NCBI GenBank assembly: GCA_025526915.1
Contig: JAHLKH010000041.1
Coordinates: forward strand, 62,001 to 126,000
Length of the DNA stretch: 64,000 nucleotides
DNA from: Entophlyctis helioformis
Lineage: Eukaryota > Chytridiomycota > Chytridiomycetes > Chytridiales > Chytriomycetaceae
Reading direction: 5' to 3'
Positions 1 through 64,000 of this stretch are shown here, piece by piece. The notes under the pieces were generated by a model. That model saw only the letters and a list, made by a program, of their open reading frames with translations, was not told the DNA's origin and made no database searches. Every line of letters starts with the position of its first letter. Positions within the stretch are counted from its first letter, which is position 1. A program made the position numbers and the translations under genes.

Positions 1-1082
1 GGAGCCCGGCCACTGGATCCAGGACTGCCCGTTGGTTCTGGCAGAGCAGAACAGGCCCAGAGAACAGCCAGAGGGATACGTGTGCCGCATATGCAACAAG
101 CCTGGCCACAACATCCGCGACTGTCCAGATGCGGGCAGCAACAAGGCTCGTGGCGACCGACGCGTGGCTCGCAATGATCCCATTGCCCAGCGCGACTGTA
201 CGTGGACGGCAATGCAGCAATGTTGTCTGGGTTGGGCGGCGTCGACTCACACTTGCATGCATTTCCAATCCCCTCAGCCAACCAGTGCTGGTTCTGTCTG
301 TCCAACCCCAACCTCGAGCAGCACCTGATCGTCGCCATCGTGTCCGAGACGTACGTGACGCTCTCCAAGGGCGGTCTTGTTCCTGGCCATCTGCTTGTTG
401 TTCCTGTTGGGCATTTCCAGAGCACGCGGTCGATGCAGTTGGCAGAGACGGCCGAAGAGAAGGAGACGGCCGCATCAACGTTTGCCGAGATGATGCGTGT
501 GCGGTCGGTTGTGTGCGATGCACAGCGCGAGAGCGGACATGTCATTGTGACGTTTGAGGTGTTTGCTGGTGGCGATAGCGCCAATCCTCACGAAAAGCTG
601 CACCATCTCCACGTGCAGGTAACGATGCTCTCGCTGCTGATGAGCCATGCATGCACGCTGTTGGTGGACGGTCGACTCACATCTTGACGGCGGTGTCGGC
701 GCAGTTGGTGCCGCTGCCTGCAGACATGGAAGGCGATATCGAGGCTGCGTTTGTGCACGAGGCCGAGACGCAAGGGCTGGATCTCGTGGACGAGCTGCCC
801 GAGGCAGTGTACATGCCCTACCTGCGCGTGCAGCTGCCCAACGACAAGGTGCTCGTGTTTGCGCCGTCGGTCGAGCGGTACGCCGAGTACGAGCAGCAGA
901 TGCAAGAGGCGCAGCGTGGCGGCGGTCGTCGCCCGCCCAGGATCTTCAACCTGCAGATTGGACGGCTCGTGATTGCGAAGCTGATTGGGAAGCCCGAGCG
1001 CGCCGACTGGAAACAGTGCATTCTGAGCCTGGAGCAGGAGACTGCCGAGGCGGCCGAGCTGCAGACGCGTCTCGCTTTCTGA
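1..1082 (+). CDS. CWF19L1/Drn1-like splicing-associated protein (5' partial)
   Basis: The 3' part of a CwfJ/CWF19-family gene whose 5' end lies left of the window. Exons I place: 1-198, 278-618 and 705-1082. The first carries the end of one CCHC zinc knuckle and a full second one (CRICNKPGHNIRDC). The second opens with CWFCLSNP and carries GHLLVVPVGHFQS and HEKLHHLHVQ, the HIT-like CwfJ N-terminal domain. The third is the CwfJ C-terminal domain, ending in the family's ERADWKQC. The closest family is CWF19L1 (yeast Drn1), linked to lariat debranching and late spliceosomes; the CCHC knuckles are a known variant in plant and fungal members. Both internal introns are GT-AG and keep frame. Role is by family; the domain order is seen directly. 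Confidence 0.85.
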
Positions 1083-1431
1083 CAGCGAGCGCAGTGAATG
1101 AAGATGCGGCGCGAGATGGGCCAGCTCTGCTTGCAGTTTGCCGACGAAACAGACCCATCAGCATGCAGCCACCTTCTGCCTGCGCGCGCCACGCGACTGC
1201 AATGGCAGCATCCGTGGACATTGCCCGCTCCACTGCCACCGCCGTGCGAGTCAGCATTCATGCACGGCCTCGCTCTCCAGGACTGACGTGGTGGGAACAT
1301 GAAAGCCAGCAGGTAGTCTTTCAAGGCACCTTGACTCAGGGCAGGTGACGCGCATGTGTGAACCAGGTAAAGCTTCCAGCCAGATAAAACAGAGGAGGGA
1401 GGTGCGCACTGTGTCGGTTCTGTGCAGCAAC
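1083..1431. other. Intergenic region, CWF19-like to USP
   Basis: A 349-base spacer between two co-oriented genes. It must hold the 3' end of the CWF19-like gene and the promoter of the universal stress protein. I see no convincing third gene; overlapping frames on both strands have no recognisable domain. Confidence 0.6.
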
Positions 1432-2696
1432 ATGTCTTCTACTCAGCACTCACGCGCTCAGGGCCAGGTCCACGGCCAGCAGGCTGAGCAGATTCAGCAG
1501 CAACGCGAGCAGCAGCAACGCGAGCAGCAGCAACGCGAGCAACAGCAACGCGAGCAGCAGGGACAGCAGCAGCAGGGAGAGCAGCAGTCCCGTCCCGAGA
1601 CTGAAAAGGGTGCCGCGTCGACCTCGCTCCCGCAGCAGCAGCAACAGGAGCTCGCCGAACGCGAGGCGCTCCAGCAAAAGGAGCGTGAGCGGGCCGAACA
1701 GCACGCCGAGGAGCACGCGCGCCAGCAAAAGCAGGGCACCGAGGCCGAGCGAGCCCAGCAGGCTGCGGCGGCCACCGAAGCCAAGACCGGCGGCCAGATG
1801 CGCCAGGCACCCGTGCGCGCCATCGTTGTCGGACTGGACGACTCGCCGCATTCCGAGGCTGCTCTCCGCTGGTCGCTCAACAACGTTGTGAACGCGGACA
1901 CGGACAATGTGCACCTCGTCTATGTCGTGCCGCACGATACGTACATGGCCGAGATGAGCGCCATGACCTCGAGTATGGGATTGCTGTCGATTGGTGCTGT
2001 TCTCCCTCCTTCATTCTCATTCCCTCTCTCGTCTCCCCCACTCTCCTTGGCTTGGCATGCTGCCTGCTGATACGATGCCACGATCTGGTGGCTAACGCGT
2101 GATCCCGTTGATGTGTTCTCGTCTACTGTGTTCTCGTCTACTGTGTTCTCGTCTACTGTGCTCTCGTCTGCTGTGCTGTCGTCGCATGCTTTCCTGTTTG
2201 CGTGTCCTGATCCCACGCTGCCCGTCGCAGGCACGCGCGGCCACGAGGAGGTCCCTGCGTCATCCGTCAAGGAGCAAGGCGTGAGTGACTATCACATCTC
2301 TTGAACCCCCATCCCACGCACCCCACGCACCCCACGAATCACTCACCCCATCGCCTTCCACCACCACGACGCGTGCAGTCTGCCGCGACGCACAAGGGCC
2401 GCACCGTCCTCGAACGCGGCCAGGACATGGTGGACCTCCACTGCGAGCAGACAAGCTGCAAGCAGATCAAGACCACGCTGTGCCTCGTCAAGGGCGCCGA
2501 CGCCAAGGAGAACCTCGTCCTCTACGCCAAGGAGCACCACGCCGACATTGTGGTTGTCGGCTCGCGCGGCCGCGGCGTCCTCACCCGCATGGTCATGGGC
2601 AGCGTCTCGGACTACGTCATGCGCAACGCGCCGTGCCCTGTGATTGTCGTGCGCGACATTGACGTCGGCGGGACTGCAGCTGGTGCATCCAAGTAG
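1432..2696 (+). CDS. Universal stress protein (UspA family) with Q-rich N-terminus
   Basis: About 309 aa from three exons (1432-1993, 2231-2280, 2379-2696), all GT-AG and in frame. The first ~115 residues are a Gln/Glu/Arg-rich low-complexity segment with repeated QQQRE units. The USP alpha/beta fold then starts at about residue 123 (VRAIVVGLDDSPHSEAALRW), with the usual Asp after the first strand. The C-terminus has the ATP-binding signature G-2X-G-9X-G-S (GSRGRG...MGSVSDYV), followed by CPVIVV, so this is an ATP-binding type member by motif. The start was chosen at 1432 because the upstream in-frame sequence is not USP-like. The cellular role of fungal USPs is poorly defined, usually stress-related. 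Confidence 0.85.
2113..2172 (+). repeat. 15-bp minisatellite in USP intron 1
   Basis: Four tandem 15-mers of the form TGTTCTCGTCTACTG, the fourth with two changes, sitting inside the first intron (1994-2230) of the universal stress protein gene. This explains why that intron is longer than most here. Confidence 0.85.
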
Positions 2697-2899
2697 GCTG
2701 TGATCTCGCCCCTCCTCCTTCCACTGCCCACAGCCGTGCGCCGGTCGCTTCGTTGCAGCCTGCGTCTTGAGTTTTTCGGTCGCTGGCATACACCACACAC
2801 ACACGCTTTGCATGATCTCTGCCCCTTGCACAATGAACCCATGGGTCTTTGGTTGCAGCCTTCCGGTGCTTCTCTTGCAGCCTTGCCTGCCATCCCACA

Positions 2900-5800
2900 A
2901 TGTCCAGAAGTGACGATTCGGACGACGATTATGTCGATGACACGGCCGTGCAAGCTGCTGCATCTACTGCACCAACCGCATCGCCTGCTGGTGTCGCCGG
3001 AGGCTCGCATGGGCCTGCCACCGCTGCCGGCTCGGCGGGTGGCGGCGGCAGTCTCGCAACACCACCATCGGCCCAGCGAGCTGCCTTTGTAGCACAGCTC
3101 AAGTCGATTGCCCAGACGATGCCGCCGTCGTTTGCGGCGCTGAAGACACCGCATCCCGTGCAGACACAGCACCTGCTGGCAGCCGGCGTGACGATGCGGC
3201 CCTACCAGACGACGGGCGTCGCTTGGATGGACTGGCTGCACTCCCACGGCCTCTCTGGCATTCTCGGTGAGTGCGTCCCCCGCATTCCTGTGATGATCTG
3301 TGGCCGTGCAGCACCAACACCACCAGCATGGCACAGCGGACGAGATGGGGCTGGGCAAGACGCTGCAGTCGATTGCCTACATTGCGCAGCTGGCCCAGCA
3401 GAGCGCCAACAAGACGCTCGTCGTGGTGCCGCTGTCCGTCTTCGACAGCTGGATCGCCGAGTTTGCCAAGTTTGCGCCGTCAGTGTCGGTCGTCAAGCTG
3501 CGCGGATCCGCCCAAGAGCGTGTCGCCCAGCAGGCGGATATCCAGACAACGCTCGCTGCGTGGAGTGTGCTCATCACCACGTTCGAGACGGTCCTCAGCG
3601 TGAGCCGTCGTTTGATGCCCGTGGTTCTCTGCCTGGCAGCTGACCATCCCACGCATGCATGCATGTATCCAGGAATCCACATTTCTGCAGAGCATCGGCT
3701 GGCACTATCTTGTGGTCGATGCAAGTGACGATATCACGCTCAGAATCCCGTGTGCACCAACTCACACATACATACATACATTTATGCAACAGGAGGCGCA
3801 CCGACTCAAGAACCGCGACTCGCTGCTCCACCAGTCTTTGGCCAATCTCAACATCCGCCACTGTCTCTTGCTCACCGGCACGCCCGTGCAAAACAACCTT
3901 GCAGAACTGCAGTCGCTGCTGGCGTTTGCCAATCCGGCCCTCTTTAGTGTGGATGCCCCTAGAGGACCCGACTTTGAGGGCTGGTTTGGCAAGGGCTGTG
4001 GCCGGCCCAACGCGCTCGACGAACTCACCGATGCGCTCAAGCCGTTCATCCTGCGTCGCACCAAGGAGCAGGTGGTGGATCTGCCCGCGATGAAGGAAGT
4101 CGTGGTGCACGCTCGTAAGTCGCGTCTGGTTGCTGCCACATGATCGCGGTGATGACTGACTTGTGCCTGGCAGCCTTGACCAAGATCCAGCGGGCGACGT
4201 ATCTGTCGATCCTGTCGCAAGACTGGTCCGTGTTTGACAGCAAGCGCGTCGGCAGTCTGCGCAACAGTTGAGTGTCGTTCATCTGCTCCGCCTCCCTGCT
4301 CTTGATCGTCTAGCTGACCAGACCGTACGCGCAGTCTTGGTACAGCTGCGCAAATGTGTGGCCCATCCATACCTCTTTGGTACGTCGATCTACGTTACTC
4401 CATGGAAGCAGCATGCCTTGACTGACATTTGCAACGGGTTTGGGCCGCGCCAGACGGAGTCGAGCCTGAGCCGTTCCTTCCTGGCGAGCATCTGGTTGAG
4501 ACGTCTGGCAAGCTGATGGTGCTTGACCAGCTGCTCAAACACGCCAAGGCCAACAACCGCCGTGTCCTGGTACGTCTGCCCATCTCGAGCATGGCTTGGG
4601 ACAACTCCATCTGATACGCATCTCCTTACAGGTGTTTTCGCAAATGACGCATCTTCTCGATATCGGTAACCGCACCACACAACGCCACATCACGCATCCG
4701 ATACACACTAACATGCCCCCTTGCCACACACACGCAACAGTTCAAGACTACCTCACGATGCGCCAGTACAGCTACGAGCGTCTCGACGGCTCGGTGCGCG
4801 GCGAGGAGCGGTTCCTGTCGGTCAACGAATTCCAAGCCGGCGGCGTGTTTGTCTTTCTGCTCAGCACGCGTGCCGGCGGTGTGGGCCTCACGCTGACCGC
4901 TGCCGACACGGCCATCTTCCTGGACACCGACTTTAACCCAACGGTTGACCAGCAGGCGGCCGCGCGGCTGCACCGTATTGGCCAGACGAAACAGACGACG
5001 ATTGTGCGCATCGTGTGTCCGGACACGGTGGACGACGTGGTGTGGCGGCGTGCGCAACGCAAGATGGAGCTGCAGAAGCGCATCATGAAACGCGATGCCG
5101 ACGATGGCGGTGACGATGGTGGTGGCAGCTGGGTAAGCATGCCTTGCGGGGCTTGGCGATCGCGGCGGAACTGGCGGTGATGGCGCTGATGGCGACTGAC
5201 TGCACGTGTGGGACAGGCACCCAAGCAGGCCGAGCTTGTGTCGATGCTCAAGTTTGGGCTGCACAAGATCATGGACGCCAACCAGCGCGATGATGACTTT
5301 CCTGTGCTCTCTCAGAGCGACCTCGACAACATCTTCAGCCACGATGCTCGTCCAGATGCCGCGTTGGCTGGTCAGCCCACAGCTGGCGACACCAGCCACG
5401 CCGCTTCGGGCAGCAGCCATGTCGACGACGACGCGGACGATGCAGACGCCAGCATATACCTGTACGACGGCCAGGACTACAAGACGGCATCTGCAGCCAT
5501 GGATGCACTGCGCCAACAGACATCAGCCGCCGCGGCATCGTCGTCTGGCGTCATTGTAAGCGCGTCTCGCTCGTGCTCATCACACATCCAACCCGTCTCT
5601 CTCACACATACACATACATCCTTGCAACTCCACTGGACTACAGGGCCGTAAACGTCGGCTGGACGATCTGGACGACGAAGAGATTGCCAAGATGTTGGCC
5701 GAGCGCCACCAGCAGGCCGAGCAGCGCAAACGCGACAAACGGTTCGCGAGCTGGGCCGCGCAGCAATACACGTCGTGCGCACTCGACGAGGATGGCGTGA

Positions 5801-6627
5801 TTGAGGTTGCTTCACTCCAGCCCACCGCCACCGCGACTGCGACTGCGACTGCCTGCTCTTCATCCACTGCCTCTCTCGATGATGCCGCTCACGAGACGGT
5901 TGACACGCCCCTGTCGCTCATGTACGCCTCTGGAGACGTGACGCAGCCGCAATCGCCACCGACCATGCCCGCCATCATTGTGCAGTAAGCAGCATCCATC
6001 ACGTCCATGTGGACACTGTGTGTGGGCGGGATCACTGACTCACCGTCTGCTTGCCAGTGTCGTGGACGACTCAGGGTCGTGGCCCAACATGGGCATGTTC
6101 CGTGCCGTGGCATCATTGTCGCCTGCTGTCCGACAGGTAAGGCAACGCATCATACCACACCGCACCATGTGTCACATCACCCTCTGACTCTCTCACACAC
6201 TTGCACACACGCTACCAGTACTACATACAGTCAGGACTCAAGACCGTCAAGAACCTGCACATGGGATCAGCGCACCTGCTGGCGGTGTCGGCGGGCAGCA
6301 CGCGCTTGATGGTGGCGCTCGTGGTGGCGCAGAAGGCGTCGGCAAGAGACCGGCTGCAGATGGACGCGTTCGCTGACGGGCTGAAGCGTGTTGCGCGCGC
6401 TGCCAGGCGGCTCGGTGCGACGGTGCACCTGCCGCGAATCGGCCATAACCTGCCCAATGTGACTTGGTACTCGGTTGAGCGTGTTATCAGCAAGGTGTTG
6501 CCCCAGCAAGGCGTGGAAACAACCATGTATGTACACTGTCTGGCTGACTGACTGACTAACTGGCTGGCTGACTGACATTGCTTTGCTTTGGGTGGACAGC
6601 TACTACTACTCGCGTGCACGCACCTAA
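2900..6627 (+). CDS. CHD1L/ALC1-like Snf2 chromatin remodeller with macro domain
   Basis: Fourteen exons, about 924 aa (human CHD1L is about the same size). Motifs in order: [12 protein letters not shown] (~res 99), DEMGLGKT (~124-131), VVDEAHRLKN (DEAH ~226), [19 protein letters not shown], then helicase-C with VFSQMTHLL (~419), [18 protein letters not shown] and RLHRIGQT (~506). After an acidic linker, a C-terminal macro domain begins near GDVTQP (~770) and has HVVDDSG, LPRIGH and YYYSRA, the arrangement of CHD1L. In animals ALC1 slides nucleosomes and is activated by PAR binding to the macro domain at DNA damage. The DEAH box is split by an intron that must use a GC donor (3721). Exons: 2900-3266, 3337-3599, 3673-3720, 3793-4114, 4174-4266, 4335-4379, 4454-4569, 4632-4665, 4741-5132, 5217-5555, 5644-5984, 6058-6136, 6219-6526, 6600-6627. 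PAR binding here is inferred. Confidence 0.9.
3721..3792 (+). other. GC-AG intron splitting the DEAH box of the ALC1-like gene
   Basis: Donor GAT|GCAAGT, acceptor CAACAG|GAG. Only this junction yields V-D-E-A-H; the nearby GT (3725) would shift the frame. The donor matches the GCAAGT consensus of known GC-AG introns. Confidence 0.8.
6541..6590 (+). repeat. CTGACTGA/CTGG tetranucleotide array in last ALC1-like intron
   Basis: Tandem CTGG and CTGA units including GACTGACTAACTGG, inside intron 13 (6527-6599). CTAAC and CTGAC match fungal branch-site consensus, so the array offers several candidate branch points in a row. Confidence 0.7.
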
Positions 6628-6747
6628 GCAAGCATCCGCTATCCATACATCCATGCACCAGGTGACAACAACTCGGAAATACGGATCAAGTTCTGCAATG
6701 AAACGCGTTTTTACAGCAGCAGTTCAAAGAGAGGGAAGAGTGGGGAA

Positions 6748-9508
6748 TCAGTAGCGCGGAGGGCTCGCGCTTCTCCGGCGGCTGCCAGGCGCATCGCGAC
6801 GAGCCGCCCATTCGCGGCGATCCTGCTCGTAGTCGCCACGTCCAGCACCGCCACTCGCACCAGCCGCATCAGCCGATCCTGTCGCGCCACCAGTCGATCC
6901 ACCGCGACGGTCATCGCGGTCAAACCGCCGTCCACGGTCATAGGAAGCATCCCAGCCGTCATCGCCGCCACCAGCACGGTCCTGCGAGGAGCCAGACGCA
7001 GGATTCTGCTGCATCATTGGGAACGACATGAATGCCTTTTGCATCTGCTCTTGCGTCATGTCAGGACGCCAGAAGGGGGCAGGAGCGCCGCTGCTCGAGC
7101 CGCCACCTTCGCCGTACATGGGCATACCCATGGGGTGCGCGTACGGATAGTGCCCGTACGGGGGCATGGAGCCAAACGGACTCAGGTCACGACGGCCACT
7201 GGCGCTGCCCTCGCGGCGGTAACGGTCATCGGGACGACGGTCGTAGTCGCGGTCGTCCATGCGACGCATGTCGTAGCGGCGGTCGTCACGCGGATCAGGG
7301 CCACCCCATCGACGGTCATCACGCGGGTCGTAGCGGTCTCGCTCACGGCTGCGCTCGCGGTAGCGATCGCCGCGTCCAGAGCGGTCAATGGGAGAGAAGC
7401 GAGACCGCTCGGCCATGCGGTCAGGACGGTCGTACCGGTCATAACGATCATAGCGGTCAAAGCGGTCGGAGCGTCCACGGTCGCGGTAGTCACGGTCCCG
7501 GTCAATGAAACGATCGGCTCCGCGGTCGCGAGGGTCAGGTTGCGCAGAGTAGGACGACGCACGAGTGGGCCTGCCCGTGACGGCCTTGCTCGAGGGGTCG
7601 GCAATGTCAATGCGAACCTGGATAGCGAGCGACAGGGCAGGGGCAGGATAAGCAACCTGGCAGAGCGTGATCGCTGATGGTGCGAGCAAGCCGTTACCTT
7701 GCGACCGCAAACAGTAATGTTGCCGCCAGTAGCGCGAAGAGCAGTCTTGACGCTCTCCATGTCCGCAAAGCGCACATAACCAAACTTGCGCGACTCCTTG
7801 GTCTCCTGGTCGCGGATAATGTCTGCACTGTGCACAGCACCGTACTCGGAGCAGGCCTTGATGACATCCTCTTCAGTGGCTTCGGGAGGCAGACCGCCAA
7901 TGAAGATGCGGCCAGTCTTGGCTTCTTCCTCACTGGATAGGGCACGGCGCAGGCAGACCTGTTGGGAGGGAGCAGCACCCATGCCACGGCAAGGCGCAGT
8001 CGATGGTCGGATGTTGCGGCAAGCATGCAGCAGGTGCAGATGATGGTGCAGATGATGGTGATGGTGCAGTTAAGTTGTAAGCGGAGATGAACGCGCAGTC
8101 GAGGCGAGTGATATGGCAGTGGCAGTTGTCGCGGTGGTGTGGTGGCGGTGATGGCGGTGACCAAAAGGGGGAATCGCAGATGTGGCCCGCCGGACAGCCG
8201 GAGATCCAGGCATCCAGACACGCAGTTTGGGGTCGAGTGCAAATGGGGGGCAGCCATGGCCAAGAGTATGCGAAACACCCAGAGCAAGCCGCAAGCAGCC
8301 GTAGATGCATCCCAACCGAGATCCATCAGCGAAAGTCCATGCTGGAGCATACAGTTGGCAGCGTCTGCTCTGGCTGGTGCTGCCTTTGCTTCTGCTTCTG
8401 CTTCTGCAACGGTTTCGGCTTCGGCTTCTGCTGCGCACACGGCGGAGGGGGGAAAGTGGTGGATGCAGCTCGGGCAGCTCGGGCAGCCAGGGCAGCCAGG
8501 GCAACTAGAGCAACTAGAGCAGCTGGAGCAGCCGAAGCAGCCAGGGCAGCAGGGCGGATGCTGCCATTTCAAGCGACAGGAATAGCAATGGAGTGGGTGC
8601 GACCAAGCGAAGGTGATGCTCTTGCCTGCTTTCCGTCAATGATGTGCGCCTGGCCCAGGATGGCGGCTGAGGTCGACTCGTCTGCAACGCTAAGGAATGC
8701 GAAGCCACGCGAACGGCCGTCGCGAGTGCGGCCAACGCGGCAGTCGATGATGGTGCCAAAGGTCTTGAAGTAGTCTCGGAGCATTGCTGCGGGTAGTTTA
8801 GATGGTGGGTGTTGAGCATGGAGGGCGTCAGCGATCGTGCTTGCGACGGCAGAGGCTGGACGGTCCGGGGGCAGCAGGGCCGCTTACCGTCGGTCGTTGC
8901 GTTGGTCAGGGAGCCTGCAAAGAGCTGGATGCTGTTGAAGGACGGAGCAGGTCAGATCGGCCGAGGAGGCAAGGGCAGCCAGGCAAGGGCAGCCAGGCAA
9001 GGGCAGACGACACGCACTCTTTGGAGCCGGCCGAGCCAGAGCCCGACGCAGCAGGCGGTCTCGATGACGAGGTGCCAGGCTCTGTCTTGTAGGAGGCCCC
9101 GCGGCCATTGCCCGCAGCGTCGGCAGCGCTGCCGTTTCCGGCGCCGTGAGCGCCAGCGGTGCCAGAGCCGGTGCCGGCGGCGGCAGCAGTGTCCTGGTCG
9201 CGGTGGTGTCGGAGCTCCCACGAGGCAGCGGGCTGGCCGTAGCCGTCCGAGCCGGCGGCGGCAGCGTGGCCCGAGGCCGACGAGTGGTTGCCGTTGGTGC
9301 CAGCATGTTGCTGCTCGTCGGCTGTGGGCGGCGGAGAGACGGGCGGAGAGACGGGCAAGCGTCAGTTGGCCGGTGATTAGCGCAGCGGCAGACGAGAGGC
9401 AGGCGTGCGAAGCAGGCGTGAGACAGTGGGAAGCGCACCGTTTGCGTCGGGCGAGAGCGCCTCGGGAGCGTCAAAGTCGTTGTCGTCAAACGTCTGCTCG
9501 TAGCTCAT
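6748..9508 (-). CDS. Two-RRM hnRNP/DAZAP1-like RNA-binding protein (copy A)
   Basis: Six exons on the minus strand (9508-9439, 9321-9018, 8931-8888, 8786-8626, 7958-7698, 7617-6748), summing to 569 aa in frame. After an acidic start (MSYEQTFDDND) and a Gly/Ala/Ser-rich stretch, RRM1 has RNP2-like LFAGSLTNAT and RNP1-like RGFAFLSV. RRM2 has RIFIGGLPPEAT and KFGYVRF. The C-terminal third is rich in Arg-Asp and Arg-Tyr pairs (DRFDRYDRYDR) and ends RRRSASPPRY. The tandem RRMs resemble DAZAP1/Hrp1/Musashi-type hnRNPs, which act in mRNA processing, export or translation. The intron between the RRMs (8625-7959) needs a GC donor. It lies head-to-tail behind a second gene of the same type. Confidence 0.85.
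7959..8625 (-). other. GC-AG intron (667 nt) between RRM1 and RRM2 of hnRNP copy A
   Basis: Donor AAGCAG|GCAAGAG and acceptor CAACAG|GTCTGC keep phase 0 and join the end of RRM1 to RRM2; no GT donor nearby keeps both. The intron also contains GGCAGC/GGGCAG-type short repeats on the plus strand around 8465-8555. Confidence 0.65.
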
Positions 9509-9700
9509 GGCGGGCTGCGTGTGCGAGTGCGTGAGCAAGTGCGAGTGCGTCTGCGTGTGCGTGTTCAACCGAAGGTGAAGTGATCAGCGCGACGACGTGA
9601 GACACGCAGCGAGACACGTCGTGAGACAGACACGCAGCGAGACAGACACGGCGCGAGAGAGACACGCAGCGACTGCGCTGTGCTGTAGATCGCATTGCAT

Positions 9701-12607
9701 TCAACACATGCAATGCATTGCATTCACTGCATCCAATGCATTCATTGCACAGCACGAGACAATAGCACGGGAGTATTGACGGCACAGCGCGAGTGAGACA
9801 GACGCACAGCGCAAGTGAGACAGCTGCGCGTCAGTATGGCTGGTAGCGGCTGCCGCCCATGCTGCCGCCCATGCCCGCCGCCCCATGCCGCCGCGATCGG
9901 CCCCGCGCGGCCCTGCCACTGCAGACGCCGGCATAGACGCAGACGCAGACGCCGACGCCGACGCCCCGCCCGGCCCCATCGCGCCAAGAGCGCCGAGAGC
10001 ATTCAACGCGCTCAGTGCGCCGAGCGCGCTCGGTGGCAGCGACACCTGCCCCTGCCCCTGCCCCACGCCCTGCGAGTGGCCCACGCCCACGCCCACGCCC
10101 ACGCCCACGCCCTGGCCCTGCCCGCCTGCAAAGCCGCCCATGCCTGCGGCCGCCATCGCGCCAAACAGCGCCTGCGCGTTGAACCCGCCGCCCAGCCCGC
10201 CGAGCCCATCGAGACCACCTGCGCCTCCCGTGCCGCCTGCTCCTCCGGCACTTGCCGCACCACCACCGCCGCCACCGCCCGTCAGATACGTGTACTGCCC
10301 GCCCCCTGCCGGCGGCATGCCCATCATGCCCGAGTAGTATCCACCGGGGCCGCCCGCGCCGTATCCGCCTGGCACATTGCCACCACCGCCACCGCCACCG
10401 CCGTATGCTGCTGCGTATCCGTCGTTGCGGTATCCGTCGTAGCCTCCACGGTCGAAGCTGCGGTTGTCGCGTCCGTACGCGCCGCCGGGTCCGTCTCGGC
10501 CAAAGTCTCGGCCCGCACCTGGACCGCCACCGCCTCCGCGGCCGCCATACCCGCCACGATCGCGCTCATAACCGCCGTACCCACGCTCACGCTCGTATCC
10601 ACCACGGCCACGGTCACGATCATACCCCCCACGCTCGTCCCAGCCGCCTCCGCCATACCCGCCGCGGTCTCGCTCGCGGTCGTCGCGTCCACCGCCGTAC
10701 CCGCCACGTCCATAGTATCCGCCGTCGCGACCGCCGTCTCGACTGCCCCGACGGTCATACTCGCGGCCACCGCGATCGCCGCCGGGCCCTCGGTATCCAA
10801 CGTCGCGCGGCCTGTCACGGAAGCCGCCGCGAGGGCCGCCACGACTGCCGCGGTCGCCGTGGCTGTCGGGTGCCGATCCTTTGGGCATCGCTTCACGCAC
10901 CTCGATCTGCTTGCCCTGCACAAACAGCCGCCCGGCCTTGGACGCTTCCATCACCACGTCAAGCGTCGCCCCGCTCTCAAACGTCACAAACGCAAAGCCG
11001 CGTGACTCGCCCGTCGAGCGGTCCTTGACCACGGCTGCGTCTGTGATGGCGCCGAATGGGGACAGCACCGCTGTGATATCCGCATCCGTGGCTGACAGCG
11101 GCAGACCGGCCACAAAGCTCCGCGATGGGCCGCTGCTGGACCGCTGCGGCTGGTCTCTTGGCACAGCGCGTTTCGGGTCAATCTGCGCTCCCCGCAACAC
11201 CACAATCATTGTTTGTCGTTAATGTCCGCATGCGTGTATGTGTACGGAAGAGACAGGTGCGAGTGAGACGCGCACTCACCGAACGACCGCCGAGGATATG
11301 GTTCTTGGTCTGCAACACCTGGTCAATAGAGGCCGGATCGGTAAAGGACACAAAGCCGAACCCCCGCGAACGGCCTGTGGACGGGTCCAGCATCACAATC
11401 GCCTCTTCCACCTGACCAAACTGTTCAAAGTACTTGGCGAGCCCCTCTGCCATCCAACCCCGCGTTTGTCTGTTGCGTCAGTCTTTTACCCTCTCTTTCC
11501 CGGCCGTCCTCCGTCCATCGTCTGCCCTTCCTTTCGTTCAAGGAGTAGCGACATGGGTATAAGTATGTGTGTGCATGGGCATGCCTCACCGTCATCGAGC
11601 TCGTATGGCAGACCGCCAATGTACATCTTTCTGTAGTTTTTCAGCCAGTCAATGGTGTTGTGTCAGAACCTGCACGTTCTACCAACGCGTCTGCATGGGT
11701 CTGCAGTATCTGGGAGTGGCTGGCTCGTCGGCTGGCTGGCTGGCTCGCTGGCTGGCTGGCTGGCTGGCTTGTCTACGATCGTCTGTCCTGCCTGTGACTG
11801 CCGCTGCGCGTGTCTGTGTTACCCCGCTTTGAGCCATGCATGCTAAAGCGGCCGCCCCCAAAGAGCAGACAGTCAAACGCAAGTGAAGCAAAACGGTACC
11901 AACTGGCTTGTCAATGGATGGCACCAATACATTGCACTGGCGAACCAGAGTGAGCGCGAGCAGAGACGGCATCTACCTCGTTCATGGCTGGCTGCCCTCC
12001 CACGTGTCTGTCTCTCTGCGACTGCGTGTCTGCACATGTCTCGCATATCTGCGTGTCTGCGCCGCTGATCGGCCCCATCTGTCTTGCGCTGGCTGGCTGT
12101 CTGCCCGCTCGTTCTTGTGGCTGTCAGGTCGACTCGTTGGCTTGTCTCATCGAGTTCACGTGGTGTGCACGTGGATCCGCTTGGCTTCGTCGTCGACCTC
12201 GCGTCGAGCCCACGCCAAGCCAGCGCTCGCAGTCCCAGCGCTCCCCAGCCATGTGTCACACACTCACCCGTGGACAGGCTTCGTTGCGTCAAGGATGGCT
12301 CGCTTGGGCACACCGACTTGTCCGCCTGGCCCGCCTCCTTGCATGTCTGCTGCGGGAGCACCACCGCCAGTGCCGTTGCTCGCAGCTGCGCCAGCATCGT
12401 AGCTGTGGTTGCCATCAGCGGCGGCGGCAGAAGCAGGTGGTGCGGCAGAGTTCACAGGCGCTTGGATGCCGTCGACTTGCGACATTGCTTGGGCCTGGGC
12501 GTATGCTGCAGACACCACAGGCGCGCAGTATCAGCACATTGCAGCTGGCCGTCACAACGACCGTGAGACGCCCGTGAGACACCAGCTTGCACACCACCTT
12601 CAGCCAT
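9701..12607 (-). CDS. Two-RRM hnRNP/DAZAP1-like RNA-binding protein with Gly-rich tail (copy B)
   Basis: Exons 12607-12598, 12505-12268, 11630-11590, 11446-11280 and 11182 onwards. RRM1 spans three exons: GKMYIGGLPYELDD, then GLAKYFEQFGQVEEA and RNP1 RGFGFVSF. RRM2 has SFVAGLPLSATDADI and RNP1 RGFAFVTF. A long tail follows of RGG, GGYGG and GGRD units, then Gly/Val and Ala/Leu/Gly runs. As read, the open frame ends at 9701 (about 645 aa), but its last ~45 residues are not protein-like. Another frame over 9874-9831 gives MGGSMGGSRYQPY-stop, a natural end with a PY-NLS-like R-Y-Q-P-Y, so a base is probably missing or extra near 9880. Role by family: mRNA processing or transport. Intron 2 (12267-11631) holds a CTGG array. 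Confidence 0.8.
9709..9722. repeat. 14-bp perfect palindrome TGCAATGCATTGCA
   Basis: It lies in the 192-base gap between the two hnRNP genes, inside a wider tract (9691-9750) of repeated TGCATT/AATGCA units. Being just past the likely true stop of copy B, it may form a hairpin in the 3' UTR; a terminator role is only a guess. Confidence 0.6.
11725..11772. repeat. CTGG tetranucleotide array in hnRNP copy B intron
   Basis: A tandem GGCT/CTGG array on the plus strand inside the 637-nt intron 2 of hnRNP copy B. On the sense strand it reads as CCAG repeats, so it is not a branch-site array like those in other introns. Confidence 0.7.
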
Positions 12608-12654
12608 GTTGTTCTCTAGCAAAGCCGCAAAAAGAAACGGTTTTGATTGACAGA

Positions 12655-12701
12655 CACGTGATCAAACGTGACTGCCATTGGTGACGCGTGATAGTCACGT
12701 G
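12655..12701. promoter_or_regulatory. Two CACGTG boxes flanking a CCATTGG, upstream of hnRNP copy B
   Basis: CACGTG at 12655-12660 and again at 12696-12701, with CCATTGG (a reversed CCAAT box) between them at about 12674. They lie 48-94 bases upstream of the hnRNP B start codon and run into the 3' end of the SET gene. CACGTG is bound by bHLH factors of the Cbf1/Pho4/USF type in fungi; the site's use here is inferred. Confidence 0.4.
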
Positions 12702-15700
12702 TTCATCCACACAATCTTGCGGCAGTTGGCCGACCCGCACAGACACCGCGTCGCCCCATCGCTGATCAGCTGCTCGATGGCCTCGTCGGACAGTTTGACC
12801 GACCGGGCGGCCGCACCCTCCTGCATCGACGCAGATCCGCGATCGCTCCCACTGGTCCCTTGGCCGCCTCCATACACCTTGCCTCGGCCACGCCCTCCGC
12901 GTCCACGCCCGCGGCCCTTGCCTCGCCCACGTCCATTCCCAGCCCCAGTCCCAGCCACGACCGCCTGCTGCTGCTCATCGCATGGACACATTCAACCCCG
13001 TCAGTCACACACACATACACACACGCACACTACCGTCACCCCTACCTTGTGATCAGCAGCAACTGCGCCATCACTGGGCATGCTGCTGTAGTCAAACGTA
13101 AGCTCTGTGCCCGGCGCCACGTCCTTCTTGGTGAAAAACGCTAGATGGTGCATGTTGGGGTCCGTCGACTCAATCTGCACACAGTAGGCCGCCATGTTGG
13201 GGTCGCACGAGTGGTTGAAGAAGCGCGAGATGTTGCCATGGCGCGAGGCGTCCACAATGTACATGTCCATGTTTTGCGCTTCCAGCAGCGTCCCTGGTAC
13301 CATCCACCACGGCAAGGCCCGGACCGAGCTGGTCGTCAGATCATGCTCACACATCGCACACATGCACGCATACACCATCCCATGCGCTCATGGGATCCCT
13401 GCATTCCAATGCATGGCACTCACGGTTAAAGTCGAGCGCAAAATGGTACGACTTTCTCTCGGCATCGCGTCGGTCCGCCTCGTCCTCGCTAATCAGTTCG
13501 CCCAAGTACTGCCCGCGCGCCATCCACGCCAAGTCAGTTGCCAACCAGCCAGCCAGCCAGCTCCCTCAAGCCACCACTAGCCCTTGATCACACCGACCAA
13601 AAGCATTCCACTGCTGTCTCACCTGTGCCACATACGTGTTCCGCTTGATGTGCTCTCTGGCGCGCAGGCCCCACCCGCGCTCGCCGCACCAGAACAGCTC
13701 CATCTTGACACTCGACGGGTACTGCACAACGCGGTTGATGCAGCTCTCCGTGCACGTGCAGTTGTCGTTGCACTCCTTGATGACCGCATCGCTCGGCCCA
13801 ATGCGCACCGTCTGGTCCTTGTTGTAGCAGACGAGCCCGTCGTCAAAACACGAGCACGCGCCAATCGCCTCGACCGTCCGTCCACAGTTCCCCGCACAGT
13901 CGCACCCAAACATCCGGTCGCTCTCGGGCATTTTCACGCTCGAGTGGAACAGAAACGTGTCGATCCACTCAAAGTCCCGTGGCGGCCCCCACGCGTTCTG
14001 CGTGAGATCCACCGGCACAGGGAAAAAGCTGGCAATCTCGGCCATCTCGCGCAGCGTCGGCTTGGCGCGGTCGGGGGCTGCCCGTCCCGTACTCGTTCGC
14101 GCTGCTCCCTTGGCCATCATGGCCCTCATCCCGCGTCTCGACACCACAGGCGTATCCGAGTCCGTCGCGTTGTTCTCCACTTTCTGCTCCTGGCTGTCAA
14201 TGTTGGGTGAACAAGCGCCAAGCACATCATCATCCGCCAGAAACTCGTCTTGCCCAGCATCCGTCTGCGCGTCGTCGCCTGCCAAACTCGTCTGGCCGGC
14301 CACGGCTGCTGCTGCTGGCTGCTGCTGCTGAACGAATGCGTCCACTACTATGCAAAGATTCGTGGTCTCCTGACGGCAGTGGCGGTGTGCCCTCAGAACT
14401 GTCACTGGAGCTGCTTGAGAGGTCAATGGGTCGACTGCTGTGCCCCGCAACCAGCTCTGCTTGAGAGTGCCGTTCGATCAGCGGTCGTTGAGCCATGGCT
14501 TGTGACTGTCCTGCTTGTCCATGCAGCACGGCCAACAACGACGAGGACGACGACGAGGACGAGGACGACGATCGTGGTTGTGGCAGAGGTGTTGATGCGC
14601 TCACGTGAGGCGAATTCAACTGCGCAATCGCGGGTAATCCGGGGTAGTGGCGCTTGATGGGTTTGGGCGGTGGCTGCTGCTGCTCTGATGACTGCTGTTG
14701 CTGTGAGACGGCTGGCCTGGCTGTTTAGGGCAAACCGCACTGGGGACCGATCTCACGCGTTTCTTTGCAACGGGTTGCACTGGATTCGTCGCCTGTGCAG
14801 CTGCGGGATTCGAGCAGTTGTAGCTGTGAGTGTCGAGGATGGAAAGGATGGTACGGGCCGCAAAACCGGTGGCGCAGACAAGGCTGCCTGCGCTCGCGAC
14901 GGTGCAGCTGGTAAAGGCAATGCACCGGCTGGCTGAGTCAGTCGATCTAATGTCGGAAAAATGGGATGGCGAGACTGCTGCTGTTGCTGCTGTTGCTGCT
15001 GTTGCTGCTGTTGCTGATGTCGCTGTTGCTGTGGTTGCTGTGGTTGCTGCTGTGATGCTGCTTGAGCGCGTCCAATCACAGGCGGCGCACTTGGTTGCCG
15101 CGGCGACGGAACGCTCGACAAGGGCTGCTGAACCGAGGAGGCTCGAGCCGAATCGAAGGGAGGTCTCTGGACCAAGGGCTCGTTGCGATCAAGGACTGGA
15201 AGGCGACGAAGTTCAATGCTGGAACGAGCTGCCTGGGGAGACTCTGCGGCCGAAGGGATGCTTTGGCTATGGACAAATGCGGTCGAAGAGATGTGCGACA
15301 CCGTCTGGATGGTTGCCGGAGGAACGGCTCCAGCAACGGGCACCGTTGTCGTTGCAGACTGGGCCGATAATGTGCAAGGCGGTGAGATCGAGAGTTGTGT
15401 GCGCAACTTTGGAAGGGGGAGCAAGGGCTGCATAGCAGGTGGCTGGATAAACGCTGATTCCGTTCCTTTGGCAAACGAGGTGGATATTGTCACTGGGATA
15501 AGCTGTTCAGGGATCACGGCGACTTGCTGTGTTTTCGCGGCAGATTGCTGTGAGGAAACGACAGTAGACGTTGGAGGGGTTGCCAATGTGGGATCATTGG
15601 CAGTCGATGTTGGCAGAGTCGCGAGATCCAGACCGCCTTCAGCCGGAGCAGACACAGATGCCGAAGGTGCCGTTGCCGGCAAGGACCGGGGAACGATGGT

Positions 15701-16780
15701 GTCAAACACGACTGTCACAGGGATCAACGACGTCGTGGCTGCGTTCGCGTCTAACGCTGTTGACTTGGCGGTGTTGGATGTTGGTGCAATGGTTGTGTGT
15801 GGTGGTGCACTGGATGGAGGGACCACAGTCTCCAGCCGGTCCAGCACTGGAGGTGCTTGCCGATTGTGGGCTGCTTGGGATCCTGTGGATGCGAAGCTTG
15901 ACGGCTGTGGATTGAGACGATGCAGCTTGGGCAGGCCGTTGGCATACACCGACGACGAGGCAGAGGCAGCGTCCTTGTGTTTGGCAATGTGCGTGACCGT
16001 GTCTTGAAAGTCGTCGTCGTCATCGTCGTCGGCTGGAAACATGTTCATGGACACTTTTCTGCGTTTCGGGTCGCGGATAAGCGGCGAAAGGCTGCGCTGG
16101 TTCCTGGAACCGCTGCTACTGCTAGTGCTGCTAGTGCTTCTGGTGCTGTTGGACGATAGTGCTCCGAATGCTGTCACAAACGCAGCGCGCAGATCTGAAG
16201 CAGACGCGCTCGGTCGTGCGTTGCCGGCCTGCTTGGACTTGTGAACCTTGGCAGCCTTGGCAGCCTTGGCAGCTTGAAACGCCGCAAGAACGTCTGGGCA
16301 TGCGAGGTTGTCTTCTGGCTCCCATGTCGTCTCCTCGTATCCGAGCCACTTGATGTGGTACTCTAGGAACCCCTGCAGACACATCCCGATTCGGCCGGCC
16401 AGACGGCGTTAGTCCGACACTCCAGCGATGGTCTGCAGCCGGTTGGTGCAGGGTGCAGACACTTGCATTGGTGGTGCGCTCGTCCAGAATGGCCTCGACC
16501 TGGCCGGTGCATGCAAGGCGAGCCAGTCAGCCAGTCAGTCAGCCAGTCAGCCAGTCAGTCAGTCAGCCAGCCAGCCAGCCTGCCAGCCTGCCAGCCTGCC
16601 TGCCAACGGTGCAGTGCGGCGCAGAGAACACTTTGGAACACAGGCACAGGCCGGCTCGCCCACCTCGAACTCGTCTTCGGCCTCGATGTCGACGCTGCTC
16701 TGCTTGTCAGGCTTTGGCGGCGGCGGCGTCTTTGCTGTGCCGGCCCGCCGCTTGCTGGCGGCTCCCTTCTTGCGCGGCAT
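12695..16780 (-). CDS. Chromodomain-SET histone H3K9 methyltransferase (Clr4/SUV39 type)
   Basis: N-terminal exons 16780-16664, 16499-16467 and 16372 onward encode a basic tip and a chromodomain (FEVEAILDERTTNG, then YHIKWLGYEETTWEPEDNL, ~res 37-75). A ~550-residue Ser/Thr/Pro/Gln-rich linker follows, with a Q run at ~15010. The C-terminal half has a Cys-rich pre-SET (GCDCAGNC...ACSC...ECNDNCTCTESC), SET motifs GERGWGLRA, YLGELIS, RFFNHSCDPN and ELTFDY, and a post-SET CLCGSANC. This is the SUV39/Clr4 layout that writes H3K9 methylation in heterochromatin. The catalytic Asn-His and Tyr are present. Between SET and post-SET lies an unusual Gly-Arg-rich insert. The splice pattern at 14300-14760 is unresolved: a Ser-rich frame and the flanking frames do not join by normal-length introns. 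Two genes cannot be excluded, but the halves complement each other. Confidence 0.85.
16373..16466 (-). other. GC-AG intron inside the chromodomain
   Basis: Donor ACCAAT|GCAAGT, acceptor CTGCAG|GGG, phase 0, giving ERTTNGFLEYHIKW across the junction as expected for a chromodomain. The alternative GT three bases on would break the frame. Confidence 0.75.
16521..16605. repeat. CAGT/CAGC tetranucleotide array in SET-gene intron 1
   Basis: Plus strand reads AGCCAGTCAGCC repeatedly, ending in GCCTGCCA units; the sense (minus) strand reads CTGGCTGACTGACTGG. It fills about half of intron 1 (16663-16500) and supplies many CTGAC branch-site-like motifs. Confidence 0.75.
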
Positions 16781-16876
16781 CGCTGTCGTTTGTCCACGTC
16801 CACGTCTGCTTGTTCAGATCCGTCGGCAACGTTGAAGTCGCCAAACGAGGAGGGATCGTCGACACCTCTTTATTGG

Positions 16877-18606
16877 TCACATGCGGACGGCCACCCAGAA
16901 TGCACAGTTGTAGACATACTGCAGCATGGCCGCCGGACTGGATGCGTATGTGCACTGCGCCATGCCCTCTTTCTGTCTCGGCCACCAAAGGTCGTCAGCC
17001 TGCTGCACAACAGAGGCATCCGCGGCATCGCACGACGGATCAGCACGAGTGACGCACCTCAAAGCTAAAGTCAAACGACTTGGCAATGCCCTTGACTTCC
17101 TCCAGTGTGAACTCGATCGACTGGTCGCCCTCGAAATGGTAGAGAAGCGGCCCCAGGTTGATCCAGATGCCGCCCTTTCGGAGTGCATGGCGGATGACGG
17201 AGATGTAGCGCGTCATGTCCTTGGCCGTGTCCATAAAGAAGCACGTCACGATCGCATCCCATTGCCCTGTGCACCATGTCGCACGCCACGCCACGCCACG
17301 CCGCGCCATGTCGCGCCATGTCAGCCGAGTTGTCACACAATGCGACACGAAGTGACATAAAGTGACACGGCCGATCCACAGACAAGGCAATGTGCGACTG
17401 ACCCGCTTGGGCGTCGTCCGAGTAAATCTCAACAAAGTCGCCCGCCACCATGGAGAAGTCGGCCGTCAGGGGAATGTCGCGGACGGGCACGTCTGGGATC
17501 TGCACAGGCTGCATCTGGTTGGCTTCTGAGACAATGTTGCTGAAACTGTGGATCCAGGGGTAGATGGTGTACAGGTTGGACTCGGGCATGTTGTTGAGCG
17601 CAAAGTTGGACGCGAGCAACTATAGTGCGCCTGTCCGTGTCAGTCCAGTGTGCTGCTTGACCCGCGCCAGATCTGGCAGACGTGATGCATCCTGCGACTG
17701 CACATTACCATGAACATGCTAAACTCGTTGCCCTGACAGGAAAAGCCTGGCGAGGAGGAGAGTCAGCAGGCAAGTGTAGGGCAGCTCGCAAGGCGGCCCA
17801 GGGCAGACGGACGGACGGACAGACGGACAGACGGACGGACCTTTGCGCACAATCTCAAAGACAAGCCGGCCAAGACCAGCGCCAGGCACCAGGATGCGCA
17901 CGTTGCCCCTGTCACTCGCGGGCACGTCCTTGAATGCGTCTTCTAGGTGGTTCAGGATGGGATCGTACGCCTGCTGCCTCTCCATTGCACCATCTGCGGA
18001 CCAGTCGCGCACAAACTGGCGCAGCGTCGACCTGACCTTGTCCATGTCCGCCTCTGATGCAGCCGGCGCCTGGCGGCCAGCAACGGTGCTGCTGTGGACG
18101 CTGCTGTCGATGCCATTCTCTGCGCTGCTGTCGCTGCCGCCGTCGTGCAGGACCGAGTCGAGGAACGAGTGCCGGTGCATCTCGGAGATGAGCGACAGAA
18201 AGTGAGCGTTGTGGTTGATGGCGTGCCGGTGCGATCGGAGCCGCCTGCGCACGGGAGCGTACACGTCGGCAGCGGCCTTGGCGGTGGCTGCCGCCGCGGG
18301 CGTGTGTTGTGCACCAGCAAGCTGCTCGCCCTGTGCAGGGGCCGCTGTCGACGGGACGGACGGGACGGACGGGACGGACGGCCGCTGCAGCACGGCCAGC
18401 TTGGACTCGAGCGTGCGAGTGGAGGCTGCGCGGTATGCACCAAAGGCGGTCATGACCTTGAGGACGTGCGCTCGCTCAGCCGCGTCGTCGTTGTCGTTGT
18501 CGATGCCGTCGTGTGCGTGGTTGTGGCCGTGGTCATGCGAGTGGTTGTGGCTGTGGCCGTGGTGGTCGTGGCCGTGGTCATGGTCGTGGCTGCTGCTCTG
18601 CATCAT
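16877..18606 (-). CDS. Carnosine N-methyltransferase (CARNMT1/N2227 family)
   Basis: Five exons (18606-17841, 17746-17709, 17619-17403, ~17265-17058, 16972-16877) make a protein of about 440 aa. The first ~30 residues are a His/Asp/Gly/Asn-rich stretch (HDHGHDHHGHSHNHSHDH). The family core follows: LRQFVRDWS, the SAM motif RILVPGAGLGRL, GNEFSMFM, LYTIYPWIHSFSN, FSMVAGDFVEIY, WDAIVTCFFMDTA and GGIWINLGPLLYHFE. It ends in a short strand, FWVAVRM. Family members transfer a methyl group from SAM to carnosine-like His dipeptides, and yeast and animal homologues also modify His-containing substrates; the fungal substrate is not known from sequence. The gene is head-to-head with CDC24, 290 bases between start codons. 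The His-rich N-terminus suggests metal binding (inference). Confidence 0.88.
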
Positions 18607-18743
18607 GGCCGTCGCCGTCGTTGTGGTTGTGGTCGTTGTGGTCGCAGTTGTCGTCGTCTGGTTTCCACGCCACCGACAAACCGCAAACCACAAGCCGCAA
18701 GCACGCGGGCAGCAGCGTACGACAGACACCGACAGCCTACTAC

Positions 18744-18837
<94 letters not shown>

Positions 18838-18858
18838 AGACACACACTCAGACACACA
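18744..18858. repeat. (CA)n microsatellite in divergent CARNMT1/CDC24 promoter
   Basis: About 45 CA units with one CACCACAC interruption near 18790, ending in three ACACTCAGAC copies. It lies 40-150 bases from the CDC24 start and 140-250 from the CARNMT1 start. Such alternating purine-pyrimidine tracts can adopt Z-DNA; a regulatory role is inference. Confidence 0.9.
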
Positions 18859-18896
18859 CTCTTCACTCAGACACCGGCACTCGCAAACCTCCAGCC

Positions 18897-21800
18897 ATGG
18901 CAAGCAACGGCAGGCTCTCGCAGGGCCCGCCGCTGTCGCTGTACCAGCAGACGCTGATGCTCATCGAGCGGCTGTACTCGCTCGACGGCTTCGACCGCTT
19001 CCTGTTCCCGGACGGCATCGAGGCCGCCACGACGGCCGCCGCCGCGCAGACGTCGCTGCCGACCATCACCGACCCCATCGACGTGCTGCACGGCTGCTTC
19101 CGCCTCGGCGCGCCGCTGTGCCGCTTGTTCAACCAGCTGCGGCCCCTCAAGGAGCTCGACGTGCCCGACGTGTCGCACATCCCAAAGGGCGGCTACACCA
19201 ACACCTGCAAGAAGTGCATCTACCACTTCCTCGTCGGCGTCAAGGACGAGCTGGCCGTGCCCGAGGACCAGCTGTTCTCGGTCTCGGACCTGTACAAGGA
19301 CGACACCAACGCTCTGGTCAAGGTGATTGTTGTCGCTGTTCTCGCTGTTGTTGTCGCTGTTGCTGTTGTTTGGCTGCTGCGGCGGCGGCGGCTGCGCTTG
19401 ATCGTATCCATGCCTGTTGGCGCCAGTGCGGCTGCAGCCATCCGTCGTGCTGGCTGTGCGGCAGCTGGTGCGGCTGGTGCACGCTGCGTGTCGATCCATG
19501 CCGGCCCCACGCCCGTGCGGGCAGCCGCTGTGCACACACACACCACGCACACACGCACGCACACACGCACACACGCATACGCTCGCTCGCTCGGACAGCC
19601 GCAGCCACATCTGGCCGCCTGGCTGGATCCATCCGCCGCGACAATGGCGCATCCACGATGCCGTTGCGCATGCGCTGCATCGCCCGATATGCGGGCCGTG
19701 CCGTGCCGTGCCGTGCTGCGACATGCTGTGCTCTGCCTTGGCACCCATCCACCAGCGCCTGCACACGCCGCTGTGCGTCCGCTCTCCTCCCTCCTGCGCC
19801 TACGCCTGCCTCTGCAAGCACGCGGCCGCAGAACGCCACATTCGGCATCTGCCCCGTATCTGCTTCGTATCTGCTTGCCAGCGGCTTCTTGCGGCACAAA
19901 GCCCCATCAACTGACGCACACACACTGCTTGCTTCTGCACAGGCTCTCAAGACGGTGACGCTTGTGGTCGACACCATCGAGAGTCGCGGCCTCTTCCCGC
20001 CCCCCAAGCCGCTGCCGTTCGCCACCCTGAACGCCAGCGCCGAGAAGCCCACCGACAACCGCGCTCGCGTGCTGCAGGAGATGATCGAGACGGAGCGCAC
20101 ATACAACCATGCGATCCAAGAGCTGCTCGTGAGTCGTGGCATGCCGCTAGTCTGCCTGCCGCACTTCCACACTCACACCCGCCTGCAATCCAGCTGTATC
20201 AAGAAGAGCTGCTGTCCAGCAACATGGTCAACAAAGATACCGTCTACAAGCTGTTTGCCAACCTGCCCGAGCTGGTCGACTTCCAGCGCCGCTTTCTCGT
20301 GTCCATGGAGTCCACGCTGTCGATGCCGTCCTCTGAGCAGCGCATTGGCGCGCTCTTTGTGAACAACGTATGCCATCTGCCAATGCACTTGTGGATGCCT
20401 TGGATGCCTGTGGATGCCTTGGATGGCTTGCCAACTGACAATACCACTGCTGCCGGTCAATGCAGGAAGAGGCGTTTGGCAGCTTCTACGAGGTTTTTTG
20501 CGGCAACTACAACAACGCATGTGCCCTGGCTCTCCAAGAGGCCGAGTCGCTCTCCAAGGTTCCGCGCATCGATCCCGTCCGCGGCCTCCAAGGCTACCTC
20601 ATTCGCCCCGTGCAAAGAATCTGTAAATACCCGCTCCTGCTCAACGTAAGCGGCCTCTCCCTACACATGTCATCCGATACCCTTCCATGCAGTGCTCACA
20701 CACCCTTGATCATGACACGTCAACAGGAACTCGTTAAACTGAGCAGCCAAGAATCGTATCCCTTCTACGACGAGCTGGTGGCTGGCATGGAGTCCATCAA
20801 GCGCGTCACAGAGCGAGTCAACGAAACCAACCGCATCGAAGACAACAAGATCATCAAGCAGGAGCTGATTGACCACGTCGAAGACTGGAAGGGCATGCGG
20901 CCCGCCGAGTTTGGCAACCTGCTGCTCTCGGACAAGTTCATCATGCTCTCCAATGATCTCGAAAAGGAGTACGTCCTGTACCTCTTTGACCGCATCCTCC
21001 TCTGCGTCAAGGAGTCCAAGAAGAAGAAGAAGCGCGGTGTCGGCGAAGAGACTGTGTATGCCGTCAAGGGCAACATCTTCATCTCGTCCATCGTCCAGGT
21101 CGAGAACACGTCCAAGCCCGAGATGCAGTTTTTCGAGCTGGTCGTGTACTGGCGCGATGCGTCCGAAACGGACACGTTTGCGCTAAAGTGCCGCAACATC
21201 GAGCTTGTCAACCAGTGGAAAACACGTCTCGATAACCTGCTGGTGACCGAACGCCAGCGTCGCAAGTCGCTCTCCGAGGCTCGCTCGCAAGAACTCGCCA
21301 ACCGCGCCAACGGCATGTCCATCAAGACGTCGACGCCCGAGCCTGGCGACTACAATGGCTACGACTACGACTACGACGGCATCAGGCGTGCAAACACGGC
21401 GTACCCCATGTCGGCTGGCCCCAACGGCTTTGCCAACCCGCTTGCCGGTGACGTGAACCGAAGTTCGCGCAAGAGCAGCCCTGCAACCGCCCGGTCAGCT
21501 GCAGGCAACAGTGTCATGCCGCGCACCACCAGCATCCACGTCGGATCCAACTCGGCGGCTGCTGCCACGATCGCTGCTGCTGCATCCATGGGCATCACCA
21601 TCCCCACTGGCATCAACTCGGCCAGCCGGCAGTCGCTCGCCCCGCAGCGCGCTCCCAGCAACAGCAGCATTTCTGCGCCAAAGTCTCCCAGCGCGCAGAC
21701 GGCCGACTACAACCTTTGCCTATGGCCAGCAGCAGGGATCCAGCAGCTTCCTGCCTCGCAAGTCCTCGATTGGCCCACAATCGGGCGGTGGCAGCAGCAG

Positions 21801-23311
21801 CAACAGCGGCGCCAATGGCCCTACCAGCAGCAGGCAGAGCCCACGTCGCCGCGTCCAGGTGGATCTGCAGCAGCGGCAGCGGCCCGCCAGCAACTGTTCA
21901 TGGGCGGCGGTTACGGCGGCATGGGCGGCATGGGCGGTGTGGGCATGGCTGGCGTTGGCTACATGATGCTGCCTTCGCGCGACGCCAACGCCAACCCGAG
22001 CGCCGGCACCGTTCCCGTGTCCACTGACAACGTCACCGTCATCGAGCACCGCCAGCAGCAGCAGTACCAGCAGCACCAGAACCAGCAACCAGGCCGCCAT
22101 GGCCGCCAACGATCCGTACTTCCCATCGCCGCCCGTCTCGGCCCCGGGATCGCCCGGCCCCAACGGCTTCCACGACGCGCGCCACCAGTTCCGCCAGCGC
22201 TCCGGGTCCATCTCGGGCGGCGTGTCGCGTCTGCAGACGGACCTGCGCACGATGCCGCCGTCCAACGCGTTCCCGCCCCGCCGCAGTCGGCCCCGCTGTC
22301 GCCGCGCCAGACGGCCTGGGCGGCCCGCCGTCGATGCCCATGCCCATGCCGCCGTCGATGCCGCTGCCGCCACCGCCTTCCTTTGGCCCGCCGTCCATGG
22401 CACTGCCACCGCCGCCGTCTGGAGGCCCGCCTGCCATGGCCTGCCTCCAGGCCCTCCGTCTGGCGGCCCTCCTTCTGGCCCGCTGCCCGGCCCTCCCTCA
22501 GGCGGCCCGCCGTCTATGGCGCTGCCGCCGCCGCCGTCTAGTGGCCCGCCTGCCATGGCCCTGCCTCCAGGCCCACCCTCTGCCGGGCTCTCTGGGCCCC
22601 GCCCTTCCCGCTGCCCTCTGGCCCGCCAGCGATGGGGCTGCCCATGCCGCCCGCTGCGCCTTCTGTGCCACCGCCACGCACGCGCACGCCGCAGCCCGTG
22701 TCCGAGCACCAGATCCAGCAGCAGTACGACCAGGCGGCTGCCGGCCGCCACAAGCGATCCGTCTCGTCGCCCGACCGCCAGGCACCAGACCATCCGCAGG
22801 ACCAGCAATACCTCACGCAGCAGATGCCGCCCCCTCGTCGCGTCCGCCCCCGCCTGGCATGGCTCTTCCTCCCATGCCCCTGCCCCCGCCGCCAGCCACC
22901 GATAGCCACTCGCCTCTCGACGACCGCAGCGCCGTCCCCGGCCGTGTCACGTCGCCCAACGCCTCGCGCACTTCGACAGGTGCGCCGTCCATGTCAGGCG
23001 CCAACTCTGCCGCAGGTGGCGGTGCTGTGGGATCCGCACCGCTCATCAAGATCAAGATCTACTACGGCGACGATGTCATTCTCATGGCGGTGCCGTCGCG
23101 TAACACGACGTTCAAGGACCTCGTGTCAAAGATCACCCGCAAGATCCGCCTCAACAACGCGCCGCTGCCTGATGGCCGTGATGTGCGGCTGCGGTACCGT
23201 GACGAGGAAGGAGACTACGTGAGCCTGAATGGCGACGATGACGTTAGCATGGCGTTTGACCAGGCGCGTGTGGGCAGTGAGCGTGGGCTTGTGCACATTG
23301 TTGCGTCGTGA
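18897..23311 (+). CDS. CDC24: CDC24-type Rho/Cdc42 guanine nucleotide exchange factor
   Basis: Exons 18897-19322, 19943-20128, 20194-20367, 20466-20645 and 20727 onward, all phase 0. Order: CDC24 calponin-like domain (SLYQQTLMLIERLYS...GCFRLGAPLCRLFNQL...DLYKDDTNALVK), DH/RhoGEF (VLQEMIETERTYNHAI, LIRPVQRICKYPLLLN), PH (LLLSDKFIML...YVLYLFDRILLCVKE), a long Gln/Pro/Gly linker, and a C-terminal PB1 domain (IKIKIYYGDDVILM, DEEGDYVSLNGDDDV). This is the fungal Cdc24/Scd1 layout; it activates Cdc42 at polarity sites and PB1 binds a Bem1-type scaffold. The linker (21700-22900) switches reading frame at least six times while each segment stays protein-like, so it is best read as carrying indel errors. 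Intron 1 is 620 nt. Expected length is about 1,180 aa. Confidence 0.92.
21700..22900 (+). other. Frame-broken Pro/Gly/Gln linker of CDC24
   Basis: Protein-like text moves between frames: FAYGQQQGSSSFLPRKSS (frame of 21511), MGGGYGGMGGMGGVG (frame of 20460), PYFPSPPVSAPGSPGPNGF (frame of 22099), MPMPMPPSMPLPPPPS (frame of 22334), back to the 22099 frame (GPPSGGPPSGPLPGPPS), then PQPVSEHQIQQQYDQ (frame of 22632), then the PB1 frame. No splice sites explain the shifts. Confidence 0.75.
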
Positions 23312-23569
23312 TGGATCGCAGTGGTGATGATGATGATGGTGGTGGTGGTGGTGTTCTTTTATTCTGTGGGGCTTTTTGGTCGTTTGTGACATTCTCAACC
23401 TCTCTGTCTCTCTGTCGCTGTCTTTTTGATTCCTATCTCATCCCAATCAAATATATGCGTTTTTATGATGGCCAAAAGGTTTTATTAAGGCATCCAATAC
23501 GCCGCACATTGAATGATAGAAAGTCGTAGAATACGAAGAAGAAAAGCACACCATAAAACGAACACGCAA
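23312..23569. other. Convergent 3' intergenic region with GAT/GGT microsatellite
   Basis: 258 bases between the CDC24 stop and the stop of the opposing repeat protein. It holds a (GAT)n(GGT)n tract at 23324-23354 and AT-rich segments suited to poly(A) signals (AATAAA-like motifs are not exact). No gene seen. Confidence 0.6.
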
Positions 23570-26500
23570 TCAGACGTATGGCTTGCGGCACCGAGCGCCA
23601 CATGGTGCACCCGTCACAGTCTTGACGACCTTGTCGAGGCTTGATACGGGCAGTCCACCGATTTCGCCACGGGTGTTTCCTTGGCCCGCGCACTCGCTGT
23701 TCGTCACAACAACGCCGTGGATCTCAATCGCCAGGTTAGCCTGGCTGCTCGCGAACCTGACTGCCACAACGCCGCCGTCGTCGCCACGCGCAGCAGCAGC
23801 AGCAGCATTTCGGCCGACCTTTCCACGCGCAGCAGCCACCTTGGCCAACGGCACGCGAGTCGTCTGCATCACGCCAACAGCAGCCGCGTCCAGAGCGTCT
23901 GGCCGAACGACTGGCGCCATGACGTATCGGTTCGACGGCTGCTCGAACCACTGACCGCCGTTCTCCAGCACACGGCTGTCCAGCATGTCCACGCGTACGC
24001 CGTGGCACGGCTGGTCGCCGCTTCCGCTTCCAACGCCAAACACGCTTCCCTGTGGCCATGCCGACGCGCCGCTGGCATGGGCGACCAGCCGCCATGTGAC
24101 CACAAGCACGTCGTTCGCGTGGATGGATGGGACGTGTTGGTACAGGACAAGGGAGCCCGGTCCAGTGGACGAGATGAGCGCGTGCGAGGACGTCTCGGCT
24201 GTCCATGTGGCGGGCGGTGTGTGCACGCTGATCGATGCGCGTGAGCCTGCTTGCAGGGCTACGGACCAACCGGCCAGTCCGCCCGTGAACCGCGGGTTCT
24301 GGATAGCACGTGCCGGGTTGCATGTGGCCGACGCAGCGGACCCATGGGCCGTCTGCGAGTACGCTGCGTCTGTCCATTGATCGTCCGAGCCAGCCTGCTG
24401 CACGTTGTCCGTGTTGTCATCGGCGGCGGTTATCTCGTCAACGACAGTCGTGGCGGCCGTGCGAGCGACTGGCTGGCTTGCGTCGGCCGTGGGGGCTTCG
24501 TCTTGCACAAAGATGCTGCTGAACGACGACCACACCTTGCCGGCAATGTCCATGGCAACGCGCTCCACATCGCTTGTTTCCGTGTCACTTGCATCCGTCT
24601 CGGGGGCCGCGACCAGCACATCGGCCACCGACGGCCACCAAGCCGCCGTGTCCTTGCCTTTGGCTGCGCTCTTCTTACCGGCGCTCGGCTTTTCAGCGGG
24701 TCTGCCAGTCTGGTCGGCAGCTGATGGGTTGATCTCGTCGTCGGCAAGCATGCTCACGACCCCGCGTGTCAGGTACTCCACGGCCGACTTGATGGCGTTG
24801 GCAGCCATGTCCGAGTGCACGCCGCCGTCGGCATCCGCGTCCTCCATCTCGCTTTCAGAGAGAATCGACCACACTGCATCGCCGGCTGTCGACATAAGGG
24901 ACTCGACAACTGTCTTGGCGGATTGGCGTTGTGGACGCGATACACGTCGAGGCGGCGAGACGGGTGGCTTCATGTTGGACTCTCCCATCGACGGATCAGC
25001 CAACAGTGACTTGAGACCATCAAAGATGCTCGTGTAGATGGCCTGAATCTGAGGTGACAACTCGGACGGACCAGAGTCGGGATCCGTCACAAGCACGCTG
25101 TCGATGATCTTGTCGATTGAGATCTTGCTGCCACTCGAGCTGCGCAAGTGCTGTTGGAGCTGCTCAACTACCGTCGGTTCTGCCTTGGATGGCTTGTCGG
25201 CCGACTCGCCCATCGACGGATCAGCCAACAGTGACTTGAGACCATCAAAGATGCTCGTGTAGATGGCCTGAATCTGAGGTGACAACTCGGACGGGCCAGA
25301 GTCGGGATCCGTCACAAACACGCTGTCGATGATCTTGTCGATTGAGATCTTGCTGCCACTCGAGCTGCGCAAGTGCTGTTGGAGCTGCTCAACCACTGTC
25401 GGTTCTGCCTTGGATGGCTTGTCGGCCGACTCGCCCATCGACGGATCAGCCAGCAGCGACTTGAGACCGTCAAAGATACTCGTGTAAACAGCCTGGATCT
25501 GTGGCGACAACTCGGACGGGCCAGAGTCGGGATCCGTCACAAACACGCTGTCGATGATCTTGTCGACCGAGATCTTGCTGCCACTCGAGCTGCGCAAGTG
25601 CTGTTGGAGCTGCTCAACCACTGTCGGTTCTGCCTTGGATGGCTTGCCGGCCGACTCTCCCATCGACGGATCAGCCAGCAGCGACTTGAGACCATCAAAG
25701 ATGCTCGTGTAAACAGCCTGGATCTGAGGCGATAACTCGGACGGGCCAGAGTCGGGATCCGTCACAAACACGCTGTCGATGATCTTGTCAACCGAGATCT
25801 TTCTGGCATCTGGGTCGTTCAACAACTGCTCAACAAACGACTGCGTGTTGGTCGGGCTGCGCGACTTGACGCTTGGCTTGGCAGCATTGTCGTCATCAGC
25901 CACGAGAACGTTGTCCTTGATGAGAGACCAGAGCGAGGCGATGGGACGCATTATGATTTCAGGGTGATCGTCCTTGGTTGTCTTTGCATCGGGGTCCTCG
26001 ACCAGTATGCTCGCAAACGCTTGCTGCAGAGCCGTGAATGCCTGAATGGCCGCTGCGTCGATGTCAAAGTCGGGGGTTTGGGCGTTGGTCTTTGGGGCCG
26101 ACTGCGGTGTAGCATCTGCGCGACTGCCGCTGCCGCTGCCACTGACAGCCGCCGCCGTTTGCTTTTCGCTCTGCTGTTTCTTTGGGTGTCCTTGCATCGG
26201 CTTTCTGCGGGGCTGGACTTGCGATTCTTGGTCAGGCGCAAGGATGGTTTCGAGCAATGCGCTGAGACGTTTGAGTTGCTCGGTCATGGCCCTTTCGGAC
26301 GCCGACGGCCCATCGCCATCGCTCTGCTCTTCGTCAGGGTCTTGGTTAAGCGCATTGGACGCGAGACGGGACATTGCACTCAGCGTCTGCTTGGCCATCT
26401 GCGAAACAGCGTTGACCTCATCGTCGGCATCATCCGAGACATGCTGCTCACGGCGGTTGGATGACGACAACGAAGGCGAAGGTGGCTTGGACACCGCCAC

Positions 26501-27535
26501 AGGCGGCGACTGGATCTCCTCGTCTGGGTCTGGTACAAGGATGCTCGAGACCAGGCTGGCGATGGATCGAAAGACTTGAGTAGCGGGTTCCTCATTGTCA
26601 TCAGACTGCACGGACTTGCCACCCATGACATTGTGAATGGCGTCAGCGACATCGTCGTCGGCGAGGATGTACGACCAAAAGTTTTTCGAGCTGCCTTCCG
26701 ACGCCTTCTTGCCAGAGGCAGCGTTCGGCTGGGACTGACTGTCGCGTCGAGATTCACGGCTGATGGGAGATGCCTGTTGGCCTTGGGCAGATGAGTCGCT
26801 GTCCGGGGAACTGTCTTGGACAAACAGCTGCTTCATAAAACCACCAAGCAGTGTTTCGGGGGCGTCGCCTTGCTGCTCCTTGGCCGGCTGCTTGGGCTTT
26901 GAGCTGTACTGGTTGCTGCCCGTGCTGGCGACTGGACGCGATGGCGGCGACACAGACGCGGCCGACTTTGTGGGAACAGGCTCGTCGTCCGACTGGGATA
27001 AGAAAAACGACTCGAAGAATGAAGGGCCAGATGGGCTCTTTCCAGACGGCTGGGTCACTGCGGATGCATTCGCTTTTGCTCCGCTTCGAAAGCCCAGGCT
27101 GGACAAGCCCGCCTGCGATCCGATGTAGAGCACGGCTGTATACGCGGGATCATTGGCATACGGGAGCGTTCAGACATGCGAGCGTTTAGTAGGGAGACAC
27201 ACACAGACACAATGCCATGCTGTGGCAGGCTAGTGAAGAGGCAGTAATGATCAGATCTGACTCGCAATGGGAAGCATTTCGCCCATGCATAGATCGCCTC
27301 GGATTGGCATATCCAGGCACCGTCCGCCACGACAGACACGATGGGAGCGCACTGGCAGATACGACACAGCCGCGGGCTGGGGGCACTCACCAACGACAAT
27401 GATGACGAACGCGGCACTGTCGGATATGTTTCCAAACAGACTTGTGGAGGGGCGTTTCTTGCGCGGCAATCCAGCAGATGCTGGCTGTGGAGCGCCTTCA
27501 GCCGCCGCAGCAGGGACACTGGCAGACGACGACAT
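23570..27535 (-). CDS. Unrecognised signal-anchor protein with 75-aa tandem repeats and C-terminal beta-sandwich-like domain
   Basis: Two exons (27535-27391, 27135-23570) give 1,236 aa. Residues ~39-62 form one hydrophobic helix (AAFVIIVVAVLYIGSQAG) after a short basic N-terminus with RKKR, so it is predicted type II (N-in, C-out). The middle ~850 residues are Ser/Asp/Ala-rich and contain many degenerate units of an amphipathic helix followed by [I/V]-[L/F]-V-x-D-P-D (for example ILVPDPDEE, ILVEDPDAK, VFVTDPDSG, VLVADDDNA, IFVQDEAP). Four are near-identical 75-residue copies. The C-terminal ~220 residues begin CNPARAIQNPRFTGGLAGWS, like the start of carbohydrate-binding or galactose-binding-like beta-sandwiches, and contain several Cys, fitting an extracytoplasmic location. 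I do not recognise the family and assign no function. It is head-to-head with the SH3 membrane protein, 138 bases apart. Confidence 0.75.
24977..25801 (-). repeat. Four 225-bp in-frame tandem repeats
   Basis: Units at 25801-25577, 25576-25352, 25351-25127 and 25126-24977 (last one truncated after GES). Each encodes 75 residues beginning KIS[V/I]DKIIDSV[F/L]VTDPDSG and ending LQQHLRSSSGS; copies differ at only a few residues (V/I, F/L, A[G/D]KPSK). The exact 225-bp spacing was checked at the four GATCTT sites. Confidence 0.92.
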
Positions 27536-27673
27536 GATCTCTGTGCTGGCAATGTTGGCGAAGGAGAATCCTGCAACAAATCTGGGCGGTGCATTTCGCC
27601 GCGAGTTTCGAAATGGTTTGTTTTCTGATTTTTCGTGTATGGTTTGCCCACCAACGCCAAACGCAAAACCCCG

Positions 27674-30505
27674 ATGGCGTCGCTCAGCGCAGTTCTCGTT
27701 CTGCTTGCGGGCCTTTCACGCAGTGCACACGCACAGGCCGCCGCACAGTGCTTCCTGCTCACGCGGGACTCGCCCTGCGGCGAAGACTACGGCGGCTTCC
27801 CCATCCAGACGGCGACGTTTGCCAACCAGGCCGAGTTCACGTCGCTGCTGCAGACGGGCATCGCCGACCTCGACAACGTCGCCAAGGCGTTCAACACCAA
27901 CTACGGCTGCTCGGCAGCGACGGTGCGCCCGGCGCTCGACTCGATGCGCTTCCAGGTGTCGCACTCGTGCTCCAACTTTGTTAACGAGGCGCTCAAGGCC
28001 GGGTGCAGGCCGTCGCCGGCGCAGCCCAACAAGAACCCCATCCTGTGCCAGGAGCGATGCGACTTTGCAACGTCGACGCTCATGATGGTGCTGGGCAACG
28101 CCACAGCCTGCCCGCCTGCGTCGGCTGAAATCATGACCAGACGCTCCAACGCCGTCAACCGCTTCGATACGTACTGCAAGGCGATGGGCCCGCAGGGCGT
28201 CAATGCGTGCACCCTCGGCGCTGTCAACGAGCGCGACCTCTGCGGTGAGTGGCAGCAGCAGCAGCTCTCGTTCTCCTCCTGCCTGTCTGTCTGCCTATTT
28301 GTCTGCTTGTCGACGTCGTTTTTGCTGCTGTTGTGGTTGTGCACCAGCGGCCGTTGAAGGTGCACGGCGCCAGCATCCGCAAGCATCCGCCAGTGTTTCA
28401 GGTTGCAGGTGGTGCACGCTGGGCACGCTGCGCAGCCAGCCGCTCGCCAAGGGCAACACATGCACGGGCGGCACCTTCCGCGCACCTTCTGCTGCCGCCA
28501 AGCACCCCGAGCAACCCGGGCACCTGCACAGCTTAGTCGAGGGCGTTGTGGCTGCGCTTCATCCGTGCAACCGGCCCGCTCCCGCAACGCCCTCGTGACC
28601 GCCCGCCTGCCCCTCTGCCCTGCCCTGCCCTGCCCTGCCCTGCTGCTGCTCTTGCCGTGCCTGGTTCGCAGCACACAGCAGAGGCCACGACGAGCACCTG
28701 CAGACACCAGCACTGCGACAGCGACGCAGACAGACGGGGCCATCGATTGGGGCTTGCCTGGCCCCCGCTTTGGCCAAGCGGCCATGTCCCGTTCACTGTC
28801 GCCTGCTCGCCGCTCATTGGCTGGCGCACTCCCTCCCACCTTGTGTCACCCCCCAATTCTTGCCTTTTTGGGACAATGAGCCCGGTGCAGCGACTGCAAC
28901 AGCAAACTGACTTGTGCACCTTGAACAGGCTGGCGCTCGCAGAATGTGGCCATTGCCCAGTGCTCGACCAACTTCAACGACGTGTGCTGCAACAACCTGC
29001 TCGCCAAGTTCGGCATCAAGCGCGCCTCTGACTCGTCCTCGGGCGGCATGTCCACGATCCTGCTTGGCGCCATCGTCGGCGGTGCCATCCTCATCGTCGG
29101 TGCCCTTGCTGGCTTCGGCTTTGTCTACTTCCGCCGCAACAGCAACTCCCGCGTCAAGTCGGACAGACGAGGCAGCCTCGACAATGGCCAGTACAACAGC
29201 TACGGCAGCAACGGCAAGTCGCAGCAGCGTCAGCAGAACAACGAGTACGGCATGTCGACGCCGCCCCACCAGCACAAGACCACGCCAACGTGGAACAATG
29301 TGCACGGCGACCGGCCCACGGGCAGCAACCACTCGTTCGGAAACAACGACACCATCACGCGCAGCGCGCAGCCCAAGAAGCTCGCCCCTGTCGCCGCCTA
29401 TGGCATGTACGATGCCGTCGACACCAGCTCCCCTGCCCCGCAGTCGTCCAACACCAACATCCCCACCACGCCGCTCATTGCCCACACTGCCACCGCGTCG
29501 CTCCTCGCGTCGCCCTCGTCGCCGTCCGGCAGTGGCACGCCCGGCCCTGTTGCCCTGCCGCTTGTCTCTGCCATCCCCGAGGGTGCCAAGCCGATGCACG
29601 TGCTGCACGCGTACGAGCCGTCCCTGCCGGACGAACTGCGCCTGGAAGTCGGCCGCGAGATCATGATGGTGCGTGCCTTTGACGACGGCTGGGCGCTTGG
29701 ATACAACCCCGAGACCTTCCAGCAAGGCGCCTTCCCGCTCGTCTGTGTCGTCGAGGCGGCGCCCCCTGTCCCCGTCGTTCCGGCCTCTGCGGTGTCCCAT
29801 GTGTCGGCGTCGGACGTTGGCGCGTCGTCGGTCCTCACGTCTGGTCCCGTGTCCAGCCTCATGGGCCGCGAGAACCGGTCGTCGGTGCTGTCCGTGTCCC
29901 GCCGCGTGTCGTCGCAGATCATCTCGCAGGCTGACCGCGAGACGGTGAGCAAGCTGATCAACTCTGCCCAGTCGTCGACGGTCGGCGGTGCGAGCGACAA
30001 GTCCAGGCAGATGGCACAACTGGATGTGCAGATGCAGCAGATGGAGCGTGAGCTTGGCATGATGGCTGCCTCGTCGGCGGCGTCTGCGTCCGTCTGCGTC
30101 TGGCTCTGGTGCTGCCGGCCGCACTGCCGAGACGGCTGCCGAGCGTCGTCTCCGTGAGCGCGAGGCCGAGGCTGAGCGTCTTCGGGTCGAGGAGCTTGAG
30201 CGCCAGCGCCGTCGCGAGGAGCGCGAGCGCGACCGTCTTGCCCGCGAACAGGAGCGTCTTCGTCTGGAGCAGGAGCGACTTGACCGCGAGCGCGAGCGTA
30301 TCCAGCGCGAACTGTACGAGCGTCAGCAGCAGGACCGCTACTACGCCTCTGGCGCTGGCGGTGCACAGATGTCCATGAGCCAAGAGTCCCAGAAGAAGCA
30401 GCCCATGGGCCGCTACCTGGCGGACCTGGAGACGGACCTTGATGTGTCTGCGTCTGCACCCGCCACCAAGTCGCCCATTGCGCGCACCCTCGACAATGAT
30501 CTGTA
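27674..30505 (+). CDS. Single-pass membrane protein: signal peptide, Cys-rich ectodomain, TM, SH3, coiled coil
   Basis: Exon 1 27674-28244, a 684-nt intron, then exon 2 from 28929. The N-terminus MASLSAVLVLLAGLSRSAHA is a signal peptide. The ectodomain has about 13 Cys (CFLLTRDSPCGED...CSAATV...SCSNF...GCRP...CQERCDF...NDVCCNNL). One TM helix follows at ~29052-29130 (STILLGAIVGGAILIVGALA), then FRRNSNSRVK. The cytoplasmic part has Ser/Asn/Pro-rich sequence, an SH3 domain (MHVLHAYEPSLPDELRLEVG...DDGWALGYN...GAFPLVCV) at ~29596-29752, and a long Arg/Glu coiled coil (ERLRVEELERQRRREERERD). The frame breaks by one base near 30090 in a GCGTCTGCGTCCGTCTGCGTCT tract; the coiled coil and the end (ARTLDNDL) need the shifted frame. 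The layout recalls Fus1-like or sensor-type fungal SH3 membrane proteins; ligand unknown. Confidence 0.8.
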
Positions 30506-30752
30506 GATGGAATGCCCTCTGGCACGCGTCACTCGGACACGGTCCCGCGAGCAACCACGTCGCCTGTTTCATTTCACCCTCCCCGTCATCATCTCTGTAC
30601 CCTCTCCCGCTCCTTTTCTTTGCAATCTCTACACATCCATCCACACTCATCCCCATCGCTCCCCCTGTTTTCGCTATCGCTCATCCCAGCATAATAAACC
30701 AACAACGCAACAACACGACATGGTAATTCAGTTTGAGTGCGTGGCAGTGGGA

Positions 30753-33700
30753 TCAGTTTTGTGGACGCGGCGCTTGGCGGTATCGGCTTTGCGTTGGTGG
30801 CAGCGGTATGTTGCCAAGAGCCGGTGAGATGGGCGACTGGGTGAGCGGGCTTGGCATGTACGGGTTGGGTGCCTGCTGGTAACGGTTCGTGTTGCTGGAC
30901 GGAGTGGATGCGGACTGCGGCGACAAGGTGCGTGGCAGTCCCGGCGAGGAGTCAGCAAGTGGACTGCCCTGCTGTGCTGGTTGGTTTGCTGGCACCATTC
31001 CAGCGTATGCTGGCGATGACTGCCGAGACGATGCTGCATACTGCTGCTGCTGCTGTTGTTGCTGCTGTTGTTGCTGAGATGCCGGCCGAGTTTGGACGTG
31101 TGGACGCTGCTCATGCACCGTCGTCGACGCGACTTGCGGCTGCTGCTGGCTCTGGAAACTGGCCGACTGCCCAGGTCCATAGGACGGCGATGCTGCCCGT
31201 TGAATAGGCGAGTGCAGTTGCATTGGCTGCGGTGACTGCGGTGAGTCTTTTGCTACGCTTGCTGAGCCTGATGATGTTTTTGACGGGGCATGCGCTGGCG
31301 TGTTCTGGTAGAGTGGTGGTCCAGCCTGCTGCTGCTGCTGCTGCCGCTGGAGATATGGATCTCTTCTCTCCAGTCGCTCCTGCTGAACGCGGCCGTGCTG
31401 GCTCTTGTATGCCTCCACCTGCCGGTTGATGTCGTCTGGAACAGTGGCGCCAATGACTTGCGGGCCAACAGCGGGCGGACCAATGGCAGGCTGGCCAACG
31501 GCAGGCGGACCGCGCGAAGGATGCTGCTGTTGCGGCATGCCTTTCCCAACGGGCAGCGATCGTGGAGGAATGAAATGGGCCTGCTGTGGAGATTGAGCAG
31601 GAAAGCCTTGTGTAGGCTGCTGCCAATTAGGTGGCTGCGAGTACTGCGGCTGAGAAAGTCGCGCCGGGATTGCATGGGTCGTCTGCGGTGACTGCACGAA
31701 TGGCGCGATATTCTGCTGATGGTGTGATGGTGGCTGCGTCCCCATCAGCGACTCTGCAACGGCTAGATAAGGCGCGTCGGAATAGCGTCGCTGCTGCTGC
31801 TGCTGCTGCTGCTGCTCATGGCTTGCTCCTGGTCCATTCATGCCACTGAATCCCGTTAATGTTGCTGCGTGAGTGGGCATATCGCCAGCCTGCCACGAAG
31901 CACGGTTTGTCGCCTGCGGATTGGGCGGGAAAAGATGCACAGCGTCGCCCATACTGCGTGTCTGGTGCGGAAGTGGTGGCGAATTGTCGGATAAACGACT
32001 TGGCGGGGTTTGTGGCACTTGGCCCAGTGGCTTTACAGCCTGGGTCGGCGATGCTTCTGCAGCAACAGGCGCTTTACCACCAGCTGTCGGCGGCTCGTTG
32101 CCCTCCTCCTTGACAGACACTGGATCCAAGGGTGGCTCTTCTCGTGTTGGAGACGCGTTCGCGGCCGATGCGCTGCCCAGACTGCTTGTTCTTGCCTTTG
32201 GGGCAGCAAGGACAGCTGTTGCTGGCAGGTCGAAAGTGGCGGCGGATCTCGGTCTTACTGCCTCTACCACAACATCATCTGCCCTCTCTGTCGCTGCTTG
32301 TGGCGAAGGAGTGGTCGAGCCTGTCTGGGGCGATGCGGCCGGAGACGGTGCTTGCACGGAATGAGCCGCCAGCGGTGGCGGTGTCGGCCTTGCCTCCCTC
32401 AGTGACGGAGAGGATGCATCCGAAGTTGCAGGCGAGTTGTCTGGGTTTGCAATAACAATGGCACGCCGAGTATGAGCCAACCTTGCTGGGATTGGATCTG
32501 GAGAAAAGTCGGCTCGCTGGGCAACGACGGCTGGTGCTGTTGCTGGCGCTGTTAGCGGCGCCGCTTTGACTGGTGGCGACTGTGATTGCTGTTGCTGTTG
32601 CTGTTGCTGCTGGACTGACTGCGTATTCTGGCTGTCCTGGATCGGAGCCAAAGCCGGCTGTGCCTGTTGCGGAGAATCGGCCATTTGCGACGACGACGAC
32701 GACTGCCGCTTGACAGGCTGTCCATACAGAATCCTTGCATTTTGCAAAGTCTGTGCATCCTGGCTCGACTCTGGATGCTGCTTCGCTGGCAATGCAGACT
32801 CCGAGATCGGCTCCTTTGCCAAAACAAGAGAAGTTGGCGCGGTTGGACTGCGACGCGTGATGGCGGCAGCATCTGCCGGTCTGGAGTGGTCGACTGTTGT
32901 GTTGCTCTTGCCGATCATGCTGCTTGCATCTTGACCAGCGGGAGCCTTGCCTGCAGAATCCTGTCGAGCCATGCTCGGCAGTGCAGCGATTGGTGCTTTG
33001 CGCTCGGGGATCGTTTGTGAGGCAAGCTCTTGTTGCTGCGGCTGTGACTGTCCCTGAGTGGGCACGGGGGGTTGCGCTTGCATAAGACCTGGTGATGCGA
33101 CTCCTTGGCCCACAACCTGTTCGGGACTTCCGATGGTTGACGTTGCAGATGTAGATGCAGTTGTAGATTGGGCGGATGGCGATCGTCCAGTTGGGTATGT
33201 TGAAGGTGGTTGCTGCGCAGTAGCCAAAGGCGGCTGGCCGGTTGTCGACGCTGACGATGCCGTGGAGGGTGGAGACGCGAGTGACGAGTATTGCGTTCTT
33301 GGGGCATGCTCTCCCTGTCTCGGAGGGAGGGCTGGCGCAGCAGCAGCAGCAGCGGAAGCATCAGCAGCACGCGCAGCAGCCGCTCTTGCCCGAGCAACCT
33401 CGAGCGCGGCGTCTCTTGCGGCGTCCTGCTTGAGCAGCTCGCTGATGGGTGGAAGCTTGATCTGGCGGGTGACAGTCGACTCGTAACCCAGCTCGCTCAG
33501 GTCGTCACAAAACTGCAACGGCGTGACCAGGTTGGTTGAGCCTGTGTTGAACGATTAGCACGCAAGATTGGAAAGCAAGCGCTGTCCATCAACGCCAGCG
33601 ACGCCACGCACCAATGATGATGTCGCGCTTGTACTGGTGTGAAACCTCGTATGCTGCGCGTAGTTCCGCCTGCGTGATGCCACCGAGCACAAGAACGATG

Positions 33701-35962
33701 ATGCGAGGGCCGTTTTTCAGGTAGTCCATTACTGCGCCGTCGGATGGGTCACTGGGGTGAGACGTCCCCCACGATGGCCTGAACTTGCCGTTTATCTTCA
33801 TGACCGCACCCGGGCCACGTCCTTCAGCAGCAACTGCCCTGTCTTGCCCCATTGTGTCTGACTTGCCAGACGCAGATATTGGTACAAGCCACGGACACCC
33901 GCCGCCCTTTTTGGCCACAATGTCTTCCAGCAGGTAGTGCAGGACCGGCGTCGATCGGTGCATCTCGTACGCTTCTTCTTCGGTCTCGTCTTGCTTGATA
34001 AACTTTGACAGGAATCCACCGGAAGTACCTTGCTCATTCGCCTCTCGCCAGCCCATGTGCGAGTAGCGCCACTAGCCAGACAGGGGTCGTGTTTTCCAGA
34101 CACCAGAGAGATGATCAGACGGACGCCTCAAGACACGCATTCTAAGAGATGGCTGCAAGAGTACCTTTGAATTGCTCTTGTCTCGCGCGATAAACTCGGA
34201 CGCGTTGAACGTATCCAGTCCTGCAAACATGTCACGAGCTCTGCTCGCGTCAATAGAGTCGCCAAACTGAGCCACCTCCAACTCTGGAAACCTGAGCTTG
34301 CAAATGGAAACGAGCCGCAGCTTGTCGATCGGGCTGGCACAGCAGAATAGCGCACACGTCAGTAATGTATAGCAAAGAACAACACGGGCGGCAGAAACAC
34401 TGCGTGACTCACTCAATGTCAGGCTCTTCCAGAAACCGCTGGATCTGCTCAATGATGGCTGGCTGGACCGGTGCGCCGGTTGCCGTATCTTCGCCAGTGG
34501 CAAGCGTCTGCTCAAAGGTGGCAAGGACGTCGATACGGCGGGCCAAAATCTTTGCATTGACTTCGCTGAGCAGATCGTGCTGCTCAAGAATCCGCTGCGA
34601 CTCGAGTAGTCCAAACACCTGCGCGCGGATACTCTCGATGTTGCGCGACGGTTCTTCGCCACGCAGCAATGCGTCTGCTGCTTGCAGCGCCGGATTCTCA
34701 CTGGCCAGCTCAGACCATTTCTTTCCAGCATCCACAATGAACAGGTGTCGCAGCTTGGCCTAGAATTCAACAGTCAGTGTGATGAATGCATCAAGACATT
34801 TCACGGCTTCAAAGTGGCTTACATAAACGGCGTCACTTTCGTCCACGGTTACGGTGCTTGCACCAGCATGTCCGTCATCGCTGATCTTGGGCACGGACAC
34901 TGTATTGCGGCTGACTTGGAAGAGATCGTGAACGACCGACTGGTACGTCAGACTGTGTAGCATGGGCGTGAACGCATCCAGGCTGCGATCAACAATCACG
35001 AGCTGAGCCGGCTCGACAGTCTTCCACGACTCTTTGAACTCATCCAGCGTCTTGCAGCTGTTTTTGATCTTCCATGCCGTTCGCGCAGCAAGATTGGTAC
35101 CTTGGCCGGATGGATCAACGTATAGGATCTTGGGAATGTGGTGCATGGTTGCGAGAACAGACACCATTCTGCGAGCCACCTGGTCCAGCATTCTGTCAAG
35201 ATCAGTCAGGCTGCGTGGGCGGTAGAGGTGCACAAGCGACTGCTGCTGTGCGAAATGAAAGACGCGAGACTCGGCGGCTGGGAGTCAAAGCCAGATGCGG
35301 TTTGTCAGCGTATTGCTCCACTTGGAGAAAAGTAGTGGAGCCAGCATACCAATAAAGTCATAGTTGAGATCCTTCCAGGCTTTGACGTATCGGCGCGCAT
35401 TGCTTGCTCGCATCACCTTGAAGATGCTGTCGGGCGTGATCGTCACCGACATGATGTACGCCTCTGCATACAGCGGGTCTTGGTCAAAGTCCTTGCAGAG
35501 CTGATCAACCGACTTTGCCGAGGGCGAGATGAAGTAGATTGCACCCTTGGACTGGTCTTTCTGGCGCTTGCTGAAGATGTCCTCGATGCCTGTTGGTACG
35601 CCAAGTGGGACCAGTGAGGAACGGTTCGCATGCCATTCGCACGCCAGCACGCATAAAGTGGCGCGGTCAGCGCGGCAGCCAGCGGCAATGCACTCACGGC
35701 GGATGTTGGCCTCAAAGACGTCGCTGTGGTGCAGCAGCGAGTTGAGAATGTCGAGCGACTTGGGGTCGGTCACCAGCACCTTGGGCAGCGGCGACGACTT
35801 GACGGCCCTGGCAACGTCCGCCAGCAGCTCTGCATGCACGCAGGATGTTCACGGCCTTTGTCAGTCGCATTCCGCCCATCGACCAGCGCACGTGGCAGGC
35901 GTTCGCCAGCGTCTGTGCGTACCCTGCTTGGTAAGCTGTCGCAGAGAGAACTTGGACGACAT
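30753..35962 (-). CDS. Sec1/Munc18-family protein with a ~900-residue Q/P-rich C-terminal extension
   Basis: Eight exons (35962-35923, 35829-35698, 35589-35350, 35277-34823, 34759-34413, 34333-34165, ~34060-33612, 33541-30753). SM-fold landmarks: GAIYFISPSAKSVDQL, KDLNYDFIG, KILYVDPSGQG, LVIVDRSLDAFTPMLHSLTY, KLRLVSICKLRFPE, RIIVLVLGGITQAELRAAYEV and DIIIGSTNLVTPLQFCDDL. This is the full ~610-residue SM body. The last exon then continues unbroken for about 900 residues of Gln/Pro/Ser/Ala-rich sequence with several poly-Q runs (31050, 31330, 31790, 32600). SM proteins clasp SNARE complexes for vesicle fusion and are normally compact (600-730 aa), so the tail is exceptional. It is head-to-head with a canonical SEC1 gene and most similar to that branch by eye, but clearly diverged. 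Expected total is about 1,540 aa. Confidence 0.85.
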
Positions 35963-36301
35963 GCTGCTCTTGGGCTGCGGGGCTGTGCGTGCAGTCGGTG
36001 GAGAAAGCGGGGCGAACCGGCAACGCAGTTGAGGGTCGGGAGCGAGCGAGTCGGCTCAGATGAGCGCGACCGTCAGAATTGAGAGTACGCCGCTGATTGG
36101 CCCACCATCCAGTCACGTGATATCGTGTGTGTCTGCCATCCAGCCACGTCCAACCGTCGGGATCTCACCAACACGCCACAATCTTGTAGGTGGCATGCCC
36201 GTTGGTGCGCCTCGCCCCCTGTCAGTCCATGCTGGCTGCTGACTCTTGGGTAACGGCACGGCACGCTCGCCATCCTCTCTCGAAGCAAGCATCCGACAAG
36301 C
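35963..36301. promoter_or_regulatory. Bidirectional promoter of two SM-family genes, with TCACGTGA and CCAAT boxes
   Basis: 339 bases between two start codons pointing outward. It contains the palindrome TCACGTGA at 36113-36120 and GATTGG (reversed CCAAT) at about 36095-36100. No coding sequence is evident. Sharing of regulation by the two genes is inferred from the arrangement only. Confidence 0.55.
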
Positions 36302-39215
36302 ATGTCTGCCACGTCTCTCAAGGACATCCTACGCAAGCGTATGTTGCGCCGTGGCCCCAATCTCTTTGCTTGTGCAGCATTGCCCTGTGGAAGCAGCGCT
36401 GCAACGTTCGCACCACACACAACGTATCTGACTCGAGTCAACTCTTGCTTGGAAAACAGGTGTCCTTGAGGACATGGTGCGAGCCGTCCAGCCCGCAAGC
36501 AAGTGGAAGCTGTTGGTCGTCGACGGCAATGCCGCCAAGCTGCTCAACGCCATCTGCAAAAGCCAGGAAATCCTGCAAGAAAACGTCACCGGTCGGCAGC
36601 CGTTTGTTGTTGCATGGCATGTTGTTGCGTCCATGGCTCGCGTCGCATTCTGACAAGATCGATTTTTGCCGCGATTCCGCACCAACAGTCATCGAAGAGC
36701 TCTTTCACAAGCGTCCAGCATTCCCAAACTACGAGGCCATCTACTTTATCACGCCAAACGAGCGGTCCATTGATCGGTTCATCGCCGACTTTAACCAAGA
36801 TAAGCCGTTGTACCTGGCAGCACACATCTACTTTATCTCGTGTACGCTTCATCAAACTCTCACAATGCAAGCCGTCGTTCCCAAAGGGCGAAATGCCAGT
36901 GACTAACCGCCGAACTCTTTCATCTAGCCCTCGAAGATGCGCTGTTTGACAGAATCAAAAAGTCTGGCACGACAAAGTTTATCAAGAACCTCAAGGAGAT
37001 GAACATTGACTTTATCGGTTTGGAGCCACAAGTGTTCACCGTCGATCTCCCTCTTGCTCCCTTCACCATCTACAATCCCACATCGGCAGCTGCGCAGTCA
37101 GCAGACCTGCAGCGTGCAGCAAAGAGAGTGAGTGGTGTTTAATGGCATCGTTCGCCATGCACATCTGACGACCAAGCATATCCGCAGATCCTGTCGCTCC
37201 TCATCACCATTGGCGAGTGCCCGTTTATCCGATACTACGATCCAAGTGGCAACGGCAACGGCCCCTGTGCCAAGCTAGCGCTTCTCTTGCAGAACGAGCT
37301 GGATATGCTGTGCAAGGTCGATCAGGAGTTTCCGCCGCCGTCCGAGTACCGCCGTGCGGTGCTTGTGATCACCGACCGCTCATTCGATATGATGGCGCCG
37401 TTGCTGCACGAGTTTACATACCAGGCCATGATGTCCGATCTGCTCATTGGCGACGGAAAGTACGCTGCCATGTTGCCATGAGATTGCAATGCGAGTCATG
37501 GGCGACCACACTCACTTCCAATACCTGCACTCCACAGAGATGTCAGCTCGCCCAGCTACGCCAGTCTCGACGAGAATGATCCCATTTGGGTAAGCTCGCT
37601 AGCCTTGACTGCCCGACTGACGCCTGCCGACTGCATAGGCTGACATTCGCCGACGATGCACACGATGACAGAATCTCATCAAGCACTGGCATTTTGCCGA
37701 AGCTGTCGAGTACATCCGCGAGTCATTTACCAAGTTCTTGTCAGAGAATAAGGCTGCAGCCAACGCGCTTGGCCAGGCTGACGACAAGTACGTTTTGGCA
37801 TTCGTGTCTTGCGGTGTGCTTCGTTCAGACATCATTCACACCATGCTCTGCCAGACCCAAGGGCATCGACAGTCTGAAGCAGATGAAGGACACGCTGAGC
37901 TCACTGCCTCAGTTCCAGGAGATGAAGAGCAAGGTCTGCTGGCTATGGCGTCATGGATCAGACGCAAACAGCTGCCACTGACCGTGGATGGATACATCCC
38001 AGTTCTCTGTCCACATCAACATTTGCCAGGAATGCAAGTCGCTGTTTGAAAAACGGCGGCTTGACATTGTGGCTGGCGTGCAGCAGGTCGGTATCCAGAC
38101 ATCTCCTGTGTATGTGCCTAGCCAATTCTTCTGCCATTGGACTCTGACACGCACACACACTCTCTCGGAACAGGATCTTGCCACAGGAGAAACCACAGAC
38201 GGACGCGTACCAAAGAACGCCATTCTCGATTTGATTCCAGTTCTGGACAACAAGAACGGAACGTGAGTTGGATGCATGCATCAACATGCATCAAAGCCAG
38301 CACGCTAACGCCGGGGTTTCATGCAGGCCATACGACAAACTGCGCACGCTGATCATCTACATCATTGCCATGGAGGGCATCCAAGACAATGAGCGCCGTC
38401 GCTTGTTGGAGACGGCCAAGCTGTCAATCGAAGACTCGCAGGCCATCACGAATCTTGCCTACTATGGCATTCAGCTCAGTCCTGGACAGGCTTCTCAGGG
38501 CAGAAGCAAGGCCAAAGACAAGGTGGGCAGCGAGCGTCTACGTCCACGTTGGCACGAGCCGTGATTCGCCGAGAAATGGGCTGCTGACATCCTGCCGACA
38601 TGCGTCTATCGCGTCTTGCAGGATCGATACACGTACTGGGGAAGCCACAAGCTCGACAAGAAGCGCAAAAAGAACAAGGCCAGCAACGATCTTCCATACG
38701 ACCTCAGCCGATATGTACCGCTCGTCAAGCGCATCATGGAGGACCAGATCACCAACACGCTGTCTCGAGAGGTCTTTCCGTGGGTGAACGAGCCTGCCCC
38801 AGACCAGCTCGGCATCACTACAGCCGCACCCAAGATGTTCCGCTTCACGTCCAACGGCCTGGTGGCACCGGACCCCAACTTCCCGCACTCGCTGCGCACA
38901 ACACGTGCGTCGTGGGTCAACCGTCGCCCAGCCAAGGGCCAGACCAAGTCAGGCGGCAACGAGAGCAGCGCAGGCGGCGGCGGTGGCCAAGAGAAGCAAG
39001 ACCTGCGTCGCAACGGATCGCGCATTATTGTGTTCAGTCTGGGCGGGCTCACCCATTCAGAGATGCGGACAGCGTACGAAGTCGCAAAGGACGCGCAACG
39101 CGACGTGATTATTGGATCGACATATGTTTACAACTCGTCGCAGTTTCTGGACATCCTCAAGCATCTGCACAAGGGGATGCGAGCCAAACACCCCTTGGCG
39201 CCATTTATGGCATGA
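36302..39215 (+). CDS. SEC1: SEC1/Munc18-1-like exocytic SM protein
   Basis: Multi-exon SM protein; the first exons are 36302-36338, 36460-36591, 36689-36839 and 36928-37127. Landmarks: MSATSLKDILRKR start, KWKLLVVDGNAAKLL, YEAIYFITPNERSIDRFI, MNIDFIGLEPQVF, CPFIRYYDPSGNG, AVLVITDRSFDMMAPLLHEFTYQ, DENDPIWNLIKHWHFAE, PYDKLRTLIIYIIAMEGI, YVPLVKRIMEDQITN, RIIVFSLGGLTHSEMRTAYEV and DVIIGSTYVYN. This matches SEC1/STXBP1 over its whole length (~650 aa), so a role with the plasma-membrane syntaxin in exocytosis is well supported. As read it stops at 39215 (LAPFMA), but the next frame continues to 39319 as a Lys-rich tail ending KSIFSKKK, suggesting a one-base indel near 39200. Confidence 0.9.
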
Positions 39216-39319
39216 AGGCAGCAGCTTCTGCAGCAGTTGACGACGGTGCTGATGCAAAGGCCGATGCGGCGTCAGTCAAGGAAAAGGAAAAGAAGAGCAT
39301 CTTTTCCAAAAAGAAATAG

Positions 39320-40275
39320 TCACCGGCAACGGCCTGGACATTGCTCACGGCAAGTGTGTCCAGCCCGAGTCGGAAGAGTGTTATTGTTCGCTTCAAGACT
39401 TGGATGGTGTGGCATTGAGGCAAATGAATAATCATACAGCGCAGATGGGCTACGTCATGGAGCAAGCGATAGAGGCACGCACGATGACCAAAAGCACCAG
39501 TCGCCGGATATCCCACCACGTCCTTGGCCACTGTCACCATCACTGGCAAGAAACGAGAGACAGATCCAAGCAAACGATACGCGATCGTCATTCTACTTTG
39601 CTGGTGCACTCCTCTCCCGGTGTTTGCCCCAAAACGCCGTATCCTGGCACTCTGCTTGAAGCTTGTAATAAATCCATTTCATGTTTATCAGAGGACGCAG
39701 CTGGTGGTAGTGACGGACAAGGACAGACAGCAATAGAGAGATGGGACGGCGCGTGTGGATGTGGATGGGGAAGAGGTGTAAGGGAGGCCCAAGACAAAGA
39801 AAGAAGAGCAATTACGGAAAGGGCGGAAGGGTGTGAGTGGGGATGGCAGCGAGTGTGAAGGAACGGTGTTGTAACATCTGTGCAAACAGAAAGACAAAAG
39901 TGTTGCAGCACAGTAGGGAAGGAGAGGGTGCGAGAGACGAGAGATCAAGGAGCGAAAGAAGCGAGCGCGGCAGACGTGGTTGGTGCAGGACGAACAGGCG
40001 AGCAAGGTAGAGGAGGAGCGAAGTTGGTAGTTGAGGCGGACTTGGAGAGACAGCGATTGAGTAAAGAAAGAGCGGCTGCCAAGTGAACAGCAACGATCGC
40101 TTGTCGGCAACGACAGCAGCAACATAGTCGAGGCGTGACGTGGCACGCAGACAACACACGACAACGGCCAGCTACTCTTGGACCCATACGCTCATCTTGC
40201 ACGCTTCGACACCAACCAAATCACAGCCTTGTCCTGGCAGGCACCCATTGATCGACACCACACAGTATCCCCCGC
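39320..40275. other. Convergent intergenic region, strand-biased (purine-rich plus strand)
   Basis: About 950 bases between the ends of SEC1 and the PKA gene. From ~39700 to 40090 the plus strand is strongly purine-rich (GAGAGA, AAAGAAAG, GGAAGG), so the PKA sense strand is pyrimidine-rich downstream of its stop. Overlapping open frames have no domain or homologous look. Probably long 3' UTRs. Confidence 0.55.
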
Positions 40276-42290
40276 TTAAAAGTCTCTGAACTTGTCGCGG
40301 TAGGGATCGGGTCCAGTCGCGCCATACGGCTCGTGGTCCTCAGGGTACGCATCAAAGTTGCTCGTGTCGCCTTCGTGTGCAACCTTGGGTATGTACGGTG
40401 CGGGGATCTCGAGGTTCTTGAGCTTCTCCCAATCGACGCCGGCAAACCACTTGTGTCGCTTAATGTCCTGCACACCATCTTTAAGGTTTCCAAAGCGCTT
40501 GGACAGGTCGGGCGACAGTAGCCGCTTGACAAGGTCTTTTGCGTTGGGGTCAAAGTGCGGCGGGAACCGCAGCTTGCATTGCAAGATCTTTTCGTAGAGC
40601 TTAAAATGGTCCTCGTCGTAAAAGGGCGGGTGTCCAGCAAGCATCTGAATTTGAAAGCATGCCGTGCACGGCGTCAGCCTGTGCATTTTCGTGGCATTGC
40701 GCAAGCACATTACCAGCAACATACCTCGTAGATCAGCACGCCAAGAGCCCACCAGTCGACTGCCTTGCCGTAGCCCTTGGACTGGATGATCTCTGGAGCG
40801 AGGTAGTCGGGCGTGCCACAGAGCGTCCATGTGACATCAGGAACGTATTTGGCAAAACCAAAATCTGTGATCTTGATGTTGCCCATGTGGTCTATCAGCA
40901 AGTTCTCTGGCTTGAGATCGCGGTAGATGATGTCCTTGTTGTGCGAGTACTCAAAGGCCATGACGACCTCTGCTGCGTAGAATCGCGCCACGTGGTTGGA
41001 GAAGCGCTGCGCGGTGACCAACCGGATATCCACGGGTCAGTGTGTGCTGGCACGTGCACCAGCTTGTCCTGACGCCCCCAGAACAAGAGCAACCCAAAAA
41101 TGCAGACTTACGCCGCTCTTTCGCAAATACGAAAACAGTTCACCGCCTTGCACGTACTCAAGCACAAGGTACAGGTTGTTGGAGTCTTGGAACGTTCCAA
41201 ACATCTTGACAAGGAAAGGAAAATCCAGCTGCTCTAGAATGTGCTTCTCGTTGAGTGTGTGCTCCACTTGCCGGAGCTTGATAATCTCGCTTTTTCGCAG
41301 CACCTTCATGGCGTAGTGCTTTCCAGTCGCCTTGTACTTGACCAGATGGACACGACCAAACGATCCAGTGCCGAGCGTGTTGCGAATCTCAAGGTCTTCG
41401 ATTTTGAGCTTGACACGGAATGTGCTCGGCTTGGCTGACGCCGAAGTTGCTGCACCTGCAGGAGCTGGTGCCGTGGCAGACGACGAGGATGCCGACGATT
41501 TAGCAGGCACAGAGGATTTAGCTGTCATGAGCGCACATGCAACAGGGGCATGGTCCAGATTCATCGAGCAAGAGAGGAAGCGAGAGAGGAAGCCAGAGAG
41601 GAAGCCAGAGAGAGAGCCAGAGAGGAAGTCAGAAGAAAGGGAGAATATGGACGGATTAGCGAGTTGTCATACACGAGCAAAGCGTCATGATGATCACTCT
41701 CTCTCTCTCGCCGGATGGTGAGTGGCAGAAAGGGGGCAGAAGGAGACAGAAATCAAGGACAGAGATGGCCGTGTGACCGCATCGTCTCCTTGGCAGGGAA
41801 GCAGGTGATGCAATGCCAACGATCAAGGGCAGCGATGTAGGGCAATGCAAGGCAGATCGAGGCAGGCAGGAGAGATGTGATGGCGGTGGCAGTGGTGAAG
41901 GCGATGGGAGAAGGAGTGAGCGATGAGGGGAGGAAGGCAGGCCGGGTGTGAGGAGTTGGGAACGGGAGATGTGGCGCTGCATTGGCAGACTGGCGGGTAT
42001 CTGCGATGGGAAAGACAGAGGGGGCGGCAGGAGATTGGGTGCGGGCAAGGGCAATGTGCGCAGTGTGGCAAGCGTGGCAGCAGAGAGCAGCGACGAGTGT
42101 GCGCGCATGCGGGTTGGCAGACGAGCGAACGCATACCTTGGTGAGCGTCGGGGCCAGGCGCGGGCTCCTTGGGCACTTTGCTCATGCTCGAATCCATTCC
42201 GGCGGGTTTTGTGGCGGCGGGCGCCACAGATGCGGCAGGAGCCGCCTGCGCGACAGGCCCGTCGGCGGGCTTTGCGGATGATGTGGACAT
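40276..42290 (-). CDS. cAMP-dependent protein kinase catalytic subunit
   Basis: Exons 42290-42137, 41521-41112, 41006-40725 and 40644-40276 give 404 aa in frame. The first ~85 residues are Ala/Pro/Ser-rich. The AGC kinase core then has the Gly loop GTGSFGRV (~102), YAMKVL Lys, [20 protein letters not shown], the activation loop [14 protein letters not shown] (phospho-Thr in T-W-T-L-C-G-T-P) and [11 protein letters not shown]. The C-terminal tail ends DKFRDF at the stop, the terminal F-x-x-F that docks to the kinase's own N-lobe in PKA. It phosphorylates R-R-x-S/T sites downstream of cAMP and controls growth and morphogenesis in fungi. I chose the 42290 start because exon 1 shares the Ala/Pro composition and splices in phase; an alternative start at 41564 or 41528 would omit it. 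Intron 1 is 615 nt. Confidence 0.92.
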
Positions 42291-42680
42291 GGGCGGGCGG
42301 AGGGGCTGGCGACAGAGGGAGGGGCTATGCGGCTCTGCTCAGCGGCTCGTGGGCGGGGGTCGGGGGTGGGGGATTGCTCCGGTGTGCGATGGCGGGTCTT
42401 GCTTGGCTGCTGATCTCGGTGTGCTGCAGGGCGACGCCAACGGGAGGTATCTGTTGTGGCGGGGAGCCCCCGCGCAGCGTCAGTCGTCGGTGTGGCATGG
42501 CAAACAGCAGCGCAGGTGGCGGACGCCAGATGACAGGTGGGCGGGCTGGCGGGCGGGCGGGCCAGGAAAGCCGCGGCACTGGACGGGCGGCCGCCTGCAA
42601 TGCAAGCATCCGCGCCACGCACGGCGGCACAGGCGTTCCTGGCAGTCGCGCCATCCCGTCTGTGCGAGCCCGTTGCGCGG

Positions 42681-42715
<35 letters not shown>

Positions 42716-43310
42716 CATCGTCGTCGTCGTCGCTGTTTGTTGTGTTTGTCGCTCGTACCTGCTGCTCAGCTCAGCTCAGCACTCTGGAGGTAAGATGCGG
42801 CCAACAATTCAGAATCTGTTTCGATCGTGGAAACTGCACCAACGAGCACAGCACGGCCAGCTGGCAAGCGCCACCCTCACCGCGCAGTCTGGCGAAACTG
42901 CATGGCCGGGCCGTCCGCCACCCAGCATGACGCAAGGGAGGCTTGCCCTCAGCCCTCAATGCGGAAGCAACACAGGCCCCGTCAACAGCCGGCGAGCGGC
43001 GCGATCAGTCGGAGTTCGCGTTGCAGTTAGTACAAGCCTTTCTCGCGAGGCCGAGGCAGTCGAGACCGCAGCCGGCACAACAAAAGGAACAGACATGGCA
43101 GATGCACGGCCGTGTCTGCGCGGCAGAATCCGGCCATGGCGCACATATGCCGTCGTCTCGTCAAAGTCGCCCTTGTTGCTGATGCTGATGCTGATGCGAA
43201 TGCGAATGCGAATGTGCTCAGACGGCTGGCTGCGCTCGCGCCAATGACGTCACGCGCCTGGCCACACAGATCGTTCATCGTCGGCCCATCCCCTTTCTCC
43301 GCATCTTCGC
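42291..43310. other. Divergent intergenic region, PKA to ALE1
   Basis: 1,020 bases between outward-pointing start codons. It has a CCAG array at 42686-42714 and a hexamer array of TGATGC/GAATGC at 43177-43212. A plus-strand open frame (42537-43247) crosses it but shows low-complexity Leu/Met/Arg runs and no domain, so I do not call it. Likely promoter and 5' UTR sequence for both genes. Confidence 0.55.
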
Positions 43311-44877
43311 ATGGCCGTTTCGAACGACCAGGTCGGCGTCGTGGCCCTGTTGCTGCTGCCCTACGCCGCTGCCGCTGCATGGCACCGCCTGCCGCCCTCG
43401 ACTACCACGACGCAGCGGCACCTCTTCTCGGTCGCCTTTACGTCGCTGTCCTGGTCGCTCTTCTTTGGCTGGCATGGCATCGCTGAGCTGTTGTCGAGCT
43501 GCCTGGTCCTCTTCGCCGTCATGCGCCTCGTTGGCCGTCGGCCATACGGCCCTTTGTTGGTCACCTTCATGGCCATGGCCCATCTCAGCTTCAAGTAAGG
43601 ATGTCCGCAGCATCTTCATAACGCCACGCAGCGGCACTGATGCATCCGTACACAAACGGCAGTCGACTCGTCAAGCAGCTGGCCAGTTTCGGCGACCAGA
43701 GCTTCGACATCTCTGCACCGCAGATGGTGCTCGTCATCAAGGTCTCTGGCTTGCATGGAGCGTGTACGATGGGTCCCGCGTTGCACAGCCCAGCAAGTCC
43801 AGCAGCAGCCAACGCCAGGCTGACGCAGACGGTGTGGAGGACGACGCTTTGGCAGCGGGCCGTGAGTCAGCATCGCACACGGACGCCACGCAGATCTCGG
43901 CTATGCAAGCGCGAGAGCTCGTCGTTGCTTCTGATCCCATTATACTCGCGAGCGCTGTGCAAGAGATGCCGACACTGATCGAGTTCCTCGGGTACCTGTT
44001 CAGCTTCACTGGCTTTGTGGTCGGCCCTGCATTCTCGTTTGCAGACTACCGCAACTTTGTCGGCAACAAGCCGCCATTTGACAAGACGCCTGATCCTTGG
44101 CAGCCAGCCTTGGAGCGCATGGCTCTTGGCATTGCGTGTCTGTTAGCATTCGTCGCCATGGGCAGATACTCGTATCACTGGGCAGCAACACCCGAGTTTG
44201 TTGCATTCCCGTTGTACGCACGCCTCGCTTACTTGCAACTCGCGGGCCTTTCGGTGCGCTTCAAGTTCTATGGCGTCTGGAAGCTGGCTGAAGGCGCATG
44301 TGCGGCTGCAGGCTTTGGATACTCTGGACGCGATCCGCACACGCACAGGGACAATTGGGACCGCCACAGCAATGTCAATATTCTACAGCTCGAATCTGCA
44401 CAGAGCCTCAAAGTCATTCTGGACAACTGGAACATCAACACGGCCAAATGGCTGCGCCACTCGGTGTACTTGCGTCTGTACACATACAGCTCCAGCGCGT
44501 TCGTTCCCTTTGTCGTGACGTTCATTGTCAGCGCCATCTGGCACGGATGGTACCCGGGATACTACCTCACATTCATCACCGGAGCGCTGTTTACGTACAC
44601 TGGCCGTCAAGTGCGTCGCGCAGTGCGGCCGTGGGTGCTGCTCGACACAACTGGCCAGCGCAAGATTGTCTACGACTGGCTGACATGGGCCACATCCTTG
44701 TTTGCTGTCAACTACCTCGTCGCTCCATTCATTGTTCTGTCTGCGCAAGACGGTCTGCAGATCTGGAGCGCCACATGGTATGCTGGCCATGTTGGCATGG
44801 TCGTTCTCTTGGCCGTCGCACGCTTTTGGGCCGTCGCATTCAAGCATCTAAACTCCAAGAACCGCAAGACAGAGTAA
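43311..44877 (+). CDS. ALE1: MBOAT lysophospholipid acyltransferase (ALE1/LPT1 type)
   Basis: A multi-pass membrane O-acyltransferase of about 490 aa. Seen: an N-terminal run of hydrophobic helices, DISAPQMVLVIK and LAWSVYDG (the family's pre-catalytic stretch), GFVVGPAFSFADYRNF, WNINTAKWLRHSVYLR with the conserved Asn, and SAIWHGWYPGYYLTF with the catalytic His. Ends SKNRKTE. ALE1 homologues in the ER reacylate lysophospholipids (Lands cycle). The reading frame fails twice: around the first intron (donor at 43595, no in-phase acceptor before MHPYTNG) and at ~43753, where TTGCATGG would restore the conserved L-A-W if one G were added. Everything downstream is intact to the stop, so a sequence error is likelier than a dead gene. 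Convergent with the MAPKKK, 55 bases apart. Confidence 0.85.
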
Positions 44878-44932
44878 AATACGCTGTTTTTATATTGTAC
44901 ACTTTATGCAACTTTGGCTCGCACAGCCATTC

Positions 44933-47900
44933 TCAGTCGCTGTGCACTTGATCTTTTTCTTCCCCGCTGTTCAGATCGTCGGCTCCATCCTCGCCGTCAT
45001 CGTCTTCATCACTCTCATCGTCATCACTATCCACGCTCTCTGCCCGTTTGGCCGGCTTGCGCAGTTGCCATGCCTCGACCGCCTCCTTATAGAAAGCCTG
45101 GAAGGGAAACCCGTACCGCTCCACTCCCGCAAGGCATGGATCAGCCAGCAAGTCACGCGCCGTGGGCCGCTCTTCCGGATCGCTGCCAGCGGTGAGCAGC
45201 CAAAGACCATCATGTTAGTTTGCTTTTGCATCCGTGCATGCCGCGCCATGAAGCACATCCCAAGAAATGGAATGAAGCCACGACTATGGCAGAGTATCCT
45301 TACATGATAAAGCATCGATGCACAAACGCAAACATGTCCGCACTCAGGTCGTCTGGCACTGGTGGTGCCTTGTTTTTGATGAGCTGCGAATAGACCTGGA
45401 GCTCCGCCTGGAGGGCTGGCCACGGCATGTTGGCTGACTTCATCTCAATCATAACGCAGCCAAAACTCCATATGTCAATCTTGGCAGAGTAGCCGCCCTG
45501 TGAGCGCACATTCTCTGGCGCCATCCACCGCGCTGTGCCTTGAGTGGACGCGTCGGATGTCCGTCGGTATGCGTTGCCGCCGAGTTTCTTGGATACACCG
45601 AAATCGGATATCTTGAGGCGACCCTGCAAAATGTCCATCAAGACTGGGCGGCAAGATTAGTTGGCATGACGACAGCTTTGCAGATCGTGTGCCACCTGTG
45701 ATGACACAATGACATACTGTTCATAGCCTTGATGTCGCGATGGATAATGCCTCTGAATGAAGAGCGTATGCACATCAGTAAGCCATCATCTGTCAAAGTG
45801 CGCAACTGCAGGTCAAGTCTTACTGGGAATGCAGATAGTCGAGACCGTCCAGCGTCTGCAAAGCGAGCGGCCATGCGACTTCGTCTGGGAATGGCCCTGT
45901 TTTGGAGAGTACTGACCAAATGGATCCACCAGCAACATACTCGAGGAACATGGTCGTGAATTCCGTGTTTTGCTCAAACCCTATTGTTGGTTGTGCATGT
46001 CAGCCGCCATCAGTCAGACACAACATATGATTCAAGCCATCGACTCACCGAGATACTCGACAATATGCGGGTGTCTGAGCCCTTGCAGCAGGTCGAGCTC
46101 GCGCTGTATGGCCACAATTGGCGAGAATACAGATTTCTTGCGCAAAGGGCCAGCTGGCCGTGCACGGCCGCCATTCGACGCTTTGCGGACCAAGCTCACA
46201 CCGCCGCCGCCGCCGCCGTGGCTGCCAGCCAGCCCAAAACTGCCACCAGAGTCGCCAAGGACCGTGCCTGCAGGGGTCTTGACTTGCTTGACAGCCATCC
46301 ATACGCCGGTCTGCAGGTTCAGGCCAAGGTACACGGACGCATGCGATCCGCCAGCAATGTACTCGCCACGCAGCCACACCATCTTCTCCTGTGTCGTGGC
46401 ATTGATTTCGCTGACATGCATGCCGGCCAGACTTGCACTTGCTGTTGGGAGAAGAGAGGACGCAGCAGGAATAGACATACTGGGGCGTTTGATGCCGAGC
46501 GGCGGCTGCATGCTTTCGCGGCGAGGAGAAGCCGTAACTGATGAGCCGACCGGCGATGAAAAGATTGTTGCTGGCGCGTCTGCCGGTGCAGCCTGCCCTG
46601 TGGATGGGCCGACCAGAGTGCTGGTGGTTGGGCTATCATACGTTGAGGGCGACATGGTTATACCGGCGCTTGTGCCAGCACTTGAAGATGCAGACACGTC
46701 GTCTTCAGGAATGCATTCGTGCATCCTCGAGAAAGGACTGGATTTGTCTGGCGACTCGACCATCTGGTGTCGCGCAGGCGAGTGTGCATACTGTCCAGCC
46801 GATGCTTCGTCGCGCGTTGCTGAGAGAATGTCTACTCTTGGAGACGCTGAACTGAGAGTGGTGCTTGCCGATGCCGATCCGCGTCGCTGCTGGCCAGCCA
46901 CAATGACGTTGAGCGCAATGTCCTTGAGTGTCAGTCCGCCAGGCGTGACGGGGGATGCAGGCGGCAATGCTTGAACAGCCGACGTCACATTGCGCATGCC
47001 AGAGGGAAGAAACGATCTGAGTCGCGGCCGTCGCACGGCAGCCGACGAAGTTGACGGCGACTTTGCAGTGTCAATGGCAAGAGGGCTTGCACCGCTTTTT
47101 GGAAACGCAACGACATCACTGCTTGACGGAGATGGTATGGCGTCGGTCGCACGCGGGGATGGGATGCTTTGGCTTGGACTGCCCAACGCAGATCCAACCG
47201 ATATTTTGTCTGGAAGGCCGTTTGTGCGCAGCGCCGGCCGAGTCGCGTTTGCACTTGCAGCGGCAAGCCCTCGGTTTTGTATGGAGGCCATCAGTTGCCT
47301 GCGAGCTGCGGTGTCAAACACGAATCCGGGAGATGCAGCCCCAAACACCAAGTTGCCTGACCCCATTCTAGGCGTCGTTGGTGTCATAGGAACGCCGGCT
47401 GGCGGTAGGCTGGCCGGCATCGTATGCGGCGTTGGGGGTGTGTCAGGGACATGGGCAGACAACACGACGGCCGCAGACTCATCCATGCCGCCCTGTTCGC
47501 CGATCACGTCTACATGAATGTCGGCTATGCCCGGGAAGAACTTTTCGAGATTGCTCATGATAACGTCGGGCGATGGACGGCCATATTCGTCATCGAATCC
47601 AGCGCGCTGGTCGGCCACTGCTTTGGGGCGTGCATCGGGAGCTATTCGCAATCGTGCCTGCCTGTCCAGTTTGCGTCGTCGCGAAGGCTGGCGTCTTGGA
47701 AGCGATGCACCAGACGGGCTGGCACTATGTGTGCTTGATCCACCGGGACTCGCAAGCGCGTCCGACTGGCCGGGGCTGCTTGTGTTGGCTGAAGCCACTG
47801 GCTCAGCGTCCTGGAGTTAAGCCTCCGAGTGTCAGTCGACAGCAGCAGTATCCAACAGTCGCAATCGTGCAAACGCTTGTCACCATGGTGTTGAATTGAC

Positions 47901-49209
47901 CAACTTGGACCGCAGGTGCTGTATTGGCATCCTTGTTGCGCGTCTTGCGGCGGCCAAGCGTTGACTGCTCGGCTTTGCCAGTGCGCCCTGCAGGAAGGTC
48001 TGAAAGCATGCTGTCTGACCCACCCCTGTGCAACGGTGACTGGGCAAGGATACCCGAGCGCGTGGCCGAGTAAGCAGGCGAATATGCAGCATATGTTGGC
48101 GATACAGGCACGTCCCGAACCGACGATGCTTCGACCGACTTGGTGGTTGCAGTGACAATTGGCGTGACCTGTGGTGGCGTTGCCGGTGATGCAGCTGCAA
48201 AGTGTCGCGTTGCGGTTGGCGTCGAGTGGATAATGTTCACCATTGGCCCAGACGTCGTCACCACTGGATCTTCCGGCCGGCTTGCAGGAGGCAATGCTGC
48301 TGGTGCTGCTGATGAAGCCGAGGCCGCCAATGCCTCCTCTTCTCCGGCAGGGCGGCTCAACGAGCCAGCCGTTGATAAGTCGCTCTTTACCATGGTTGTC
48401 GGCGGAGTCGAGACTGAATGGCCCAATGGCTGATCCATGCTGGTTGCGCTGAAACTCCTGCTCGCGCTTGAGAGAGTGTTGCCAGGTAGTGCAGGTGCAG
48501 AGTCGATCTGCGTCTGGGAGCGACTGCCGGCTCGAGTGAGATTCTTGATGATCTTTTCCGCGAAACTGAGCCGCCCACTCTTGTTGGACTGTTGAGAGGA
48601 CACGGACGATACAGAGAGCCTGCGAGTCGTGTCTTGCTGCAGGCCGGCTGCATCTGGTGTGCCGTCGGCATGGAATGTGCGATCGGTACCTTGCGATGGC
48701 TGGTAATCGTCGTGATCAGGCCTCTGTTGTTGCATATCCAAATCCGAGCCTGATCCATGGCCCAGTGCCATGCTAATGGCCGAGTACGACCCAAGCACGG
48801 CCGGCTTGCGATTCAGTTGCTGCTGTTGCTGCTGCTGGTATTGAGGCAGATCGGACTGCAGCTGTGCGGCCGGCTGCGGCTGGTGAGCGTCTCTGCCAGA
48901 CCGCGAGAGACGCTTTCCAGCTTCCAAATCCGCTTCTTTGGCTGCAACGGCTGCATCGCTTACAATCAGAGCGTCCGACAGCGTGCGAGGGATGCCATCG
49001 CGAAGACTGGACATGCTTGTGCGGCTCAAGCGTGCTGCCATGTCTGCATCTGCTGCTGGCACAAGGTCTCCAAAACTGTCTCGATGCCCAGGGGCCGGTG
49101 CGGCAAATGTGTCTGGCGCGCTGGTCGCGTCGCCACCACCCGCCACTGGCCCGGCGTTGCTGCCGTCCGGGTCTGAATCCAGCCGCTGCTTGCTTCCAAC
49201 GGTTGTCAT
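44933..49209 (-). CDS. MAP kinase kinase kinase, Bck1/Mkh1/Ste11-like
   Basis: Exons 49209-47884, 47810-46049, 45980-45824, ~45761-45720, ~45647-45300 and a terminal part to 44933. A long Ser/Pro/Gln-rich regulatory region (~900 aa) precedes the C-terminal kinase domain. Kinase motifs: WLRGEYIAGGSHASVYLG, WMAVKQVK (ATP Lys), EYVAGGSIWSVL, IIHRDIKAMNIL, ISDFGVSK, QGTARWMAPENV and DIWSFGCVMIEM. The GGS and GTxxWMAPE signatures are those of STE11/BCK1 MAPKKKs. A ~50-residue Gly/Ser insert sits between the ATP lysine and helix C. After the kinase the protein ends in an acidic tail (DSDDDESDEDDDGED). Probably works in cell-wall-integrity or pheromone-type MAPK signalling; which one cannot be told. 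It lies 52 bases before the GH5-like gene's 3' end. Confidence 0.85.
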
Positions 49210-49260
49210 TATGTGTTGTCAACAAAGCCTCGTGTAAATCGCGCTTTCATTACATGGCGG

Positions 49261-51163
49261 CTATGCCTCAATCGGCCCAATCACCAGATCGCCTTGTCCA
49301 TCAACGCCGTCGGCGCTGACTGACTGAATACGGTACATGTACCACGACCCAGCCACGGCAGACTTGTCTGCATAGATGGGCTGTCCCCATTCGACATTAT
49401 CCAAGACTCTGTCGGCAAGAAGCTCCCAATGAGCCGTCGCGGTTTCACGCGTAGCAGAACCATCCGATGCAGACGATGGCGCTGAAGGTGCACGCCAAAC
49501 GCGATAAGATGCTGCCCACGATGCGCCACGCCACCGCAACGCTGACGGCTTGACTCCAGCAATCAGGCCAGGAGCCGACGGGATCGGGTACGGCGTGTTA
49601 GCTGGCAGACCCTGGATAAGCAGTGCGTGTTTGCGCATCATGGGCACGATGGTCTGCTCTTCGGTTGTGAACCCGCTTGCTTTTGGGAAGCCAGGCGCAT
49701 GGTACGACCAGTAGTTGTCCTTTTCATAGTGAGTGTAGAAGCCGCCTGATGTTGACAATGCTGGCTGGTTGAGTCTTTTGAGGAATGACACGAGAGACAG
49801 GCCAGCAATACGACAGACCTTCAGCGCTGTGGTACCGCAGACTCCAGATGAGCGCACCAGAGATGTAAGGGGTGGCGACAACACGCTTGAGCACAGTCTC
49901 GATGACGCTCGTTGAGCAAAGCCCAAACTCGCCAATGATGAACGCCTTCTTGTACCCAGCCACGAACTTGGCATCACGGTCAATCCGGCTCAGGTCGCTG
50001 CTTCCATAGTAGTAGTGGTTGGAAAACACGTCCACGAACTCGGACTCGAGCGCAGCCTTTGCAAACCGGCGACGTGCATCGTGAGCACCCATTGTGCCGT
50101 CCATGACCAGCGTGCGCGGTGCGAGGGATTTGACGTGCTTGGCCATCTCGACTGTCCAGTCTCCTGGCGGCGGCGAAGACTTCCAGCCGCCTAGCTCGTT
50201 GCCAAACTGCCACGCAAGGATGGTGGGGTCGTCGCCATATCGAATGCCAGTCAGTGTGTTGACGCGGTTGAGCAGGTCCGCAATCAGGTCCTTAAAGTCC
50301 TGCCTGCCATTGTGTGGTGCCAGCATGCCATGGGTAAGTGAACGGCCAGCACATCGGTCATGGACGGGCCGGTTGGCCAGCAGATCGATTACCGCAACTG
50401 TGGGTCTGAGAAGAAGACCATGGGCGACTTGCCGCGTGCCTTGGCCATAAATCCATAGTCGCCGTAGCTCAGGTTATCGCTAAAGTTGTTGTTGACGAGC
50501 GGGATGATGAGACGCACACGGTGCTTGCGTGCCAGACTGAGCGCTTGGTCCATGGCAACTAGCGCAGGCTCGTGGTAGTTGCGCGGCGAGCGCACGTGGT
50601 ACCGCGGCCCAAAGCCAAGCGTGTATGTGCGGATGACCCTGCCGCCGCCTGCAGCGACCGTGCGGATGGCGTCCTCTTGCTCAAACGGATCGGGCACGAC
50701 CCATTCGTAAGGGTCTTGGCCGTGGGGCGATACGATGCAGCTGCGGCCCTGTGTGTGCACGCTGGTGTCAGCCACGCCACGCCACCCGCGTGCGTATCTG
50801 GCCAGCCGCATCACACACATTCTCGAAGCCGTAGCCCAGGCCGTTGCAGTCTCGTTCTGGGTTGGGCACAGGCTTCCTGCACAGTGGGAAGCCGTAGAGC
50901 GACGGCGGGCGGTCTTCCAGAAGGAGCATCGCAGGCACATTGTACGACACCCAGCGGAACACCTTGTCGCCTTCGTACAGGCTTGCACCTTTGCGGGTGA
51001 TAAAGTCCCACGGCAGCGGGCCAGACGGCTGGTCCTGCTGCGTCTGTATCTGCGTCTGCGTCTGCTGGTGCTGCTGCTCTTGCTCTGATGGCAGCGACGA
51101 TGTGGATGAGCACAGCGACAGCTTGCTTGCTGTGCGCTTGAGCAGACTCTTGAACGACTGCAT
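49261..51163 (-). CDS. GH5-like (mannanase-type) glycoside hydrolase without visible signal peptide
   Basis: At least four exons. Motifs: FRWVSYNVPAML near the first strand, RVIRTYTLGFG, VRLIIPLVNNN, DDPTILAWQFGNELGGW (Asn-Glu acid/base), VDVFSNHYYYG, KAFIIGEFG (nucleophile Glu) and GALIWSLRYHS. After the barrel comes a ~140-residue FN3-like segment ending VIGPIEA. This is clan GH-A, closest in look to family 5 endo-beta-mannanases. The N-terminus (MQSFKSLLKRTASKLSL) is basic with no signal peptide, so it may act inside the cell or leave by another route. Start 51163 was preferred; in-frame Met codons at 51190 and 51217 exist, the latter overlapping the GT32 stop. Substrate specificity is inferred from family only. 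Confidence 0.75.
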
Positions 51164-51200
51164 TGTGGTTGGCAAGGAGGGTTGGGCCATATATTCACAA

Positions 51201-52403
51201 CTAGTCGCGACGTTCACGCTGGAGAGGCAAGGACGACCGAGTCACAACAGACACGGGCAGCAGGGCCTCGCTGCCCGCCAGACTTGCACCGCCCATGCCT
51301 GGCCTTGACAGCGAGGGCAGAATGCTGCTGCTGCTGCCGCCGCTACCGTTTGGCGATCTGTTGATGCGCCGCCGTCTGCACCACCACACGGACACCGCTA
51401 CCAAGAGTGCGATCAGCCACGGACGGGACAAAAGGCCCCACAGCACAAACACGAGCTTGGCATCGTCCGTGTGCCAGCTGCTGCCTTCAAAGTGCACAAA
51501 GAAGCTGTACGGACGAGGCCCAGCGTACAGCCACGGCTCCATGACCCAGACGGCTGCCGGATCGACAGCGGCCGCGATCGTGTCTGCAGCAATGGCATCA
51601 GGCACTTGCGGGAACGTGATGTTGGTGGGCTTGCTGCCCAGCACGATGGGCAGATCCATGGGTGGTTCAAGCGTGTGCTTGTGCTCGGGCAGTTGCGGAT
51701 GTTTTTGGTAGTAGATCCCAAGCTGCAGGTTGAGGAACATGGGTCCGGTCGAGAAGAAGACGGTCGCATACGGGGTGAGAAACCAGCGGTTCCAGTGCGG
51801 CAGTGCGTCGATGAGCTGCTTGAAGAACGGGTGGCGCGGACTGGCCATCATAAAGTCGTTGGAGAAGCCGATGGGCTCGGTCTTGGGCACGACGGCTGGG
51901 TATTTGAGCAGCGGCTCGAGCGATCGGGTGCATCCAATGTCCAGATCCATATAGACTCCGCCGAACTCGTACAGGATAAAGTACCGGACGGCATCGACCC
52001 GCTGGATCGGGTGCGGGTAGCTGTCGAAGGTGGGCAGGAATGCGGGGTGCTTTTCGGCAATGAAGTTGCGGGCGGCCTCGTCCGTCCACAGCACATGTGT
52101 CCACTCTGCCGACCTGTGCACATAGCGACAGGCGCCGTATGGCCGGGCCCACTGTTTGGGGATCTCGGCCGTCTTCCACGTCTGGTGGATGATGCGAGGT
52201 ATGGAGGGGTTGGCTACGGGCGGGCAGCTGATACAGACGGCTGGGACTTCGATGGCATGTGGCCGCCAGAAGGGTGCACTCCACATGTACCGCGACCACA
52301 GGAGGACCGATGTGGCTGCAGCCGCGAGCAGCAGGAACACGACGAGGCACAGCAGCCGACAGAGTGCACGGCGTCGCATCGCTTCTGCTTTGTTTGTTGT
52401 CAA
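51201..52403 (-). CDS. GT32 family mannosyltransferase (Och1/Sur1-like), membrane-bound
   Basis: Intronless, 400 aa. A basic start (MRRRALCRLL) and one TM helix (LCLVVFLLLAAAATSVLLW) give a type II Golgi topology. The GT32 core has IPRIIHQTWKTAEIPKQW, HVLWTDEAARNFI, RVDAVRYFILYEFGGVYMDLDIGC (with D-x-D), SNDFMMASPRHPFF and FFSTGPMFL. A second hydrophobic segment lies near the C-terminus (WLIALLVAVSVWW), followed by a basic Ser-rich tail. The C-terminal TM recalls the Sur1/Csh1 mannosyl-inositolphosphoceramide synthases more than Och1. It transfers mannose from GDP-mannose in the Golgi. The adjacent GH5-like gene, same strand and 38 bases downstream, also acts on glycans. Confidence 0.88.
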   Translation of the reverse strand: MTTNKAEAMRRRALCRLLCLVVFLLLAAAATSVLLWSRYMWSAPFWRPHAIEVPAVCISCPPVANPSIPRIIHQTWKTAEIPKQWARPYGACRYVHRSAEWTHVLWTDEAARNFIAEKHPAFLPTFDSYPHPIQRVDAVRYFILYEFGGVYMDLDIGCTRSLEPLLKYPAVVPKTEPIGFSNDFMMASPRHPFFKQLIDALPHWNRWFLTPYATVFFSTGPMFLNLQLGIYYQKHPQLPEHKHTLEPPMDLPIVLGSKPTNITFPQVPDAIAADTIAAAVDPAAVWVMEPWLYAGPRPYSFFVHFEGSSWHTDDAKLVFVLWGLLSRPWLIALLVAVSVWWCRRRRINRSPNGSGGSSSSILPSLSRPGMGGASLAGSEALLPVSVVTRSSLPLQRERRD

Positions 52404-52441
52404 AAACTACAGGTTTTTCTTGAATTTCAATACCTGAATCG

Positions 52442-53228
<787 letters not shown>

Positions 53229-53276
53229 AATGAATGCGGCTCAGAGTGGACGGCTTTTAGTTTCCGGACCAGTGCA

Positions 53277-54365
53277 TTAGAGGCGAGGTTGCGGGGGTGC
53301 ACCCTGCGAGAATGGGCCAACAATGGCGAGATGCAGCGACATCCCGGGATCTTTTTTCAAAGACACAATATACTTTGGTTTGTACACAGCACCGTTGGTC
53401 GCAGCACTGGCATCTATTGTGTCGCCTGCTTTTGGCGCTTGGCGACTCTGGGTTGCACGCTGCGCCTTTATCGTTTCTTGGGTCAGAATACGCGGCGGGT
53501 GCGCCATCAGGCCAGCCGTTTCGAGGAACTGCGCCGAGTCCTGCAGATCCGAGGCAGTAGTGAAGATCAAACCCCACAGCGTCAACGAAAACGGACTTGC
53601 TGTTGCTGTTTGCGGCGCAGCTCGAGATGATGGTGGTCCAGATCCGCCATGTTGCTGCTGTTGCGGGCCACCAGAGGGCTGGCTGGCTGGGACGACAAGC
53701 TCGATAATGACGCCCGACTCGCGATTGAGCAGGTACACGAACCGCTGGCCACGAGCCTCGATCGGCTTCTTCAGGCCGGCAATGGGCACCATCTCGAGCA
53801 TGCCCATGAGCGCACCTAGCGCAGGTGCAAGGGTCGAGGCATGGATGACGACCCGCGACAGACGCGACGCGCCATTGGCATGCTTCGATCCAGATCCGCC
53901 AACAGGAGCGCCAGATCCAGCCGTGGAAAGCGTCGATGGCGTGCCCGTCAACATCTCGCGGTCGCTGTCTCTGCCCGAAACGAGACATGTGCTCAGCGAG
54001 CTGCTGGAGCTGGAGCTGGAGCTGCCGGTCCTACTGCCACCGCCGCCGCTCAGGTCAAAGAACATGTCGCCCGTGTGCATGGGCGATGTCTCAAAGGACC
54101 AGCCGACGAACTGGCGACGGGCCAGGCCACCGAGCAGGATGATGTTGATGTTGTCGAGCCTGACAAACGGCGACACGGCCGACGGAGTGAACGAGGCGTC
54201 CGGGGTCTCTGGGAACGCCATGGGCCGCTCGAGAGGGTCGGTGACGGTGAAGCCAGCACGCTCCCATGCCTGACGTGAGTCTGACACGCGCAGCTCAACA
54301 AGCCTGCCCACGGGCGGCTTGCCTTTTGCACGGGCAGATGGCAGCGACTGGCGCGTTGACATCAT
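53277..54365 (-). CDS. Hypothetical protein, possible VOC/glyoxalase-like fold
   Basis: Single open frame of 362 aa. I do not firmly recognise it. The spacing of beta-alpha-beta-beta-beta units resembles the vicinal-oxygen-chelate superfamily: GRLVELRVSDSRQAWERAGF near the start, then VRLDNINIILLGG; a second pair VVIHASTLAPALGALMGMLE and RFVYLLNRESGVIIELVV; and a third, FSLTLWGLIFTTASDLQDS. Low-complexity Ser and Gly/Gln inserts separate them. VOC enzymes bind a metal through His/Glu ligands; I cannot identify a convincing set, so it may be a degenerate member. Convergent with FAP7 (48 bases) and divergent from RRB1 (256 bases). Confidence 0.5.
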   Translation of the reverse strand: MMSTRQSLPSARAKGKPPVGRLVELRVSDSRQAWERAGFTVTDPLERPMAFPETPDASFTPSAVSPFVRLDNINIILLGGLARRQFVGWSFETSPMHTGDMFFDLSGGGGSRTGSSSSSSSSSLSTCLVSGRDSDREMLTGTPSTLSTAGSGAPVGGSGSKHANGASRLSRVVIHASTLAPALGALMGMLEMVPIAGLKKPIEARGQRFVYLLNRESGVIIELVVPASQPSGGPQQQQHGGSGPPSSRAAPQTATASPFSLTLWGLIFTTASDLQDSAQFLETAGLMAHPPRILTQETIKAQRATQSRQAPKAGDTIDASAATNGAVYKPKYIVSLKKDPGMSLHLAIVGPFSQGAPPQPRL

Positions 54366-54540
54366 CCAATTTGGCGGTGAAGTCGGATCTCAGATTACAT
54401 GCAACTGCAGGGCCGATCAGAAAGGCAACAGATGCCTGGCAACAGAGTCCTCACACAGTGTGTGCCGGCCACACTCGCCTGCACGCATCACGCAAGGGCC
54501 CTCACAAGCCGCCTTCCCGTGCACTCGTCGCTGATACCAA

Positions 54541-54550
54541 GTCACGTGAC
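54541..54550. promoter_or_regulatory. GTCACGTGAC palindrome upstream of RRB1
   Basis: A perfect 10-bp palindrome centred about 76 bases before the RRB1 start and 180 before the divergent VOC-like gene start. It is the same TCACGTGA core found in the SM-gene promoter; a bHLH (Cbf1/Tye7-type) site is likely by consensus. Confidence 0.5.
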
Positions 54551-54621
54551 CAAGAGTTGAAAAAAGCAGCCGTTTTTCGTTTTTCTTGCTGCGCACCAAC
54601 CACAGATCGCACGACGAGCAC

Positions 54622-56826
54622 ATGGGCAAGCGGAAAGGAGACGATACAGCAGCGGCGTCTGGCGTTGTTGCCGCCGGTGGTTCGGGCGCCAGCCCCAACA
54701 AGGACACAAAGGCCAAGGCCGAGCAGAGTGCAGGCGCCGGTGCACGCCACGCCGACGGCGACGAGGGCATGGGCGAGTTCGAGGACATGTGGGAGGACGA
54801 TGCCGAGAGCGAGGACGACGGCGAGGTCGTGATTGCTCCCGACTCGGACGACGAGGATGCTGGTATGTCGTGCCCATGCTTGCGGCTGCCGCTGCCCTTG
54901 CACTGCTTCTGGCTGCTGCTGCTGCCTGTCGCACGCATGTCCGCCGTGTGTGCTCATGCTGTCTTGCCTGCCTCTGTGTGTGTCCCACCTGCCGCTCTGC
55001 CCGCCCGCCTGCCGCTTCCATCCACGCTTGGATGGCCTCGAAAAAAAAAAGACATGCAGGACGGCGAGGCCGTTGTCACGCACGATGCTGGCGACGACGA
55101 CGAGGACGACAAGGAGGACGTCAAGGTCTACCTGCCCGGCCAGCAGATGGAGGAGGACGAAGAGCTCGTTGCCGACCAGTCTGCGTACGAGATGCTGCAC
55201 TCGATGAACGCCGAGTGGCCGTGTCTGAGCTTTGACATTCTGCGCGACAACCTCGGCGCCGACCGCACTGCTGTACGTCCGTCCGACTGGCTTGTCTGCG
55301 CTGTGGTGCACTTGCCTGCGCGCTGCCTGTGCTGACGCTCTGCATCCTGCCCTTGTCCTTGCCTGCCCTTTGCCTTTCTTTTGGTGTCCAGTTCCCCATG
55401 ACTGCATACGTCGTGGCTGGCTCGCAGGCCGACAAGCCAAAGGACAACCAGATCTATGTACTCAAGATGTCGTCGTTGCATCGCACCAAGCACGACGGCA
55501 ACGACGGCATGGACGACGAGGAAAACGAGGACGATCTTGACGACGACCCCGTGCTCGAGTACCGCTCCATCCCGCACTTTGGTGGCGTCAACCGTATCCG
55601 TGCCATGCCCCATCCCGAGGCCCACATTGTGGCCACCATGGCAGATACCGGCAAGGCGCACATTTACGACATTTCGCAGCACGTCCAGGCGCTCGACACG
55701 CCCGGCCTGATTCCCCCTCGCAACCCCGATCCCATCCATACCATCACGCAGCACGGCAAAACCGAGGGCTACGGCATTGACTGGTCGTCCATTCAGACCG
55801 GCCACCTTCTCACCGGCGACTCTGCGAGCCGCATCTTCTTGACAACGCGGACGCCTGCCAAGTTTGTCACGGACGCGACCCCCTTCACTGGCCACACCTC
55901 GTCCATCGAGGACATCCAGTGGTCGCCGTCGCAAGCCAATGTCTTTGCTACGTGTTCTGCCGACAAGACGATCCGCATCTGGGACGCTAGAGACAAGCGC
56001 AAGCCCCAGCTGACGGTTGTTGCACACGACTCTGACGTCAATGTCATCAGCTGGAACCGGTACGTGGTCTCTTCAACCCCCTGTTGCCATTGCCCGTCTG
56101 TCTGCCATCCTCCCCCGACACCTCGCTCCGAGCCCTCTGTGCCGCTAAGACGCATTCAATCGTCTTATGCTTTGGCCTGCGCTTTGGAGCAACAGCGAAT
56201 CAGCACGACATCTCCACGCCGCTTTGGTCTTGCGCTGGGCTTTGGCCCAATGCAGTTCACCCATCGTTGCACTATTTTTTAGTCGTGATATTTCTCCTCC
56301 TTTCTTCTACTTGCTCTGGTCTTGCCGTGCGCGCTGGCAGCATGCTAACGCATACACACACAAACGCTTGCTCTGTTTTGGCGCTCGCTCGCTCGCTTGC
56401 TTGCTCAGCATCAAGTTCTCTGACCACGTTCTCGCGTCTGGCTCCGAGTCTGGCGCGTTCAGTGTGTGGGATCTGCGCAACTGGCCGGCCAGCAAGAGCA
56501 CGCCTGCTCCCTCGGCCAGCTTCAAGTGGCACCAGGGCCCCATCACGTCCATCGAATGGCACCCCGTCGAGTCATCCATGCTCGCCGTTTCTGGCGCCGA
56601 CGACCAGGTCACCATTTGGGATCTGGCTCTCGAGCGCGACCAGGAAGAGGAGGCGGTCATGACCACCGGCCTCACTGGAGAGCAGGTCGAGGTGCCGCCG
56701 CAACTGCTGTTCATCCACCAGGGCCAGCGCAATGTCAAGGAGATCCACTGGCACCGTCAGCTGCCTGGCGTGCTTGCGTCCACGGCTTATGACGGATTCA
56801 ACATCTTCAAGACGATCAACTCGTGA
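54622..56826 (+). CDS. RRB1: RRB1/GRWD1 WD-repeat ribosome assembly chaperone
   Basis: Exons 54622-54862, 55052-55272, 55392-56059 and 56409-56826 give 515 aa in frame. Acidic N-terminal tracts (EFEDMWEDDAESEDD) precede the CAF1C/H4-binding-like segment YLPGQQMEEDEELVADQSAYEMLHSMNAEWPCLSFDIL. The WD propeller follows: HIVATMADTGKAHIYD, YGIDWSSIQTGHLLTGD, FATCSADKTIRIWD, LASGSESGAFSVWDLR and MLAVSGADDQVTIWDLALE, ending ASTAYDGFNIFKTINS. This is the Rrb1/GRWD1 pattern; the yeast protein chaperones Rpl3 for 60S assembly in the nucleolus. The acceptor of intron 1 follows an A-run (AAAAAG|AC). FAP7, another ribosome factor, lies nearby but is not co-transcribed. Confidence 0.92.
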
Positions 56827-56928
56827 TTGCCCTCGTCCCTCTGCCGACTCTCCGACTCCTCCATCCCCACCTTCACCCGTAATTAATAGGACCCATTTGC
56901 ATTTGTCACATGGCTATTCTCCTGTTAT

Positions 56929-59807
56929 TCAACTCGACGCTGGCGGCTCAGCAAGTGCTGATCCAGGCACAACGCGCTCGGTGTCGCCGTCCACAATCGC
57001 AAACGACCGCTCGCTGATATGGCGCGCCGCAGCAGAAGCAGCCGCAGGCGCACTTGCCGTTGCCGGATGGGTGATCTTGAGCGACATGTTGCGTCCATGG
57101 CCGTTGGCGGACGCGGCTGCACGCACATGAGCAAACATGCATCCCGGCACACGGCAAAGCACGCCCTTCCAGCACGGCTTCGCGCCACGGTTCTCTGGCG
57201 GCATGAATGCACCACCGGCCGAGGCCACAACGGGTGCAGGCGGGTGGTAAAACCGGCATGCGGGGTTGAGGCAGTTGGGGTGGTGGCGGCACACGACAGA
57301 TGCCCGCCAGCCGGACTTGCTGCTGCTGCTGCTGCGGCTCCCAAGCCAGACGACGCTTGAGCTAGGGCAACGGCCGCAGGACTTGGATGCGCGAGCCGGC
57401 AGTCGGGCCGCAAACACTTTTCGCCAAACTTGCAGACACCGGGCTTGACCGGCGTTGCGGATGTGGTGGCATGCTTGGCGGAAGAAGCCGAGGCTGCAGC
57501 AAGCAGAGACGCCTTGGCCAGCTGCTTCATGGCCGCCATGTCGCTGGGATGCATGTAGATGCACGCGTTGCCGCTCGTGCAGGTGGACAGATTGGGACAC
57601 GGCTCAATGGGATGCCAAAAGGTGCACATGGCGCCGCGCGTGCACTTGGGAAAGAACCTGCATCTGACAAGACCTTCGGGCCTCCCACTGGCCAGTGTCG
57701 GTGTCTGCAGTGTTGGCGCAACGTCAATGGTATATGCCGCATCGCTGTCTCGATGGTTGTCCTGACCAGCGCCGTCGTCCATGCTGCGACGGTTCTCTCC
57801 CTCGGCAACAGGCGAATGACGCGAGCGGCGGCGGTCGTCATCAGAATCATCTTCTGACGAGGACGAGGACCTGCGGCGGAATCGGTCGGGCGTGCTGCTC
57901 TCCGAGACATGCTCTTGACGGCGGGCAGGCACCGAGTCGTGAAGCGTTGGCCCGAGACGAGACGAAATGCGCTCTGTCGGCAGACGCCCGTCATCTTTGT
58001 CAGACCTGAATGCCGCTGGTGCGCGACCAACCAGAGAATCCACACGCGCAATCTTGGCGTCTGGTGCGCGTGCTGCAAGACCGACAATGCTTGTCCCCAA
58101 TGAGTCTGCTTGGTCCAGCGAAGACTGGACAGCGGCCAGCTTGCGCTTCAGGCGTGCGTTGAGGTCGACAGCCGCCGGTGAGGCCTTTGGGGTCGAGGCT
58201 GGTGCAGTTGGCTCAGTGCGAGAGCGTTCTGGGGATGCTGCTTCTGTCCTCGACTGCCGATCTGCCCTGCGTTCTTCTGATGCCGCGTCCGATACTCGGC
58301 GATCGCTGTGCGCCGGCAACGAATCCGAGATGCGTCTCGGCTGGTGCCCGCTTGCAACATCCTTGACATCTCTGAACGCTCGGCTAAACAGCCGGTTTGG
58401 GTCAGACGCTCTCTCCGATTGTGATCCCCTTATGTCCTGCGCACCGCCGTGCTTGGACTGTCCGTCAACGCCTTGCTCTGCACGACCAGGAACAGGTCGT
58501 TCGCGCTCGGGACTGCGATACCGTTCGATAACCCGCTCAGCAGCGAGAACAGGGCTGGGCTTGGCATTCTTGCTGTGAAAGTGGTCACGCTGCGCGTCGC
58601 GACCATAATCTGGACTACGACGGCGAGTGCGGCTGAGGATCGGGCTGCGACTGCTACTGCGACTGCGACTGCCACTATGCTCGCGGTGTCCATTTCGAGT
58701 GCCGGGACTGGTGCCATTACGTCCAAAATCACGGGCTGGCAGATCCCGCTCGGGCCTGCGCTCCATGTGCCTCTGATGCTGCTCAAATGCCTGTCCCTGG
58801 CTTACTGAATGCGCATCTGGTCTGCGTCGGTCATCGTGCATCTGCTCTTGCTGTGTTTGCGGTCGCTGGTACTGGTGGTCATGGCCGCCTGGACGGCCGT
58901 CGCGCGACTGTTGGTGCCGCTGCGGTGAGCGGCTGGTGGAGCGATGCCGCTGTGGCGAGCGGCTGACGGAATGACGACGGCTGTGGATCCTTTCCGCAGC
59001 AGAAGATCTGGCAGGTGATGGCGATGCTTGTATCGATGGTTTGCGGCCACTATCCAAAACTGGGGAGCGAGATCTTTTGCGCTCAATAACGTGGTCACGT
59101 CTGTTATCCTTCTCGCGTGTGCTGTCTCTACCGTGCCGTTCATGCCGATCATGCCTGTCGCGACTGTCCCTCGACTCGTGCTTGTCATGCCTATCGCTCT
59201 TGCTGCTTCTGTCGGCTCTGTCCGTCCTGTCCGTCCTGTCTTTGTCGCGCGAGTCTCGCCGCTCGCGCCTGTCCTTGTCGTCCCTTGCCACATGAGAGTC
59301 GCGCCGTTCGCGGCGGTCCTTTCTGTCCTTGTCGCGCCTGTCGCGCGAGTCCCGTCTGCTGTGCCTGTCCCGCCTGTCGGCCGAGCGTCGACTCTCGCGA
59401 GAGTCTCGCCGGTCTCGTCTGTCCGACGATCGGCGATGCCCAGACTCGGCACTCGCCCTGTCGTCCGCCCTGTCGTCCGCCTGTCGCCGCTCTGCCGCCC
59501 CGTATCTGCGCCGGCTTGCTGGCCAGCCGGTCAAACACCCAAGAAGTGAACTCGCGTGACATGCCAGGCTCCATGACTGTAGGCACGCAGGGGCAGGCGT
59601 CAGCCGGGATGCGGACAGCCAGCACACACACGCAGATGCAGACGCAGACGCAGACGCAGACGCACTCTCACACAGCTCGCGTTGCACCCAGTCGCGGGGC
59701 CTGTTGTCGCCGACCATCGTCTCGACGAGTTGCACAAGCAGCTCGCACGCTCGAGCCTTGATGTTGTGATCCAGCTCCACGAGCTTGGCCGCCATCGCCG
59801 CCTGCAT
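56929..59807 (-). CDS. ZC3H14/Nab2-like poly(A)-binding protein: PWI-like, R/D-rich, five CCCH fingers
   Basis: N-terminal exons (from 59807 or 59795) encode a PWI-like helical fold: MAAKLVELDHNIKARACELL, NRPRDWVQREL, then across a GT-AG intron MEPGMSREFTSWVFDRLASK. A ~500-residue Arg/Asp/Ser-rich region follows (DRRDRRDSRESRR). At the C-terminus are five CCCH fingers: CRFFPKCTRGAMCTFWH, CPNLSTCTSGNACIYMH, CKFGEKCLRPDCRLAH, CRHHPNCLNPACRFYH and CWKGVLCRVPGCMFAH (C-x5-C-x4/5-C-x3-H). This is the Nab2/ZC3H14 order; such proteins bind poly(A) and control tail length and export. The frame slips twice, between the PWI part and the R/D region (~59490) and between fingers 3 and 4 (~57320), both in GC-rich runs. 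Head-to-head with the RGG protein. Confidence 0.85.
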
Positions 59808-60082
59808 CCGTCCGTCCGTCCGTCCAGCAGCAGATGCACAGCGGGCACACGTTGTTGCCAGGGTGGGTTCGACGTCAGTCGCCAGTTGGGCGGCCGTCGA
59901 GCGATACGGCAGAGAATGCCTGCCACTGCCACTGGTAGCAGGCGGCACTCGGCCTGCACAGCACCACACGGCACCACACGGCACAGCACCACACCACACG
60001 GCACCACACGGCACGCCGCTCACTTGCGCACCTTTGTTTCCGTCGTGAGGCCATCGCCCGATCTTGTCGCTCCTCAGCAAAC

Positions 60083-61212
60083 ATGGCCATGGAGTCCGAG
60101 CCCCTCGACCCCAACACGGCCCACGGCCAGCTCGCCCGCCAACGCCTCGATGCGCTGCTGGCGGCCAGCCTGGGCTTGGACATGGACATGGACATGGGCA
60201 CGGCGAGTAGCACCACCAGCGAGGCTGAGACCACCACCACCAGCAGCCAGCCAGCCGCCACAGACACGGCGCATGAGCCGCTCGATGCCAACGCACCGGT
60301 CGCCTTTCGCCTGTTTGCGTCTCGGCCTGTCGAGCTCGTCAGCATCGTCGATACGTCCATGGACGACTGGAAGGTCAGCGACCCCCGTGTGTTTGAGTGG
60401 TCCACGTAAGCGCCTCCTGCCTTGCTGCTCGTGACGGCCTTCTTACAGCCACTTGCTGGCCTGGCCTCTTCATGGCCGATCCTCGGTGCTGACTCCCGGC
60501 TGGCAACCCGACCGTCACAGGCAGCAAGAGGCGTCGATCCGTGCCAAGCTCGCCAGTGTCGCCGTCTCAAACGACGACATCCTCAAGCAGTCGTCGCTTC
60601 CTGTGAGTTGCGCATCCGCCTCAACAGCGCGGCAGCATCATCGATCGTGTCTGGTGTGCTCACGCTGGGATCCGACAGGCCTCCTACCCACTGCGTGGTC
60701 TCATCACAGTCAGCAAAACCGGCAAAGTGACCGTGCCGCAACGGCCGCAGCGGCTCGGATCTGATCTCGTTCAACTGCCTGGCTACCCGTCTGCACCTCG
60801 GTCGCTGCAACCAACGCCTAGTCCGGCAATGGCCAAGGCACGGTCACGGTCACGGTCGGGAGCAAAGGGAACCAACAAGTCGCTGCGTCGGAGACGGATT
60901 GACAAGCTGGTCGCAGAAGGGAAACTCGCTCGCAAGCCGTTCATTGCTGCCGCCAGCCAGCACTCCACATACAATTCATTCCGACAGCCGTTTAGAGCAC
61001 CAGTCATGTTTGGTCGCGGCGCATTTACAGGCGGCTTGGGCAGCTTCACCCGCGGCGGTTCCAGTGGCGGTGGAAGTGGAGGCGCTCCTGGACGAGGCGG
61101 CTTTTCGTCTGGCTTCTCGCGCGGTGGGTTCACAGGAGGCCAGCGAGGCAGGTTTGGCTCTGACCGCGGTCGTGGACGCGTCGGTTTTGGGCGTGGCGGC
61201 TCGTCGCAGTAG
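60083..61212 (+). CDS. Unrecognised nuclear-type protein with basic and RGG-rich C-terminus
   Basis: Three exons (60083-60405, 60449-60602, 60679-61212), 336 aa, all phases consistent. N-terminus acidic/Met-Asp rich (DMDMDMG). A conserved-looking core follows: VAFRLFASRPVELVSI, DDWKVSDPRVFEWS, then QEASIRAKLASVAVS, SYPLRGLITVSKTGKV. The end is strongly basic (KARSRSRSGAKGTNKSLRRRR) and then Gly/Arg/Phe-rich (GRGAFTGGLGSF, RGGFSSGFSRGGF), suggesting RNA or nucleolar association. I do not recognise the family and give no function; the FRLF motif with a basic tail resembles several small fungal nucleolar proteins, but this is only an impression. The first intron is very short (43 nt). Confidence 0.6.
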
Positions 61213-61385
61213 TAGCATTGGCCGTCTCTCGCTTCCCGCTTGAACAAACCTGAATGCGATCTCGAGGCTGGCTGGTGGCAATACATTTGGCTTCATTCAC
61301 CATATTCGAATCAATAGTCTTTGCAAAAACAAAACGAGCGCTGCTTCGTAGCTAGCCCATACCATGCCCCCAACATCATCGGAGA

Positions 61386-64000
61386 TCACTCATTTGCCTT
61401 GGCCGGCAGTGAGGGCTCGTTGGACAAATGCGAGTGCTCCAAAGGCTCCTTGTGCACCTTGGCAAACATCTCCTGCTCCTTCTTCCGGCGCGAGTTTCGT
61501 CGAGACGCAAACCCTGACCCGCCTCCTCCTGAACCTGCTGCGCTGCTGCTGTCCAGGTTGTCGGGCTGCGTTTGTGGCCCTTCGCCGTCTGTCTCGGGAA
61601 TAAAGTTTCGTGCAACGCGATCTTGGGCTCGGTAGCCATTGCGGCGTGATGAATTGACGCGGATAATGGACTTTTCGGGTGCGGCAAGCTGCTCCGAGTG
61701 CTTCGCGTCTGTTGGATCAGCCTGCGGTGGCAGACCTCCCACAACAGGCCGGTTGGATCGCGGTGCAGTTGTTCTTTCTGACCGGTTGGGGGTGTCGGGT
61801 ACAATCAGAGGTTCTGGCGGTCCAGCAATGTCATCTGGGTTGAGTGGAACAAAGTCGTCGTCATAGTCGTTGGACTGGTTCTGTCGCTCTTCGGTGCGCG
61901 CTTCAGAGGCTGCTGGCTCGGCTGCTTGAGTTGGCTGGGTGGCAACCCCAAGATCCACCTTGGAGCCCGATGCCGACATGGCGATCAGGCCAGCAGACTG
62001 GGTCGCTGCGAGCGGCTGCTTCTTGAGACTGTCCGCTGATCCAGCCTTCTTGGCCAGATCTGCTTTGCTGCCTGTAGCCTGGGCACGACTCTTTGGCGTT
62101 GTCGGTGCCGTCAAACTTGTCACGCTGGCTGATGAACCAGACTTGGTCAATTTTGTAGTTGTGGACGCCGACTTGGCCATTTGAAGACTCTTGGTGCTGC
62201 TGCTACTGCCAAGCGGCTGAGACCCCTTACTTTCAGGAGCTTCCTTGGACACAACCATGCTCGCTCCATCAGTGCCTTCGGCCGCTTGCTTCAAACTGCG
62301 CGTAGAGGATGGACGCGACAGTGCGGGTTTAGGCGCATCGCCAGATGGTGCACGCGGTGCAGCCGCTGAGCCGGTTCCTCGCAGACTGCTTGTGCTTTGG
62401 CTCTTGTGGAGCGAGCTAGACGACCCAGAGTTGGCCATCGCCTTCTTTAGCAAAGACGTGGGCTGCTTGCTGTGACTCGACAGATCTGCCTTGGAGCGAG
62501 AAGTGCTGGATTTGGAGGGCGGCTGGGGTGGATCAACGAGGCCGGCCAACTGAGATGCGCTGGCATGACGTGAGATCGGGGTTGCAGTTGATTTCACGTT
62601 ACGAGCTGAAGCAGGGCTGCCAACAGACGCACGACTTGCAGACCTACTGTGAGAGGCGACTGCAGGTGTAATGGATTGCTGAGAGGTGGAACGAGAGATT
62701 GGCCGACTGTTGGACACTTGCTTGTTTTGCGCATCAGAGGTGGAAGTGGCCAGGGGTGTCTTTTCACTGCCGGCACGAGATAATGGCGCACTCGGAGGCA
62801 GATCCGTGCGTGTGGCGCGATCAAAGGACATTGAGCCGGCAACCTCGCTGTGTCGATCATCCGACAGTGGCTGCTGGTGGCTCTGAGCTCTTGACAGCGG
62901 TGCACTTGGAGGAAGGTCTGTCCGTGTGGCGCGGTCGAACGACATTGAACCGGCAACCTCGCTGTGGCGATCATCCGACAGTGGCTGCTTGTGGCTCTGA
63001 GCTTTTGACAATGGCGCACTTGGAGGAAGGTCTGTCCGTGTGGCACGGTCGAACGACATCGACCCTGCGACCTCGCTATGGCGATCATCCGACAGTGGCT
63101 GCTTGTGGCTCTGAGCTCTTGACAATGGCGCACTTGGTGGAAGGTCTGTCCGCATGGCGCGGTCGAACGACATCGATCCGGCAACCTCACTGTGTCGGTC
63201 ATCCGTCAATGGCTGTTGGTGGCTCTGAGCTCTTGACAGTGGTGCACTCGGTGGAAGGTCTGTCCGTGTGGCACGGTCGAACGACATCGATCCGGCAACC
63301 TCGCTGTGTCGGTCATCCGTCAATGGCTGCTGGTGGCTCTGAGCTCTTGACAGCGGTGCACTCGGTGGAAGGTCTGTCCGTGTGGCACGATCAAACGACA
63401 TCGATCCGGCAACCTCACTGTGTCGGCCATCCGTCAATGGCTGTTGGTGGCTCTGAGCTCTTGACAGTGGTGCACTCGGTGGAAGATCCGTCCGCATGGC
63501 GCGGTCGAAGGACATCGATCCGGCAACCTCACTGTGTCGGTCATCCGTCAATGGCTGCTGGTGGCTCTGAGCTCTTGACAGCGGTGCACTCGGTGGAAGA
63601 TCCGTCCGCATGGCGCGGTCGAAGGACATCGATCCGGCAACCTCACTGTGGCGATCATCCGTCAATGGCTGTTGGTGGCTCTGAGCTCTTGACAGTGGTG
63701 CACTTGGAGGAAGGTCTGTCCGTGTGGCACGATCGAACGACATCGATCCGGCAACCTCACTGTGTCGGTCATCCGACAGTGGCTGTTGGTGGCTCTGAGC
63801 TCTTGACAGTGGTGCACTCGGTGGAAGGTCTGTCCGTGTGGCACGATCGAACGACATTGAACCGGCAACCTCGCTGTGTCTGTCATCCGTCAATGGCTGT
63901 TGGTGGCTCTGAGCTCTTGACAGCGGTGCACTCGGTGGAAGGTCTGTCCGTGTGGCACGATCGAACGACATCGATCCGGCAACCTCACTGTGTCGGTCAT
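61386..64000 (-). CDS. Disordered protein with 38-residue tandem repeats (5' end outside window)
   Basis: An open minus-strand frame runs from the right edge to a stop at 61386, at least 861 residues. The visible N-terminal part is a tandem array of at least 11 units of 38 residues. A Ser/Lys/Thr/Ala-rich region follows (RSTSQQSITPAVASHSRSAS, STKSLQMAKSASTTTKLTKS), with many SxSS and K-S-x-S sites. The C-terminus is more acidic then basic (DYDDDFVPLNPDDIAGPPEP, RRNSRRKKEQEMFAKVHKEP), ending NEPSLPAKANE. No folded domain is visible, so it may be a cytoskeletal or scaffold-type protein; that is a guess. The start and any N-terminal domain are beyond the window. Confidence 0.75.
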   Translation of the reverse strand, partial: DRHSEVAGSMSFDRATRTDLPPSAPLSRAQSHQQPLTDDRHSEVAGSMSFDRATRTDLPPSAPLSRAQSHQQPLSDDRHSEVAGSMSFDRATRTDLPPSAPLSRAQSHQQPLTDDRHSEVAGSMSFDRAMRTDLPPSAPLSRAQSHQQPLTDDRHSEVAGSMSFDRAMRTDLPPSAPLSRAQSHQQPLTDGRHSEVAGSMSFDRATRTDLPPSAPLSRAQSHQQPLTDDRHSEVAGSMSFDRATRTDLPPSAPLSRAQSHQQPLTDDRHSEVAGSMSFDRAMRTDLPPSAPLSRAQSHKQPLSDDRHSEVAGSMSFDRATRTDLPPSAPLSKAQSHKQPLSDDRHSEVAGSMSFDRATRTDLPPSAPLSRAQSHQQPLSDDRHSEVAGSMSFDRATRTDLPPSAPLSRAGSEKTPLATSTSDAQNKQVSNSRPISRSTSQQSITPAVASHSRSASRASVGSPASARNVKSTATPISRHASASQLAGLVDPPQPPSKSSTSRSKADLSSHSKQPTSLLKKAMANSGSSSSLHKSQSTSSLRGTGSAAAPRAPSGDAPKPALSRPSSTRSLKQAAEGTDGASMVVSKEAPESKGSQPLGSSSSTKSLQMAKSASTTTKLTKSGSSASVTSLTAPTTPKSRAQATGSKADLAKKAGSADSLKKQPLAATQSAGLIAMSASGSKVDLGVATQPTQAAEPAASEARTEERQNQSNDYDDDFVPLNPDDIAGPPEPLIVPDTPNRSERTTAPRSNRPVVGGLPPQADPTDAKHSEQLAAPEKSIIRVNSSRRNGYRAQDRVARNFIPETDGEGPQTQPDNLDSSSAAGSGGGGSGFASRRNSRRKKEQEMFAKVHKEPLEHSHLSNEPSLPAKANE
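62790..64000 (-). repeat. 114-bp in-frame tandem repeat array (at least 11 copies)
   Basis: Each unit encodes 38 residues of the form MSFDRATRTDLPPSAPLSRA followed by QSHQQPLTDDRHSEVAGS, with T/M at position 7, Q/K at position 24 or so and T/S at 28 as the main variation. DNA copies differ mostly at third positions, and the array continues past the window edge. The last copy (near 62790) diverges into SRAGSEKTPL. Confidence 0.92.

Follow-up and report, generated by a model that had tools for sequence, protein, structure and literature searches.

Gene structure of the locus

The analyzed window is a stretch of 64,000 nucleotides from the genome of Entophlyctis helioformis, and all coordinates below are positions within it. 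On its minus strand we predicted an eight-exon gene (35962-30753, 1543 codons, with splicing modelled at GT-AG sites) for a Sec1/Munc18 (SM) protein that carries a long low-complexity tail. Its introns range from 63 to 108 nt and are all of the GT-AG type; seven exons lie upstream of the last one. A second Sec1-like gene is arranged head-to-head with the tailed gene and begins 339 bp from its ATG.

35962-35923, 35829-35698, 35589-35350, 35277-34823, 34759-34413, 34333-34165, 34071-33612 and 33541-30753, minus strand: exons of the tailed SM gene (GT-AG model)
30753-33541, minus strand: last exon, from the final part of the SM fold through the complete tail to the stop codon (open frame)
36302-39215, plus strand: Sec1-like exocytic SM gene, the head-to-head neighbour, 667 aa as modelled (gene model)

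The initial annotation had described an SM protein that continues in the same exon into a long low-complexity tail, and this description was borne out both by the frame 33554-30753 on the minus strand, which contains 933 open codons, and by the Sec1 domain discussed below. The open frame of the last exon is more than a product of chance: its longest stop-free run covers 928 codons, compared with a median of 240 and a maximum of 588 in 1000 first-order Markov sequences built from the same exon. A frame test based on synonymous codons was flat over the tail (means of 0.004, 0.034 and 0.017 across the three frames), compared with a mean of 0.142 for the SM body in its own frame. The last intron had been placed at 33541-33612, where an intron does lie, its exact limits being 33611-33542. 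A separate downstream gene for the tail is ruled out, since the tail shares its open frame and its exon with the SM body and since the gene models of two other chytrids, Polyrhizophydium stewartii and Chytriomyces hyalinus, join body and tail in the same manner.

Elsewhere in the window, an open frame of 1199 aa (23570-27169, minus strand), for which no Pfam match was obtained, contains a 225-bp tandem repeat in 3.7 copies (24978-25805, 95% matches).

SM body and exocytic paralogues

The Pfam family Sec1 (PF00995) matches residues 30-627 of the predicted protein over profile positions 1-574 of 575 (E-value 1.9e-80), so that the complete Sec1 domain of the SM family is present. The body gave its top matches to Munc18-2 (178.7 bits) and Munc18-1 (160 bits), versus 74, 56 and 23 bits to the Sly1, Vps45 and Vps33 classes, respectively, and judging from these similarities the tailed protein belongs to the exocytic (Sec1/Munc18) class. 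Munc18-1 and Munc18-2 (STXBP1/2; PDB 6lpc and 4cca) thus represent the closest solved class by sequence; however, their chains comprise about 600 residues and lack a long tail, in contrast to the chytrid protein.

Two further genes of the exocytic class were found in the genome. The neighbouring Sec1-like protein matches Munc18-1 at 313 bits, while a 512-residue piece of the other, located on contig C111, matches squid Sec1 at 250 bits and Munc18-1 at 243 bits. These two proteins score 489 bits against each other, versus 216 bits (neighbour) and 178 bits (C111) against the tailed body. An ordinary fungal Sec1 was rejected as the identity of the tailed protein, which reaches 179 bits at best versus 313 for the neighbour and 250 for the C111 gene; we predict instead that it is a divergent third exocytic-class SM protein of E. 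helioformis. Other SM loci, represented by pieces, correspond to Vps45 (284 bits), Sly1 (149 bits) and Vps33 (86 bits), and one more place on contig C13 scores below the Sec1 family cut-off. For comparison, four SM proteins are described for Saccharomyces cerevisiae, and the same number is known from Verticillium dahliae (PMC3714278).

Both additional exocytic genes have ends that deserve separate mention. The modelled frame of the neighbour stops at 39215, and an overlapping frame continues to a lysine-rich end (KEKEKKSIFSKKK; window 39100-39310, plus strand) of the kind expected for a fungal Sec1, which could stem from a frameshift or from a slip in the assembly. The C111 gene (L009 423-1145, minus strand) has an extension rich in Arg, Gly, Asp and Pro, and an end KEKKGWFGF that lies in a frame other than that of the body. 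As for SNAREs, the Pfam syntaxin family gave a single match, below its cut-off. Two SNARE loci on contigs C71 (113646) and C234 (13114) have equal scores and, in the stretch displayed, near-identical surroundings, and are perhaps two alleles that were assembled apart.

Tailed relatives in other chytrids

Two proteins emerged from a protein search in which residues 1-660 were scored. One, P0001, is the NCBI Sec1-like protein of E. helioformis and a model of the same tailed gene; the other is P0002 of P. stewartii, a protein of 1469 aa annotated as 'syntaxin binding protein 1', which is 50% identical over 96% of residues 1-660 and carries a tail of 829 residues. When an alignment of four SM bodies served as the query (cut-off 1e-20), P0004 of C. 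hyalinus was also found, with 1328 aa and a tail of 638 residues; a body-only protein search gave one distant match of 507 aa. The proposal to look for the same extension in related fungi was therefore rewarded in the predicted proteins of two species. In each of the three protein searches, scoring was confined to the 7994-7998 candidates with the most words in common, and similar tails may therefore also occur elsewhere in fungi. In the NCBI taxonomy, E. helioformis and C. hyalinus are assigned to Chytridiales and P. stewartii to Rhizophydiales. In two publications, E. helioformis is treated among Rhizophydiales chytrids (PMC10470594) and is used, together with P. stewartii, as a close relative of Batrachochytrium (PMC11797018).

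In a tree of eight SM bodies or fragments, the three tailed proteins of E. helioformis, P. stewartii and C. hyalinus formed one clade with support of 100/97, and the clade was recovered with support of 95/96 in a six-row tree built without the outgroup fragments. The metagenomic protein P0005, which scores 15-53 bits to the other bodies, was excluded. Constraining C. hyalinus to group with the two Sec1 paralogues was rejected (p 0.013), as was placing E. helioformis and P. stewartii with these paralogues (p 0.011). The tailed clade has long branches, that of C. hyalinus among them. With few rows and this long C. hyalinus branch, the evidence for a single tailed lineage is good, not final.

The C. 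hyalinus protein has two further features of note. Residues 974-999 of its tail match the CUE family at 20 bits, below the Pfam cut-off of 21.1, and may point either to an element that binds ubiquitin or to a fused model; the gene model of this species as a whole could be a fusion.

Composition and predicted disorder of the tail

The tail comprises 889 residues from residue 655 onward and includes 136 Ala, 132 Pro, 126 Gln and 108 Ser. Its initial description as a Gln/Pro/Ser/Ala sequence is correct in that all four residues are abundant, but Gln is slightly less frequent than Ala and Pro. The Gln residues include four runs, with lengths of 9, 8, 6 and 12.

31041-31076, minus strand: longest Gln run (12), residues 1437-1448
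32586-32612, 31791-31814 and 31326-31343, minus strand: other Gln runs

The suggested check by disorder prediction gave the anticipated answer. When the last exon alone was modelled by AlphaFold2 with a three-row alignment, pLDDT was below 50 in 803 of the 928 residues, and the tail is accordingly predicted to be disordered. Three peaks stand out past the SM fold, namely helices at residues 647-681 and 1317-1340 and a weak helix over the longest Gln run (pLDDT blocks of 56 and 52).

A prion-like Q/N-rich domain is one with at least 30 Gln and Asn residues in a stretch of 80. The maximum per 80 residues is 26 in the E. helioformis protein and thus falls short of this number; it is 25 in P. stewartii and 38 in C. 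hyalinus. P. stewartii has no Gln run of four or more, and E. helioformis has few aromatic residues (1.7% Tyr, 0.9% Phe and 0.2% Trp). Gln runs are moreover ordinary in this genome, in which a pattern of eight CAR codons has 6711 overlapping matches, versus 830 for the reversed pattern. By its content of Gln and Asn, the term 'prion-like', which the initial annotation had applied to the tail, is not upheld.

Conserved islands in the tail

On comparison of their sequences, three islands are common to the E. helioformis and P. stewartii tails: the base, the second helix and the C-terminal end. The corresponding elements of the E. helioformis gene are as follows.

33342-33446, minus strand: basal helix after the SM fold, residues 647-681 (AlphaFold2, ten-residue pLDDT blocks 81-97)
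33318-33335, minus strand: PALPPR peptide, residues 684-689, aligned with PPLPPR of P. stewartii
31356-31439, minus strand: second conserved helix, YKxQxGRxxQxxLxRxDP, residues 1316-1343 (AlphaFold2 helix 1317-1340)
30858-30884, minus strand: first C-terminal peptide RYQQAPNPY, residues 1501-1509, identical in P. stewartii
30762-30785, minus strand: second C-terminal peptide RYRQAPRP, residues 1534-1541, which makes the double [RK]Y[QR]QAP

At the base, the helix starts with PxSEL in both species according to the alignment. The PALPPR peptide resembles an SH3 ligand. Peptides of the LPPR type occur twice in the E. helioformis tail, four times in that of P. stewartii and not at all in that of C. 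hyalinus, counts that were reached by 50, 1 and 2000 of 2000 shuffles, respectively. Matches to SH3-type consensus sequences were not enriched in the E. helioformis tail, either for class I (2 matches, reached in 847 of 2000 shuffles) or for class II (1 match against a shuffle mean of 1.34, reached in 1481 of 2000). Class II matches were enriched in P. stewartii, with 10 matches against a shuffle mean of 2.41 and none of 2000 shuffles reaching this number; they were not enriched in C. hyalinus (1 match, shuffle mean 0.4, 659 of 2000 shuffles).

The convergent neighbour of the tailed gene (window 28925-30157, plus strand) contains an SH3-like stretch that matches PF14604 at 19.9 bits, below the cut-off of 30. 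Its position beside a gene for a tail with PPR peptides may be a chance adjacency.

The second helix, with pLDDT blocks of 80, 87 and 68, covers a conserved 18-residue segment that has a single match in the whole genome. In an ungapped comparison of E. helioformis with P. stewartii, from which the basal helix and the C-terminal peptides were omitted and in which windows dominated by one residue were masked, it scored 58, a value reached by none of 500 block shuffles (maximum 57). At the C-terminal end, the peptide RYQQAPNPY carries 34.9 bits of information, versus 23.8 bits for the best of 40 shuffles, and a degenerate version of its pattern occurs at one place in the genome. The double [RK]Y[QR]QAP motif closes both the E. 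helioformis and the P. stewartii protein, an arrangement found in none of 2000 shuffles of each.

C. hyalinus has neither a C-terminal RY(Q/R)QAP peptide nor an LPPR peptide, and no 6-mer is common to its tail and that of E. helioformis. A 7-mer common to the P. stewartii and C. hyalinus tails (22.3 bits) lies within the control range (maximum of 40 shuffles, 22.6). For the tails of E. helioformis and P. stewartii, gapped scans in windows of 45 residues scored no higher than their controls (76 versus a 95% control value of 76 and a maximum of 85), and the same held for P. stewartii and C. hyalinus (66 versus a control of 77). The E. helioformis and C. hyalinus pair scored 76 versus a 95% value of 70 and a maximum of 78, by way of poly-Q.

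Comparison with the public gene model

The NCBI model P0001 has 1239 aa and agrees with our model through residue 890, after which its end differs. Two stretches account for the comparison.

32325-32714, minus strand: 390 nt in frame, residues 891-1020, absent from P0001 (model comparison)
31436-31457, minus strand: 22 nt absent from P0001, which moves its end into another frame (model comparison)

The in-frame cut of 390 nt could reflect a real shorter isoform. As for the second stretch, the introns modelled in the tailed gene and its neighbour, 18 in number, span 60-121 nt, and one of only 22 nt is implausible next to them. The second helix and the C-terminal peptides are encoded beyond the 22-nt break, in the frame without the shift, and the fact that the helix and the double peptide are kept in P. 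stewartii argues that the tail frame is translated to its end. On both grounds, we judged the end of P0001 unlikely to be correct. Of the distal tail, the two parts with the strongest conservation are thus probably missing from the public gene model.

Possible roles of the tail

In our interpretation, to which we give a probability of roughly 0.4, the tail is a flexible tether that holds a SNARE regulator near secretion sites through a few short conserved binding elements. The SM body would act on plasma-membrane SNAREs by binding the plasma-membrane syntaxin (an Sso-like syntaxin locus is present in the genome), the tail islands would dock on partners at secretion sites, and the low-complexity stretches between the islands would serve as spacers whose exact sequence matters little. 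This interpretation draws on the C-terminus of yeast Sec1, which helps to bring Sec1 to the plasma membrane. According to PMC9671497, that C-terminus (aa 670-724) alone localises broadly to the plasma membrane, and loss of the membrane-associating parts of both Sec1 and its partner Mso1 is lethal.

Like yeast Sec1, the chytrid protein combines an exocytic-class SM body with an extension past the fold, here 889 residues from residue 655. The same paper describes fungal Sec1 tails as having a highly positive end and a linker whose length varies among fungi, and asks why such tails, unlike Mso1, are found outside ascomycetes. In contrast to yeast Sec1, the chytrid tail is about 890 residues long, lacks a lysine cluster at its end and belongs to a paralogue in a genome with two more Sec1-like genes. 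Its last 53 residues include four Arg, no Lys and no acidic residue, and the last 50 residues of the P. stewartii protein include one Arg and one Lys. By analogy, the chytrid SM protein would be brought to the membrane by docking on other proteins instead of by a polybasic end. The initial annotation had regarded a prion-like or condensate-forming tail on a SNARE regulator as new; tails on fungal Sec1 have already been published (PMC9671497). A separate exocytic SM paralogue whose tail is longer than its body was not encountered among the matches listed in the literature on SM-protein tails and SM evolution, on disorder and condensates, on Gln-rich SM proteins and on chytrid secretion, and the terms Sec1, SNARE, exocyst, apical body and Spitzenk are all absent from a chytrid atlas (PMC8887899).

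Several results place the tether in doubt. SH3-type matches are not enriched in the E. helioformis tail, the gapped scan against P. stewartii did not rise above shuffles, and C. hyalinus lacks both peptides as well as any 6-mer in common with E. helioformis; in addition, long Gln runs are so common in this genome that much of the tail may be drift. These observations can also be taken to mean that the tail is largely neutral: in a genome where Gln runs abound, low-complexity sequence would have expanded and drifted, and would be tolerated owing to its terminal position on a duplicate SM gene under relaxed constraint, with a function for small parts of it at most. The long branches of the tailed clade point in the same direction. 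We consider this possible, though on the unlikely side, given that the second helix and the double C-terminal peptide have been kept beyond anything seen in their shuffles and that all three proteins of the clade have long tails. That most of the tail is never made, with an mRNA that ends after the SM fold or is spliced as in P0001, appears very improbable. This possibility derives from the different end of the public model, the uninformative codon usage of the tail, the stop that read-through of the last intron meets soon after the SM fold, and the predicted nature of the splicing; against it, body and tail are likewise joined in the P. stewartii model, which has the double peptide at its end too, and the later islands lie past a 22-nt break too short for the introns of this region and in the unshifted frame.

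Active roles other than tethering were also weighed. Self-association of the tail into condensates or prion-like assemblies that gather vesicles would agree with its predicted disorder, with the Gln runs of E. helioformis and C. hyalinus and with the Gln and Asn content of the latter, but the lower content in both E. helioformis and P. stewartii, the lack of Gln runs in P. stewartii and the few aromatic residues of E. helioformis make it improbable. A more specific role is suggested by yeast Sso2, which binds the PH domain of the exocyst subunit Sec3 through paired NPY motifs (PMC9427108). With Sso2 the tailed proteins of E. helioformis and P. stewartii share a short paired terminal peptide, a variable linker, the same pathway and the NPY triplet; the chytrid peptide, however, is placed at the C-terminus of an SM protein rather than at the N-terminus of a syntaxin, and the Tyr of the triplet is found in its first copy only. 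Each of these two proteins contains exactly one NPY, inside the conserved peptide; the E. helioformis genome encodes a Sec3 PH domain, and its Sso-like locus, in which no start codon could be placed, has neither NPY nor NPF in the three forward frames. The match extends over three residues only, and in neither species does the second copy have this Tyr, so we rate the docking of the paired peptide on Sec3 as a long shot, and C. hyalinus has no NPY at all.

An equally slim chance is given to a bolder version of the tether, in which chytrids would have evolved a self-tethering SM protein by adding a disordered arm of 640-890 residues to a Munc18 relative, and in which the paired RYQQAPNPY end of the two Rhizophydiales would plug into the exocyst through Sec3. 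If this were true, one polypeptide would both capture the vesicle site and template SNARE assembly, work that yeast splits between Sec1, Mso1 and the NPY motifs of Sso2. E. helioformis has three SM genes of the exocytic class alone, one of them with a tail longer than its body, and if this tail does localise the protein, it would offer a natural test of how SM proteins reach fusion sites.
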